Assembly: GCA_945861435.1 (NCBI GenBank)
Contig: CAMAUX010000033.1
Location: forward strand, 1-56,947
Direction: 5' to 3'
Length of the DNA stretch: 56,947 nt
Source of the DNA: Chthoniobacter flavus
GTDB taxonomy: Bacteria > Verrucomicrobiota > Verrucomicrobiia > Chthoniobacterales > Chthoniobacteraceae
Part shown: piece after piece, positions 1-56,947 of the stretch
Layout of the letters: each line of letters begins with the position of its first letter
How positions within the stretch are numbered: position 1 is the first letter of the stretch
Notes under the pieces: generated by a model
What the model was told of the DNA's origin: nothing
The model's input: only the letters and a program-made list of their open reading frames with translations
The model's database searches: none
Translations under genes and position numbers: made by a program

Positions 1-124
1 GCTGGGCGACGCGCCCACGCAGGGAGAGATTTTGAAGGCGTTGTTTGAACTGACCAAGCAGGTCGAGGTGGTTAAAAAGCAACTGATGCGTCTGGAGAAG
101 CGCGACGAAAACGCGCTGCTTTGA
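1..124 (+). CDS. C-terminal end of an unidentified protein (5' truncated by window edge)
   Basis: The frame ending in TGA at 122-124 is open to the window edge and reads about 40 residues. The end is strongly charged and looks helical or coiled-coil (ELTKQVEVVKKQLMRLEKRD). It is too short to assign to a family, and no function is proposed. The gene runs towards the initiator tRNA, which lies on the opposite strand. Confidence 0.55.
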   Translation, partial: LGDAPTQGEILKALFELTKQVEVVKKQLMRLEKRDENALL

Positions 125-279
125 GGCTACTGCCCGACTCCTGCGGGACGTTTGCAACAGAGAGGCAACGAACAGCCAGCCAGCGAAGCAGGCTTCGGGG
201 AGCTGCGGCAGTTGAAGCAGCTGCGGCGACTGAAGTGGGCTGGGGAGCAACACAGCCGGAAAACACACCCGAAAGGATG

Positions 280-356
<77 letters not shown>

Positions 357-438
357 ATTGGTGTTGACGAGACAGTAGCGGGGAATCATCTGGGAGCAAG
401 GGGAATGTTGGGAAAGTTTCCAGCGTGCAGCGCCCACA

Positions 439-1467
439 TCAGGGTTGTCGAAGAGGGTGTGGAAGGCGCAGGGAAGCGGCTGCGCGCAGCGGCGCACTCA
501 ACGGGAACGCGACGTTTGCAGGCTTCCATGTGAGAAGGTCCGTGGAAACGAAGAGGGATCCTTCTGACGCGCTCCATGCGTGGAGATCCGGGGATTCGGA
601 GGTTTCCGAGATGGCGAGTAGGAGGTGGCTCGGGGAGTGTGGAGCGCGGTTCCATGCGAGGCCGTCGTCGGAGGACCATGCCTGGCCGGGGCCGATGGCG
701 AGGAAACGGCGGCCGCTCCAGAGGACTTGTTGGAAGTCGACTGCGGGGTCGGTGGGGATGCGTTGCCACTGGTGTCCGTCGTGGGAGGTTTCAAGAAGTC
801 CTGCAGGGCCGACGGCGACGAAGTGGCCGCTTCCGTATGCGATGGAGGATGCGGGTGGAGCGTCTTGGGTGAAAGAGGCGAGGGTGGTGCCGTCCTCCGT
901 GGCGGCGCGCCAGAAGGAGGTGAGACCGCCGAGTGACACGCTGCCGAGGATGACGAATCTGGGGCCGCCTTCGCCGTTGCCTTGGGCCATTTGGAGGACG
1001 CTGGAGTGGCCGGTGACGGGGAATCGGGCGCCGTGGTCGAAGTGATGGCCGTCGCTGGAGACGATGAGTCCGAGGGGATGTGCGGCGACGAAGGTTCCGG
1101 GTTGGCTGCCGCTGGCACTGGTGGCGGCTATCGCGGCGAGTGCGGGTGCCGGGGAGGCGAGGGGTTCCCAATTGCGGCCGTCGGAGGAGGCGAGCAGGAG
1201 GCCGGTGGTGGGGCCGCCGCCCGCGGCGACGAAGCGGGTGCCATCGGTGCAGACGCTGCGCAGGGTGCGTTCGGAGGCAGGGACGGATTCGGGGAGGAGG
1301 ACGTCGTTAGCCCAGAGGATGCCATCGGTGGACGAGATCCTGCGGCCGTGGTCACCGACGGCCACCCAGAGGGTGTTTGGGGCTTTGGGGGTCTGCGCGC
1401 ATGCGATGGCGGCGAGCCCCTGCAGCATCCAGAGGAATGCGAGGGACCAGCGGGCGCAGCGCATCAT
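439..1467 (-). CDS. Secreted BNR/sialidase-like beta-propeller protein, unknown function
   Basis: A 342-aa protein with an N-terminal signal peptide (basic start, hydrophobic stretch about 8-22, cleavage near ACAQ). The rest consists of repeated units of the type SSDGRNWEPL, TSHDGHQWQRI and SSDDGLAWNRA, spaced as in BNR/Asp-box or photosynthesis-stability-factor-like propellers. Such folds are scaffolds and no catalytic set is visible. It starts 12 bp after the stop of the large dehydrogenase/cytochrome gene, so it is probably its co-transcribed partner and the last gene of the minus-strand block. Propeller and export are well supported. The role is unknown. Confidence 0.7.
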   Translation of the reverse strand: MMRCARWSLAFLWMLQGLAAIACAQTPKAPNTLWVAVGDHGRRISSTDGILWANDVLLPESVPASERTLRSVCTDGTRFVAAGGGPTTGLLLASSDGRNWEPLASPAPALAAIAATSASGSQPGTFVAAHPLGLIVSSDGHHFDHGARFPVTGHSSVLQMAQGNGEGGPRFVILGSVSLGGLTSFWRAATEDGTTLASFTQDAPPASSIAYGSGHFVAVGPAGLLETSHDGHQWQRIPTDPAVDFQQVLWSGRRFLAIGPGQAWSSDDGLAWNRAPHSPSHLLLAISETSESPDLHAWSASEGSLFVSTDLLTWKPANVAFPLSAPLRAAASLRLPHPLRQP

Positions 1468-1479
1468 GGGCGGCGGTGG

Positions 1480-4400
1480 CTACTTGAGGCTGTAGACGTA
1501 CTCCATCACATCGCGGAGTTCGCGGCGGGTGAGCATTTCGCCAAGACCCGGGATCATGCCTGAGGGGGCGTTTTCGCGGTTCTTGATTTGGGATTTTGCG
1601 AGGGTGATGGGAGCGGCGCCCGGCGCGGGCATTTGGAGCGTCAGTTCGGAGTCGGTTTCCTTCTTGATGATGCCGGCTTGGAGTTCGCCGTTCTGGAGGG
1701 TGACCATGATGGACTGGAAGCCTTCTGCGATGCGCGCGTTGGGGAGGACGATGGATTCGAGAAGGTAACGCCGGTCTTTTTTGGAGGCGATGCCTGTGAG
1801 GTCGGGACCTGCGTCGCCGCCGGAGCCGGAGACTTTGTGGCAGCGCAGGCAGGCGGCGACTGCGTGTTCCTTGAAGATTTTCTCACCGACGGATTTGTTT
1901 CCACCGGAGAGGGCGGGGAGGTAGGGGGCGAGAGGGTCGTCCTTTGGGAGGTTGGCTTGGTATTGAGCGAGGCGCGCTTTGGTGTCGGGGTTGGGGCGTT
2001 TGGCTGCGGCCTCGAGCAGTTCGAGGGCGACTTGAGCGGGGAGTTTGTCGGCTTGGAGTTCAGCGAGCAGCGCGGTGAGTGCGGTGTCCGCGTTGGGGCT
2101 GGGAGATTCGCCCAGTGCCTCAAGGATGGATTTTTTCTCGGCGAGCTCTGCCTTGGCGAAGGCTGCGCTGAGCTGGAGGGCCGCCGTATCCGGATCGCTT
2201 TTACCGAGCAGGTTGGTGGCGGTGACGCGCACGCCGGGGTCGGTGTCGTTGAGGGCCGATTGGACGGCGTTTTTGAGGAGGGGGCTCTCAAGAAGGGCAA
2301 GGGTTTCGAGGGCCTTGGAGCGTACTTTTGGGGGTGCGTCCGGGCTGGAGCTGAGGCTTGCGAGAGGCTTGGCGGAATCTTTCAGGACGAGGGCGCCGAT
2401 GGTGTCGATGGCGGCGCTGACCACAGCGGGGGAAGGGTCTGAGAGGAGCTTCGCCTGCTGGGATTTGAAGGCGGTGATGGCGTACTGGACCGGGCGTGGA
2501 GGCAGGGGACGGAATACGCCCGTGACGCGGTCGCGTGGCTCGGGTCGGGCCCATGCGCTGAGACGTCCGAGGGCCTCGATGCGCAGGGATTCCTTGGCGT
2601 CGGGTTTGGCGGCGAGTTCTGCGATGGAGCGTGCGCCTTCGGTGGTGCCCATGCGGAAGTTGGCGTTGATGGAGCGAAGGGTGAGTTGCTCGTCGGCGTG
2701 GTTTTTGGTGATGAGGCTGGCGAGAGTGGGGTAGGCGGGAGCGATGGCTTCGTCGCTGATGGCCACCGCCGCTTCGCGCACGAGGAGCGGGTCGCTGTCG
2801 TTGAGAAGGTCCGCGATTTTGGGGGCGCGGAGATGGCGGTAGGCGAGCAGGGCTGCAAGGCGGACGCTGCGTGAGGAGTCTCGTGTGGCGAGCTCGAGGG
2901 CACTCGCGTTGGCACTTTTGGCAAGTGCGATGGATGCGGCATGGCGCAGGAAGGGGTCGCGGTCCGCGTTTTCTTGAACCATGGAGAAGAGGGCGTCGGC
3001 GGCCTCGGGTTTGCCGAGTTTGCCCAAGCTCTGGGCTGCGAAGAAGCGCACGCGGAGGTTGGGGTCCTTGAGGGCCTTGATGAGGCCGAGGTAGCTATCG
3101 GCGACTTTGCCGTCGCCGAGGGCCTTGGCTGTTTGTGCGCGCACTTCGGGGTGGGCGGTGTCGAGGAGGGGGATGAGGGGTGCGAGCAGTTTGGTTTCTG
3201 CGGCTGGGCGTTTATAGCCGACGCGGCGTGCGCTTTGGGCGAGTCCCCAGATGGCGTGGATGCGGGAAAGCGGGGGTGCGTCTGCGAGGGCTGCGCTGGT
3301 GAGGGTTTGCGAGCCGTCCTTGCGGGAGGCGAGAGTCCACTGGGCTTCGAGGCGGACGCGCTGGTCGCGGTGTGCGAGCAGGGCGGCGAGTTCGGCAGTG
3401 GACTTGTGTTCGAGGCCGTCGCCGAGGAGTTGGCGGACTTCGGCGATGTCAGCAGCCTGTTCCTTTTGGGCTGCGGGATGCTCCATGCGGATGATGCGGC
3501 CGCGTCCGACGCCCTCCCAGCCTTCGCCCCATTCGGTGAAGTAGAAGCGGGAGTCTGGTCCGAAGGCGATGTCGGTGGATTGGACCTGGCCGATGAAGGT
3601 GGTGGGTTCCTGGACGACGGAGAAGCCGGCGCCGTCTTCTTTGACTTGGAGCATGGCGATGGCGCTGCGGGCGCTGGAGCCTTTGAATCCGCAGACGAAG
3701 AAGTGGTCGTCGAACTGCGCGGGAAGGCCTGTGCCCGGGTAATAGAGGACGCCGGAGGGGCCGTCTGGCAGGTTCAGGATGGGGGTGTTGAGGAAGAAGG
3801 GGGTGCCTTCCTTGCGGGGTTCCCACATTTTTTGAGCGAGCCAGGGGTTGCGCTGTTTGCCGAGGGGGTTGTGCTGCCAGCCTACGCGCCAGCCGCTGTC
3901 TCCATCCTCGACGAGGTAGACCCAGCGTTCGCGGTCGCCCTGATCGGAGTCGTTGTCGCCGGTGAAGAGGTTGCCGTGCTTGTCGAAGGCGAGTTCTTGG
4001 GGATTGCGCAGGCCGCGTGCGACGACCTCCATGTGGGAGCCGTCGGGTTCGCAGCGGAAGACGGCGCCTTCATCTGGGAAGGCGAGGACATTGCCCTCCT
4101 TGGTTTTCACATGGGCGCCGCGATCGCCGAAGGAGAAGTAGAGGCGGCCGTCGGGTCCGAGGATGAGGCCGTGCATGTCGTGGCCCGTGAAGCTGAAGCG
4201 CACGCCGTAGCCAGCGCTGAGTGAATCACGTTTTTGGGCGAGGCCCTTGGAGTCGGTGCCAGAGAAGAGCCAGAGGTTGGGGATATTGGTGCACCAGACC
4301 TTGCCGTTGTGAGCGAGGACGCCTGAGTTGATGCCATCCAGGAGGGTGCTCATCTGGGAGGCGTAGGGGCTTGAGAAGTCGGCTTTGCCATCGCCATCGC

Positions 4401-4881
4401 GGTCTTCGAGAAGGCGGACGACCTCGGTTTCCTTTGCGAGATCAGCCCACTGGGTGGGGAAGTTGCGTTTCATGGATGCGACGCGGTCCTCGGTGGTGCG
4501 GCACGCGAGGTCGTCCTCGAGCATGAACATGTAGTGGCGGATATCGAGTGTGCTGGTGCGGTAACGGTAGGTCTCAGCTACGAACACGCGGCCTTTTTCA
4601 TCGACGGAAAGGGAGACGGGATTGCCGAGCATCGGTTCGGAAGCCCAGAGGCTGGAGCTGAAGCCCTCGGGTGTCTGGATCTTGAGAAGCTGCTTTTGGG
4701 CGTCTTCGGAGGCGGGCTGCAGGTGTGGTTCGGCAACGCGCTCTGGGCCCTTGAGGCCGGCCTTGCTGTTGGGTGCGGCGGAAATTTCAGCTGCGCGGAT
4801 GGGTTGCTGGGCCGCGGCGCAGAGAAGGGCGAGGAGGAGGAGGATGGAACGCGTGGGGCTGAGCGGTGAGGGAATGGACAT
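1480..4881 (-). CDS. PVC-type membrane-bound dehydrogenase with HEAT repeats and C-terminal cytochrome c domain
   Basis: An 1133-aa exported protein. The signal peptide (about 1-30) is followed by a six-bladed sugar-dehydrogenase-like propeller (about 60-470; GRVFVAETYRYR, DRDGDGKAD, LAFDKHGNLFTGDNDSDQGDRERW), a long HEAT-repeat region (about 480-930) and a terminal mono-heme domain with CLRCH near residue 1011, ending in the LTRRELRDVMEYV signature. This matches the Pirellula/Verrucomicrobium N-terminal domain (TIGR02604) and CxxCH heme domain (TIGR02603). The family is thought to oxidise sugars or alcohols at the periplasmic face and pass electrons to its heme. The substrate is unknown. It lies 191 bp downstream of the DUF1080 hydrolase gene and just before the propeller gene. 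Confidence 0.88.
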   Translation of the reverse strand: MSIPSPLSPTRSILLLLALLCAAAQQPIRAAEISAAPNSKAGLKGPERVAEPHLQPASEDAQKQLLKIQTPEGFSSSLWASEPMLGNPVSLSVDEKGRVFVAETYRYRTSTLDIRHYMFMLEDDLACRTTEDRVASMKRNFPTQWADLAKETEVVRLLEDRDGDGKADFSSPYASQMSTLLDGINSGVLAHNGKVWCTNIPNLWLFSGTDSKGLAQKRDSLSAGYGVRFSFTGHDMHGLILGPDGRLYFSFGDRGAHVKTKEGNVLAFPDEGAVFRCEPDGSHMEVVARGLRNPQELAFDKHGNLFTGDNDSDQGDRERWVYLVEDGDSGWRVGWQHNPLGKQRNPWLAQKMWEPRKEGTPFFLNTPILNLPDGPSGVLYYPGTGLPAQFDDHFFVCGFKGSSARSAIAMLQVKEDGAGFSVVQEPTTFIGQVQSTDIAFGPDSRFYFTEWGEGWEGVGRGRIIRMEHPAAQKEQAADIAEVRQLLGDGLEHKSTAELAALLAHRDQRVRLEAQWTLASRKDGSQTLTSAALADAPPLSRIHAIWGLAQSARRVGYKRPAAETKLLAPLIPLLDTAHPEVRAQTAKALGDGKVADSYLGLIKALKDPNLRVRFFAAQSLGKLGKPEAADALFSMVQENADRDPFLRHAASIALAKSANASALELATRDSSRSVRLAALLAYRHLRAPKIADLLNDSDPLLVREAAVAISDEAIAPAYPTLASLITKNHADEQLTLRSINANFRMGTTEGARSIAELAAKPDAKESLRIEALGRLSAWARPEPRDRVTGVFRPLPPRPVQYAITAFKSQQAKLLSDPSPAVVSAAIDTIGALVLKDSAKPLASLSSSPDAPPKVRSKALETLALLESPLLKNAVQSALNDTDPGVRVTATNLLGKSDPDTAALQLSAAFAKAELAEKKSILEALGESPSPNADTALTALLAELQADKLPAQVALELLEAAAKRPNPDTKARLAQYQANLPKDDPLAPYLPALSGGNKSVGEKIFKEHAVAACLRCHKVSGSGGDAGPDLTGIASKKDRRYLLESIVLPNARIAEGFQSIMVTLQNGELQAGIIKKETDSELTLQMPAPGAAPITLAKSQIKNRENAPSGMIPGLGEMLTRRELRDVMEYVYSLK

Positions 4882-5072
4882 GGAGAGCTTTGGCGAAGAG
4901 TCGCAGGTTTTCAGTAGGCGGAAAGTGCGAGGAGCGCGTGAGGGTTGGTTCTACGGGCGCTGGTGGAGCGGCGGGATGCGCCGGGATTCAAGAGACTGCC
5001 ACCACGGTGGAGTTCCGTGAGGGGAATCCGAGGGCTTCCGGGGTCGGGCGGGGCGAAGGGCGTCGCGGGTTG

Positions 5073-5798
5073 TCAGGGCGTCGCGGGCAGAGGGCGGATG
5101 CGCAGGTTGCGGAAGGAGACTTCCTCGCCCTGATCGAGCAGGATGACGGGGGACTTGGTTTTCGTGCCGAAGCCGGTGGGAACCTTGGCCTTGGCTGCGG
5201 CTGCGGCCTTTTGGAGATCGGGGCCGAGGGTGTACTCGAGCACTTTTTCTCCATTGATCCAGTGTTCGACGTGGCTGCCTTGGACGCGGAGGAGGCCTTC
5301 GTTCCACTCGCCGTCCTTGAGTTGTTTTTTGTCGTTGGGAGGGAGGATGCCGTAGAGGGCGCCCGTGCGTTTGGGGGGGCCGCCCTTGAGGCCGTCGGGA
5401 TTGCGGACGTCGTCGATGAGTTGGAATTCGTTGCCAGCGGGGCGCTGTCCCATTCCAGAGCGGTTGAAGTAGATGACGCCCGAATCGCCTGAGACGGCGA
5501 GTTTCCATTCGAAGCTGAATTCAAAGTCGGTGAAGGCGTCGGCGGTGGCGAGGTCGCCGCCCGTGAGCTTTCCGGAGTCCTTGATTTTCTTGTTGAGCAC
5601 GAGGGCTCCGTCGGTGATGGACCAGCCTGCACGCAGGAAGTCGGTTTTTTGCACCCCCTTGAGTCCGGTGATTGTTTTGCCGTCGAAAAGAACCTTCCAC
5701 GGGGTGGAATCGGCGCCCGTGGTGGACTGTCCGTGGAGGGGGGAGTGAGCGATCAGTGCGAGGCCGGCGGTGCAGGCGAGAAGGTGCAGGATTTTCAT
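5073..5798 (-). CDS. Exported DUF1080 (3-keto-disaccharide hydrolase-like) protein
   Basis: The ATG at 5798 gives a 241-aa protein with a clear signal peptide (MKILHLLACTAGLALIAHSP). An open frame continues further upstream but codes for an unlikely extension. The body is the concanavalin-like DUF1080/PF06439 fold: WKVLFDGKTITGLKG at the start, DFEFSFEWKLAVSGDSGVIYF in the core and GNEFQLIDD followed by HVEHWINGEKVLEY towards the end. Characterised members cleave 3-keto-glycosides. It lies between the DUF1501 gene (289 bp upstream) and the dehydrogenase gene, which fits extracytoplasmic sugar oxidation followed by hydrolysis. The 289-bp gap may hold a separate promoter. Confidence 0.85.
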   Translation of the reverse strand: MKILHLLACTAGLALIAHSPLHGQSTTGADSTPWKVLFDGKTITGLKGVQKTDFLRAGWSITDGALVLNKKIKDSGKLTGGDLATADAFTDFEFSFEWKLAVSGDSGVIYFNRSGMGQRPAGNEFQLIDDVRNPDGLKGGPPKRTGALYGILPPNDKKQLKDGEWNEGLLRVQGSHVEHWINGEKVLEYTLGPDLQKAAAAAKAKVPTGFGTKTKSPVILLDQGEEVSFRNLRIRPLPATP

Positions 5799-6087
5799 GG
5801 TGGATGGTGGGAGGGCGCCCGTTGCGCAGAGGAGGAAGTGCGGGCTCGAGAAATTAGTCGGAGGGTTTGGGGCGCTCCAGAAAATTTCCCGGCCACAATC
5901 GCAGCGCAGCGGGGCTGCTTGGCTGCGGCGCATTCATCACACGCCCTACGAGGGTGGCCATTGGGGAGGAGGGCGTGCCGGGGTGAGGGCAGACCTGCGG
6001 ATGGCGAGGGCTTACTCGGTGGCTGGCGGTCCGCTGCATTGGGACGGCTTTAGGATGGAGGAACCGCGCGAGGCGGGAAGCGGTTGA

Positions 6088-7479
6088 TCAGGCGAGGATT
6101 TCCTTCACCACGTGTCCCTCGACGTCGGTGAGGCGGTAGTCGCGGCCGGCGTGACGGTAGGTGAGCTTTTCGTGGTCGAATCCGAGCAGGTGCAGGATGG
6201 TGGCGTGGAAATCGTGGACGTGGACGGGATCGACGCTGGCGCGCATTCCGTGTTCGTCGGTGGCGCCGTGGACGGTGCCGGGTTTGACGCCAGCGCCCGC
6301 GAGCCATGAGCTGAAGGCCCATGGATGGTGTTCGCGGCCTTTGGCTTCGGCGGTGTTGTTGAAGGGGGTCCGGCCGAATTCGGTGGTCCAGACGACGAGG
6401 GTGTCCTCGAGCATGCCGCGTTGTTTGAGGTCGCGCAGGAGGGCGGCGATGGGTTGGTCGACGTTTTTGGCGAGGGGGCCATGGGTCATCATGTCGCCGT
6501 GGGCGTCCCAGTTTCCTGAGGAGCCCGAGTCGATGAGTTCGACAAAGCGCACGCCGCGCTCAAGCAGGCGTCTGGCGGCGAGGCATTGCCAGCCGAAGCC
6601 GGTGGTTTGGCCGCGCGCGAGGCCGTAGTCCTCGTGGGTACGATCGGTTTCCTCCTGAAGATTGAAGGCGTCGGGGACGGCCATCTGCATGCCGAAGGCG
6701 GTCTCGAAAGTGCGCAGGCGCGCTTCGAGAAGAGGATCGGCGTTGCGGGTTTGAAGATGGGCTTGATTGAGGGAGCGCAGGGCGTCGAGTTCGCGCGACT
6801 GGAGGTCTGAGGGGATGCGGCGGGCGACGTTGGCGACGGGTTCGGGTCCTGGAATGACGAGGGTTCCCTGATGAGAGCCGGGGAGGAAGTCGCTGGCGAA
6901 GACCTGGCCGCCTGCGTAGGTCTGTTTTGGAGCGATGACGACGAAGGAGGGGAGGTTTTTGTTGATGGTCCCCAAGCCGTAACTGACCCAGGAGCCGATG
7001 CTGGGGCGTGCGAAGGCGAACGAACCGGTGTGCATGCCGAGGGTGGCATTGTAGTGGTTCGAGTGGGAGGTGTGCATCGAGCGGATGAGGGTGAGTTCGT
7101 CCGCGCAGGAGGCCATGTGGGGAAAGAGATCGCTTACTTCGATGCCGGATTTTCCGCGCGGGCTGAATTCCCACTGGGGCCGTTTGAGGTAGATGCGTTC
7201 GTAGCCCGGGCGGCCCTTGATTTCGGGATGGTCGGCTTTGATTTCTTTGCCGTGATCCCGGGTGAGTGTGGGTTTGGGATCGAAGCTGTCCACGTGTGAA
7301 ACGCCGCCCGTCATGAAGAGAAAGATGACGCGCTTGGCCTTGGCTGGAAGGGGCGGATTTTTTGGCGCAAGCGGGTCTGTGCTATCCGCCATGAGTTGTT
7401 GGAGAATGCCAGGGAAGAGGAGGGAACCGGTGACGGCGGACTGGAGGAAATGTCTCCGAGGAATGGTGTGCGCGTTCAT
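6088..7479 (-). CDS. DUF1501 protein with Tat signal (first copy)
   Basis: A 463-aa protein starting with a Tat-type leader (RRHFLQ at 8-13, then a hydrophobic stretch ending near LMA). Conserved DUF1501 features are visible: the VIFLFMTGGVSHVDSFDPKP opening, SMHTSHSNHYNATLGMHTGS, the WTTEFGRTPF motif and the C-terminal DFHATILHLLGFDHEKLTYRHAGRDYRLTD block. The family is abundant in Planctomycetes and Verrucomicrobia, is distantly related to the sulfatase/alkaline phosphatase fold and has no established reaction. It starts 36 bp after the stop of the PSD1/cytochrome gene, the usual partner of this family, so the two are probably co-expressed. Confidence 0.9.
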   Translation of the reverse strand: MNAHTIPRRHFLQSAVTGSLLFPGILQQLMADSTDPLAPKNPPLPAKAKRVIFLFMTGGVSHVDSFDPKPTLTRDHGKEIKADHPEIKGRPGYERIYLKRPQWEFSPRGKSGIEVSDLFPHMASCADELTLIRSMHTSHSNHYNATLGMHTGSFAFARPSIGSWVSYGLGTINKNLPSFVVIAPKQTYAGGQVFASDFLPGSHQGTLVIPGPEPVANVARRIPSDLQSRELDALRSLNQAHLQTRNADPLLEARLRTFETAFGMQMAVPDAFNLQEETDRTHEDYGLARGQTTGFGWQCLAARRLLERGVRFVELIDSGSSGNWDAHGDMMTHGPLAKNVDQPIAALLRDLKQRGMLEDTLVVWTTEFGRTPFNNTAEAKGREHHPWAFSSWLAGAGVKPGTVHGATDEHGMRASVDPVHVHDFHATILHLLGFDHEKLTYRHAGRDYRLTDVEGHVVKEILA

Positions 7480-7515
7480 GGGATGGGGAGCGAGGGAGGG
7501 GGGGGAAGAAGACGG

Positions 7516-10446
7516 TTAGTCGAGGTGGCTGAATTCGTTTCCGGCGAGGAGGATGCGGCTGTAGGCGTTCCATGCGTCTTCGGGCGATGTGCGGTAGGAG
7601 GCGAGGAAGGTGGTGGCGTGGTGGAGTTCGGGGGCCGAGGGTTCGCGCTGGAAGAGCGTGCGGAAGGCGCGTCTGAGGCGGGAGGGGTCGTCGGGGATTG
7701 TGGTGAGTGTGGAGGCGAAGGCGGCGGCTTGCTTGTGGAGGAAGGGGTTGTTGAGAAAGAAGAGGGCCTGGGGAGGGACGGTGGTGGTCTGGCGTTGGGC
7801 GGTGCTGGAGTTGGGGTCTGCGCCGTCAAAAAGGGAGAGGAAGGGATGACGGCGCTGGCGCTGGGTCATGAGGAAGGCGCTGCGTTTGGTGTGTTCGTAA
7901 ACGGCGTTGAAGGGACTGTGTTGGGTGAATTTCCACTCATCTTCGGGCGGGAACGGATGCACCTCGCCCGGACTGAGGTCGAGTTGGCCGGAGACGGAAA
8001 GCAGGCTGTCCCGGAGTTCCTCCGCGGCAAGGCGGCGTCGCGAGAACCTTGCGAGCAGGCGGTTTTCGGGATCTTTTTGGAGGAGGCTTTCCGAGGTGTC
8101 GCTGCTGCGCTGGTAGGCTGCGCTTTGCATGATGAGCCGGTGCATGGCCTTGATGCTGTAGCCGCTGGCAACAAACTCGGAGGCGAGGAATTCGAGGAGC
8201 TCCGGATGGGAGGGCTTTTCGCCACGGGAACCGAAGTCGTTTGGAGAGCGGACGATGCCGTTTCCAAAGTGCCACTGCCAGATGCGGTTGGTCATGACGC
8301 GTGCGGCGACCGGGTGGCTGGAGATCCAACCTCCCAGTTCGCGCCGGCCGCTTTCGGTGGGTTTGGAAAGAGGTTGTCCACCGAAGATCCCCAGCCAGCG
8401 GCGTGGGATTTCGTCGCCGGGTTTTTCGGGTTCGCCGCGGAGTTGGAGTCGTGCATTGACGGGGGGTGCTTCTGCGACGGCGTAGGCCCATGGGATGGAG
8501 GGCGCTGGGCCTGCTTCCGGGATCTGGAGGTTGCGGCCGAGTTCGAGGAGGGCGGTGCCGGTGCCTAGGGTGCGCAGGTGCTGGAGTTCGAAGGCGACGC
8601 CATCGCCCTTGCTGGGATGGGCATCGGCGACGCGGCCTTGCACGCGGATGGTGCCGTCCATGGGGCTCACCCATGCCACGGCGACGGGTTGATTGGGGCC
8701 CGGGTGGATAAGAAAAGAGCGCGCCGGGAGGGTGGTCCAGACCATGAGTTGCTGGTCTGAGGAGTTGACGAAGACCGAGGGGATGTCGCCGATGCTCCAC
8801 TTTTGAATGTCGCTGTGCCCATTGACTGAGGTGGCCTTCTGATGAAGGAAGACGGGGCCGTCTTTGGTGATCGAGAGGAAGCACCATGCGGCGTCCTGCG
8901 CGCCGGGATGCGGGTTGGATTCGGTGAGCGAGGACACCAGATCGGACACGCTCCAAACGCGTTCCGGGGATGTGGTGTCGCGGATGGTCCATTCGACGAG
9001 CGTGCTGTCGGCACCGTGGTTTTTGTTGGGGGAGACGGTGAGCAGGAGCACCTCGCCTTTGCGGACAGTGATTTGGTCGAGGGCCGTTTTCTGGCTTTGT
9101 TCGAAGGCCACGGAGGCGCCTTCGGCAATGGGAGCGGCGGCGAGGAGGGCCGTTTCTTCGGTGAAACTTTTTTTGAGGGTTTTACCGGCCGACGCGAGTT
9201 TGGTTCTGAGGGCGTCTTCCTGTGCGCGCTTTTGGAGCCATGGTTTCATGAGGGCGTCGGCCTCGGACTTGGCGATGAGGGGCAGCATGTCGCGCGGTTT
9301 TCCTGAGGCCTCGCAACCGGGATAGGAGAAGCGGGTGCTTTGGAAGATGCCGTAGAGGGAGTAGTAGTCGGCGGCGCTGATGGGGTCGTATTTGTGGTCG
9401 TGGCAGCGTGCGCACGCGAGGGTCATGCCGAGGAAGGTTTTGCCGAGGTTGTCGATGAGGTCCTCGTGCATGAGGTGGACGTCCTTGGATATTTCGTGAC
9501 CGAAGCGGCGAGCGATGGCGAGGTAGCCCGTGGCGATGATGCCCTCGTTGAGTTGCGCTCGTTGGGCGGAGGCGCGTTCGAGGTCGCCGGCGATTTGGAA
9601 GCGGATGAACTCATTGTAGGGAAGGTCTTTGTTCAAGGCGTCGAAGACCCAGTTGCGGTAGCGCCACGCGTGTATGAGGGGGCGGTCCGTATTCTCGCCC
9701 GCGGTGTCGGCGTAGCGGACGACGTCGAGCCAGTGTCTGCCCCATTGGACGCCGTATTGGGGGGAGGCTAGGAGGCGGTCGACGACCTTGGTGAATGCGT
9801 CCGGCGAGGAGTCGGCGAGGAAGGCGTCGGCTTCCTGTGGCGATGGAGGGAGGCCGGTGAGGTCATAGGTGGCGCGGCGCAGAAGTGTGCGTTTGTCGGC
9901 GGGCGCAGAGGGTTGGAGGCTTTCGCTCTGGATGCGTGCGTTGAGGAAGGCGTCGATTTGCGCAGAAGCGGAGGCCGGGGCGGAGGGCGCACTCGTTTTT
10001 GGGAGCGGTTGGAATGCCCACCACGTTTTTGCTTCCACGGCGTTCATGCCGCCGATTTTGGCGGAGGCGACGCGCGGGTCCGGGGCACCCATTTTCACCC
10101 ACTGTTCGAGGAGGGCGATTTTGGAATCGGGGAGTTTGCCGCCCTTTTTTTTGGGAGGCATGGCGGAGTCCTCGTCGGTATAGCGGACGGCCTTGATGAG
10201 AAGGCTTTGATCGGGATCGCCCGGGAGCAGGGCGGGGCCGGAATCGCCGCCCTTGGACCATCCGGCTTTGGAATCGAGAGAGAGGCCGCCCTTGGTCTTG
10301 GAGCCGCTGTGGCAGTCGAAGCAGTGCTCGACGAGGAGGGGGCGGATCTTGGATTCGAAAAAGGCGAAGTCCTCGTTGGCGGAAGCGGCCGGTTGGAGCG
10401 ATGCGAGGAGGCAGAGAGAGGCGAGGGATCGGAAGGGGAATCGCAT
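7516..10446 (-). CDS. PSD1 and planctomycete cytochrome c domain protein (first copy; DUF1549/DUF1553)
   Basis: The ATG at 10446 gives a 976-aa protein with a signal peptide (MRFPFRSLASLCLLASLQPA). The N-terminal PSCyt1 heme domain carries CFDCH at 42-46 and an MPPKKKGGKL stretch. DUF1549 follows (WWAFQPL, DLTGLPPSPQEAD, WGRHWLDVVRYADT), then CARCHDHKYDPI, a second possible heme c site (CxxCH), and C-terminal DUF1553 (FGSRGEKPSHPELLEFLA, MHRLIMQSAAYQRSS). Such proteins are exported c-type cytochromes found with DUF1501 partners. The catalytic role is unknown. It starts 25 bp after the GntR regulator stop and runs into the DUF1501 gene. Confidence 0.9.
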   Translation of the reverse strand: MRFPFRSLASLCLLASLQPAASANEDFAFFESKIRPLLVEHCFDCHSGSKTKGGLSLDSKAGWSKGGDSGPALLPGDPDQSLLIKAVRYTDEDSAMPPKKKGGKLPDSKIALLEQWVKMGAPDPRVASAKIGGMNAVEAKTWWAFQPLPKTSAPSAPASASAQIDAFLNARIQSESLQPSAPADKRTLLRRATYDLTGLPPSPQEADAFLADSSPDAFTKVVDRLLASPQYGVQWGRHWLDVVRYADTAGENTDRPLIHAWRYRNWVFDALNKDLPYNEFIRFQIAGDLERASAQRAQLNEGIIATGYLAIARRFGHEISKDVHLMHEDLIDNLGKTFLGMTLACARCHDHKYDPISAADYYSLYGIFQSTRFSYPGCEASGKPRDMLPLIAKSEADALMKPWLQKRAQEDALRTKLASAGKTLKKSFTEETALLAAAPIAEGASVAFEQSQKTALDQITVRKGEVLLLTVSPNKNHGADSTLVEWTIRDTTSPERVWSVSDLVSSLTESNPHPGAQDAAWCFLSITKDGPVFLHQKATSVNGHSDIQKWSIGDIPSVFVNSSDQQLMVWTTLPARSFLIHPGPNQPVAVAWVSPMDGTIRVQGRVADAHPSKGDGVAFELQHLRTLGTGTALLELGRNLQIPEAGPAPSIPWAYAVAEAPPVNARLQLRGEPEKPGDEIPRRWLGIFGGQPLSKPTESGRRELGGWISSHPVAARVMTNRIWQWHFGNGIVRSPNDFGSRGEKPSHPELLEFLASEFVASGYSIKAMHRLIMQSAAYQRSSDTSESLLQKDPENRLLARFSRRRLAAEELRDSLLSVSGQLDLSPGEVHPFPPEDEWKFTQHSPFNAVYEHTKRSAFLMTQRQRRHPFLSLFDGADPNSSTAQRQTTTVPPQALFFLNNPFLHKQAAAFASTLTTIPDDPSRLRRAFRTLFQREPSAPELHHATTFLASYRTSPEDAWNAYSRILLAGNEFSHLD

Positions 10447-10471
10447 GGGGGGCGGGCCTTTCGGGTGAAGA

Positions 10472-11161
10472 CTAGCGGCGTGATTTTTGGGTGCGTGTGC
10501 GCGGGTTGCTGGATGGGGGCGCATTTGGAGAGAGGTGCTCTGAGATCCATTGGCGCCAGCCGAGGATGTGTTGCTGCATCCGGGCCTCGCATTGAGCGGG
10601 GGAGCTGGAGTGGAGCAGTTCGAGCAGTTCGGAGTGGGCGCTCACGGTTGCGGGACGGACGTCGTGGATGAGGAGTTCTCGTTCCCGATGCAGTCCTCCG
10701 AGCCAGAGTTGGAGTTCGGGACGCAGAGCGCGCCAAGAGCGCAGGAGGCGGGAGTTGCCTGCGGCGGTGAGAATGAGTTCGTGGAAGTCGAGGTCGAGGG
10801 TGGTGACTTCGTGGACGCTTTTGGCGGTGCTGGTTTTGTGGATGTTTTTTTGGAGGGCTTTGAAGTGATGACCGAGGTTGGATGCGGCGAGGCGCGCACC
10901 TGCGGGTTCGAGGAGGAGGCGCATGGCATGGAGTTCCTCGAAGTCGGATTTGGAGAGGGTCTTTACGAAACTGCGGCCGGTTTCCTTGAACTGCACGAGG
11001 CCTTCGTTTGCGAGGGTGACGAGGGCCTCGCGCACCGGGACGCGGCTGACGCCGAGGCGTTTTGCGACGGGGGCTTCGGCGAGTTTGGTTCCCGGGGGGA
11101 GGGAGCCTGAGAGGATTTCCCTGCGGAGGGTGGAGACGGTGGCATCGGCGAGAGCGGTCAT
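10472..11161 (-). CDS. GntR-family (FadR-type) transcriptional regulator
   Basis: A 229-aa regulator. The winged-helix domain fills about residues 1-75 (TLRREILSGSLPPGTKLAE, then VSRVPVREALVTLANEGLV, the recognition-helix signature). An all-helical FCD effector domain follows (DFEELHAMRLLLEPAGARLAA; FHELI; HSELLELL). I chose the ATG at 11161 over an in-frame TTG at 11206, because the latter would place a perfect operator-like palindrome inside the coding sequence. FCD regulators of this type usually sense sugar acids or other small carboxylates. Position at the head of the PSD1-DUF1501 run makes it the likely local regulator. The ligand is not predictable. Confidence 0.88.
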   Translation of the reverse strand: MTALADATVSTLRREILSGSLPPGTKLAEAPVAKRLGVSRVPVREALVTLANEGLVQFKETGRSFVKTLSKSDFEELHAMRLLLEPAGARLAASNLGHHFKALQKNIHKTSTAKSVHEVTTLDLDFHELILTAAGNSRLLRSWRALRPELQLWLGGLHRERELLIHDVRPATVSAHSELLELLHSSSPAQCEARMQQHILGWRQWISEHLSPNAPPSSNPRTRTQKSRR

Positions 11162-11192
11162 GGCGTGGTGGAGACGTGCGGAGAGGTGGTCG

Positions 11193-11208
11193 TTTTGGTA
11201 TACCAAAA
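11193..11208. promoter_or_regulatory. Perfect palindrome, probable GntR/FadR-family operator
   Basis: TTTTGGTATACCAAAA is an exact 16-bp palindrome. Its core TTGGTATACCAA fits the TNGT-N-ACNA pattern of FadR-subfamily regulators and resembles the E. coli UxuR/ExuR site. It ends 32 bp upstream of the chosen GntR start codon and lies about 95 bp upstream of the divergent serine hydrolase. It could therefore control the regulator itself, the downstream operon and possibly the divergent gene. Confidence 0.75.
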
Positions 11209-11303
11209 TCGCGGCTGTTTGTTAGGTGAACTCGTCGGACTCGCCAATCCAGCGCGAAGTGAGGCAGAAAGAGGAGGTGCTCGGTGGCTCGATTCCAATC
11301 GTC

Positions 11304-12506
11304 ATGAAAAACCATTTCACGCCGGGGGTGTTTGCAGCGTTGATCGGATTGAGCGGGGCGTCCTTGGTGTGCGGCGCGGAGCCTGGTAACGGGCTTGCGC
11401 CCGAGGTGCCGGGGCTCAATCTGGCGGACAACCTCTACCAACTGGAGGCGCAATTGCCGGACCTCAGGGAGCCGTATATCAGCGCGGCGCCGGTGGATAA
11501 TGGGGACGGGATGCGTGTGGGCAGGCTGGGGGAGGATGGTGGAGACCGGGCGGTGATCGAGGAGTACGCGCGTGCGATTGCTGAGGCGTCGGGGGATGAG
11601 AGGGTGAATAATGTCGACAGCATGCTGATTGGTTACCGGGGCAGGCTGGTGTTTGAGTCTTATTACCGGCGCGGGCGTGCGAATTTTCCGCACTACCAGA
11701 TGTCGATCACGAAGGCGTACACGGCGCTGGCGATTGGTCGTGCGGTGGAGCTGGGGTTTCTGAAGATGGAAGATTTGGACAAGCCTGTGGTGGGCTTTTT
11801 GAAGGAGGTGGATGTTGCCAAGCTCGTGAAGGGGGCCGAGACGATCACGCTGGCGCAGGCGCTGCAGATGAGTTCGGGGATCCGCCTTGGTGAAGGGATG
11901 CTCAGGGAGTTGTTAAGGAAGCCTGAGGCGCTCAGGGGGCAGGCGGAGATTGCGGCGTACCTGCAGCACAGCGAGGCGATTCCTGAGGCTGGCCGGAAGT
12001 TCAAGTATCAGGAGCCGGACACGGCGATCGCGATGCAAGTGCTCAACGCGGTGGTTCCGGGTGGGGCGCAGGAGTTTATTAGGAAGGAGCTGCTTGGGCG
12101 GATGGGGATCACGCAGTATCGGTGGGAGGCTGCGATGAGCGGGTTGCCGAAGTCAGCTGCGGGGAGCAGCCTGCTTTCCCGGGATATGGTGAAGGTGGGG
12201 ATGATGGTTCTCTACAAGGGGCGCTGGTTGGATGAGCAACTGATCCCGGAGGCCTACATTGCGCGTGCGACGAGCCCGAATGTGCATGTGTACGGCAGTG
12301 CGCATTACGGCTTTTACTGGTGGGTGGAGGACTTTGATGTGGGCGGGAGGAGCTATCGGAGCATCGAGGGGCGTGGGGCGGGTGGGCAGTTCATCTTCAT
12401 TTTCCCGGCACTCGAACTCGTTGTGGTGGTGACCTCGCATGACAAGGGGATGGGCGACATGCTCAAGACGCTGCCGCAACGGGTGATTCCAGCGTTCACG
12501 CGCTGA
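11304..12506 (+). CDS. Exported serine hydrolase (class C beta-lactamase / PBP-like)
   Basis: The ATG at 11304 gives 400 aa with a signal peptide (MKNHFTPGVFAALIGLSGAS). The catalytic SxxK tetrad is Ser134-Ile-Thr-Lys137 (MSITKAYTALAIGRAVELG), followed by the ITLAQALQMSSGI helix and the FKYQEPDTAIAMQVL region, where the Tyr motif is YQE rather than YxN. A YGFYWWVEDF segment and late GRGAGGQFIFIFP strand complete the beta-lactamase fold. Substrates of this family range from peptides to esters, so the role is not fixed. It is divergent from the GntR gene and shares its control region. Confidence 0.85.
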   Translation: MKNHFTPGVFAALIGLSGASLVCGAEPGNGLAPEVPGLNLADNLYQLEAQLPDLREPYISAAPVDNGDGMRVGRLGEDGGDRAVIEEYARAIAEASGDERVNNVDSMLIGYRGRLVFESYYRRGRANFPHYQMSITKAYTALAIGRAVELGFLKMEDLDKPVVGFLKEVDVAKLVKGAETITLAQALQMSSGIRLGEGMLRELLRKPEALRGQAEIAAYLQHSEAIPEAGRKFKYQEPDTAIAMQVLNAVVPGGAQEFIRKELLGRMGITQYRWEAAMSGLPKSAAGSSLLSRDMVKVGMMVLYKGRWLDEQLIPEAYIARATSPNVHVYGSAHYGFYWWVEDFDVGGRSYRSIEGRGAGGQFIFIFPALELVVVVTSHDKGMGDMLKTLPQRVIPAFTR

Positions 12507-12600
12507 GAGCAGGGGAGCGGGTGATGTTGTTCCAGTGCCTGCCGGGACGGGCCGGGGGCTGGGGAAAGGGACGGCGGGACTTACGGGGCCGCGTGTGTGG

Positions 12601-12668
12601 GCGCGTTGGGGGGGCGTGTTGGGGGGGCGTGTTGGGGGGGCGTGTTGGGGGGGCGCGTTTGGGGGCGC
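12601..12668 (+). repeat. 13-bp tandem repeat with four G7 runs (G-quadruplex candidate)
   Basis: Four copies of a 13-bp unit (seven G followed by CGTGTT or a close variant) have G7 runs at 12608-12614, 12621-12627, 12634-12640 and 12647-12653. A degenerate fifth unit with five G follows at 12661-12665. The array lies in the 173-bp space between two convergent genes (serine hydrolase and rsmH) and has no coding capacity of its own. Confidence 0.85.
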
Positions 12669-12679
12669 GTGGCGGCCGT

Positions 12680-13810
12680 TCAGTGGGTGGCGGTGGTTCG
12701 GCGGGCCCAGCGCAGTTTGGTGCTGCGTGCACGAGGGTTGGCGTGCACTTCTGCGGGGGTGGGGCGCAGGGGTTCCGGTGAGATGGCGTCGTAGAGGCCC
12801 GCATGGAGGCCGTTTTTGAAGGCGAGTTTGACGCGGCGGTCTTCTCCGGAATGGAAGGCGAGAATGGCGACGCGGCCGCCCGGTGCGAGGCAGGTGGGCA
12901 GTTGGCGCAGCATGCTGTCGAGTGCCGCGAACTCGTCGTTGACGGCGATGCGCAGGGCTTGGAAGACGCGGCGCACGGTGTCCTCGTCGGAGCCCGGGTG
13001 GGAGCGGACGGCGCGTGCGAGTTGCGTGGTGGTGAGGATGGGCTGGGTGCTGCGGGAGGCGCAGAGGTGGCGGGCGAGGGAGGCGGCGGCTGGCTCGTCG
13101 GCGTTCTCGAGGAGGAGCGAGGCGAGGGCGCTTTCGGCGAGGTTTGCGAGGAGGGCGGAGGCGGGTTGTGCGCGCTCGGGGTTCATGCGGAGGTCGAGGG
13201 GGCCCTCCGCCTTGAAGGTGAAACCGCGGGCGGGATTGTCGATCTGCATGGAGGAGAGACCGAGGTCGGCAAGGATGATCTGGACGCCATTTGGCGCGGC
13301 CTCGGCGACAAACTTGGCGCAGCCTGCGTAGTTCGAGCGGCGGGTTGTGAGGGCGTTTTCTGCGTGACCGAGGGACCGGAGGCGGGCTTCGGTTTTAGGG
13401 AGTTCGATGGGGTCGACATCCATGGCGAGAAGGCGGCCGGCGGGTTGGATGGCGTTGAGGATCGCAAGGGCGTGGCCGCCGTATCCGAGGGTGCAGTCGA
13501 GTGCGGTGTCGCCCGGGCTGGGGGCGAGGACTTGGAGGATTTCAGCGACCATGATGGGTCTGTGGGTGCCAGCCGGGGTTTTGCCACTGGCGAGCACCTT
13601 GTCGACATCGGCGGAGTAGCGTGCGGGTTCGAGTTCCTTGTATTTGTCTTCGAAGCGCCTTGGGTTTTTTCCGCTGTAGCGTTTGCGGCGCGGCGGTTTT
13701 TGTGGGGCGGGGTGGGGATCCTGCGGTGGTTGGTTGTCGTTCAAGCGGGAGGAGGAGGTGTGGGAGTGAGTGGGGGGGCGGTGGATAGCTTTCCGGGGGG
13801 TGGAAGGCAA
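12680..13810 (-). CDS. rsmH: 16S rRNA (cytosine(1402)-N4)-methyltransferase RsmH
   Basis: The enzyme methylates N4 of C1402 in the ribosomal P site using SAM. The sequence shows the family start HRPIMVAEIL, SAM motif I DCTLGYGGHALAIL, LADLGLSSMQID, the GPLDLRMN signature, FQALRIAVNDE and AILAFHSGEDRRVK. The frame extends about 75 residues upstream of the usual start, with a basic segment (RRKRYSGKNPRRFEDKYKEL) directly before the conserved domain. No ATG exists there, so the start is a TTG at 13810, or less likely a TTG at 13744. It is not in a dcw cell-division cluster here but stands alone, divergent from a kinase. The function is secure and the start is not. Confidence 0.92.
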   Translation of the reverse strand: MPSTPRKAIHRPPTHSHTSSSRLNDNQPPQDPHPAPQKPPRRKRYSGKNPRRFEDKYKELEPARYSADVDKVLASGKTPAGTHRPIMVAEILQVLAPSPGDTALDCTLGYGGHALAILNAIQPAGRLLAMDVDPIELPKTEARLRSLGHAENALTTRRSNYAGCAKFVAEAAPNGVQIILADLGLSSMQIDNPARGFTFKAEGPLDLRMNPERAQPASALLANLAESALASLLLENADEPAAASLARHLCASRSTQPILTTTQLARAVRSHPGSDEDTVRRVFQALRIAVNDEFAALDSMLRQLPTCLAPGGRVAILAFHSGEDRRVKLAFKNGLHAGLYDAISPEPLRPTPAEVHANPRARSTKLRWARRTTATH

Positions 13811-13867
13811 TTACGGCGCTCAGTGCGAGGTGTTTACTTTCGTAATGGAAGAGCGTAGCAGGAGGCT

Positions 13868-15625
13868 GTGTCGATCCGATCGGAATCAGCTTTGGGTGAG
13901 ACCTCCGACGGGACGGTGTATCTCGATCTGAGCCAGAGTTCACGTCTTGTGGCGAGGGCGGGCGCTTCGGAGCATGCGGATGCGCAACGCCGGATGGAGG
14001 AGATTGGGGTGCCTTTGGAGGATTGTCCGGGGTGTGGTGCGTGTCTGGACGTGAGCTTGTTGATGCCGCTGGATGAGAGCCTTTGTCCGGCGTGCGGCGG
14101 GGTATTTGTGGTGATGAGGCGCCTCGACCAGTTCGAGTTGATGGAGCGCATGGGCAAGGGGGGGATGGGGGTGGTTTATCGAGCGCTGGACCATACGTTG
14201 AAGCGGGAGGTGGCGTTGAAGGTGCTTTCGAGCAAGTACCGGGATGATCCCCGCTATCTCGAGCATTTGCGCACGGAGGCGTTAATGACTGCGCAGGTGA
14301 GCCACCGCAATGTGGTGAGGGTGTTTTCCGCAGGGCTTTTCAACGGACGCTACTATCTGGCGATGGAGGTGGTGGGGGGAGGGACGGTGGCGGACAGGTT
14401 GAAGGAAGAGCGCTCTTTTCCTGAAGCGGAGGCGCTGACGGTGGCGTTGCAGGCTGCGCGGGGCCTCAATGCGGCGTTGCATTGCGGGCTTTTGCACCGG
14501 GACGTGAAGCCGGCGAATTTGATGTATGCGACGGACGGGACGGTGAAGGTGGTGGATTTTGGTCTGGCGCTGTCGGTGGAGGAGATCAAGGCGAGGAAAG
14601 GGGACGTGCTGGGGACCCCGTACTATGTGGCGCCGGAGAAGCTGGCGCAGCGGGGGGAGGATGCGCGCAGTGACATTTACAGTCTTGGGGCGACGCTTTT
14701 CCAGTTGCTCACGGGGCGTCGGCCGTTTGAAGCGGCGACTGTGCAGGCGCTCGCGGAGGCGCATTGGTTTCAGAGGGCGCCCAGCGTGCTGGCGTACAAT
14801 CCGAGGGTGTCGGTGGCGAGCGCGCGGGTGGTGATGAGGATGTTGCTCAAGAACCCGGCGGAGCGGTATGCGGACTATTTGGAATTGATCACGGACTTGG
14901 AGCTTGCGAGTTCGCAGGTTGCACGGGAGCAGGGTCTCTCGCGGGTGGAGGATATGGTGCGCCAACAGGAGGCGCTTTTGGAGGTGCGAAGGAGCGCGGA
15001 GTACCGGCTGGGGTTGGTGTATTTTTGTTGTCTTGTTGTTTGTCTGGCGGCGGCGGTTTGGATGCTGCTGCCACGCAGGGGGACGGCTTCCGTCGTGAAA
15101 CCGATGGATGCGCGCTCAGAGCCTGCGCGTGGGATGGAGGTTTTTTCCCAGAGTTTCCGGAGGGCGCTCGACAAGCGGTGGGTGAGTGGCGTGCCGCTGA
15201 GGGTGGTGGGGGGTGAGTTGCGGCTTTCCGACGCGGACGGGATGGTGAGCGTGGCTGAGAAGAATTGGGGGAACTACAGTGTGGAGGCGCAGGTGAGGGT
15301 GCTCAGCGGCGGGCTCATCATGTGGTTCTGGATGGCGGAGAACGGTGATGCGCAGGGGTACGAGGTGCGGGCGAACGGGGAGGTGACGTTTGTGAGTCGG
15401 AGCGGCGGGCGCATCGAAAGAGGGGCTTCCGTGCAGGCGCCGCCGCCGGGCACGGTGACGGTGGGAGTGCGGTTGGTGGCGCGAGAGAAGCACTCGCAAC
15501 TCCTGATCAACGGTGTGGTTCGTGGGGACGACCGTCTGGCTGCTGCTGGCAGGGGACCGTTTGGGATACAGGCAGTGGACGCAGGCAACGTGGCGGTGCG
15601 CAGGGTGCAGGTGGTGGCGCGCTGA
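13868..15625 (+). CDS. Transmembrane Ser/Thr protein kinase with zinc-ribbon N-terminus and exported lectin-like domain
   Basis: A 585-aa protein read from GTG at 13868 (an AGGAGG lies only 2 nt upstream, so the start could be slightly later). Order: a four-cysteine ribbon (CPGCGAC then CPACGG, about 53-78); a complete Hanks-type kinase (GKGGMGVV loop, Lys118 in VALKVL, HRDVKPANLM with Asp212, VVDFGLA, GTPYYVAPE); one transmembrane helix (about 378-400); and a 180-residue outer domain resembling the DUF1080/LamG concanavalin fold (LRLSDADGMV, GYEVRANGEV). The topology suggests an external ligand sensor phosphorylating cytoplasmic targets. Kinase activity looks intact. The ligand is unknown. 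Confidence 0.88.
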   Translation: MSIRSESALGETSDGTVYLDLSQSSRLVARAGASEHADAQRRMEEIGVPLEDCPGCGACLDVSLLMPLDESLCPACGGVFVVMRRLDQFELMERMGKGGMGVVYRALDHTLKREVALKVLSSKYRDDPRYLEHLRTEALMTAQVSHRNVVRVFSAGLFNGRYYLAMEVVGGGTVADRLKEERSFPEAEALTVALQAARGLNAALHCGLLHRDVKPANLMYATDGTVKVVDFGLALSVEEIKARKGDVLGTPYYVAPEKLAQRGEDARSDIYSLGATLFQLLTGRRPFEAATVQALAEAHWFQRAPSVLAYNPRVSVASARVVMRMLLKNPAERYADYLELITDLELASSQVAREQGLSRVEDMVRQQEALLEVRRSAEYRLGLVYFCCLVVCLAAAVWMLLPRRGTASVVKPMDARSEPARGMEVFSQSFRRALDKRWVSGVPLRVVGGELRLSDADGMVSVAEKNWGNYSVEAQVRVLSGGLIMWFWMAENGDAQGYEVRANGEVTFVSRSGGRIERGASVQAPPPGTVTVGVRLVAREKHSQLLINGVVRGDDRLAAAGRGPFGIQAVDAGNVAVRRVQVVAR

Positions 15626-15639
15626 GGAGTGGGGAGGAG

Positions 15640-16314
15640 TCAGAGGCCGGAGGGCTTGCGTCGCTTGGTGGGGTTCTGGGGTGGGCGGAGCTTGCGAGTC
15701 TTGGCTGGGGCTTGGATGCGGATGCCCGTGCGTGGTAGCGCTGAGGATTGGGAGCGGGATCGGGCGATGGCCTTGGCTTTGGTCGTGGCCGTGGCCGTGG
15801 CCGTGGCTGCGGGTTTGGGGAGGCAATTGGCCCATGCCTCGTCCGGGTCTTCCATGGGGAAGTGCTGGACCTTTTCGGGAAAGTGATCTTGGAGGAGTTC
15901 GTACTGTTCGAAGAGTTCCTTGTCGGGATGGGTCCAGTCGTGGAGGTAGACGATGCCGCGGATTTTGGCTTGGAGCATGGACTTGGTGCAGTCGAAGCAG
16001 GGGCGCATGGTGGAGTAAGCGAGGGCGCCGTCGACACAGATGCCGAAGCGTGCGGCGGTGAGGAGGGCGTTCTGTTCGGCGTGGACGCAGATGCAGACAT
16101 CGTAGCCGGCGCTTTGTTTGTACTGCTCGCGTTTCTTGCAGCGCACGCAGCCTCCATCCATGCAGTTGGTGACTCCCTCCGGGGTGCCATTGTAGCCGGT
16201 GGCGACGATGCGGTTTTCGCGCACGAGCACGGCGCCGACTTTGCGGCCGAGGCAGTTGGCGTTTTTGCGCACGGCGATGGCGATGCCCATGTAGTAAAGG
16301 TGCGACTTGAGCAT
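15640..16314 (-). CDS. Cytidine/deoxycytidylate deaminase family protein (probable dCMP deaminase)
   Basis: The ATG at 16314 gives 224 aa. The zinc site is complete: CVHAEQNAL supplies His and the catalytic Glu, and STMRPCFDCTK supplies the two Cys. A second Cys-rich patch (CMDGGCVRCKKRE) and the VGAVLVRENRIVATGYNG opening fit ComEB-type dCMP deaminases, which convert dCMP to dUMP for thymidylate synthesis. The last 60 residues form a basic low-complexity tail encoded by a CGTGGC hexanucleotide repeat (15784-15807). The gene is convergent with the kinase (14-bp gap) and divergent from the first sulfatase. Confidence 0.88.
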   Translation of the reverse strand: MLKSHLYYMGIAIAVRKNANCLGRKVGAVLVRENRIVATGYNGTPEGVTNCMDGGCVRCKKREQYKQSAGYDVCICVHAEQNALLTAARFGICVDGALAYSTMRPCFDCTKSMLQAKIRGIVYLHDWTHPDKELFEQYELLQDHFPEKVQHFPMEDPDEAWANCLPKPAATATATATTKAKAIARSRSQSSALPRTGIRIQAPAKTRKLRPPQNPTKRRKPSGL

Positions 16315-16441
16315 AGGGTAGGGTGGCGTGTGCTTAGTGCAGAAGGTTCCGGAGGGCGAGTGCAGAAGTGGGGCGGTGTGGGAGATGATGGGGGGAACGC
16401 GGGCAACTTTCGTGAGGGTGCGGGGTTGAACGGGCGCTTGT

Positions 16442-17821
16442 ATGACGATGACGTTTTTTTCGAAGTGGCTGCGGTTGGTTGCGACGGTGGCGGCCGGGTT
16501 GATTCCCCTCCTGGCGCGAGCTGGGGAGAAGGCGCCGAATCTTTTGTACATCCTTGCGGACGACCTTGGGCGCGGGGATTACAGCGCGTTTGGGACGGCG
16601 GACGTGCGCACGCCGCACATTGATCGGTTGGTGCGTGAGGGGATGGAGTGCGTGAATTTTCGGGCCAACAGCTGTGTGTGTTCGCCGACGCGGGCGGCGC
16701 TGCTGACGGGGTGTTATCCGGACCGGGTGGGGGTGCCCGGGGTGATCCGTGGGGAGCAGCCTGCGAATTCGTGGGGATGGCTTTCTGCGAAGGCGGTGCT
16801 GCTGCCCCGTGTGTTGCATGGGGCGGGTTATCACAGTGCGCTGGTGGGCAAGTGGCATCTGGGGTTGAGCGCGCCAAACACGCCGAACGAGCGCGGGTTT
16901 GATTTTTTCAAAGGGTTCCTCGGGGACATGATGGACGACTACTGGACGCACCTGCGCAACGGACGCAATTTGATGCGCGAGAACACGGCGGTGATCGAGC
17001 CGGAGGGCCACGCGACGGACCTCTTCACGCGGTGGGCGTGCGAGTATCTGGAGAGTCGCGCGGGCAGGGAGGATCCGTTCTTCCTCTACCTTGCGTACAA
17101 CGCGCCGCACGACCCGATCCAACCGCCGCCGCAGTGGTTGGAGAAGGTGCGCGGGAGGGAGCCTGGGATTTCAGTGAAGCGGGCGGCGCTCGTGGCGCTC
17201 ATCGAGCATATGGATGCGGGCGTGGGCGCGGTTCTGGAGAAGTTGGACGCGCTGGGACTCGCGCAGAACACGCTGGTGGTGTTCACCTCGGACAACGGCG
17301 GCGTGCTCAGTCTGGGGGCCAATAATGGTCCGTGGCGCGGGGCCAAGCAGCAGATGTACGAAGGGGGGCTGCGGGTGCCGTGCGTGGCTCGGTGGCCGGG
17401 GAGGATCGCGCCGGGGTCGCGCACGGAGCAGTCGCTGCTGACGATGGACCTTTTCGCGACGGCGTGTGAGGTGGCAGGGGTGGAGCCGCCGGCTGGGATC
17501 GACGGGCGCAGTTTCCTTTCGACGCTCCGGGGTTCCGGGGGAGTGGTTCCGGGGCGTGCGGAGTATTACGTGCGGCGGGAAGGGGGGGCGGCGTATGGGG
17601 GCAAGACGATCGAGGCGCTGCGCGAGGGGGATTGGAAGCTGCTGCAAAACAGCCCGTTCGCGCCGCTGGAGCTTTACAATCTGAGGGAGGATCCGTTGGA
17701 AACGCGGGATGTTGCGGGGAAGGAGAAGGCGGTGTTTGAGCGGATGTCGGCGGCGCTCAGGGTCCATGTGCAGCGCGGGGGTGTGGTGCCGTGGCAGCCT
17801 GCGGATGGGGGGGCGCACTGA
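16442..17821 (+). CDS. Exported sulfatase (type I, formylglycine-dependent)
   Basis: A 459-aa protein with a signal peptide ending near LLARA. Catalytic elements are all present: metal-binding Asp pair in YILADDLG (40-41), the maturation site Cys80-Ser-Pro-Thr-Arg84 followed by AALLTG, GKWHLG with the catalytic Lys and His, and the VVFTSDNGG metal ligands. The Cys should be converted to formylglycine. It most resembles arylsulfatase A-like enzymes acting on carbohydrate sulfates, but the substrate cannot be told. It is first of four genes on this strand (sulfatase, pseudosulfatase, maturase, sulfatase), with a 127-bp divergent promoter region shared with the deaminase gene. Confidence 0.92.
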   Translation: MTMTFFSKWLRLVATVAAGLIPLLARAGEKAPNLLYILADDLGRGDYSAFGTADVRTPHIDRLVREGMECVNFRANSCVCSPTRAALLTGCYPDRVGVPGVIRGEQPANSWGWLSAKAVLLPRVLHGAGYHSALVGKWHLGLSAPNTPNERGFDFFKGFLGDMMDDYWTHLRNGRNLMRENTAVIEPEGHATDLFTRWACEYLESRAGREDPFFLYLAYNAPHDPIQPPPQWLEKVRGREPGISVKRAALVALIEHMDAGVGAVLEKLDALGLAQNTLVVFTSDNGGVLSLGANNGPWRGAKQQMYEGGLRVPCVARWPGRIAPGSRTEQSLLTMDLFATACEVAGVEPPAGIDGRSFLSTLRGSGGVVPGRAEYYVRREGGAAYGGKTIEALREGDWKLLQNSPFAPLELYNLREDPLETRDVAGKEKAVFERMSAALRVHVQRGGVVPWQPADGGAH

Positions 17822-17876
17822 GTCTTCAATCAGAGCTTTCCCCGTGTTCGGGTGTTGTGTTCTGATGAGGGTTCGC

Positions 17877-19304
17877 ATGCGTGCAATGAAGCTGGCGCTG
17901 GTGGGGCTTCTCCTTCTTTCGGGAATGGAGGGCGTAGCGCTGTGGGCGGCCCCGCCGACCTTGCCCAACATCCTGCTGATCCTTGTGGAGGACGTGGGGG
18001 CTTGGGAGCTCGGGTGTTATGGAGGGGCGGCGGCGGAGACTCCTAATTTGGACCAGATGGCTGAGGAGGGGATGCGCTTCAGTGCGGCGTACGCGGCGAG
18101 TTGTGTGGGCGGACCGTCGCGGGCCAGTGCGATGACGGGAAAGTCGCCGGTGCGGTTGCGTTTCACGGAAGACCTGCGGGGCGGGGGCGTTGCGGGAGCG
18201 CTGCAGCCAGCAGGGTCCGGGGCCGGGCTATCCGGTGATGATGTGACGTTTGCGGAGACGCTCAGGGAGGCGGGGTATCGGACGGCGTACGTGGGGCCGT
18301 GGGGGCTGGGGCTTGGGGCTGGGGCGCCCGAGCGGCACGGGTTTGAGGTGGTGAGTGGGGCGGCTGCAGTGCCGCAATCGTTCTTTAGTCCTTTTGGGTT
18401 GCCTGATCTTGGCGACAGCCTGCCGGGCACGCATCTGGGGGAGCGTCTGACGACGGAGGCGCTGCGTTTTATGAGCGCAGCGAAGGAGAAGCCTTTCCTG
18501 CTGTGTTTTTCGTGGCCGACGAGTCATCGGGCGGAGGATCAGAGATCGGAGATTTTGGAAAAGGTGAAGGCACGCGCCGGGGAGGGTGCTGGGGTGGATG
18601 CGCGGGTGGTGGCGGCGGCGGGGCTTGAAGCGTTGGATGCGGCGGTGGGGCAGATGGTGGAGCGCTTGCGGGAGCTGGATTTAACGAAGAAGACGATCGT
18701 GGTGTTTCATTCAGCGAGCGGTCGCTGGCAGTCCTCTGGGGCGGAGGATGAAGCGATGCGCGGCGTGGTCGGGACGCTCTGGGAGGGAGGGCTGCGCGTG
18801 CCCTTGATCGTGCGCTGGCCTTCGGTGCTTGCGGGTGGCGCGTTATGCCGGGTTCCTGTGATCAGCACGGACCTGTACTGGACGTTTGTGGAGTTGGCCC
18901 GCGGAGTCCCCCCTGTGGAATTGGAGCCCGACGGCCAGAGCATGCTGCCTTTGTTCAAAAACGTGGGAGGCGCGCCCCGTCCGTTTTTCTGGCATTTCCC
19001 GCACTACCATGAGTCCGGAGGCAGGCCTTCGAGCGCGATCCGGGTGGGGGACTGGAAGCTTGTGGAGAACTTTGAGGATTCTTCGGCGTGGCTCGTGAAC
19101 CTGATTGCGGATCCGACGGAATCCACGGATTTGTCGGGGAAATGGCCGAAGCGCACGGCGGCGTTGAGGGAGCAACTCAAGGCGTGGCGGGATCAGAGTC
19201 TGGCGGCGATGCCATCTGCGAACGCGCAACCGCCACCGGGCCCCGCGGACGTGGGTGCGGCGGCGGGTGAGGTCCCCGGAGGTTCCGCGGCGGGTCCGCG
19301 TTGA
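17877..19304 (+). CDS. Exported sulfatase paralogue lacking the catalytic residues (pseudosulfatase)
   Basis: The ATG at 17877, six bases after GAGGG, gives 475 aa with a signal peptide. The overall sulfatase frame is kept (PNILLILVEDVGAWELGCYGG; ETPNLDQMAEEGMRFSAAYA; LWEGGLRVPLIVRWP), but active-site motifs are lost. The expected Cys of CxPxR is Gly78 (GGPSR), GKWHLG has become GPWGLG, the SDNG metal ligands are SASG, and the first metal Asp pair is Glu-Asp. The frame is intact, so it is not simply decaying. A binding, chaperone or regulatory role is inferred. It lies 55 bp after the active sulfatase and 44 bp before the maturase. Confidence 0.85.
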   Translation: MRAMKLALVGLLLLSGMEGVALWAAPPTLPNILLILVEDVGAWELGCYGGAAAETPNLDQMAEEGMRFSAAYAASCVGGPSRASAMTGKSPVRLRFTEDLRGGGVAGALQPAGSGAGLSGDDVTFAETLREAGYRTAYVGPWGLGLGAGAPERHGFEVVSGAAAVPQSFFSPFGLPDLGDSLPGTHLGERLTTEALRFMSAAKEKPFLLCFSWPTSHRAEDQRSEILEKVKARAGEGAGVDARVVAAAGLEALDAAVGQMVERLRELDLTKKTIVVFHSASGRWQSSGAEDEAMRGVVGTLWEGGLRVPLIVRWPSVLAGGALCRVPVISTDLYWTFVELARGVPPVELEPDGQSMLPLFKNVGGAPRPFFWHFPHYHESGGRPSSAIRVGDWKLVENFEDSSAWLVNLIADPTESTDLSGKWPKRTAALREQLKAWRDQSLAAMPSANAQPPPGPADVGAAAGEVPGGSAAGPR

Positions 19305-19348
19305 GTGCGGTGCTGTTGGCTTGAGTGAGTTCGTTCTGTTCCATCCCT

Positions 19349-20437
19349 ATGAAGATTCCGACGCTGACGTCTGTTGTTTTGGTGACTGCTGTGCATGCGC
19401 TTTGGGCCGCTGATGGGCCTGGGCGAGCAGGGTATGGGCCCACCGTGGAGAATGCGGCGAAGGCGCCCGGTGCGTCGCCTGCGGGGATGGTGTGGGTGCC
19501 CGGCGGCGAGTTTTCCATGGGGACCGAGGATCCCACGCGGATGGTTTGCGAAGGGCACGGGGATGATCCCATGCAGGATGCGCGTCCGATTCACCGGGTG
19601 TATGTGGACGGGTTCTGGATGGACACCACGGAGGTGACCAATGAGCAGTATGCGCGTTTTGTGGAGGCGACCCATTATGTGACGGTGGCCGAGCGCAGAC
19701 CCAAGCCGGAGGATTTCCCGGGGGCGCGTCCGGAAGATCTGGTTCCTGGGTCCATCCTGTTCACGGCGACGCCGGGGCAGGTGCCGCTCAACGACTTTCT
19801 TGCATGGTGGCGTTATCAGCCGGGTGCGTGCTGGAATCGTCCCGGCGGGCCCGGGACTTCGGTGAATGGGCGTGAGAAGTTTCCGGTGGTGCACATTGCG
19901 TACGAGGACGCGGAGGCCTACGCGAAGTGGGCTGGGAAACGGCTGCCGACCGAGGCGGAATGGGAGTTCGCGGCCCGCGGTGGTGCGTCGGGGAAGCCGT
20001 TCACATGGGGCGATGAGTTCAAGCCGAAGGGGAAATGGATGGCGAATATCTATCAGGGATCCTTTCCGACAAAGGACACGGGGCTCGACGGGTTTGCGGG
20101 GCTGGCGCAGGTGGCGTCGTATGCGCCGAATGGGTACGGGATTTACGATCTTGCAGGGAACGTGTGGGAATGGTGCGCGGACTGGTACAGGCCGGACTAT
20201 TACGCACAGGTGGCGCGCGATGGGCTGGCGCGCAATCCGCGTGGGCCGGCTGATAGTTTTGATCCGCAGGAACCCGGGACGCCGAAGCGCATTCACCGTG
20301 GCGGTTCGTTCATCTGCACGGACCAGTATTGTTCGCGGTACATGGTGGGGTCGCGGGGCAAGGGGGAGCCTTCCTCGGCGAGCAATCACGTGGGGTTTCG
20401 TTGTGTGATGGTGCCGGCTGCAGGGGCGGCTAAGTAG
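19349..20437 (+). CDS. Exported formylglycine-generating enzyme (SUMF1 family)
   Basis: The ATG at 19349 gives 362 aa with a signal peptide (MKIPTLTSVVLVTAVHALWA). The FGE-sulfatase fold is complete: MVWVPGGEFSMGTED, DGFWMDTTEVTNEQYARFV, RLPTEAEWEFAARGG, GNVWEWCADWY, and the C-terminal GGSFICTDQYCSRY, in which Cys323 and Cys328 match the copper-binding catalytic pair (Cys336/Cys341) of human FGE. That pair separates it from the many inactive FGE-like proteins. It should oxidise the sulfatase cysteine to formylglycine. It sits between the sulfatases it probably matures, 16 bp before the third sulfatase-type gene. Export implies maturation outside the cytoplasm. Confidence 0.9.
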   Translation: MKIPTLTSVVLVTAVHALWAADGPGRAGYGPTVENAAKAPGASPAGMVWVPGGEFSMGTEDPTRMVCEGHGDDPMQDARPIHRVYVDGFWMDTTEVTNEQYARFVEATHYVTVAERRPKPEDFPGARPEDLVPGSILFTATPGQVPLNDFLAWWRYQPGACWNRPGGPGTSVNGREKFPVVHIAYEDAEAYAKWAGKRLPTEAEWEFAARGGASGKPFTWGDEFKPKGKWMANIYQGSFPTKDTGLDGFAGLAQVASYAPNGYGIYDLAGNVWEWCADWYRPDYYAQVARDGLARNPRGPADSFDPQEPGTPKRIHRGGSFICTDQYCSRYMVGSRGKGEPSSASNHVGFRCVMVPAAGAAK

Positions 20438-20453
20438 TAAGGAGACTTGGTTT

Positions 20454-22382
20454 ATGGATGATACGATGACGCCGGGAACGGCGCGTAATGTCGCGCGGAT
20501 GCGGTGGCCGCGATGGACGCGATGGGTGGGGGCTTTTGTGTTGTGCGGGTTATTCCCTTTTGCCCCGGAGTCCGCGGATGCTGCGGAGTCTGCGCGGCCG
20601 AACATCCTGTGGCTGGTGAATGAGGATCACGGTCCGCACATGGGTGCGTACGGGGATCGGTACGCGACGACGCCGGTGTTTGATGCGCTGGCCAAGGCGG
20701 GGGTGCGTTACCGGCGGTGCTGGTCGAATGCGCCGGTGTGCGCGCCCGCGCGGACCACGCTGATCGCTGGGCTTTATGCGAATTCCACGGGGGGCGAGCA
20801 CATGCGCAGCATGGTGCGCTTTCCGGAGGGCAAGCAGATGTATCCGGAGCTGATGCGTGGGGCCGGCTATTACTGCACCAATAATGCGAAGGAGGACTAT
20901 AACCTCACTCAGACGAAGGGCGCGCTCTGGGATGAATCTTCGAAGAAGGCGCACTGGCGCAACCGGCCCGCCGGGAAGCCGTTCCTTGCGGTGTTCAATT
21001 CGGAGAAGAGCCATGAGAGCAAGATCCGTGTGCGGCCGCATGTGCAGGTGCACGATCCGGCGAAGGTGGACGTGCCGGCTTATCACCCGGATACGCCGGA
21101 GGTGCGTCAGGACTGGGCGCAGTATTACGATGCGGTGAGCGAGGCCGATGCCGATGCGGGTGTGCGTCTGAGGGAGTTGCAGGAGGCGGGGTTGGCCGAG
21201 GACACGGTGGTTTTCTATTATGCGGATCACGGGTCGGGGATGCCCGGCAACAAGCGCTGGCCCTACAACCGCGGGCTTCAGGTGCCGCTGGCGGTGTATG
21301 TGCCTGAGAAGTTCAAGGAACTGCGGCCCGCGGATTATCATGCCGGCGGGATGTCGGATCGGCTCGTGAGCTTTGTGGATTTTGCACCGACGCTGCTGAG
21401 TCTGGCGGGGGTGCCGGCTCCGGGATGGATGCAGGGGCGGGCGTTCTTGGGTGCGCATGTGTCCGGCGCGCCTTCTTATCTCTTTGGTTACCGGGGGCGG
21501 ATGGATGAGGTGGTGGACAGCGTGCGCAGCGTGACGGATGGGCGGTATGTGTACGTCCGCAATTTCCGGCCGGACCGGATTTATGGGCAGCATCTCAATT
21601 ACATGTGGCAGACGCCGACCACGCAGGTGTGGGAGCGGATGTTTTATGCGGGGGAGCTCAATCCGGTGCAGTCGCGTTTCTGGCAGGTGAAGCCGACCGA
21701 GGAGCTTTACGACCTTGAGCGCGACCACGAGGAGGTGAACAACCTCGTGGCGGACCGTGCTCAACAGAATCGGTTGCTGCGGTTCCGCTCGGTGTTGCGG
21801 GATCAGTGTCTTGCGGTGAGGGACGCCGGGTTGTGGCCGGAGGGCGAGTTGCACCGGCGTTGCGGGGGGCGGAGTCCGTATGACTTCCTGCGCGCAGCGG
21901 GTGCGCCGGCGATGGACCGGATTTACGACATGGCGGAGCTGGCATCCGGGATGAGGGCGGAGGGGCTGCCGGTGTTGCGTGCGGCGTTGCATGATCAGGA
22001 GAGCGTGGTGCGGTACTGGGCGGTGCTGGGGGTGAAGATGCGCGGGCCGCAGGCCGTGGCTGCATGCCATGAGGAGTTGCTGGCGGCGCTGGAGGACGGC
22101 TGCAGCGATGTGCGCATCGTTGCGGCGGAGGCGCTGGCGCGTCACGGGGACGCGGCGGATTTGGCAGAGGTGCTGCCCCGGCTCGTGCAGCAGGCCGATG
22201 GGAGCCGGAATGAGTATTTCACGGCCCTCGCAGCGGCGGGCGTGCTGGAGGCGCTTGGGGAGAGGGCGCGCCCTGCAGCCGCGCAGATCCGGGCATTGCC
22301 GCGGACTGGAGATGCGCCAGACGCGCGTTTTAAGGAGTACGTGCCGCGGTTGATGGAGACGCTGGTGGAGCGGTTGCGCTGA
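20454..22382 (+). CDS. Exported sulfatase with C-terminal HEAT-like region
   Basis: A 642-aa protein. A signal peptide (about 20-45) precedes the sulfatase domain with the maturation site Cys96-Ala-Pro-Ala-Arg100, the early metal motif VNEDHGPHMGAYGD and the later YYADHGSGMPGNKRWPYNRG. The order and spacing resemble heparan N-sulfatase-like families. After about residue 480 a helical segment (LRAALHDQESVVRYWAVLGV; VRIVAAEALARHGD) looks like HEAT repeats. It is the last gene of the sulfatase operon. Its 3' end overlaps the convergent monooxygenase gene by 53 bp. Catalytic competence is likely. Substrate unknown. Confidence 0.9.
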   Translation: MDDTMTPGTARNVARMRWPRWTRWVGAFVLCGLFPFAPESADAAESARPNILWLVNEDHGPHMGAYGDRYATTPVFDALAKAGVRYRRCWSNAPVCAPARTTLIAGLYANSTGGEHMRSMVRFPEGKQMYPELMRGAGYYCTNNAKEDYNLTQTKGALWDESSKKAHWRNRPAGKPFLAVFNSEKSHESKIRVRPHVQVHDPAKVDVPAYHPDTPEVRQDWAQYYDAVSEADADAGVRLRELQEAGLAEDTVVFYYADHGSGMPGNKRWPYNRGLQVPLAVYVPEKFKELRPADYHAGGMSDRLVSFVDFAPTLLSLAGVPAPGWMQGRAFLGAHVSGAPSYLFGYRGRMDEVVDSVRSVTDGRYVYVRNFRPDRIYGQHLNYMWQTPTTQVWERMFYAGELNPVQSRFWQVKPTEELYDLERDHEEVNNLVADRAQQNRLLRFRSVLRDQCLAVRDAGLWPEGELHRRCGGRSPYDFLRAAGAPAMDRIYDMAELASGMRAEGLPVLRAALHDQESVVRYWAVLGVKMRGPQAVAACHEELLAALEDGCSDVRIVAAEALARHGDAADLAEVLPRLVQQADGSRNEYFTALAAAGVLEALGERARPAAAQIRALPRTGDAPDARFKEYVPRLMETLVERLR

Positions 22383-24540
22383 GCGCGGGTGCTGTGTGGG
22401 TGGGAGTTGGGGCGGTGTGAGCCTGGTCCGGAGTCGGGGCGATTGCGGTGTAGTGTTCGATGTAGCCGATCATCATCTCTTCCGTGGTCTGGGCGCCCCA
22501 GCGGACGGTTTTTGAGGGATCAGGGTTGGCCTTGTTGGCGGGGCTGTTGTCGAAAGCGGCGGTGATCCGGAGGCGGGTGCCGCGCGGGATGTGGAGGGGT
22601 TCGCGCAATTCGTACCGCAGCTGCCAGTTGAAGTCGTAGCGCGGGATGTCGAGGAGCAGCGTGGTGGCGTCGTTCTTGTCGACCAGTTCGTAGCGGAAGG
22701 CCGTTCCACGCACGTGCATGTGGGCGAGGAATGCGCCCACCCACAGATCGGTGGGGGCGGGACGTTCAGCGGTCTCGACGTGGTGGGCGGCGCCGGGCGG
22801 GATGCTGAGGCGTTGGTTGGCCACAGAGGAGGTTTGCACCGCGTAGCGTGGAGGTGTGGTGGCGAAGACGAGGCCCATGCGCAGTTGATCCTCAGTGGCT
22901 TTGCCGCTGGGCGTGTAATGGATCTCGAAGTGCACCGTGGCGCCCGCGGGCAGTTTGCGCGCGAAACCTTCCGGATACCGGTGGGAGGTGTTGCCCGGGA
23001 CGTATGCGGCCCAGAAGCCTTCGGCGCTTGATCGCCCGCCCCGTGCAGGGTTGATGCCCTTTTCGTCGACTCGGACGATGACGTGGTGGACGACCTCGCG
23101 CGCGGTGGGGCGGATCTCGTAGGCCTGCACCCAGCGGTCTTCAGCGAGCGTGGTGGTGACGGTGGCGGATTGGTAGGGAAGAAATCCGGTGGCTTTTACG
23201 GCAAAGGGTTTGGGGATCTGGAGGATGAGATCTGGCTGGCCGATGGACCACGCGTCGCGGGCCCATGAGCGCGGGGCGGGGGCGTGGGCGGGATCGCCAA
23301 GAGGACGCTCGGAGTTGTTGATCCATGCGAGCAGGTCGGCCTTGTCGCGCGCGGAGAGGGAGCAGTCGTTGGCCCATGGATTCGGCTGCCCTTCGGCAGG
23401 CGGCGCGGCAAACCACGGGGGCATGGTGCCCGCGGTGATGACGCGCCGGATGGCTTTGGCGCGGTCTTTGACGTCTTCGGGAGTGTCGAGGGCGAAGGGA
23501 GCGAGGCCGCCTTCGTGATGACACTCGGCGCAGTTTTGCTGGAGGATGCGGGCGATGTCGCGGTGAAAGGTGGGAGCGGATGCGATGACCGGGACCTTTG
23601 TCGGTCCGGGAGCAGCGGGGGTGGCTGGGTCGGTGGACTCGAGTTCGCAACCCGGGGCTTCGGTGGCTTCGATCCGTGGCTTGATGCCCTCCTTGAGTGA
23701 AGCAATGGCGTTGAGGAGGTGGTTCTCCGCCGGAGTGTCGCGGTTGTAGTCGACGCCGTATTGGTCATCGATCGCCCCCCGGTAGCGAAGGGTGAGTGCG
23801 GGATCGAGGAGCAGGACTTCGGTGGTGGAGCGGGCGGCAAGGCTGCGGGTGAGCGATCCGTCGCGATCGTGGATGCACGGGGCTTGGAGGCCCGCGGCCT
23901 CAAGTGTGGAGCGGATGACGTCGGGCTTCTCGCTCGTGTACGGATTGATGAGGAGGAGCGCGATGCCGGCATCACGGAGGGTGGGCGCGAGGCGGGCGAT
24001 GGTGGGGAGATAGCGTTTGCTGACGGGACAGGAGGTGGTGGTGAAGGCGATGACGAGTCCCTTGGGGCCCATGAGTTGGGAGAGGGTGTTTGTGGAGCCG
24101 GCGAGGTCGGTGAACGCGGGTGCGTCGATGCGGCGGCCGATGCCGACGTCGCCCGGTTTGAGGATCCCGGGGCCTTTGCGAGCCGGGGGCGCGGCGTTTG
24201 GGCTGGCGGGAAGTGTTGGGTTGGAGGCGTTGGACGGGGTGTTGGCGGAGCCTTTGTTTGCGAGGGCGGCGAGGGCGCGGCGCGCTTCTTCCAAGGTGAT
24301 GCGGCCGTCGTGATCGAGGTCGAGGGAATCGAACCATGGAGCCTTTCCTGCTTCCTCACGGGTGACTGCTCCGTCGTTGTTCTGATCGAGTTGGGTGAAG
24401 CGGGCTTCAAGGTCGAAGCGGGTTTTTGGGGCTGCCTGCGCTGGGATCGATGTGAGCGCGGTGAGTGCGCAGAGGAGCCGGAGGGCCCGGAGAAGTGGGG
24501 TGTAGGGCCTTTGGGTGATCAAGGGCGGGTGCGTGTGCAT
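22330..24540 (-). CDS. EF-hand / redoxin / cytochrome c / copper type II monooxygenase fusion protein
   Basis: The ATG at 24540 gives 736 aa (a GTG six codons upstream is possible). After a signal peptide come two EF-hands (DQNNDGAVTREE, DLDHDGRITLEE, about 50-90), a thioredoxin-like redoxin with a single active-site Cys (TSCPVSKRY), a mono-heme segment with CAECH at 337-341, and a peptidylglycine/dopamine monooxygenase-type domain. All copper ligands of that fold seem present: HH in VVHHVIVRV, His in VHFEIHYT, HMH in LAHMHVRG and Met in TEEMMIGY. It probably hydroxylates an unknown substrate outside the cell membrane, with heme as electron donor. The tail is Thr/Pro/Ala-rich. Confidence 0.85.
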   Translation of the reverse strand: MHTHPPLITQRPYTPLLRALRLLCALTALTSIPAQAAPKTRFDLEARFTQLDQNNDGAVTREEAGKAPWFDSLDLDHDGRITLEEARRALAALANKGSANTPSNASNPTLPASPNAAPPARKGPGILKPGDVGIGRRIDAPAFTDLAGSTNTLSQLMGPKGLVIAFTTTSCPVSKRYLPTIARLAPTLRDAGIALLLINPYTSEKPDVIRSTLEAAGLQAPCIHDRDGSLTRSLAARSTTEVLLLDPALTLRYRGAIDDQYGVDYNRDTPAENHLLNAIASLKEGIKPRIEATEAPGCELESTDPATPAAPGPTKVPVIASAPTFHRDIARILQQNCAECHHEGGLAPFALDTPEDVKDRAKAIRRVITAGTMPPWFAAPPAEGQPNPWANDCSLSARDKADLLAWINNSERPLGDPAHAPAPRSWARDAWSIGQPDLILQIPKPFAVKATGFLPYQSATVTTTLAEDRWVQAYEIRPTAREVVHHVIVRVDEKGINPARGGRSSAEGFWAAYVPGNTSHRYPEGFARKLPAGATVHFEIHYTPSGKATEDQLRMGLVFATTPPRYAVQTSSVANQRLSIPPGAAHHVETAERPAPTDLWVGAFLAHMHVRGTAFRYELVDKNDATTLLLDIPRYDFNWQLRYELREPLHIPRGTRLRITAAFDNSPANKANPDPSKTVRWGAQTTEEMMIGYIEHYTAIAPTPDQAHTAPTPTHTAPALSATAPPASPSTAARTP

Positions 24541-24670
24541 GAGAAGGAAGATGGCCACGGGTGGGACGTGCGCGGGCGGTGGGAGGTTACGCGGGGCGGC
24601 GGTATTGCGCAGGGGAGTGTGGGGCGCATGGGCTCGGAGGACGAGGGTGTGGTCGGTGGGGGTGGGGTGC

Positions 24671-24699
24671 TTGTCAGCGGAAAGGCGCAGCCTTATAAC
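24671..24699 (+). promoter_or_regulatory. Sigma-70-like promoter of the PfkB kinase gene
   Basis: TTGTCA (24671-24676), 17-bp spacer, TATAAC (24694-24699). Transcription would begin about 7 nt downstream, which is at or within a couple of bases of the ATG at 24708, so the mRNA would be leaderless or nearly so. No Shine-Dalgarno sequence is present. Confidence 0.6.
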
Positions 24700-24707
24700 C
24701 TGCCGCC

Positions 24708-25820
24708 ATGCCTAAGAACACGCTTGCCGTCGAGGTTTCCGAGCAACTCAAGAACGCCGGAGGGCGGATGAAGCGCATGAAGGTGATGGTGGGGTTGGAC
24801 GGTTTTGTGGACACGATCTTGCACGCAGTCGCGCGCCGGGATTCCGCCACAAAGTATCAGCGCATGGAGCAGATGGGGGATTTCGGGGCGAAGATTTCCG
24901 CGGCGGCGGGGCACAGCGGGAATTTCGAACTGGTGACACAGATGGTGAAGCTTGGGGGCAACGGTCCGATCATGGCGAATGCGCTGGGCAGTGCGGGGGC
25001 GGCGGTGACGTACATTGGCAATCTGGGTGCGCCCAATCTGCACCCGGTGTTCACGGAGTTCAGTCGGCGGGCGAAGGTGCATTCGATCGCGGAGCCCGGG
25101 TACACGGATGCGATCGAGTTCGTGGATGGGAAGCTGATGTTCGGCAAGCACGAGAGTTTGAAGGAGGTGAACTGGAAGAGCCTGCTCAAGCACGTGCCGG
25201 AGGCGAAGCTGCGCGGGATTTTTTCAGAGTCGTCGCTCGTGGCGCTGGTGAACTGGACGATGCTCACCTCGATGACGGCGGTGTGGCAGAAGATCCTCTC
25301 GGTGATCGCGCCCAAGCTCAAGGGGCCGAAGCGGTGGGTGTTCTTCGATTTGGCCGATCCGGCCAAGCGTTCTGCGGAGGACATCGCGGCGGCGCTCCGG
25401 CAGATCGCGAAGTTTGAGAAGTATTTCCGGGTGATCCTCGGGCTGAATTTTGCGGAGGGGCTTCAGGTGGGCGAGGTGCTGGGATTGGCGGCGCCGGCGG
25501 AGGAGGGGGAGGCGGTGGCGGCGCACGCGGAGAAGATCCGGCGCGCGTTGAAGATCGACACGGTGGTGATTCATCCCACGCAATTTGCCGCGGCGGCGGA
25601 TGAAACGGGGACGTCGCATGTGGCGGGTCCGTTCACGCCGAAGCCGAAGATTACGACGGGGGCGGGGGATCACTTCAACGCGGGGTTCTGCGTGGGGCGG
25701 CTGCTGGGGATGGATCTGCGGGCGAGTCTGCAAAGTGGGGTGGGGACGTCGGGCTATTACGTCCGCAACGCGAAGAGCCCGAGCGTGGAGGATCTGCGGA
25801 AGTTTCTGCGGACGTTGTGA
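24708..25820 (+). CDS. PfkB-family carbohydrate kinase
   Basis: A 370-aa ribokinase-fold enzyme. Visible are VGLDGFVDTIL near the N-terminus, the GGNGPIMANALGSAG substrate-binding region, and the C-terminal TTGAGDHFNAGFCVGRLLG signature containing the catalytic Asp and anion hole. The family phosphorylates sugars or nucleosides with ATP. The exact substrate is not evident and the middle part is divergent from ribokinase and fructokinase. It is transcribed alone from the promoter described above and has no clear functional link to the divergent monooxygenase. Cytoplasmic, no signal peptide. Confidence 0.82.
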   Translation: MPKNTLAVEVSEQLKNAGGRMKRMKVMVGLDGFVDTILHAVARRDSATKYQRMEQMGDFGAKISAAAGHSGNFELVTQMVKLGGNGPIMANALGSAGAAVTYIGNLGAPNLHPVFTEFSRRAKVHSIAEPGYTDAIEFVDGKLMFGKHESLKEVNWKSLLKHVPEAKLRGIFSESSLVALVNWTMLTSMTAVWQKILSVIAPKLKGPKRWVFFDLADPAKRSAEDIAAALRQIAKFEKYFRVILGLNFAEGLQVGEVLGLAAPAEEGEAVAAHAEKIRRALKIDTVVIHPTQFAAAADETGTSHVAGPFTPKPKITTGAGDHFNAGFCVGRLLGMDLRASLQSGVGTSGYYVRNAKSPSVEDLRKFLRTL

Positions 25821-25997
25821 GCGGTGGCGCGGTGTGAGGCCGGCGCACCCGGGGGCCCCAGCCGTGGAAACCACTCGCAGGGAATGGCTGGTTATCTGCC
25901 TGCGCCAGCCTTCATGGGGGCGGAGGTGAGGGCCGGTTGCTGATGCCCAGACCGAGCGCCCAGCGCGGCTTGGGGGGGATTCGCGTAGTAGGCTGAG

Positions 25998-26010
25998 AGT
26001 AACTGTTACT
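25998..26010. promoter_or_regulatory. Inverted repeat AGTAAC-T-GTTACT upstream of ybeY
   Basis: A 13-bp perfect inverted repeat, followed at 26014 by TTGACG, a possible -35 box, in the 272-bp space between the PfkB kinase and ybeY. No matching -10 hexamer is convincing. It may be an operator, but no regulator can be assigned. Confidence 0.3.
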
Positions 26011-26092
26011 TGGTTGACGCTGGACTGTGTGCGTGTCTTGGGATTGGCGTGATTTGCAAAGGGGGGTGGTTTTGTGAAGGGTGGGGGGCTGT

Positions 26093-26551
26093 ATGAAGAC
26101 CCCAACGATCAGCGTGTACAATCGGCAGCGGCGGGTGCGATTTCCGCTGGCATGGCTGAGGCGGGTGGCGGAGGAGGCTCTGGGGCTTTGCCTTGGGGAG
26201 AGTGCGGATGGGCGTTTTGCGCTGGCGCAACTTGGGGAGGTGGAGGTGTCAGTGGTTTCGGATGCGGTGATTGCGCGGGTGCACAAGGAGTTCATGGGGA
26301 TCGAGGGGGCCACGGACGTGATCACCTTCGATCATGGGGAGATTGTGGTGAGCGCGGAGACTGCGGTGGCGAATGCGGGGGAGTTCGGGGGAGCGGTGGA
26401 GGAGGAGTTGGCGTTGTACGTGGTTCACGGCTTGCTTCACCTCAACGGGTTCACCGATGATCGGGCTGCGCAGGCCCGGAAGATGGATCGTGTCCAGCAG
26501 CGGTTGCTGCGGGTTTGCCTAGAGAAAAACCCCACCCCCCAAAACCTATGA
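26093..26551 (+). CDS. ybeY: Endoribonuclease YbeY (rRNA maturation / ribosome quality control)
   Basis: The ATG at 26093 follows a G-rich Shine-Dalgarno-like stretch and gives 152 aa, the normal size. The family features are VSDAVIARVHKEFMG, TDVITFDHGEI and the metal site HGLLHLNGFTDD (His112, His116). The third zinc ligand, normally His in HGxLHLxGxxH, is Asp122 here. The protein processes 16S rRNA 3' ends in other bacteria. It heads a run of four genes: its TGA overlaps the ATG of the next gene (ATGA), implying translational coupling. Confidence 0.9.
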   Translation: MKTPTISVYNRQRRVRFPLAWLRRVAEEALGLCLGESADGRFALAQLGEVEVSVVSDAVIARVHKEFMGIEGATDVITFDHGEIVVSAETAVANAGEFGGAVEEELALYVVHGLLHLNGFTDDRAAQARKMDRVQQRLLRVCLEKNPTPQNL

Positions 26552-27567
26552 AGTCCCCCCGTATTGTGTTGGTGACCCTGAGCGGTCTGTGTGCGTTTTC
26601 CCCCCTCTTCGCGCAGGACGGGCCGCCGGTGGACGTGGGGCAGTTGATGCAGGCGCTCAAGGGGATTCGGGAGACGCAGGCGGCGCAGCTCAAGGCGTTG
26701 CACCTGCAGGCGATCCAGTCAGTGTCTGCAGCGGCCGCGAGTGGGAAGACGGCGGCGGCGGCGTGGGAGGAGGCGGTGCGCACGACGCAGTTTCAGGGGG
26801 CATCGCGCGAGGGCAGTCAGTTTCGGGAATGGCGGGAGAAGGAGGGGGATGCGTTGGGGGAGGCGGAGGGGCAGGCGGCGGCGCGGCTTTATTACAACTG
26901 GCTGTTGATCACGCTGCAGCATGCGGCGGGGGCGACGACTGCGGATTTATTGCCGAGGGTGATCGAGCACACGAAGGCTGTGACGCAGGATCAGGCGGTG
27001 ATGGAGGCTTTTGAGGAGCGCATGAAGCACGAGCGCGAGCGCGAGCAGAACATGAAGGGTCGTCCCGGGGCGAAGGAGAAGGACAAGGCGAAGGAGGGTG
27101 CGAATGTGAAGAAGATGCACGATCAGATTTTGCGCGGGAACCTTGCGGGGAGCGTGCCTGTGCAGGCGATGAGGATTTCGGAACTCTTGAAGGTGAAGGA
27201 CTGGGAGATGTCGCCAGGCAATGTGGACGGGATCTTCACGCAGATCATCCTGCCGGAGCTGCGGGCATCGAAGGATGCGCGCCTGCTGGACTACTGGGAT
27301 ATGAAGCTCAAGCGGGAGGGGGAGGCGGTGCTCAAGAGCAAGCTGGCGTATGATCAGGAGCGGTTTCAGCAGCAGCGCAGGCCGGAGTTGTTGTGGTCGC
27401 GCGCGCAGGACGAGTTGGTCATCGGGTTCAAGAACAAGGCGGTGGCGAACATGTTTGCCTTGATCAAGGCGCATCCGACGCATCCGCAGGCGGAGCGTTG
27501 GATCAGCACCCTTGAGAAAGTACTGGTGCCGCCGCCTGCGAACTCCACGGCGGCTGAGATTCCCTAG
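26548..27567 (+). CDS. Exported helical protein of unknown function
   Basis: The ATG at 26548 overlaps the ybeY stop and gives 339 aa. A signal peptide (MKSPRIVLVTLSGLCAFSPL, cleavage near LFAQ) is followed by a mostly helical, charged protein rich in Glu, Lys and Ala. A highly charged stretch (about residues 155-195, EERMKHEREREQNMKGR and onwards) is probably disordered or coiled. No catalytic motif and no family were recognised. Its translational coupling to ybeY and 21-bp distance to clpS suggest co-expression with a translation/proteostasis set, but an exported product does not obviously belong to it. Confidence 0.7.
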   Translation: MKSPRIVLVTLSGLCAFSPLFAQDGPPVDVGQLMQALKGIRETQAAQLKALHLQAIQSVSAAAASGKTAAAAWEEAVRTTQFQGASREGSQFREWREKEGDALGEAEGQAAARLYYNWLLITLQHAAGATTADLLPRVIEHTKAVTQDQAVMEAFEERMKHEREREQNMKGRPGAKEKDKAKEGANVKKMHDQILRGNLAGSVPVQAMRISELLKVKDWEMSPGNVDGIFTQIILPELRASKDARLLDYWDMKLKREGEAVLKSKLAYDQERFQQQRRPELLWSRAQDELVIGFKNKAVANMFALIKAHPTHPQAERWISTLEKVLVPPPANSTAAEIP

Positions 27568-27588
27568 TGGGATAGAGAGGGTGTGACG

Positions 27589-27870
27589 ATGGGGGGCACG
27601 CTGACCGAGCAGGAGACGAAGAGCGCCGTGGCGACCGATGTGCCATGGAATGTGGTGGCGCATAATGATCCGGTGAACCTGATGAATTACGTGACGCGGG
27701 TTTTTCAGAAGGTGTTTGGGTATTCGAAGGAGCGTGCAGAGCGGCACATGAAGGAGGTGCATCAGAAGGGGCGTTCGGTGGTGTGGACCGGGATGCGCGA
27801 ACCGGCCGAGGCGTATGTGCAGCAGTTGCACGGGCACCTCATCCTCGCGACGTTGGAGAAGAGCATTTGA
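27589..27870 (+). CDS. clpS: ClpS-like adaptor of the Clp protease
   Basis: A 93-aa protein from the ATG at 27589, with GAGAGG eight bases upstream (a GTG six bases earlier is less well placed). The ClpS core is visible: WNVVAHNDPVNLMNYVTRVF, GYSKERAERHMKEVHQKGRS and LHGHLILATLEK. ClpS binds N-degron substrates and delivers them to ClpAP or ClpCP. The HNDPVNLMNYV and W-T-G-x-R segments are closer to actinobacterial ClpS than to the Proteobacterial YNDxxxxMxYV form. It is followed four bases later by a DUF2017-like gene, as in Actinobacteria. Confidence 0.88.
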   Translation: MGGTLTEQETKSAVATDVPWNVVAHNDPVNLMNYVTRVFQKVFGYSKERAERHMKEVHQKGRSVVWTGMREPAEAYVQQLHGHLILATLEKSI

Positions 27871-27874
27871 GCCT

Positions 27875-28366
27875 GTGAGAATCACCCGTACGGACGAGGG
27901 GACGATCACCCTGAGCATGGTCGATCCGATCTGCTCTCACCTGCTCCTGGAGGTGACGGCGGCTGCGCGCACCGAGCATCCGGCGGCGGGTGAAAGGCTC
28001 TTCAGTTCACCCACGCAGGGGCGTGAACCTGAGTTTGAGATGGACTGGGTGGAGTTTGTGCAACCAGACCTGCAGCATCTTTTCCAGTCGGCCCTGGAGG
28101 TTGTGGATGCTGATTTGAAGGGGTTTCCCGGGACGCATTCGGAGGAGGGGGCGACGCTCTCGCTTGCGGTGGCGCGATTGGAGTTGTGGATTCATGCGCT
28201 TAACCAAGCGCGGCTGGCGCTGGTGGCGGTGCATGGGTTCAGCGAGGAGGAGATGGAGGATGGGTTCGCGAGCGAGGGGAGTCGGCGTGCGCTGGTTCTT
28301 TTTCAGGTGCAGTTCTACGGGTTTCTGCAGGAATGTTTTCTGCACGAGTTGGACGGGGAATCCTGA
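27875..28366 (+). CDS. DUF2017-like protein paired with ClpS
   Basis: A GTG at 27875, four bases after the clpS stop, gives 163 aa. The sequence is acidic and helical. It resembles DUF2017 in its arrangement: an N-terminal strand-rich start (MRITRTDEGTITLSM), then FEMDWVEFVQPDLQHLF and a late LELWIHALNQARLALV helix like the WLxALNDLRLAL segment of actinobacterial members. DUF2017 genes characteristically follow clpS in Actinobacteria, so context and sequence agree. The function is unknown; a ClpS partner role is inference. Confidence 0.65.
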   Translation: MRITRTDEGTITLSMVDPICSHLLLEVTAAARTEHPAAGERLFSSPTQGREPEFEMDWVEFVQPDLQHLFQSALEVVDADLKGFPGTHSEEGATLSLAVARLELWIHALNQARLALVAVHGFSEEEMEDGFASEGSRRALVLFQVQFYGFLQECFLHELDGES

Positions 28367-28388
28367 GGTTGGTGGATGAAAAAAAGGT

Positions 28389-28409
28389 GGGTTCTTTTCA
28401 AAAGAACCC
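28389..28409. promoter_or_regulatory. 21-bp inverted repeat just upstream of tRNA-Leu
   Basis: GGGTTCTTTT-C-AAAAGAACCC has two perfect 10-bp arms around one base. It sits between the DUF2017-like stop (28366) and the tRNA. Directly after it come TTGCGC (28410-28415) and TAGTCT (28432-28437), spaced 16 bp, a plausible tRNA promoter. It may be a terminator of the upstream operon (7-bp stem, 7-nt loop, no clear U-tract) or an operator. Confidence 0.5.
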
Positions 28410-28453
28410 TTGCGCGACGGGGCCCGGGTGCTAGTCTCAGCGGTCTTTCACAC

Positions 28454-28534
28454 GCTCGGATGGTGGAATGGCAGACACGTACGTTTGAGGGGCGTATGGC
28501 GCAAGCCGTGCGGGTTCAAGTCCCGCTCCGAGCA
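28454..28534 (+). tRNA. tRNA-Leu (anticodon GAG)
   Basis: An 81-nt cloverleaf with acceptor GCTCGGA/TCCGAGC, anticodon loop TTGAGGG (GAG at 34-36), a long variable arm GGC-GCAA-GCC typical of class II tRNAs, T-arm GCGGG-TTCAAGT-CCCGC and discriminator A. The CCA end is not encoded; C and a T6 run follow immediately (28535-28541), a likely transcription end. A degenerate second copy lies 242 bp downstream. Confidence 0.95.
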
Positions 28535-28963
28535 CTTTTTTCGCTGGCGTGGGGGGCGCTTCACGGTGAGGCCGCCGGGACTGTAGGAGCAATTCCTCGT
28601 CTCTTACTCCGTCTTCTTATTTCGTACTCCTTGGTCCTTCGTTTTGCGGGAGTAGGAGTGCGAAGTAAGAGTAAGAGTAAGGGGCAAGCCGCGGAGATCG
28701 GAGGGTGGAATGGCAAACACGTGCGCTTGAGGGGCGTATGCGAGTTGTGCGGGCTCATGTCGCGCTCCGAGCACTCTCTTCGCTGACGGGTGGGGCTTTC
28801 CGGTGAGGGCGCCGGGACTGTAGGAGCAGGTTCTGCTCTCTTACCGCTTACTTCGTACTCTTACTCTTACTTCGTACTCCCTGATCCTTCGTTGTGCGTG
28901 AGTAGGAGTACGAAGTAAAAGTAAGAGTAAGAGTAAGCAACGGAGGCCGGATTTCCAGATGGC
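28535..28963. other. Gene-free tRNA-Leu downstream region: two hairpin trailers and a duplicated unit
   Basis: This stretch holds no protein gene. Copy 1 of a roughly 242-bp unit (28454-28695) and copy 2 (28696 to about 28937) are arranged in tandem. Each contains a tRNA-Leu or its relic, a shared CGCCGGGACTGTAGGAGCA segment and a long imperfect hairpin built on TTACTC/GTAAGA hexamers: arms about 28601-28630 with 28655-28681, and about 28848-28880 with 28905-28937. The sequence ends 26 bp before the stop of the convergent DUF1501 gene. Confidence 0.8.
28696..28773 (+). pseudogene. Decayed tRNA-Leu(GAG) copy
   Basis: It aligns along its whole length with the tRNA at 28454-28534, at an offset of 242 bp. 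Damage includes an A-G mismatch at the second acceptor pair (GATCGGA against TCCGAGC), a G-G mismatch in the T stem and a T loop changed to CTCATGT, which loses the universally conserved T54 and A58. The variable arm no longer pairs well. The anticodon arm is still recognisable with GAG. It is probably not charged or is misfolded. Confidence 0.8.
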
Positions 28964-30457
28964 TCAGGCGAGAAGGGGGGAGATGACGTGGCCGTGGACG
29001 TCGGTGAGCCGGCGGTCGATGCCGTTGTGCCGTATGGTGAGCTGGGTATGGTCGATGCCCAGCAGGTGGAGAATCGTGGCGTGCACGTCGTACACCAAGG
29101 TGGGGTTCTTGCGGTCCAGCGGCTTGTAGCCCCACTGGTCGCTTTCCCCATGGGTGATGCCGCCGCGGATACCACCGCCGCAAAGCCAGTTGGTGAAGAC
29201 AAAGGGATTGTGGTCGCGGCCTTTGCCTCCTTGTGAGGACGGCATGCGCCCAAACTCGGTGGTCCAGAGAATGACCGTATCCTCAAGGAGACCGCGTTCG
29301 CGGAGATCCTCAATGAAGGCAGCGCAGCCCCGCGCCATGCCGGTGGCCAGGGGGCCGTGATCGCGGCGGACATCCTCGTGGGAATCCCAGTTGCGACGGG
29401 GGAAGCCGTTGTCGTTACCGCTCCAGATTTGGATGAAGCGCACGCCGCGTTCGAGGAGGCGTCGTGCGGCGAGGCATTTTTGAGCGAAGAAGAAGCTCTC
29501 CTCGGCGTCGTTGATTTCCTTGGGCCATTCGCGCTGGCCGCCGTCCAGGCCGTAACGCTTGAGGACGTGGGCGGGTTCCTTTTGGAGGCCAAGGGCTTCG
29601 GGCGCGGCGAGCTGCATGCGGGCGGCGAGTTCGTAACTGCGGATGCGTCCCTCGAGGCGCGGATCGCCCTCACGCGGTTGAGCGTGGGTGCGGTTGAGGG
29701 AGGCGAGGAGGGAGCGCGCGTCGGTGTCGGCTTGCTGCGTGAGAAAGGATCCGGCCTTGTGAGGGAAGAGGTTGGCGACGGGGTTTTCCGTGCCGGGATA
29801 CAGGACGGTGCCGCTGTGTTCTGCGGGGAGGAAGGCGCTGTCCCAGTTTTTGACCCCGTTGGAGCCGTAGCCACGGTGGTCCGGCATGACGACGAAGGTG
29901 GGGAGATTGTCGTTGAGCGAGCCCATGCCGTAGCTCACCCAGCAGCCGGCGCCGGGGAAGCCTGGGAGCTGGAATCCAGTGGCCTGCAGGAGGGTCGCGG
30001 CTGAGTGGACGCCGGACTTGCTGACCATGTTGTGGATGAATGCCATCTGGTCGACGACGCTGCCGAGGGCGGCGACGGGTTCAGAGAGCGGCTTGCCGCA
30101 CTGGCCTTGGGGTTTGAATTCCCAGACGGGCTTGAGCCATGGGCCGAGGCCGTTCTGAAAGGCTTCGACGGGTTCGCCGAAGTCGCTGGATTTCCCATCG
30201 TGCTGGATGAGGGCGGGTTTGAAGTCGAAGAGGTCGAGGTGGCTGGCGGCGCCTGCCATGAAGAACTGGACCACGCGTTTGGCGCGTCCGAACTGGGGCG
30301 GGCGGGGTGCGGCGGGAGTTTGTGCGTGGGCGTCGCGGGCGCAGAGGCTGGCGAGTGCGATGCCTCCGAGGCCGAGGCCGGACTGCCACAGGAAATCGCG
30401 CCGGCTCGTGCGCGTGAAGGCGGGGTGCTGGGCGTGGTGGAAGGGCGAGGAGTGCAT
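28964..30457 (-). CDS. DUF1501 protein with Tat signal (second copy)
   Basis: A 497-aa protein starting with a Tat leader (SRRDFLW at 18-24, then a hydrophobic stretch to DAHA). DUF1501 hallmarks are VQFFMAGAASHLDLFDFKP, FIHNMVSKSGVHSAATLLQ, LWTTEFGRMPSSQGGKGRDH and the terminal VHATILHLLGIDHTQLTIRH followed by HNGIDRRLTD. It differs considerably from the first copy (for example SSQGGKGRDHNPF here against NNTAEAKGREHHPW), so the two are not a recent duplication. It follows the second PSD1/cytochrome gene with a 7-bp gap, certainly the same transcript. The reaction is unknown. Confidence 0.9.
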   Translation of the reverse strand: MHSSPFHHAQHPAFTRTSRRDFLWQSGLGLGGIALASLCARDAHAQTPAAPRPPQFGRAKRVVQFFMAGAASHLDLFDFKPALIQHDGKSSDFGEPVEAFQNGLGPWLKPVWEFKPQGQCGKPLSEPVAALGSVVDQMAFIHNMVSKSGVHSAATLLQATGFQLPGFPGAGCWVSYGMGSLNDNLPTFVVMPDHRGYGSNGVKNWDSAFLPAEHSGTVLYPGTENPVANLFPHKAGSFLTQQADTDARSLLASLNRTHAQPREGDPRLEGRIRSYELAARMQLAAPEALGLQKEPAHVLKRYGLDGGQREWPKEINDAEESFFFAQKCLAARRLLERGVRFIQIWSGNDNGFPRRNWDSHEDVRRDHGPLATGMARGCAAFIEDLRERGLLEDTVILWTTEFGRMPSSQGGKGRDHNPFVFTNWLCGGGIRGGITHGESDQWGYKPLDRKNPTLVYDVHATILHLLGIDHTQLTIRHNGIDRRLTDVHGHVISPLLA

Positions 30458-30464
30458 GGCTGGA

Positions 30465-33400
30465 TTAGTCGACGAAGGAGAATTCGTTGAGGTTCAAGAG
30501 CAGCCGGCAGGTGGCCGGCAGGCCGTGCTGGCGCGCGTAGGTGGTGAGCTGGGAAAGCTCCTGCATGCTTGGTTCGCGGCTGATGGCGAGCCGGAATGCA
30601 CGGCGCACCTGTGTGTCCGAGACAGCCGCCTTGGGATCGGCATCCCCGGGCGCAGCGGTGTCGCGAAGGGCGCGTGCGGCGAGGGTGGAGGATTGGAAGA
30701 GGATGAATCCGTCGTTGAGGAGCGCGAGGGCTTGGAGTGCGGAGAGGCTTTCGTTGCGGCGATCCACGCGCATGGAGGGGTCGGCGCAATCGAGCGAGGT
30801 GAGCCATGGCTGGGTCTGGGAGCGCACGGCAAAGCGGTAGACGGCGCGCCGGTGGCATTTGGGATCGGCCGGGTCGTGGAGATCGTAGCGGTAATGGGGC
30901 GAGTGTTCAGGACGTTCGACAACGAAGTCCTGCCAGCCCGGGCCTCCCATGGTGAGATCGAGTGCGCCGGAGGCTGCGAGTGTCGCGTCGCGCACGGCTT
31001 CGGCCTCGAGCTTGCGCCGGTTCTGCCGCCAGAGCAGGCGGTTGTTGGCGTCGCGCGCCTGTGCATCGGGTCGCGCGATAGAGGCTTGCTGGTAGACGGC
31101 GCTGGTGACGATGAGCCGGTGAAGCGCCTTGAGTGAACCGCCAGAGTCGCGGAATTCGCTGGCCAGCCACTCGAGGAGTTCCGGGTGGGAGGGAAGCGCG
31201 CCGTTGCGGCCGAAGTCGCCCGGGGTTTCCACAAGGCCGGCGCCGAAGTGGTAGTGCCAGACCCGGTTGACGATGGTGCGCCATGTGAGGGGGTTCTCCG
31301 GATGGGCGATCCACTCCGCGAGTGCCGCGCGGCGTGCGCTCTCGGGCGCGGCGGGGTCGAGGGCGAAGCGGGCGGGTTGGAAGTGGAGAGCGGAGAGAGC
31401 GCCCGGGGCGACTTCGCGTCCGGGTTGCGTGACCTGGCCGCGCGCGAGGAGGAAGATGGGGCGTGGTTTTCCATCGTCTGGTCCCGTGCCCTTGAAGCTG
31501 CCGGTTCCGTAGTGGATGGCGCCCACGTAGGCGGTTTTTCCGGGCGGGAAGGTCTTCATCTTTTCGGTGAGGCGTGCCTGCTCGGCCTTGGCTGCATCGA
31601 GATCGGCGCGGATCTTGGGTGTGGCTTTGGCGAGAAGAAGCTCGGTGCGCTCCTTCTCGAGTTGCGCGACGGTTTTCGCGGTGGTGGTGCTCTTGATGGG
31701 CGAGATGCCGTCGGTGAGGTTCTTGCGCGACCAGCGTTGTCCGGACTCGATGGAGTCGAGCGACGTGACTCGTCCGCCGAGGGCGAGGTTGGCTCCGGAT
31801 TCATCGAAGGCCTCCAGTTCCGCGAGCGCGAAGATGAAGTCGTCCTTGCGCGGGGCGAGCTTGGTCGCGGTCATCCGGATGTAGCGGGCCTGCGCGCCCT
31901 GCGCTTCTGCGGTCTGCGGAGTGGTGCCGGGGTTCGCTTGGTCCGAGCCCGTGCGGTCCATGAGGAGGTGGACGTCGCGTGCGAAGTCGGGATCGTCGCT
32001 GATCTCCAACTTGTAGCGGACCGGGAATCCGAAGCCCGGGCCGATGTGGTTGAAGTCGTCGTCGCAGGCGGTGAAGACGATGCGCTGAATCGGGACGGTG
32101 CGACCGAGGTCGACCTGCACCCACTTGGTGCGTTCCTGTGTCTTCTCGATGCTGCTGTGGTAGCCGTATTCGGGTCGGCCCTTGGCGGTGCCCGGTTGGC
32201 GCGCGGCCTTGAGCGCGGCATCGATTTTTGCCAACTCGGGGCCGGCATCTTTTTCGAGATCCTTCTGAAGAGCGGCGACGCGGTCGGCGGCCTTGCGCTG
32301 GAGGGCGGGAAGGGGCCGGTAAGCAGCGGTGAGAGCGGGATCGTCGAAGTAACGGACGTCGGTGCGATCGAGGGCGGCGAACACGGCTTGGAACGCGTAA
32401 TAGTCCTCCTGAGGAATGGGATCGAATTTGTGATTGTGGCACTGGGCGCAGTGGACGGTGGTGGCGCAGAAGGTGCCGATGGTGTTGGCCACCATGTCGT
32501 CGCGATCGAGGTGGCGCGCGATTTTGCCGTCGGTCTTGGTCTCGGGCACCTCGGCGTGGCCGATGAAATCCCATGGCCCCGCGGCAAGGAATCCGAGGGC
32601 TTCGAGTCCGTCGGTGGAGTTGGGGAAAAGGACGTCGCCTGCGATCTGCTCGCGCACGAATTGGGCGTAGGGTTTGTCGGCGTTGAGGGAGCGGATGACG
32701 TAGTCGCGGTAGGGCCATGCGTTGAGGCGCGGCTTGTCCTTATCGTAACCATGGGTGTCGCCGTAGTGGACGACATCGAGCCAGTGGCGCGCCCAGCGTT
32801 CGCCATAGCGCGGGCTCGCGAGAAGCTCGTCCGCGAGCCGCGCGAAGGCGTTCGGCGAGGGGTCGGATAGGAAGGCGTCGAGTTGTTCCGGGCTGGGCGG
32901 CAGGCCCGTGAGATCGAAGTAAAGGCGGCGGCAGAGAGTGGCGGCATCGGCCCGCGGGGAGGCGGCGAGGTTTTCGCGCTGGAGGCGCTCGGCGACGAAG
33001 GCATCGATGGGATGCGAGGCGCCTTTGGGTGGGGCGGTTTTTTGAAGGGGGCGCAGGGACCACCAGTCGGTGGGGGCGGCGATTTTGGCGGAGGCTTCCT
33101 CGGGCCAGTGCGCGCCTTCGGCGATCCAGCGGGAGAGGATTTGTTGCTGGGCGGGGGAGAGGAGGTCGCCCTTGGGGGGCATGCGCAGGTCCGGGTCTGA
33201 GCCGGCGATGAAGGTGAGCAGGGGGCTGCGGGCGGTGTCGCCCGGGACGATGTTGGGGGCGTGGCTTTCGCCGCCGGTGAGGGCGATGGACTTCACATCG
33301 ATGCGGTAACCGGACTTCTGTTTTTCGGGTCCGTGACAGCGCAGGCAGTGTTCCTCGAGGAGGGGGCGCACTTCGCGCACGAAGTCCACGGGGTCAGCGT

Positions 33401-33500
33401 GGAGGAGGCTGGTGGTGAGCGTCAGCAGCAAGAAGGCGCAGAGGTGCGCGATGCTGGGACGCGAAGCGGTGGGGGTGCTCTGGCGGGGGATCCGGTTCAC
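30465..33500 (-). CDS. PSD1/planctomycete cytochrome c protein with internal discoidin-like domain (second copy)
   Basis: A 1011-aa protein read from GTG at 33500; no ATG or clear ribosome site is near, so the start is tentative. The signal peptide (CAFLLLTLTTSLLHA) is followed by a PSCyt1 heme site CLRCH at 52-56, DUF1549 (WWSLRPL, DLTGLPPSPEQLD, WARHWLDVVHYGDTHGYD), CAQCHNHKFDPI, and then a stretch at about 443-565 resembling F5/8-type (discoidin) carbohydrate-binding domains (TKWVQVDLGRTVPIQRIVF). DUF1553 (FGRNGALPSHPELLEWLA) ends it. The discoidin insert is missing from the first copy and suggests glycan docking. A TGGTATTACCA palindrome lies just upstream. Confidence 0.9.
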   Translation of the reverse strand: MNRIPRQSTPTASRPSIAHLCAFLLLTLTTSLLHADPVDFVREVRPLLEEHCLRCHGPEKQKSGYRIDVKSIALTGGESHAPNIVPGDTARSPLLTFIAGSDPDLRMPPKGDLLSPAQQQILSRWIAEGAHWPEEASAKIAAPTDWWSLRPLQKTAPPKGASHPIDAFVAERLQRENLAASPRADAATLCRRLYFDLTGLPPSPEQLDAFLSDPSPNAFARLADELLASPRYGERWARHWLDVVHYGDTHGYDKDKPRLNAWPYRDYVIRSLNADKPYAQFVREQIAGDVLFPNSTDGLEALGFLAAGPWDFIGHAEVPETKTDGKIARHLDRDDMVANTIGTFCATTVHCAQCHNHKFDPIPQEDYYAFQAVFAALDRTDVRYFDDPALTAAYRPLPALQRKAADRVAALQKDLEKDAGPELAKIDAALKAARQPGTAKGRPEYGYHSSIEKTQERTKWVQVDLGRTVPIQRIVFTACDDDFNHIGPGFGFPVRYKLEISDDPDFARDVHLLMDRTGSDQANPGTTPQTAEAQGAQARYIRMTATKLAPRKDDFIFALAELEAFDESGANLALGGRVTSLDSIESGQRWSRKNLTDGISPIKSTTTAKTVAQLEKERTELLLAKATPKIRADLDAAKAEQARLTEKMKTFPPGKTAYVGAIHYGTGSFKGTGPDDGKPRPIFLLARGQVTQPGREVAPGALSALHFQPARFALDPAAPESARRAALAEWIAHPENPLTWRTIVNRVWHYHFGAGLVETPGDFGRNGALPSHPELLEWLASEFRDSGGSLKALHRLIVTSAVYQQASIARPDAQARDANNRLLWRQNRRKLEAEAVRDATLAASGALDLTMGGPGWQDFVVERPEHSPHYRYDLHDPADPKCHRRAVYRFAVRSQTQPWLTSLDCADPSMRVDRRNESLSALQALALLNDGFILFQSSTLAARALRDTAAPGDADPKAAVSDTQVRRAFRLAISREPSMQELSQLTTYARQHGLPATCRLLLNLNEFSFVD

Positions 33501-33839
33501 GGGCGAGTGGTATTACCAGTGGATACCCGGGAGCGAGCCATTTCTTAGGAGGGGGAAGCGGAGGGAGAGAGCGGGTAACCACTGCGTGGGCGATGCGCTT
33601 GATCGCGCTTCGGATCGAGTTGCTTCCCCGGAAAAAATGTCGAAGCGCTGAGTTCTGCGTTTCCGGGTTTCTGTATGTGGGGAGGGGTGGCCGGGGGGGA
33701 GTAGATTGCAGCCGGAGTGGTGAAGAGTGGGGCAAATCGGTGCTTGTATAGACAGGGGTATCAATCAAGGGGTGCCAAAGGACGGGACTGGCGCGTGCGG
33801 TCACCAGAGCAGCGTGCTGATCTGCGTGCTGCGTGCGGC
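33501..33839. other. Gene-free spacer between rhaM and the second PSD1 gene
   Basis: No supported gene. The PSD1-proximal end holds the 11-bp palindrome described separately. The remainder is GC-rich with no recognisable terminator, tRNA or conserved short reading frame. The length (339 bp) suggests that PSD1-DUF1501 has its own promoter rather than being read through from the mutarotase gene. Confidence 0.5.
33508..33518. promoter_or_regulatory. TGGTATTACCA palindrome, possible GntR/FadR-family operator
   Basis: An 11-bp inverted repeat with one central base, fitting TNGT-N3-ACNA, the FadR-subfamily pattern. It shares half-sites TGGTA/TACCA with the perfect palindrome at 11193-11208, with one extra central base. 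It lies 8-18 bp upstream of the GTG start of the second PSD1 gene, so a bound protein would block initiation. Confidence 0.45.
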
Positions 33840-34169
33840 TCAGTCTTGGTGGAACATTTCGTCCATGGGAGTCCACCACTGGCCGTTGGGGCGGTCTGGG
33901 TGGGGGATCTGCATGGGCTCGGTGATGTCCCACCACTCGCGCATGCGGGGGGCGTCGGCGAGGCGTTGCATGCGCTCGGCGTATTCGGCGGGCGGGCCGG
34001 TGTATTCGTAGTAGCCGAAGAGCTGCCCCTCGCGATGGTAGATGGAGTAATTGGTGATGCCGGCGTCGCGGATTGCGGCCTCAATCTCGGGCCAGATTTT
34101 GACGTGGATGCAGTGGTACTCGGCGAGGGATTCTTTGCGCAGACCGATGGTGAAGGCGAAGCGTTGCAT
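33840..34169 (-). CDS. rhaM: L-rhamnose mutarotase
   Basis: A 109-aa protein, normal size for the family, which interconverts alpha and beta anomers of L-rhamnose. Visible are the opening AFTIGLRKESLAEYHCIH, KIWPEIEAAIRDAGITNYSIY (the WPE motif), the central LFGYYEYTG strand and the terminal WWDITEPMQIP block followed by MDEMFHQD. No other rhamnose catabolism gene (rhaA, rhaB, rhaD) is in the window. It lies upstream of and on the same strand as the second PSD1-DUF1501 pair, and immediately downstream of a 19-bp tandem repeat array that occupies its presumed promoter. Confidence 0.88.
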   Translation of the reverse strand: MQRFAFTIGLRKESLAEYHCIHVKIWPEIEAAIRDAGITNYSIYHREGQLFGYYEYTGPPAEYAERMQRLADAPRMREWWDITEPMQIPHPDRPNGQWWTPMDEMFHQD

Positions 34170-34210
34170 GGGGCGGATGATGGGGGCGGGGCCACGGGCT
34201 GGTCGAGCGC

Positions 34211-34339
34211 GGGACGTGATGGAGAGAGAGGGAAGTGAAGTAGAGGGAGGGAAGTGAAGTAGAGGGAGGGAAGTGAAGTAGAGGGAGGTAAAGTAGAGGG
34301 AGGGAAGTAAAGGAGAGAGTGGGACGTGAAGGAGATCGC
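34211..34339 (+). repeat. 19-bp imperfect tandem repeat array
   Basis: Three exact copies of GGGAAGTGAAGTAGAGGGA start at 34230, 34249 and 34268. They are flanked by diverged units at 34211 (GGGACGTGATGGAGAGAGA), 34287 (shortened by 4 bp), 34302 and 34321. The plus strand is strongly purine-rich. The array ends about 40 bp from the rhaM start codon on the upstream side. Confidence 0.9.
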
Positions 34340-34384
34340 GGGCCTGTTGCGCTTTTTTGGATAGAGAGGAAGGGCGAGGCAGTT

Positions 34385-34422
34385 GGTTTCAATGTTAATG
34401 AAACCGGCGCGGTTCCGAACCG
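34385..34422. promoter_or_regulatory. Cluster of overlapping inverted repeats upstream of the propeller gene
   Basis: GGTTTCA-7 nt-TGAAACC (34385-34405) overlaps AACCG-GCG-CGGTT (34402-34414) and abuts CGGTTC-C-GAACCG (34410-34422). The half-sites TGAAACCG and CGGTTCCG are of the kind bound by LacI-family sugar repressors. No such regulator is in the window. Confidence 0.4.
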
Positions 34423-34509
34423 GTGGAATGGGCGCCGGGAGGGGAATGTGGTGTCGCGGGGAATGCGCTTGCGGCGGGGGCGCATCGGGTAATGATCTTT
34501 GTTCTCCTC

Positions 34510-35748
34510 ATGAAGAACCCCACCCCCGCTTTTGCTGTGTTGCTGTCGCTTGCCTTGGTCTCGTCTGGATTGGCTGAGAACTGGCCGAGTTGGAGGGGGC
34601 CGCGCAATGACGGGACGAGTCTTGAGAAGGACGTGCCGGTGCGCTGGAGTGCGACGGAGAACGTGCTGTGGAAGACGCCTTTGCCGGGGCTTGGGCACGC
34701 GTCGCCTATTGTGTGGGAGGAACGCGTGTTCACGGTGAGCTGTGTGGAGGAGACGGAGGAGCGTGTGCTGCTGTGCATGGACCGCGACAGTGGGCGCATC
34801 CTGTGGCAGAAGGCGGTGCTCAAGTCGCCGCTGGAGCGCAAGCACCGGCTCAATAGTCAGGCGTCGAGCACGCCGGCGACGGATGGGGATCTCGTGTACG
34901 TGGCGTTTCTGGATGCGCAGGAGATGGTGGTGGCGGCCTATGATTTTCAGGGTGAGCAGCGTTGGATGGCGCGTCCCGGGAGCTTTGCGAGTGTGCATGG
35001 GTTTTGCAGTTCGCCGCTGGTGCACGGGGATCTGGTGATTGTGAACGGGGATCACGACGGGCAGTCGTATTTAGTGGGGCTGGACCGGCGCACCGGGAAG
35101 ACCGTGTGGAAGACGCCGCGCGAGCATCACACGCGGAGTTACTGTGTGCCGATCATCCGGGAGTTGAGCGGGCGCACGCAGATGATTCTTTCGGGCGACA
35201 AGAGTGTGGCGAGTTATGATCCGGGGACTGGGAAGCTGCATTGGATCATGGACGGGCCCACGGAGCAGTTCGTGGCGTCGATTGTGTACAACCCGAAGGC
35301 CGATCTCCTTTTTATGACGGGCGGTTTTCCGGAGCACCATCTGCTGGGACTCAAGCACGATGGGACGGGGAAGATTGGGGCCGACAAGATCCTGTGGAGG
35401 CACAACCGGGCTTCGATGGTTTCCTATGTGCCGTCGCCGATCAGTGAGGGGGATTACTTTCTGGTGGTGTCGGATCCTGGGTACGCGAACTGTCTGGAGG
35501 CGTCGACGGGTGCGCCGTTGTGGTCGGAGAAGTTGGGGAGTCACCACGCGTCCTTGGTGAGCGCGGGCGGGCTCGTGTACTTCCTTTCCGATGCCGGGAC
35601 GACGACTGTGGTGAAGCCCGGATCGACGTACGAGGCGGTGGCGGTGAACGCGTTGGGGGAGGGGTGTTTTGCGTCGCCGGCGATTAGTCAGGGGAAGATT
35701 TTCCTACGGGCGGATCGCCACCTGTACTGCATCGGCACGCGGCGTTGA
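34510..35748 (+). CDS. Exported PQQ-like beta-propeller protein
   Basis: The ATG at 34510 gives 412 aa with a signal peptide (MKNPTPAFAVLLSLALVSSG, cleavage near GLA-EN). The mature part begins NWPSWRGPRNDGTS, typical of PVC proteins with PQQ-type (BamB-like) propellers, and carries repeated tryptophan-docking blades: DRDSGRILWQKAV, DRRTGKTVWKTP, DPGTGKLHWIMDG and EASTGAPLWSEKLG. No full PQQ dehydrogenase active site is seen, so it may be a binding or scaffold protein rather than an enzyme. It is transcribed alone, divergent from rhaM. Confidence 0.82.
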   Translation: MKNPTPAFAVLLSLALVSSGLAENWPSWRGPRNDGTSLEKDVPVRWSATENVLWKTPLPGLGHASPIVWEERVFTVSCVEETEERVLLCMDRDSGRILWQKAVLKSPLERKHRLNSQASSTPATDGDLVYVAFLDAQEMVVAAYDFQGEQRWMARPGSFASVHGFCSSPLVHGDLVIVNGDHDGQSYLVGLDRRTGKTVWKTPREHHTRSYCVPIIRELSGRTQMILSGDKSVASYDPGTGKLHWIMDGPTEQFVASIVYNPKADLLFMTGGFPEHHLLGLKHDGTGKIGADKILWRHNRASMVSYVPSPISEGDYFLVVSDPGYANCLEASTGAPLWSEKLGSHHASLVSAGGLVYFLSDAGTTTVVKPGSTYEAVAVNALGEGCFASPAISQGKIFLRADRHLYCIGTRR

Positions 35749-35921
35749 GGGGCGCGTCGGGGTGGTTGCTCGCGGCTGGTGCCGTGGTTGGGGAAATGCA
35801 GGGCAGAAGCGCTGGGTAAGTGCGGGATCAGCGCGCGGTCACATTTTCGAGGGATGTTCGAGTGCCGGGCCTCTGGATCCGCATCGCCTGCTTTATGCGC
35901 TGCGGCGGTGTGCTTGGCGGC

Positions 35922-36242
35922 TTATTCGCCGAGATCGTCGTCCGCCTCCGCTGCGCCTGCTGCTGCGGCGGCGGTGCGTGGGCGGTAATAGACGGCGACG
36001 TTGCCGACGCGGGTGATGAGCTCGCTGGCGGAGGCTTCGGCGATCTGTGGGGCGAGGGTTTTCTTCTCCTCCTTGAAGTCGCTGAACTTGATCTTCACAA
36101 GGCCGTGCTTGGTGAGCGCCTCGTTGAGGCTTTTGAGGAAGGCGGGGCTCATCCCTCCGTGCCCCAGTTTCAAAACGGGGTCGAGCAGTTGGGCGCGCGC
36201 ACGGAGGGCGCGTTTCTCTGCGCCGGAAAGGGTGATGGACAT
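35922..36242 (-). CDS. yhbY: YhbY/CRM-domain RNA-binding protein (ribosome assembly)
   Basis: The ATG at 36242 gives 106 aa. The CRM fold is clear: LSGAEKRALRARAQLLDPVL, the KH-like GxxG loop in KLGHGGMSP, FLKSLNEALTKHGLVKIKF and GNVAVYYRPR. The family binds 23S rRNA in pre-50S particles. A short acidic and Ala-rich tail follows the domain. An open frame extends upstream but is not like the family. It is a single gene, convergent with the propeller gene. Confidence 0.88.
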   Translation of the reverse strand: MSITLSGAEKRALRARAQLLDPVLKLGHGGMSPAFLKSLNEALTKHGLVKIKFSDFKEEKKTLAPQIAEASASELITRVGNVAVYYRPRTAAAAAGAAEADDDLGE

Positions 36243-36385
36243 CGATGCATCCTGCGGGAGACGGGGCGGCTTGGGAATGGGGAAAATAAGGGGGGGAAGG
36301 CTGTGGATGGAGGGTGAGGAATCCTTCACTGGGTCTTTAGGTTTGCTGTATTAAGTTATGGGCGTGAGATCGGTTCTTACCGCCC

Positions 36386-38168
36386 ATGAATCTACCTCTG
36401 CTTGAGCGTTTGAGCATTGGTGCGCGAGGCGGCGTGGTTGCTGACGTTGTTCAGGGGAATGTTGCCGTGGAGTCCCGTTGCGTTGCCCGGTGGAAGAGAT
36501 GGGTGGTGGGTGTCGCTGTGTGCGCGGCATTGGTGGGGGGGAGGCGCATGCGCATGACGCAGGGCCGGCACATGAAGGAACGCAAAGCCTATGGGCGGAG
36601 TTTGAGCGAAGGATGGCCGAGGTGGTGAAGCACCCGGAGGGCTGCGATGTGCGAGCCGCCATGGCGCGCGCGTTGATAGATGCAGGGGAAAGGCCGCAGG
36701 AGCTTGGCGGTGCTGGTGCGCCCTCGTGGTTTGGTTCTTCAAAGAGTGGAGTGCCTACCCGGCGCCCACCCCGGATGCTTTCTACAAGGGCAATCCGACG
36801 CCGATGGATTATCCCGGTGGGACGCTGGGATTGTTGGAGGACTACTACGCGTGGGAGTGGGGTGACGCGCTTTTCATCGTTCTGGATCCGTTCTGGAACA
36901 CGAACACGAATCCGAACTCGGCGAACGATGCGTGGCATTGGACGCTCGGGAAGACGCAGTACGACTGGCTCAAGGCGACGTTGCAGAGTTCCGGGGCGCG
37001 GTATCGGTTTGTGTTCATGCACCACATCGTGGGCGGGACCACGACGCTGGCGGATGGCGTGACGACCAATGTGGCGGCGCGTGGCGGCATCGAGGTGATC
37101 GACAAGTACGAGTGGGGTGGCAGGAACGCGGATGGGACTGCAGGGTTTGCAGCGCGGCGGCCGGGTTGGGACATGCCGATTCACAATCTGCTGGCGGCAA
37201 ACCATGTGAGCGCGGTTTTCCACGGGCATGATCATCTCTACGCGTATCAGACCATGGACGGGCTCGTGTACCTTGAGTGTCCGCAGCCCGGGACTGCGAA
37301 CTATGTGGTGCTGGGGAGTGCGGGCGACGGCAAGTACACGCAGGGGGTGCTGATGCCCAATTCCGGGCATATCCGTGTGACTGTGGCAGGGGGGCAGGCG
37401 TTGTCTGAGTACGTGCGCTCGTACCGTCCGGAGGATGAGACGGCGACGCGTCACAACCGGGATGTGAGCCACAGCTTCACGATGGCGCCGTGGGTTTCCA
37501 CGAATGCGAGCCTCTCCGGTTTGGCACTCAGCGTGGGATCTTTGTCGCCCGCGTTCTCGTCCGCAGTGAGCAACTACACGGCTTCCGTGGGCAACGTGAC
37601 GACTTCGGTGACGGTGACGCCCAGTGTGACGGAGACGGGTGCGAGCGTGAAGGTGAACGGGGTGAGCGTGGCATCCGGATCGGCGAGCGGTGCGGTGAAT
37701 CTCTCGGTGGGGTTGAACACGATCAGTGTGCAGGTGACGGCGGCTGATGGGTTGACGACGACTTCCTACACGGTGGCGGTGATGCGACTCAGCGTGCTGG
37801 AGGGTTGGCGGCAGACATGGTTTGGCAGCGCTGCAAACAGCGGGCTCGGGGCTGACAGCGCTGATCCGTACGGAACGGGCCTTTCGAATCTGGTGGTGTA
37901 TGGGTTGCTGGGGCCCGGGCAGAATCCGGCGACTGCGCGTGCGAGTCAGCTTCCGCAACCGGTGCTGAGCGCGGGTGCCTACACGTTCACTTTCACTGAA
38001 CCTGCGGGAGTGAGTGGAGTGACTTATGGGGCGGAATGGACGAGCAATCTTTCCTTAGGAACATGGGCGCCGATGGCGGACACGGGGAGTGGGGCAAGCC
38101 ATCGCTTTAGCATGCCCACCAATGCAGGGTCCAAGGGGTTCATGCGACTCAAGGTCACGCGCCAGTGA
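36386..38168 (+). pseudogene. Broken exported metallophosphoesterase with cadherin-like C-terminus
   Basis: An ATG at 36386 opens a leader (RWKRWVVGVAVCAALVGG). Reading shifts at a G7 run (36535-36541). One more G would continue it as EAHAHDAGPAHEG, giving a perfect AHA-H signal cleavage site and about 50 mature residues. A second frame break near 36690-36730 leads to a long frame to 38168. This holds only the second half of a calcineurin-like phosphoesterase (FVFMHHIVGG, VFHGHDHLYAY), then a cadherin-like beta-sandwich (LSGLALSVGSLSPAF, TASVGNVTTSVTV) and a C-terminal beta domain. The DxH/GDxxD/GNHE metal motifs of the first half are absent. It looks like a deletion-damaged gene. Confidence 0.65.
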
Positions 38169-38182
38169 GGGACGGGTACGAC

Positions 38183-38779
38183 ATGCCAAGGTCGGCGGGT
38201 TTTTTGCGTGTGCGGGTGGCGTTGGGGTGGGTTGGGTTTTGTGGCGTTTACGCTGTGGCGATGGGATGGGTGGCGGGGATCTGTGGAGCGGCCGAGGCCG
38301 GGGACGCTGCACCCACGCCGGTGCCGGGGTTGCGTGCGATGAGGCGTGCGGCGATCACCTTGGCGGATTTGAAAGCGCAGATTCCGCAGAACGCTGCGGG
38401 TGCGTTTGTGATGGAGTTGCCGGAGATCCTGCACACCGCGATGGATCCTGAGGTGCTGGCGTTGATGGACGGGAAGGTGGTGGAGACGACCGGGATGATG
38501 CTTGGAGGCGTGGTCACTGAGGGGGCGGGGAATGGAGGGGACGGGGCGGGTTTGCGGGTGCGCATCGGACGTTCGCAGCTCCAGTGCTGTACGGACCATG
38601 CGAAGCAGTGCGAGCTCGTTGTGGAGTTCGATCGGAAGATCCCTGTGCCTCCGGAGAAAGGGTGGATGCGGGTTTCCGGGCGATTGGCCTACGAGCGCGA
38701 CGGCAGGCGGATGGTGGCGGTGCTCCGTGTAAGCCAGTGGGAGGAGATCGCTGCGCCCGTGGTTCCGGTGCTCAAGTGA
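38183..38779 (+). CDS. Exported protein with DUF1980-like C-terminal region
   Basis: The ATG at 38183 gives 198 aa (a GTG at 38165 overlapping the previous stop is an alternative). A hydrophobic N-terminal segment is followed after about residue 85 by VLALMDGKVVETTGMMLGG, IGRSQLQCCTDHAKQCELVV and GWMRVSGRLAYERDGRRMV. This arrangement of a -CC- motif between two OB-like strands resembles the C-terminal domain of DUF1980/YcgQ-type putative metal-handling proteins, but the similarity is judged by eye. It is only 14 bp from the end of the broken phosphoesterase. Confidence 0.55.
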   Translation: MPRSAGFLRVRVALGWVGFCGVYAVAMGWVAGICGAAEAGDAAPTPVPGLRAMRRAAITLADLKAQIPQNAAGAFVMELPEILHTAMDPEVLALMDGKVVETTGMMLGGVVTEGAGNGGDGAGLRVRIGRSQLQCCTDHAKQCELVVEFDRKIPVPPEKGWMRVSGRLAYERDGRRMVAVLRVSQWEEIAAPVVPVLK

Positions 38780-38816
38780 GCGTCGGGGAGCGCGTGGTGA
38801 TGGGATGCGTGAGGGC

Positions 38817-39488
38817 TCAGTACTTGAGCCGGTAATAGGCGAACTTTAGGAGTTCGGCATGGAGGGAGAGGACGCCCTCTTCGTGCATCCACCAGTCCTG
38901 CTCGGAGTATTCCAAGGGGCGGATGGCGTGGATGATTGCGTGGAGGTTATTGGGTTCCATGAGTTTCGCGTAGAGCCAGTGCATGCGGCGGGTGTGGACA
39001 TACTCGGTGGGAATGAGTGCGGTGTGGGCGCCGTGGGTCTGCATCCATGAGCGCAGGCCGAGGGCTTCCTCGTGGCTGTTGCGTGCGCCCGCCGCGATCA
39101 TCTCGATGGCCTCGGCTGGGACGCCGTCGGCGAGAAGCATCTCCCGGTTGACGGTGCCGTGGTCGGGTTGGAGGCCGCGCGCGGTGGTGGGGCGTTCCGG
39201 CGGGCTCGCGACGAGGATGCGCGGTGCGTAGCCTTCGTGGTAGAGGCGTGCGGCGGCACTTGGGCGCACGTCGGCTCCCCCGCCTGCAACGAAGATGGCA
39301 TCGGCTTTGGTGAGGGGATCCTCCAGAGTCCAGGCGCGGGCGGTGGCGGTGAGCACGGGGCGGCGAAGCATCCAGAGCGCGAGTACAGTGAGCAGCGCGA
39401 TGGCGCAGAGCGCGATCCACGCGCGGAGATTGAAGCGCCGCAGAGCGCAGCAGGGGCAGGGAAGTGGCACAGATGCGGAGGTTAGCAT
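38817..39488 (-). CDS. YdcF-family (DUF218) membrane-anchored protein
   Basis: A 223-aa protein with one N-terminal transmembrane helix (AWIALCAIALLTVLALWML) and the DUF218 core: KADAIFVAGGGADVRPSAAARLYHEG, RILVASPPER, NSHEEALGLRSWM and ALIPTEYVHTRRMHWLY. ElyC/SanA/YdcF relatives are linked to envelope integrity and vancomycin tolerance. The biochemical role is unclear. It is last of a four-gene minus-strand run after mnmC (81-bp gap). The domain most likely faces the periplasm. Confidence 0.85.
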   Translation of the reverse strand: MLTSASVPLPCPCCALRRFNLRAWIALCAIALLTVLALWMLRRPVLTATARAWTLEDPLTKADAIFVAGGGADVRPSAAARLYHEGYAPRILVASPPERPTTARGLQPDHGTVNREMLLADGVPAEAIEMIAAGARNSHEEALGLRSWMQTHGAHTALIPTEYVHTRRMHWLYAKLMEPNNLHAIIHAIRPLEYSEQDWWMHEEGVLSLHAELLKFAYYRLKY

Positions 39489-39569
39489 GGTGGGTGCAGG
39501 GAGAACGGGTTTTTCAGCAAGTCGGCGGTCTGCGCGATGGATGGGGGACTGGAATGGTCGCGCTGAAGC

Positions 39570-41354
39570 TCATTGCGTGGTGTGAGAACGGCGCGTGCTC
39601 TTGGCCTTGGAGTTGGAGTTGGAGTTGGTGTTGGTGTTGGGGAAAAGGAAGCGCGCGGGGTCCACCGCACGAAGGATGGAAAGTGGGACGGGGGCTGGCT
39701 CACCCGCGATTCGGGAGGCGAGGATTTCGCCCGCGAGGGCAGACCAGACGACACCGCGGGAACCCAAGCCGAGCAGGGTGAAGATGCCGGGAACGCTTTT
39801 GATGAAGTTGGTGTGTGGACCGGAGTGCGAATTTGGGGGCGCGGGCAGGGCTCCGATGAGCGGGAGTCTGTCTGGGGTGAGCGATCGGAAGCCGACGCGG
39901 CCGTCGAGTTGGGAGGTGGGGATGTGGGGGGTGGTGTCTGGAAAGAAGGCGTGAAGATGAGCGAGGTTGGTGTGGTGTGATGCTTCTTCCAGAAGGGGGT
40001 TATGGGAATCGAAGTCGTAGGTTGCGCCGAGGCTGCAGTGGCCTTGGGTGGGAGGTGTGAGATAGCCGTCGCCGGTGAGGACGCGTGGAGAGTGAGGGAG
40101 GAGGCGGGCGGGGAGGTGGGAGACCTGTCCGCGGACCTTCTTGAAGCGGAGATGCGTTGCCTGCGCGAGATGGGTCGCCTCGTAGCCATTGGCGAGGATC
40201 ACGACCGGGGCCTCGGCGAGCAGTGCGTCGTCCGTGGCCAGAGCGCGCCAGAGGTTGCCGTCGGATTGGAGGCGGAGGACTGGGGAGCCTGTGTGCAGAT
40301 GGATGGCGGGGTGCGCGAGGCGAGCGCGGCAGAGGGAGGGAGGGTTGAGCCAGCCAGCGTGTGGAAACAACCAACTCGCGGCCGATAGAGAGTGACCCGC
40401 TTCAGTAGACGTGTCGCCGCAATCGAGGAAGCGCACGAAGTCAGCGGGGTATTGGTGGCGTTCGACGATGGCGCGCATGCGCTCACGCTCGGTGGGCGTG
40501 CGCGCTAGTTGGAGGACGCCGCATGCGTCCCAATGCACCGGTGTGGACGAGGTGCCGAGGGCGAGGAGCTCCTGAAGGAGTGTGAGGTAGGATGAGCGGG
40601 AGAGTTGCGCGGCGATGCCGTCGTCCAGCGAGAGCATGGGCGAGAAGACAGCGGCAAGGTTGCCCGACGCGGCCATGGCCGGGGCTTGCTCGCGCTCGAG
40701 CACATGGATGGTCCATCCTCGGCGAGCGAGGCTGGATGCGGCTGCGCTGCCGGCGAGGCCAGCGCCGAGAATGATTGCCTCCCTTGTCTGCGGGACGGTG
40801 GTTGGCGGAGATTTGCGGGTGGGTTCGGTACGGAAGCGGGCCTCGAACCCGGATGAGATCGGGGCGATTTTGAATCCGGCGCGTTCGAGTGCGGCCTCGG
40901 TGGGGGTGTCGCGGAAGTGTGCAAGCAGGAGGGTTCCGGGTCGGGAAACGCGTGCGAGTGCGGCAGCGTTTGATGGGGCGGGGCTGGAGAGGAGAATGGC
41001 GTCGAAGGTGGCGGCGAGGTCTTTGAGGAGGCGCTCGGGTTCACCGCGGGCGGTGGTGAGTTGGATGGTGCCGTGGTCGAGGGGGGTGCGCAGGAAACCG
41101 GGAAGTGCGCGGTGCCATGCGGAGGGAGTTGCGTTGGGCAGTGGGCCGTCGGAGGCGGGGGCGCAGAGGGCCACGTAGTGGAGAATACGGGCAGCGGAGT
41201 GAGCGTGAGGACTCGCGGTCCATGCGGCACGGACGGCATCGAACTGCGCGGGCGAACGGGAGTCGGTGTCGAGGATTGCGAATCGCTCGCTGCTTTGCCA
41301 GAGAGCGGAGAGACGCTCGATGGGAAAGAGTTCGGAGCGAGGGCTGGTGCTCAT
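39570..41354 (-). CDS. mnmC: MnmC-type tRNA (cmnm5s2U34) oxidoreductase with degenerate methyltransferase half
   Basis: A 594-aa protein. The C-terminal FAD-dependent oxidoreductase (MnmC2) is complete, with AIILGAGLAGSAAASSLARRG at about 190, FKKVRGQVSHLP, a G-D-G-Y-L segment, RVGFRSLTPDRLPLIG and LGLGSRGVVWSALAGEILAS. It converts cmnm5(s2)U34 to nm5(s2)U34. The N-terminal half has the layout of MnmC1 but not its SAM site: where ETGFGTGLNF is expected it reads DTDSRSPAQF, and the catalytic Asp region is FDAILLSSPAPS. The final 25 residues (NTNTNSNSNSKAK) come from a TTGGAG/TTGGTG hexamer repeat (39601-39642). Confidence 0.85.
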   Translation of the reverse strand: MSTSPRSELFPIERLSALWQSSERFAILDTDSRSPAQFDAVRAAWTASPHAHSAARILHYVALCAPASDGPLPNATPSAWHRALPGFLRTPLDHGTIQLTTARGEPERLLKDLAATFDAILLSSPAPSNAAALARVSRPGTLLLAHFRDTPTEAALERAGFKIAPISSGFEARFRTEPTRKSPPTTVPQTREAIILGAGLAGSAAASSLARRGWTIHVLEREQAPAMAASGNLAAVFSPMLSLDDGIAAQLSRSSYLTLLQELLALGTSSTPVHWDACGVLQLARTPTERERMRAIVERHQYPADFVRFLDCGDTSTEAGHSLSAASWLFPHAGWLNPPSLCRARLAHPAIHLHTGSPVLRLQSDGNLWRALATDDALLAEAPVVILANGYEATHLAQATHLRFKKVRGQVSHLPARLLPHSPRVLTGDGYLTPPTQGHCSLGATYDFDSHNPLLEEASHHTNLAHLHAFFPDTTPHIPTSQLDGRVGFRSLTPDRLPLIGALPAPPNSHSGPHTNFIKSVPGIFTLLGLGSRGVVWSALAGEILASRIAGEPAPVPLSILRAVDPARFLFPNTNTNSNSNSKAKSTRRSHTTQ

Positions 41355-41372
41355 CAGACTCCTCGCGCGGAA

Positions 41373-42242
41373 TTAGCCGAGGAGGTTGCGGAGCGCGGGG
41401 CCGAGTTCGGGGAACTGGAATCCGAAGCCCTGCGTGGAGGCCACTTCCGGGAGGACGCGTTTGCTGTCGAGGAGTTCGTGGCGGAAGTCTCCGAGAGGGC
41501 GCAAGGCCCATGCGGGCACGCGCAGGAATGCGGGGCGGCGGAGGGATGCAGCGAGCGTGCGGGTGAACTCCTCGTTGCGAACAGGCCATGGGGCTGAGGC
41601 GTTGAGGGGGCCTCGGACATCGAGGTTTTCGACGGCGAAGAGAGTGAGACGGATGTGGTCCTCGAGATGGATCCAGGACATCCATTGGCGGCCGGTGCTG
41701 ATGGGGCCGCCGAGGCCGGTGCGAAAAAGCGGGGCGAGCGGTCCGAGTGCGCCGCCGTTGTGGCCCAGAACGAGGGAGGTGCGCAGGAGGACGACGCGGG
41801 TGGCGGAGGCTTTGAGTGCTTCGCGCTCCCATGCGAGGGAGGTGTCTGCAAGGAAGCCTGAGCCCGGAGGGGATGACTCGGTGAGTTTCTCCTCTCCGCG
41901 GTTACCGTAGAAGCCGATGGCGGAACCGCTCACGAGGACTTCGGGAGGGTGCGCCATGGAGTTGATGGCTGCGACGAGAGCGCGGGTGCCGAGGATGCGG
42001 CTGTCGGCGATGCGGCGTTTTTTTGCGGTGGTCCAGAGGCCCATGACGGACTCGCCGGCGAGGTGGATGACGGCGTCGCAGCCGGCGAGGTTCGGGGTGG
42101 CTGTCCACGGGCGCATTTCGCAGCCCGGGATTTGGAGGCTGGTGTTTCTGGTGAAAGCGACAACCTCATGGCCGCGGCGGAGCGCGACGTCGACGAGGCG
42201 CTGGCCGATAAATCCCGAGGCGCCTGTGATGGCGAGGATCAT
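41373..42242 (-). CDS. TIGR01777-family NAD(P)-binding epimerase (YfcH-like)
   Basis: A 289-aa extended SDR. It starts MILAITGASGFIGQRLVDVAL (nucleotide-binding GxxGxxG) and has CDAVIHLAGESVMG, RILGTRALVAAI, SGSAIGFYGNRGEEKLTE with the family YG pair, SWIHLEDHIRLTLFAVE and the C-terminal SKRVLPEVASTQGFGFQFP signature. TIGR01777 proteins are widespread oxidoreductase-like proteins of uncertain substrate. It lies 11 bp downstream of the amidase gene and 18 bp upstream of mnmC, so the genes are co-transcribed. Confidence 0.88.
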   Translation of the reverse strand: MILAITGASGFIGQRLVDVALRRGHEVVAFTRNTSLQIPGCEMRPWTATPNLAGCDAVIHLAGESVMGLWTTAKKRRIADSRILGTRALVAAINSMAHPPEVLVSGSAIGFYGNRGEEKLTESSPPGSGFLADTSLAWEREALKASATRVVLLRTSLVLGHNGGALGPLAPLFRTGLGGPISTGRQWMSWIHLEDHIRLTLFAVENLDVRGPLNASAPWPVRNEEFTRTLAASLRRPAFLRVPAWALRPLGDFRHELLDSKRVLPEVASTQGFGFQFPELGPALRNLLG

Positions 42243-42253
42243 ACGGGCGACAG

Positions 42254-43288
42254 TTAATCAAACTTGCTGTGGAGCCAGCTGTAGGGGAAGCGGTTGCCAG
42301 GGCAGTCGGTGGGCCAGCGTGGAGGGTTGATTTCGCGGTGTGCTTTTACGATGGCGAATTTGGCGTCGATTTTGCCCACACGGAGGCGGAGGTAGCGGAT
42401 GAGTTCCTCGAGGGACTCGAGCTCGCGTTTGGTGGGTTTATCGATGTTGAAGTCACCGACGAGACAGACGCCGAGGCCGATGTTGTTGAGGTAATCGCTA
42501 TGGACATGGCCGCCAGCGAGTTGCTGTTTCCAGCGGTTGCCGATCTCCACTTCGCCGTCCCCGGAGGAGGAGCCGTTGCCGATGACAAAATGGTAGGCGA
42601 GTCCGTTGGACATTTTGCGGATGCGCTTGTGGTAATAATCGAAGGCCTTGGCGTTGCCCTGGCGGGTGCCGCTGTTGTGGACGACGATGTAGCGCCAACG
42701 GCTTTTCTGGACGGGCGCCTTGTCGATCTGCTGGCGGACGCTCGCTGTGAGGTATTGCCAGCGGCTGAACCAGCCTGTGGGTGATGCGGGTTGGTAGCCT
42801 GCGTTGTTCGCCACGCCGGATTTTTCGATGGTGATCGAAGCGGGCGGGGGCGTGGGTTTTGGGGTGGTCCTTGGCTTGGGAGGAGGCGGAAGGATCAGAG
42901 GGGGCGCCGGTGGCGGTGTGGGCTTTGGCGGAGGTGTGGGTTTCTCGGTGGGCGCGGCGGGCGGGGGCGCGTTGGTGCCCTCCTCGAGTTTGAGGTCGAG
43001 CTTGGGGACGGAGGGTTTGAGGCGTGGCGTGGAAGGCATCAGCCGCGGGGGAGCGAGTCGCGGGGAGGTGGTGTCTGGTTCGTCGGGGAGAGGAACCGTC
43101 TTGGGCTTTGGCTTGGGAGCGGATGCGGGGTTTTGAGCCGGTGATGCAGGCACGGTGCGCATCTCCTCTCGGGCTTTCAGGAAGGCGCGTCGTTTTTGCT
43201 CTTCGGAACCGGTGCCCGGCTGTTGTGCGCAGAGGAGACCCACCCCGGCCGTGAGGGCCAGACAAAGAAGGAGGCGGGTGGAAAGCAC
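42254..43288 (-). CDS. Exported PGRP/Amidase_2-type N-acetylmuramoyl-L-alanine amidase with proline-rich linker
   Basis: A GTG at 43288 gives 344 aa with a signal peptide (LSTRLLLCLALTAGVGLLCA). An in-frame upstream start at 43417 would bury it. A very Pro/Lys/Thr-rich linker (about 30-150; PPPKPTPPPAPP) spans to an amidase domain: YIVVHNSGTRQGNAKAFDYY, YHFVIGNG, GLGVCLVGDFN and VKAHREINPPRWPTDCPG, giving the expected zinc His and Cys ligands. It should cut the lactyl-amide bond of peptidoglycan outside the cytoplasmic membrane, with the linker reaching across the periplasm. It heads a four-gene run and is divergent from trpF. Confidence 0.82.
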   Translation of the reverse strand: MLSTRLLLCLALTAGVGLLCAQQPGTGSEEQKRRAFLKAREEMRTVPASPAQNPASAPKPKPKTVPLPDEPDTTSPRLAPPRLMPSTPRLKPSVPKLDLKLEEGTNAPPPAAPTEKPTPPPKPTPPPAPPLILPPPPKPRTTPKPTPPPASITIEKSGVANNAGYQPASPTGWFSRWQYLTASVRQQIDKAPVQKSRWRYIVVHNSGTRQGNAKAFDYYHKRIRKMSNGLAYHFVIGNGSSSGDGEVEIGNRWKQQLAGGHVHSDYLNNIGLGVCLVGDFNIDKPTKRELESLEELIRYLRLRVGKIDAKFAIVKAHREINPPRWPTDCPGNRFPYSWLHSKFD

Positions 43289-43416
43289 GTGCGAGATGGT
43301 AACAAAGGAGGTGGGCGCTGCAAGTCGTGCACTGAACTTTTCTTCAGGAAGATTCCTGATGGACACGCAGCGCCGGGTTGCATGGGCGTGGGAGCGTGGG
43401 TTTGACTCAGAGGGCA

Positions 43417-44073
43417 ATGAATCCAGCTGAACGAGTGTGTGTGAAGATCTGTGGGCTGACCAATCCGGCAGACGCTTGGTGCGCGGTGGAGAGCGGCGCT
43501 GACGCGCTGGGATTCAACCTGTATCCGGGGTCCAAGCGGTGCATCTCACTGGAGCGGTGCGCGGGATGGATGGAGGAGTTTGCGGGGCGCGTGCGCCGGG
43601 TGGCGGTGGTGGTGAATCTGCCGATCGAGGAGGCGATTCGCTTGGCGGCGCATCCGGCTCTGGATGCGGTGCAGTTGCATGGAGACGAGGACGAGGCGTA
43701 CTGCGCCCGCTTTGCGAAGGAGGGCCGGCCTTTCATCAAGGCGCTGCGGTTGGGTTCGGAGGAAGAGGTACAGCGTGCCGGCGGATTTTCGACTGAGGAG
43801 GTGCTGCTAGACTCGGCGGTGGCGGGTGCCTTCGGCGGGACGGGCCACGGGGTGAACCTTCCGCTCGCAGCGCGGGTGAGGGAGTTGTTTCCGTCCCTGC
43901 GGGTTTTTCTCGCGGGTGGACTGAATCCCGGGAATGTGGGGCGTGCGGTGCGGGAGGTGGCTCCGTATGCGGTGGATGTGGCGAGTGGTGTGGAGAGTGA
44001 GCCTGGGCGGAAGGATCCGGCATTGATGCGCGCCTTTGTGTTGGGAGCGCGCGGTGTGGTGGGGCAGCCTTGA
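43417..44073 (+). CDS. trpF: Phosphoribosylanthranilate isomerase TrpF
   Basis: A 218-aa TIM barrel starting at ATG 43417, preceded by AGAGGG. The catalytic Cys lies in VKICGLTNPADA near the N-terminus and the general acid Asp in VLLDSAVAGAFGGTGHGVN, followed by FLAGGLNPGNVGRAV and VDVASGVESEPGRKD, the phosphate-binding loop. It catalyses the third step of the tryptophan branch. No other trp gene is in the window, so it is separated from the rest of the pathway. Confidence 0.94.
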   Translation: MNPAERVCVKICGLTNPADAWCAVESGADALGFNLYPGSKRCISLERCAGWMEEFAGRVRRVAVVVNLPIEEAIRLAAHPALDAVQLHGDEDEAYCARFAKEGRPFIKALRLGSEEEVQRAGGFSTEEVLLDSAVAGAFGGTGHGVNLPLAARVRELFPSLRVFLAGGLNPGNVGRAVREVAPYAVDVASGVESEPGRKDPALMRAFVLGARGVVGQP

Positions 44074-44175
44074 GTTGAGCGCCAGAGCGGGTGAGGGGAG
44101 AGTCGGTGGGTGAAGGCTGCGCGGTGCGATGGGGCTTTGGGTTTGGTGCTCGAGGGTTGTGTGATGGTGTTTTGA

Positions 44176-45309
<1,134 letters not shown>

Positions 45310-45367
45310 GCGTGCGGGGTTGTCTGGTGCGGTGCCGGATCGCTCCCGAATTGATTTGGTAAACAAA

Positions 45368-45401
45368 TTCCCCATGGAGGCATTGAGTCCTCCATGGGGA
45401 A
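45368..45401. terminator. Hairpin terminator between leuB and sdhB
   Basis: TTCCCCATGGAGG and CCTCCATGGGGAA form a perfect 13-bp stem with an 8-nt loop. On the minus strand it follows sdhB by about 70 bp and is trailed by TTTGTTTACC, a weak U-tract, so it best serves the sdh operon. It may also stop leuB transcripts from the other side. Confidence 0.75.
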
Positions 45402-45472
45402 AATGTTGTCGGGCCGCAGAGGCGTGCGGACCAGAGGCGCCCTGACTTAAGCAGGGTGAAGACAAGAGCGGA

Positions 45473-46231
45473 TCAGCTCACAGCCTTGGAGACGGAGGCG
45501 GCGGCGTAGTCGCGGTTGAGTTGGGTGATGACGGTGACGGGAATTTCCGCAGGGCACACCGCTTCGCACTCGTAGTGGTTGGAGCAGTTGCCGAAGCCTT
45601 CCTCGTCCATCTTCTTCACCATGTTGAGGGTGCGTTGATGGCGTTCGGGTTGGCCTTGGGGAAGGCGGTTGAGATGGGAGACCTTTGCGCCGACAAAGAG
45701 CATGGCGGACGCGTTTGGGCAGGATGCGACGCAGGCGCCGCATCCGATGCAGGCGGCGGCTTCCATGGCGGAGTCGGCCTCAGTTTTGGGGATGAGGATC
45801 GCGTTGCCGTCGGGTGCGGAGCCAGCGCGTGCGGTGACGTAACCGCCAGAGCGCTGGATGCGGTCCAGAGCGGAGCGATCGACGATGAGGTCGCGGACGA
45901 TGGGGAATGAGCGAGCGCGGAAGGGTTCGATGTAGATGGTCTGCCCATCGGTGAACTTCCGCATGTAGAGCTGGCAGGTGGTGGTGGCACTCAGGTTTAC
46001 CGGGCCGTGAGGGATGCCATTGATGGTGAGGGAGCAGGAGCCGCAGATGCCCTCGCGGCAATCGTGGTCGAATGCGATGGGTTCATCGCCCTTTGCGAGG
46101 AGTTCCTCGTTGAGGATGTCGAGCATCTCCAGAAAGGAGGCGTCGGGCGGGATATTGCGGGCCTCGTATTCTGCGAGGCGGCCTTCTGCGGTGGCGGATT
46201 TCTGGCGCCAGACTTTGAGCTTCAGGTTCAT
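45473..46231 (-). CDS. sdhB: Succinate dehydrogenase/fumarate reductase iron-sulfur subunit
   Basis: A 252-aa subunit carrying three clusters. The [2Fe-2S] cysteines are C58, C63, C66 ([10 protein letters not shown]) and C86, the [4Fe-4S] motif is [12 protein letters not shown], and the [3Fe-4S]/[4Fe-4S] set is [12 protein letters not shown]. It passes electrons from the flavoprotein to the cytochrome b subunit on the inner face of the membrane. It starts 4 bp after sdhA and is last in the sdhCAB operon, followed by a hairpin terminator. Confidence 0.95.
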
Positions 46232-46235
46232 GGGA

Positions 46236-48152
<1,917 letters not shown>

Positions 48153-48192
48153 GGTTGTGGGTGTGGCGGCGGCTTGGGTGAGTGGGTGAAAT

Positions 48193-48942
48193 TTAGTGGG
48201 CGGGGGTGAGTTGCTTCAGGAGCACGGCGAGCGGGATGGAGGCGTAGCCTGCGAAGATGATCCAAGCGAGTGCCTGCCCGCCCTTGGTGATGGCGTTGCG
48301 GAGGCTCTTGCTGTTGAGGCCGAAGGTTTGAGGGACGCTCTGGAAGCCGTGGCTGAGGTGGAGACAGAGGAGGAAGACGGAGAGGAGATAGAATCCGGAG
48401 ACCAAGGGGTTTTGGAAGCCGAGGATGACCATGGTGTGGACATCGTGATTGAGTTTTTCGAAACGCGCATCGGTGATGCGGGCGGTGAAGTGGGCGAGGT
48501 GGTAGGCGACGAAGGAGAGGACGAGCAGGCCGCTAACGACCATGGTTTTCTTGGCGGGCTTGGGTGAGGTGGTGGCGCGCATTTCGTTGGTGCGGCCCTT
48601 GGCTGCGCGGTTTTCGGTGGCGAGCTTGATGGTGGTGAAGATGTGAAGGAAGAACGCTGCGAGGAGAACGCTGCGAACCACCCACAGTGCACGGGGCATG
48701 CTGTGGAGGAATTCCGCGTACTGGTTGATTTTTTCAGGGGCCCCGAAGATCTGGAGGTTGCCGACCAGATGGCCGATGACGTAGCCGATGAGGGCGAGGC
48801 CCGTGAGGGCAACGATCCATTTCTTCCCGATGGAGGAGCGATAGAAGGAGGCGAGGAAGTTCACGGCGGATGTGCTGTAGGATGAATGGTTTGGGGCTGC
48901 GTGGCGCGAGGCGCGAGGCGCGTTCCCGAGGACGGCATCCAT
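48193..48942 (-). CDS. sdhC: Succinate dehydrogenase cytochrome b558-type subunit
   Basis: A 249-aa integral membrane protein with five predicted helices (for example [93 protein letters not shown]) and histidines placed as axial heme ligands. It anchors SdhAB and passes electrons to the quinone pool. The ATG at 48942 is used; a GTG at 48864 (giving [16 protein letters not shown] at the N-terminus, as in relatives) is a serious alternative. First gene of sdhCAB. Confidence 0.9.
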
Positions 48943-48972
48943 TTAGGGTGCCGGGCTGGAGAAGTGTCTAAC

Positions 48973-49050
48973 GCCGCTTCCGAGCTGGACCCGTGCCTAG
49001 GGTTGCTGGAAGTGCGTGGAGCCTTGGCGACGACTTAGTCCGGAAGCGGC
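48973..49050. repeat. Long-range inverted repeat upstream of sdhC
   Basis: GCCGCTTCCG (48973-48982) and CGGAAGCGGC (49041-49050) are exact reverse complements 58 nt apart. Both lie in the 234-bp space between the sdhC start and the prenyl synthase stop. In an sdh transcript they could close a structured leader. Nothing inside matches a known riboswitch by eye. Confidence 0.45.
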
Positions 49051-49176
49051 AACTAAACTGACAAAAAGCGGGGTTTCGTCAACCTCTCCGGTGAGAAAAT
49101 GAGGCTGATGCGACGAGCGTTATGAAAATTTGGAGGCGCGCAGTTAACACGGATGCAGTCTGCGGTCGGAGGCGCG

Positions 49177-50241
49177 CTAGTATTCGCGGGCGAGGAGGTG
49201 TGCTGCGATGTGGCGCAGACGCTCGGCGCGTGCGCCGAAGGTGCTGAGTGAACGAAGGGCGAGGGCTGTGAGGCGGCGGGCTTCGCGACGGGAGGCGTTG
49301 AGGCCGAAGATGGCGGGGTAGGTGGCCTTGGTGGCGGCGGCATCTTTACCTGCGGTCTTGCCGAGTTTCTCGGTGCTTTGGGTGACATCGAGGATGTCGT
49401 CAATGATCTGGAATGCGAGGCCGAGTGCCTGGCCGAAATCGGTGAGGTGTGTGAGTTGTGCGCTGGTGCAATTGGCTGCCATGGCGCCGAGGCGCAGGGA
49501 GGCGGTGAGCAGAGCTGCGGTCTTCGCGCGGTGGATGAATTTGAGGTCGTTGCGGGAAGTGGGCTTTCCTTCGCCCTCGAGGTCGAGGACCTGTCCGGCG
49601 ATGAGCCAACGGCTTCCGGCGGCATGGGCGAGTTCAGTGATGAGCGCGGCTGTGGGGTAGCGCGTGGTGGCCCGGGCTTTTGCAAGGATCTCGAAGGCCG
49701 CGGTGAGCAGTGCATCGCCTGCCAAAACGGCGATGCCTTCACCATAGACCTTGTGGCTGGTGGGGCGGCCGCGGCGCAGGTCGTCGTCGTCCATGCACGG
49801 GAGGTCGTCGTGGATGAGGGAGTAGGTGTGGATGCATTCCACAGCACATGCTGCTGGAACGGCGGCCTGGGGTTTGGCGCCACAGGCTTCGGCAGCTGCG
49901 AGGGTGAGGATGGGGCGCAGGCGTTTGCCGCCGGCGAACATGCTGTAACGCATGGCCTCGTGGATGGTGGAGGGCTTGGAGGAGGCGCGTGGCAGGTGCT
50001 CGTCGAGCGCGTGGTCGATGAGGAGTGAACTTTCCTCGAGGTAGGCGCCAATGGGTTCCGGTGCAGTGGCCGTGGGGCGGGAAGCCACGTTTGGGCGTGC
50101 GGGGCGTGTGCCTTTTTTGGGCTTCATGGACGCACTGGACCCAGTGCCTTCAGTGGACTTGGTCGGTTTGTTTAACTTGGCCGACTTTGTTTGCGCCGGG
50201 GTGCGACTGGGTGGGCGAAGGCGGATGGTGTTGCTGGGCAT
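49177..50241 (-). CDS. Polyprenyl (farnesyl/geranylgeranyl) diphosphate synthase
   Basis: A 354-aa protein at its longest. The isoprenyl synthase domain starts about residue 60 and shows GGKRLRPILTLAAAEACG, the first Asp-rich motif DDLPCMDDDDLRRGRPTSH, the second DDILDVTQSTEKLGKTAGKD and the HAAGSRWLIAGQVLDLEGEG helix. The N-terminal 60 residues are Ser/Thr/Lys/Pro-rich and could be non-coding if translation begins at the ATG at 50127 (316 aa). Chain length is not predictable with certainty; the insertion in the first motif fits short-chain (C15-C20) enzymes. It follows the sugar isomerase gene by 31 bp. Confidence 0.9.
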   Translation of the reverse strand: MPSNTIRLRPPSRTPAQTKSAKLNKPTKSTEGTGSSASMKPKKGTRPARPNVASRPTATAPEPIGAYLEESSLLIDHALDEHLPRASSKPSTIHEAMRYSMFAGGKRLRPILTLAAAEACGAKPQAAVPAACAVECIHTYSLIHDDLPCMDDDDLRRGRPTSHKVYGEGIAVLAGDALLTAAFEILAKARATTRYPTAALITELAHAAGSRWLIAGQVLDLEGEGKPTSRNDLKFIHRAKTAALLTASLRLGAMAANCTSAQLTHLTDFGQALGLAFQIIDDILDVTQSTEKLGKTAGKDAAATKATYPAIFGLNASRREARRLTALALRSLSTFGARAERLRHIAAHLLAREY

Positions 50242-50272
50242 GGCGGTCCTGAAAAGGTTGGGATGCTGCGGG

Positions 50273-51370
50273 TCAGGGTTTGAGGCCGATACCGATGACC
50301 TCGCGCAGGTGGCGGATGGAACGTTCGAGTTCGGCTTTTTGGAATGCCTGTTCTGCGGCCTTCTTGTCCGCGCCTTCCGGCGCTTTGAAGTTGGGGATTT
50401 CGTGTCCGCGTTGTGCCATGGCTTCGAAGTGAGCGAGGGCCTCGGGGCGGCGGTCGTAATGGGCCCAGAACTCGTCCTTCTTGTAGGGGAAGGAGCGGGA
50501 GAAACCCGAGATGGTCTCGATCATGACGGGTACTTTTGGGCAGAGGGCGCTCCAGCGTTCGATGTAGCGCGTCCAGTCGATGAGGCCTTCGCCGGCTGCG
50601 GTCCATGCGATGGTGGCGCCTTCCGGGGTGTTCCAGATCATGTTATCGCGCAGGCTGGAGCAGGCGACGTAGGGGCCGAGGCGTTCGAGGACGTCCATGG
50701 GATCCTCAAGGGTCCATGTGCTGTTGCCGGAGTCGATGTTGGCGCCGACGAATTGAGGGCCGGCAGCTTCGATGAGGTCGACGAGTTCCCATGAGTGCAT
50801 GTCGCCGGCGTGGTTCTCGACGGCGATTTTGATGCCGGCGTCCCGTGCCTGACGTTCGCAGTTTTTGAGGACGGTGACGGTGTCGGCGATGCGTGCGCGG
50901 ATTCCACCGGGCGTCTTGCGGTCGTCGGAGGCACCGAGGATGACGCGGAACACGGGGGATCCGAGGGTTTTGGCGACGCGGATGCCGGTGGCGAGGTGTT
51001 CTTCGGCGGTGCCCCAAGTCTTTTTAAAGCGCACGGAGGAGGGGCAGATGCTCCAGCTTCCAGCGTAGATCTGGATCTTGAGGCGGTCGGCCGTGGCTTT
51101 GATTTCGCGCAGGTAACCGTCTTCGAGTGAGGTGTAGGCGTCGAGGTCCGAGATGAGCAGGGAATCGAGTTTGAGGCTGGCTGCGTAGTCGAGGAGTTCC
51201 GGGGCTTTCCATCCCATGGCGCGGACGGCGAAGTTGTCCATGCCGAGTGCGATGGGCTTGCGTGTGGGGGCGGTGGGGGCGGCGGATGCGTTGTGGGAGA
51301 GGGCGTGGCCTGCGGCGACACCAGCGAGGGTTTTCACGAAAGCGCGGCGGTTGAAATTCTGGGGGTTCAT
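50273..51370 (-). CDS. Tat-exported sugar phosphate isomerase/epimerase-like protein (AP endonuclease 2 / TIM barrel)
   Basis: A 365-aa protein with a Tat leader (NRRAFVKTLAGVAAGHALS). The xylose isomerase-like TIM barrel shows LDSLLISDLDAYT, RVAKTLGSPVFRVILG, DAGIKIAVENHAGDMHSWEL (a metal-ligand Glu strand), PQFVGANIDSGNSTW and VPVMIETISGFSR. PVC bacteria have many exported members, some of which act with 3-keto-sugar pathways; the substrate here is unknown. It is transcribed ahead of the prenyl synthase gene. Confidence 0.85.
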   Translation of the reverse strand: MNPQNFNRRAFVKTLAGVAAGHALSHNASAAPTAPTRKPIALGMDNFAVRAMGWKAPELLDYAASLKLDSLLISDLDAYTSLEDGYLREIKATADRLKIQIYAGSWSICPSSVRFKKTWGTAEEHLATGIRVAKTLGSPVFRVILGASDDRKTPGGIRARIADTVTVLKNCERQARDAGIKIAVENHAGDMHSWELVDLIEAAGPQFVGANIDSGNSTWTLEDPMDVLERLGPYVACSSLRDNMIWNTPEGATIAWTAAGEGLIDWTRYIERWSALCPKVPVMIETISGFSRSFPYKKDEFWAHYDRRPEALAHFEAMAQRGHEIPNFKAPEGADKKAAEQAFQKAELERSIRHLREVIGIGLKP

Positions 51371-51777
51371 GGGTGGTAAAAAGGCCGCGCAGTGTTTCCG
51401 ATTGGAGGGGGGAAAACTAGTGGAAATCGTGTGAGGTGGATGGGGTGCATGCCGGCAGCAGCCCTTGGACTTTCCGCGGATGAACTATTGGGTTTGCGGA
51501 TTGAAGGAGCGTGGCCGCACGTTTTGTCAGCATTGATCACGAGACGCCGTGGGCGAACTGGAACTGAGGGGGGCGCGCGTCAAGGAACGCGTCGCCAGCG
51601 ACGCAGAGGGGGGGCCTGCGGGAGCGCGAACCGGCCCGATTTGCGTCCGGGACTCGCTCATTTGTGTGGGCCTGCCCCCCTCGTTGGGCGAACTCCAGCC
51701 CTTGAATCCAGAGAGATACCGCAAATCGGTGCTTTCCCGTTTTCTGGCCACCGGCCTTGGCTCAGTGCGACGGGGTG
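51371..51777. other. Gene-free stretch between the isomerase start and valS stop
   Basis: A 407-bp GC-rich stretch. Open frames exist on the plus strand but have no ribosome site, no recognisable sequence and unlikely composition. A short direct repeat GGGCGAACT occurs near 51551 and 51685, and G-rich and C-rich runs near 51606 and 51673 could pair loosely. No tRNA, riboswitch or clear terminator was found. It should hold the isomerase promoter and the end of the valS transcript. Confidence 0.5.
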
Positions 51778-54543
51778 CTAGGAGAGCGCGTCGCGCATTT
51801 TCTGGAGCTGGCCGAGCTTTTCCTGCCAGGCGGTCTCGCGCTGGCGATGGTCCTCGACGACTTGCGCGGGCGCGCCGCTTACGAAGGTGGTGTTGCCGAG
51901 CTTTGCACGGACTTTGGCGAGTTCCTGTTCGACTTTGGTGATCTCCTTGGCGAGGCGTTCGGACTCGGCAGCGACGTCGACGAGGCCCGTGAGCGGGAGG
52001 AAGAGTTCGCCCATGGGGGTGACGGCGGTGGGGGTGCCGCGCGGCGCTTCGTAGGCGGGATTGATGTCGAGCTGTTCGGCGTTGAGGAGGATTTTGAGGA
52101 CCTCGAGATCGTGCGCGTTGGGGGCGGCAGCGGGCTTGAGGATGAAGGGGACCTTTTTGTTGCTGGCAAGGTTGGCGGTGCGGCGCAGGCCGCGGCCGAG
52201 GGTGACGGTTTCGTACTTGGCGTCGGCGGCTGCGGCGTCTTCGGGGCGGAGGCCGTAATGGGAGAGGAAGTCGTCGCCGAGGGGTGTGGGCCAGTGGGCG
52301 TAGAGGATGGTCTTGGCGCCTTGATCCGCGGGGAGGTCTTGGTTGAAGCCGAGGCCGTGCCAGAGTTCCTCGGTGATGAAGGGGAGGAAGGGGTGGAAGA
52401 GGCGCAGGGTGTGGGCGAGGACGAGGTCGATGACGGCGAGGGTGTTGGCCTTGCGGGGTTGGTCGGAGCCTTGGAGGGCTGCCTTGCTGGCCTCGAGATA
52501 CCAGTCGCAGAATTCGCTCCAGAAGAAGCGGTAGAGGGCGTTGGCGGCGTCGCTGAAGCGGTATTCGTCGAGGGCGAGGGAGACTTCTGCGATGGCGGCG
52601 TCCAGGCGCAGGAGGATCCACTTGTCGTCGGTGCTCAGGAGAGCGGGGACGATCTCGGCCTCGGATTCACCGCCCTGCATCTGGCGGAAGCGTGCGGCGT
52701 TCCAGAGTTTGGTGCAGAAGTTGCGACCGAGTTCGACGTTCTTTTCGTCGAAGAGGACGTCCTGGCCGAGGGGGGCGCTGCGCATGACGCCGAAGCGGAG
52801 GGCGTCGGCTCCGTAGGCGGCGATGAGGTCGAGCGGGTCGGGCGAATTGCCGAGGCTCTTGGACATTTTGCGTCCCTGTTTGTCGCGGATGATGCCTGTG
52901 AAGTAGACGTTGCGGAAAGGTTCAGCGCCGGTGAATTCGAAGCCGGCCATGATCATGCGGGCGACCCAGAAGAAGATGATGTCGGGGCCTGTGACGAGGT
53001 CGGTGGTGGGGTAGAATTTTGCGAGGGTCTGGGTTTTTTCGGGCCAGCCCATGGTGGCGAAGGGCCAGAGCCAGGAACTGAACCACGTGTCGAGGACGTC
53101 GGAGTCCTGGGACCACGGGCCTTGGTTGAGGAGCGCCTCTGCGTCCTCGTCGGCGGTGGCGGCGGCGAGGGTGGAGTCGTTGCGGCGGACGGTGATTTTT
53201 TCACCGAACTGAGCGAGGAGTTCGGCTTCGAGGGATTGGGCGGCGGCGGGGTCCGGGCAGGTGAGGGACCAGACTGGGACGCGGTGGCCCCACCAGAGTT
53301 GGCGGGAGATGCACCAATCCTGAAGGCCACCCATCCAGTGTTCGTAGACCTTGGCCCAGCGTTCGGGGAAGAAGCGCATGGAGCCGGAGGCGACGATGTC
53401 GCGGGAGGCTTCGGCGGAGGGGTATTTGAGGAACCACTGTTCGCTGAGGCGTGGTTCGATGGGGACGTCGGCGCGTTCGCTGTAGCCGACGTTATTTTGA
53501 TGGGGCTCTTCTTTTTCGAGGAGGCCGAGTTCGCGGAGTTTTTCGACGGCGACTTTGCGGGCTTCGAAGCGGTCGAGGCCTGCGAGGTCGGCGCCGGCGA
53601 GTGGGTTCATGGTGCCGTCCGGGCACATGATGTCGATGAGTGGGAGGCGGTGACGGAGGCCGATATCGAAGTCTGCCTTGTCGTGGGCCGGGGTGACTTT
53701 GAGCACGCCGGTGCCGAATGCGAAGTCGACGTGGTCGTCGCCGACGATGGGAAGGAGGCGGGAGTCGCGCGGGGTTTCTAGTGGGAGCGGGCGGAGGATG
53801 TGTTTGCCGATGAGGTGGGCGTAGCGCGGGTCCTCGGGATTGACGGCGACGGCGCTGTCGCCCGGGATGGTTTCGGGGCGGGTGGTGGCGATGGTGAGGA
53901 AGGTGCCCGGGGCTTCAGCGACCTCGACCTTGAAGTGGAAGAGGGTGCCGTTCTGGGGCTTCATGACGACTTCCTCGTCGCTGAGGGCGGTGAGGGAGAC
54001 GGGGCACCAGTTGACCATGCGTTTGCCGCGGTAGATGAGGTTTTTGCGGTAGAGGTCGACGAAGACGCGCTGGACGCAGCGGGAGTAGGCTGGGTCCATG
54101 GTGAAGCGTTCGCGGGACCAGTCGCAGGAGGCGCCGAGTTTTTTGAGTTGCTGGATGATGATGCCGCCGTGCTTTTCCTTCCACTCCCAGACCTTCTCGA
54201 GGAATTTTTCGCGTCCGAGGTCGTCGCGATGGCGGATATGGCCCTGTTTTTTGAGGGTGCGTTCGACGACGGTTTGAGTGGCGATGCCAGCGTGGTCGGT
54301 GCCTGGGAGCCAGAGGACTTCCTTTCCGAGCATGCGTGCGCGGCGAGCGAGGATGTCTTGGATGGTGTTGTTGAGGACGTGGCCGAGGGTGAGGACGCCG
54401 GTGACGTTTGGCGGGGGGATGACGATGGAGTAGGCGGGTTTTTGGGAGTTTTCGTCCGCGCGGAAGCAGCCATCGGCGAGCCAGCGAGCGTACCAGTGTT
54501 CCTCGATGGATTGGGGTTCGTAAGTCTTTGGTAGCTCGGCCAT
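51778..54543 (-). CDS. valS: Valyl-tRNA synthetase
   Basis: The ATG at 54543 gives a 921-aa class I synthetase (the open frame upstream is not conserved). It has PNVTGVLTLGHVLNN (HIGH region), the editing domain (ATTRPETIPGDSAVAVNP, GTGVLKVTPAHDKADF), the WCISRQLWWGHRVPVW block, KMSKSLGNSPDP, an anticodon-binding helical domain and a C-terminal coiled-coil arm (LAKEITKVEQELAKVRAKLG). It charges tRNA-Val and edits threonine. It is divergent from the amiC-type amidase (160-bp gap). Confidence 0.96.
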   Translation of the reverse strand: MAELPKTYEPQSIEEHWYARWLADGCFRADENSQKPAYSIVIPPPNVTGVLTLGHVLNNTIQDILARRARMLGKEVLWLPGTDHAGIATQTVVERTLKKQGHIRHRDDLGREKFLEKVWEWKEKHGGIIIQQLKKLGASCDWSRERFTMDPAYSRCVQRVFVDLYRKNLIYRGKRMVNWCPVSLTALSDEEVVMKPQNGTLFHFKVEVAEAPGTFLTIATTRPETIPGDSAVAVNPEDPRYAHLIGKHILRPLPLETPRDSRLLPIVGDDHVDFAFGTGVLKVTPAHDKADFDIGLRHRLPLIDIMCPDGTMNPLAGADLAGLDRFEARKVAVEKLRELGLLEKEEPHQNNVGYSERADVPIEPRLSEQWFLKYPSAEASRDIVASGSMRFFPERWAKVYEHWMGGLQDWCISRQLWWGHRVPVWSLTCPDPAAAQSLEAELLAQFGEKITVRRNDSTLAAATADEDAEALLNQGPWSQDSDVLDTWFSSWLWPFATMGWPEKTQTLAKFYPTTDLVTGPDIIFFWVARMIMAGFEFTGAEPFRNVYFTGIIRDKQGRKMSKSLGNSPDPLDLIAAYGADALRFGVMRSAPLGQDVLFDEKNVELGRNFCTKLWNAARFRQMQGGESEAEIVPALLSTDDKWILLRLDAAIAEVSLALDEYRFSDAANALYRFFWSEFCDWYLEASKAALQGSDQPRKANTLAVIDLVLAHTLRLFHPFLPFITEELWHGLGFNQDLPADQGAKTILYAHWPTPLGDDFLSHYGLRPEDAAAADAKYETVTLGRGLRRTANLASNKKVPFILKPAAAPNAHDLEVLKILLNAEQLDINPAYEAPRGTPTAVTPMGELFLPLTGLVDVAAESERLAKEITKVEQELAKVRAKLGNTTFVSGAPAQVVEDHRQRETAWQEKLGQLQKMRDALS

Positions 54544-54703
54544 AAAAAGGGGTTGGGAATGTTTAAGAATCCTGTGCTGCTGTAAACCCGAATTCGTGCG
54601 GGGAGGCAGTGTGGGAGCTGGGGGGGAGTGTGGTGTGTTGGGATGGCAATTGGAGAAATGGGCCCTTGCCAAGGGGCGGAGTGTCGTGAAGCCTTGGGCG
54701 TTC

Positions 54704-55789
54704 ATGGCACGCATTCCAGTCATCCTTGTCGCGGTGCTGCTGTTGTGCGCGCGATCGGCGTGGGGCTGGGAGTGGCGGTTGGCGAAGCTGGATGGGCGGG
54801 ACTTTGTGCCGTTGGAGAATGTGGGGGCGTTTTACCAGTTCAGTGGGTTACAGGTTAAGGCCAAGTCGTTTTCGATGAGTAAAGGGAACGGGGCGGTGCA
54901 GTTGGTGGGCGAGGCGGGGTCGGTGGAGGTGTTTATTGTGAACAAGACGACGCGGGTGAAGATCAACCTGTGTTTTGGGGTGCGTGAACACGAGGGGGAG
55001 TTGTGGATTTCGCGGATGGATCTGGCGAAGGTGATTGATCCGATTCTGCGGCCGAAGGAGATCAAGTTGAGCGAACCGGTGCGCACGATCGTTTTGGATG
55101 CGGGTCACGGCGGGCACGACAAGGGGGCGACGAGCCGGTATGGGTGCGAGAAGGATTATACGCTGGATGTGGTGCGGCGTGCGAAGAAGCACTTTGAGGC
55201 GATGGGATTGAAGGTGGTGCTGACGCGGAGCGATGACACGTTTATCGCGCTGCCGGAGCGGGTGCGCATCGCTAATCAGAACCCGAACGGGTTGTTTATC
55301 AGCGTGCACTTTAATTCGAGTGGGAAGGGGACTGGATTGGAGACGTACACGCTCGCGCCGAGCGGGGTGCCGTCGTATGAGAACGACGGGCCGCGTGCGA
55401 GCGATAAGATGACGTCTCCGGGCAATGCGCGGGATGCGGAGAACATCGCGCTGGCGCTCACCAGCCATGCGGGATTGGTGAATGACCTGCGCATGTACGA
55501 TCGTGGAATCAAGCGGGCTCGGTTCCATGTGTTGCGTGAGATTCAGATTCCCGGGGTGCTGGTGGAGGGCGGATTTCTGAGCAGCGGCGCGGATGCGCGG
55601 ATGATCGAGAGTGCGGAGTACCGGGAGAAGATGGCGCTTTCGCTGCGATCTGCGGTGGAGCGTTACCAGACTGCCCTGAGTGCGCGGATGAATGTGGTGT
55701 CGAATCAAGGGCAGGCGGAGCAGGGCAGGGACAAGGGCTCGCGGTCCGTTGGGAAACCGGTTGGAGCGCCGGCGGGGGTGGATAACTAG
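54704..55789 (+). CDS. Exported N-acetylmuramoyl-L-alanine amidase (Amidase_3/AmiC type)
   Basis: The ATG at 54704 gives 361 aa with a signal peptide (IPVILVAVLLLCARSAWG). An N-terminal region resembling a copper-amine-oxidase-like/AMIN domain (LKVKAKSFSMSKGNGAVQLV-type strand arrangement) precedes the catalytic domain. The zinc and catalytic residues are His135 (DAGHGGHDKG), Glu149 (CEKDYTLD), His202 (SVHFNSSG) and Glu288 (VEGGFL). It should split daughter-cell peptidoglycan. It is 13 bp from murI, which forms a cell-wall pair. Confidence 0.9.
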   Translation: MARIPVILVAVLLLCARSAWGWEWRLAKLDGRDFVPLENVGAFYQFSGLQVKAKSFSMSKGNGAVQLVGEAGSVEVFIVNKTTRVKINLCFGVREHEGELWISRMDLAKVIDPILRPKEIKLSEPVRTIVLDAGHGGHDKGATSRYGCEKDYTLDVVRRAKKHFEAMGLKVVLTRSDDTFIALPERVRIANQNPNGLFISVHFNSSGKGTGLETYTLAPSGVPSYENDGPRASDKMTSPGNARDAENIALALTSHAGLVNDLRMYDRGIKRARFHVLREIQIPGVLVEGGFLSSGADARMIESAEYREKMALSLRSAVERYQTALSARMNVVSNQGQAEQGRDKGSRSVGKPVGAPAGVDN

Positions 55790-55802
55790 TTGGGTGGAAA
55801 AC

Positions 55803-56684
55803 GTGGCTACTATTGTTTCCAAGTCGAAGCGTCCTCGTGGCGGCCAGTCGGGCCGCGTGGGGGGGGGTGAGCGGCGGGCGCCGATTGGGGTTTTTGATTC
55901 CGGGATTGGCGGGCTGACGGTGGCGGCGGCGTTGAGGGGGGTGTTGCCAGCCGAGGACATTTTTTACATTGGGGACACTGCGCGTGTGCCATACGGGGGC
56001 AAGAGTGCGGCGACCATCCAGCGCTACAGTCGGGAGATCAGCGCGCTGCTGCTGGAGGAGAGCGCGAAGGTGATCGTGGTGGCTTGTAACAGCGCCTCGG
56101 CGCTCGCGCTGCCGAAGTTGCGCGGGGAGCTGGGGGTGCCGGTGGTTGGTGTGATCGAGCCCGGTGCGCTTGCGGCGGTGAAGGCGACGCGCTCGGGGAA
56201 GATTGGTGTGATTGGGACGCGTGCGACGATTTTCAGTCAGGCGTATGAGCGTGCGATTCATGCGCTTTCTCCGGAAGTGGAGGTGGTGAGCGAGGCGTGC
56301 CCGCTTCTGGTGCCGCTGATCGAGGAGGGGTGGCTGAAGGATCCGGTGAGCGATGCGGTGATTGCGCGGTATTTGGAAAGGCTGGTGCGGGCGAAGATCG
56401 ACACGCTGGTGCTGGGGTGCACGCACTACCCGCTGTTGAGGCGGGCGATCAAGCGGTTCGTTGGGCGTGCGATCACGCTTGTGGATTCTGCGGACAACTG
56501 CGCCGAGGCGGTGCGGGAGTTGTTGGGGGAAAGAGGGCTCGCGGCTCCGAAATCGCGGCGTGGGCGCCTTCAGGTGGCAATGACGGATGCGACTGGCGCT
56601 TTCCTGCGAGTGGCGGAAGAGGCGCTGGGGCTGCAGGTGGGGGATGTGCAGTTGCGGACGGTCCAGACCGGTGCGTTGGGTTGA
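55803..56684 (+). CDS. murI: Glutamate racemase MurI
   Basis: A 293-aa protein from GTG at 55803, with GGTGG five bases upstream (a GTG at 55794 is possible). It makes D-glutamate for peptidoglycan. Both catalytic cysteines are visible, in VVACNSASALALPKL and LVLGCTHYPLLRRAI, with FDSGIGGLTVAAAL and YIGDTARVPYG at the start. About 25 basic residues precede the usual N-terminus (SKSKRPRGGQSGR). It follows the amidase gene by 13 bp and is probably co-transcribed. Confidence 0.94.
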   Translation: MATIVSKSKRPRGGQSGRVGGGERRAPIGVFDSGIGGLTVAAALRGVLPAEDIFYIGDTARVPYGGKSAATIQRYSREISALLLEESAKVIVVACNSASALALPKLRGELGVPVVGVIEPGALAAVKATRSGKIGVIGTRATIFSQAYERAIHALSPEVEVVSEACPLLVPLIEEGWLKDPVSDAVIARYLERLVRAKIDTLVLGCTHYPLLRRAIKRFVGRAITLVDSADNCAEAVRELLGERGLAAPKSRRGRLQVAMTDATGAFLRVAEEALGLQVGDVQLRTVQTGALG

Positions 56685-56947
56685 CGCGGGGAAGTTTTGC
56701 GGCAGGCCGCGGGGGGCTGCAATGGCAGAGGCACGAAATGTCACGATGGCGCCGCGTGAGACAGCGTGGCGATTGTTGGTTCGCCGTGTGATCGCTTTCT
56801 AGCAGCCCGTCGGACTTAGGAAACGGGATTCAAGGAATGATGTGGAGGCGGATTCGGCGAGGGTAGCGGCTTTGGGGCATTGCGAAGTGTTTGTTGGACT
56901 TTGCCCGAGCGCTTTCACCAAAAACCGCAGACAAGACTGTCTTGAGC
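56685..56947. other. Terminal non-coding stretch with a short inverted repeat
   Basis: The 263 bp after murI contain no supported gene. At the very end CAAGAC-T-GTCTTG (56932-56944) is a perfect 13-bp inverted repeat, possibly part of the control region of a gene beyond the window. Short frames on the plus strand here overlap the end of murI and are not credible. Confidence 0.4.

Follow-up and report, generated by a model that had tools for sequence, protein, structure and literature searches.

Pseudoenzymes are well known as a kind of protein, and sulfatase gene counts serve as a measure of the ability of bacteria to desulfate polysaccharides. The solved structure closest by sequence to the gene described here is 9FO1 (E=2e-86), with 6UST and 7STT next in rank. 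9FO1 is the kappa-carrageenan 4-O-sulfatase AMOR_S1_16A, for which the consulted part of the source gives Asp18, Asp19, Asp263 and Asn264 as calcium ligands, Cys58 as nucleophile, Lys287 and His201 as further site residues, and Trp79, His125 and His149 as typical of S1_16 (PMC11760155). In SulfAtlas, according to the excerpted text, Cys or Ser was counted at the nucleophile of 4058 sequences, and nine sequences from Lentisphaerae and Planctomycetes, with Ile or Leu instead of the catalytic Arg, were considered possibly inactive (PMC5066984). Another set comprised 2040 'bona fide' sulfatases, five of them with Ser, and the portion of that source at hand names none without Cys or Ser (PMC6388578). 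Papers on bacterial pseudosulfatases were not found in the open-licence literature searched by titles and abstract beginnings, which is weak evidence of absence.

The window, i.e. the whole stretch of 56,947 nucleotides analyzed here, corresponds to contig C33 in a draft genome totalling 5.35 Mb. Pfam classes its open reading frame P0001 as a sulfatase (PF00884 over the full domain, E=7.1e-36, 124.5 bits with the threshold at 25; SGSH_C, E=1.8e-10), though nucleophile, full metal site and sulfate clamp are absent and, judged by its residues, it should not work. The frame has zero internal stops, and its GC content by codon position (0.69/0.54/0.75) is similar to that of the neighboring genes. 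A predicted model (pLDDT 84.4, pTM 0.86), whose input alignment of active relatives biases it toward an active-type fold, gave 9FO1 as top fold match (Z 52.6, 2.1 A over 429 residues, 37% identity; Foldseek E=9.3e-48). The C-terminal stretch HYHESGGRPSSAIRVGDWKL is also similar to that of 9FO1. By Pfam match and model, P0001 has the S1 fold of the alkaline phosphatase superfamily, and its ranking among solved structures places it nearest to S1_16. The open frame, export leader and preserved fold claimed by the first-pass annotation were thus recovered, the leader by eye and the fold by prediction.

Features of P0001 and its neighbors, with positions in the window
Feature	Position	Strand	Basis
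P0002, upstream sulfatase, complete active site (11/11)	16442..17821	+	Pfam, alignment; relatives 62-67% identical
P0001, candidate pseudosulfatase ORF, 475 aa, S1_16-like fold without catalytic site	17877..19304	+	Translation, Pfam, alignment, model
P0001 putative N-terminal export signal MRAMKLALVGLLLLSGMEGVALWAA	17877..17951	+	Hydrophobic leader in translation, judged by eye
E38-D39, D-D (Ca ligands) in relatives; D39 retained	17988..17993	+	D 73/73 at both positions
G78-G79-P80-S81-R82 replacing the C-x-P-x-R nucleophile motif; R82 retained	18108..18122	+	Cys 73/73, Arg 73/73
GPWGLG 140-145 replacing GKWHLG; K141P, H143G	18294..18311	+	K 73/73, H 73/73
H217, substrate-site His, retained	18525..18527	+	H 73/73
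SASG 279-282 replacing SDNG; Ca ligands D280A, N281S	18711..18722	+	D 72/73, N 70/73
V298 replacing the sulfate-binding Lys of the RxGKG...EGG motif	18768..18770	+	K 73/73
P0003, formylglycine-generating enzyme (FGE), both active-site Cys GGSFICTDQYCSRY; start may be ATG at 19349	19325..20437	+	Pfam, alignment
P0004, second sulfatase, CAPAR motif, E-D metal motif, C-terminal HEAT repeats	20454..22382	+	Pfam, alignment

The active site was compared with that of 73 relatives of active type, consisting of 61 rows from fetched loci (blastp of at least 190 bits, more than 330 query residues spanned, at most 95% identical; weaker matches excluded), 11 class or phylum loci, and 9FO1. P0001 lost seven of the 11 near-invariant site residues (D38E, C78G, K141P, H143G, D280A, N281S and K298V) and retains D39, P80, R82 and H217. 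These changes affect (i) the formylglycine precursor motif [CS]-x-[PA]-x-R, which is broken by Gly78; (ii) the four calcium ligands, typically D-D-D-N/Q, which here are E38, D39, A280 and S281; and (iii) the sulfate-binding Lys/His/Lys of the GKWH and RxGKG motifs, replaced by P141, G143 and V298. The Arg of CxPxR and the equivalent of His201 in 9FO1 are present (R82 and H217). Trp79, His125 and His149 of 9FO1 correspond to D99, G143 and V165, with the Trp79 and His149 positions being variable among the 73 relatives too. The 9FO1 sugar contacts Asn369 and Gln370 correspond to E379 and S380, and Glu270 has no counterpart; together with Trp79 and His149, which are likewise sugar contacts, these positions also vary across active relatives. 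The first Asp is likewise replaced by Glu in P0004 (NEDH) and in relatives that retain CxPAR (rows SSEDH and TSEDN), so the exchange of D-D for E-D is not a loss by itself.

The first-pass annotation had reported four independent losses. All four differences are present, and C78G, GPWGLG and SASG stand as losses, the E-D pair being weak alone; a fifth, K298V, had been overlooked. Since Cys78, Lys141, His143 and Lys298 are each found in 73/73 relatives, the site changes in P0001 are not due to chance. Relatives with the residues in place, named by the annotation as a possible sign of local sequence error, do exist, but at no more than 44% identity; taken with the seven losses, this points to lineage-specific loss. 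Sequence error was rejected as an explanation because of seven separate site changes inside an open frame.

Losses were concentrated at the active site, with 7/11 site residues changed compared with 14/76 other near-invariant residues (Fisher p=0.0033, a descriptive value, as the differences were already known when the site list was assembled, with the 9FO1 paper and general knowledge as its sources). In a leave-one-out control, 65 of the 73 active relatives lost zero site residues and eight lost one. The distant active sulfatase P0002 lost 0/11 site residues and 18/75 others, so erosion of the fold in P0001 does not exceed that in an active outgroup. For L075, the most divergent S1_16 row, losses were 1/11 and 14/78, and P0001 ties with it for most other-residue losses among S1_16 rows (18%). 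Measured by these residues, the predicted fold of P0001 is preserved about as well as in divergent working sulfatases, and its site is dismantled. The stops, frameshifts and fold-residue loss of a decaying pseudogene are not evident; the frame is open and the other losses are as given above. P0001 rather has the features of a pseudoenzyme, i.e. missing catalytic residues, an intact frame and a fold that is preserved by prediction.

Relatives were searched in overlapping sets that included the own genome (57 relatives and 40 family, 213 order, 384 class and 387 phylum genomes), and pattern scans covered 84,980 species genomes and viral contigs. For order, class and phylum, the best 7, 4 and 4 of 85 own-genome candidates were scored, and in these three sets only the best few per genome were considered. 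Among the long matches listed, from family to phylum and in the species genomes, no P0001 ortholog with more than about 44% identity was found; a 51% match (L095, species-genome pattern scan) covers 75 residues only. By comparison, family relatives reached 67% identity for P0002, 74% for P0003 and 61% for P0004. Three congeners gave zero matches to P0001 at E<=1e-70, and none of seven pattern matches in viral contigs was confirmed. As the next best match in the own genome is P0002 (E=4.7e-52), an active S1_16 sister of P0001 is not seen there, and at only 33% identity P0001 and P0002 are no recent duplicate pair. The first-pass annotation had proposed aligning relatives for shared losses. An ortholog sharing them was not found in the same searches, and all 73 aligned relatives keep Cys78. 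A supported sister of P0001 was absent from both trees calculated (64 and 75 rows). On its sequence, P0001 is best described as an orphan pseudosulfatase; it does not yet represent a conserved family.

We also surveyed 208 unique sulfatase-like ORFs of at least 330 aa, drawn from the loci fetched as relatives and hence not random. Cys fills the nucleophile column in 201 of them; P0001 has Gly there, L057 has Ala, and the remaining five rows have a gap and were not scored as losses. Three of the latter (L171, L103 and L118) run past the locus end; in L133, which resembles another superfamily branch, the motif is absent; the fifth is L060 (420-1421). L057 (also L146; G024:C89:1-1374, minus strand) is a nucleophile-less S1_16-like ORF from the same bacterial family with AAPSQ for CSPTR. 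Its frame is open to the contig end, which cuts off the C-terminus. Losses in L057 amounted to 6/11 at the site and 3/71 elsewhere (p=9e-5). In the tree, L057 groups with active sulfatases in a well-supported clade that does not include P0001. A conserved pseudosulfatase clade was not found, given that the two lie in different parts of the tree, and the nucleophile was probably lost twice in the family, in L057 independently of P0001.

P0001 lies in a row of four genes on the plus strand, beginning 55 bases past P0002 and ending 20 bases ahead of P0003. In the gaps flanking it, zero promoter-like or terminator-like sites were detected, in a scan that overall yielded no more than shuffles. As the first-pass annotation had it, P0001 stands between an active sulfatase and a maturation enzyme: P0002 has a complete site, and P0003 aligned to solved FGEs with both Cys (6S07, GGSFLCHESYCNRY / GGSFICTDQYCSRY), which we take to be the FGE active-site pair. 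P0004 carries NAKEDYN where other sulfatases have GKWHLG. Two other regions of the window (6088-10524 and 30465-33500) encode proteins of planctomycete type, namely DUF1501 and PSCyt1/PSCyt2/PSD1 proteins, one of them with an F5/8 type C domain.

The genome as a whole is rich in sulfatases. There were 63 Pfam Sulfatase matches and 60 ORF matches, of which four were judged to be pieces; including P0004, about 57 sulfatase-like genes result. Three further loci of this genome deserve mention. L119 (G000:C25:38279-39984) contains CCPSL, with Leu instead of the catalytic Arg, and is in this respect like the Arg-less SulfAtlas sequences, as far as the excerpt describes them (PMC5066984). In L130 (G000:C3:39218-40965), the Cys is kept, GEAQ stands for D-D and AGRG replaces the His motif, so that its site is perhaps partly eroded or misaligned. 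At L137 (G000:C40:25169-27635), short sulfatase-like ORF pieces adjoin an intact sulfatase ORF, giving the look of a broken copy, in contrast to P0001.

P0003-type FGEs are present in 30 of the 40 family genomes, the own included (E<=1e-60). Given this distribution and the number of sulfatase-like genes, P0003 is probably a general maturase and not dedicated to the adjoining pair. Around its nearest relative (74%, G003), sulfatases of the P0001, P0002 and P0004 kinds were absent within the 12 kb read. All of this weakens the earlier description of P0003 as the maturase of P0001 and P0002. We further read 21 stretches of family genomes chosen around matches to P0004 (16), P0002 (2), P0003 (1), S1_16 (1) and, for G005 (1), both. 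In none of them were P0001-, P0003- and P0004-type genes found together, i.e. a conserved operon was not found. An active S1_16 gene adjoins a P0004-type gene in four stretches (G005, G058, G032 and G020), and P0001 may stand where the active enzyme stands in these genomes. Of six P0004 relatives at 54-61% identity, only the one in G005 has an adjoining S1_16 gene, the other five having none in the stretch. In G030, P0002- and P0004-type genes are about 1.4 kb apart, and in G021 a P0004-type gene adjoins two FGE-like genes.

Neutral decay was simulated from the codons of P0001 without indels, with 1000 runs per base composition, each stopped at 7/11 site changes; the scope of this simulation is full neutrality only. 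Stop-free runs numbered 0/1000 at GC 0.64 and 2/1000 at GC 0.78, and those that also had at most 14 other losses 0/1000 and 1/1000, respectively. When halted at four losses, 22/1000 and 52/1000 runs were stop-free (13 and 25 with at most 14 other losses), so a milder decay history is less firmly excluded. Full neutrality throughout the period of loss is rejected, and relaxed or recent weak constraint remains compatible with the data. The first-pass annotation had held that selection retained a non-catalytic sulfatase; its case against neutrality stands to this extent, and relaxed constraint fits as well. Synonymous divergence was saturated or nearly so between P0001 and four relatives (dS of 2.02, 2.27, 2.41 and infinite), and no dN/dS value is claimed. 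For L057 and seven sisters (3.01, 3.17 and five infinite), dS was not a clean test.

We consider it probable that P0001 is an exported pseudoenzyme derived from an S1_16 ancestor of the galactose/GalNAc-sulfatase type, most likely serving as a non-catalytic partner or a surface-acting protein. It would be exported, would not be maturable and would not cleave sulfate esters. Selection would retain it as a putative folded binding protein, most likely one that belongs, together with P0002 and P0004, to a single exported set for desulfation. This reading draws on the concentration of losses and its controls, the simulation, the model, the neighbor-like GC, the tight gene spacing and L057. Against it speak the failure to find shared-loss orthologs, the 18% of other residues lost and a long end branch, which fits relaxed constraint too: at 2.05 it is the longest of 75 rows (median 1.07 for the 42 rows from the same node, node support 63), and in the earlier 64-row tree it ranked third (2.03), behind P0002 (3.2) and L068 (2.15). 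The main rival reading, that P0001 is under relaxed constraint and on its way to a pseudogene, its function lost recently or weakly selected and its frame still open, seems rather unlikely. Such a history would agree with the branch length, the lack of matches in the three congeners and the broken look of other sulfatase pieces in the genome; seven site losses with zero stops and few other losses were, however, rare in the neutral simulation, and fold residues are preserved as well as in P0002.

As a sub-case of the retained pseudoenzyme, whose probability overlaps with it, a remodelled pocket might hold sugar without cutting it. R82, H217 and the 9FO1-like C-terminal stretch are in favor of this unlikely role, but the sulfate-binding K, H and K and two calcium ligands are lost, and the five sugar contacts of 9FO1 are changed, though these vary in active relatives. 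Since the old pocket would hardly be able to hold sulfate in its former manner, a partner or new-surface role ranks above simple sulfated-glycan binding, and the sulfated-glycan binding suggested earlier is weakened as far as the old pocket is concerned. It is improbable that P0001 is a new hydrolase with chemistry rebuilt on the alkaline-phosphatase fold. The acid pair E38-D39, R82 and H217 persist at the old site, where change is concentrated; position 78, however, lacks a nucleophile, the metal site is incomplete, and conserved new residues cannot be picked out without orthologs. The suggestion that P0001 acts on the FGE maturase as a decoy or regulator appears very improbable. Its stretch PSRASAMTGK after the lost Cys resembles the FGE recognition stretch, going by the motif in the consulted text (PMC11760155), and an FGE gene lies directly downstream. 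Yet substrates are gripped through binding of their Cys to the FGE copper, as stated in the accessible part of the source (PMC12123546), and this Cys is missing from P0001; moreover, P, R, T and G of that stretch are near-invariant in sulfatases generally, L057 lost the Arg too, and the FGE has many other sulfatases to serve.

The pattern of erased catalytic machinery and preserved remainder suggests, though it does not prove, a non-enzymatic job for P0001. If kept by selection, the protein would represent a non-enzymatic use of the S1 fold and would serve as a natural experiment on the residues that this fold requires when catalysis is absent.

P0001 and 9FO1 can be aligned along almost their entire length, including the C-terminal subdomain. 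Of D18, D19, C58, K123, H125, D263, N264 and K287 of 9FO1, only D19 is matched in P0001, and R62 and H201 are matched as well (R82, H217). The Arg-less SulfAtlas sequences, in the passages seen of their description, are similar to P0001 in being S1 sequences minus a catalytic residue; they lost the Arg, whereas P0001 keeps it and lost nucleophile, metal and sulfate ligands (PMC5066984). L057 shares with P0001 an open S1_16-like frame, a replaced nucleophile (Ala), the exchange of the first Asp for Glu, site-concentrated losses and, in 9FO1 numbers, changes of His125 (to Gln) and Asp263 (to Thr). It differs in that Arg62 and His201 are lost and Lys123, Asn264 and Lys287 are kept. Chitinase-like lectins act beside chitinases. 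By analogy, and on the basis of two independent cases in one family (P0001 and L057), we tentatively raise the possibility that sulfatase-rich bacteria repeatedly convert S1 sulfatases into exported non-catalytic proteins that work alongside active sulfatases.
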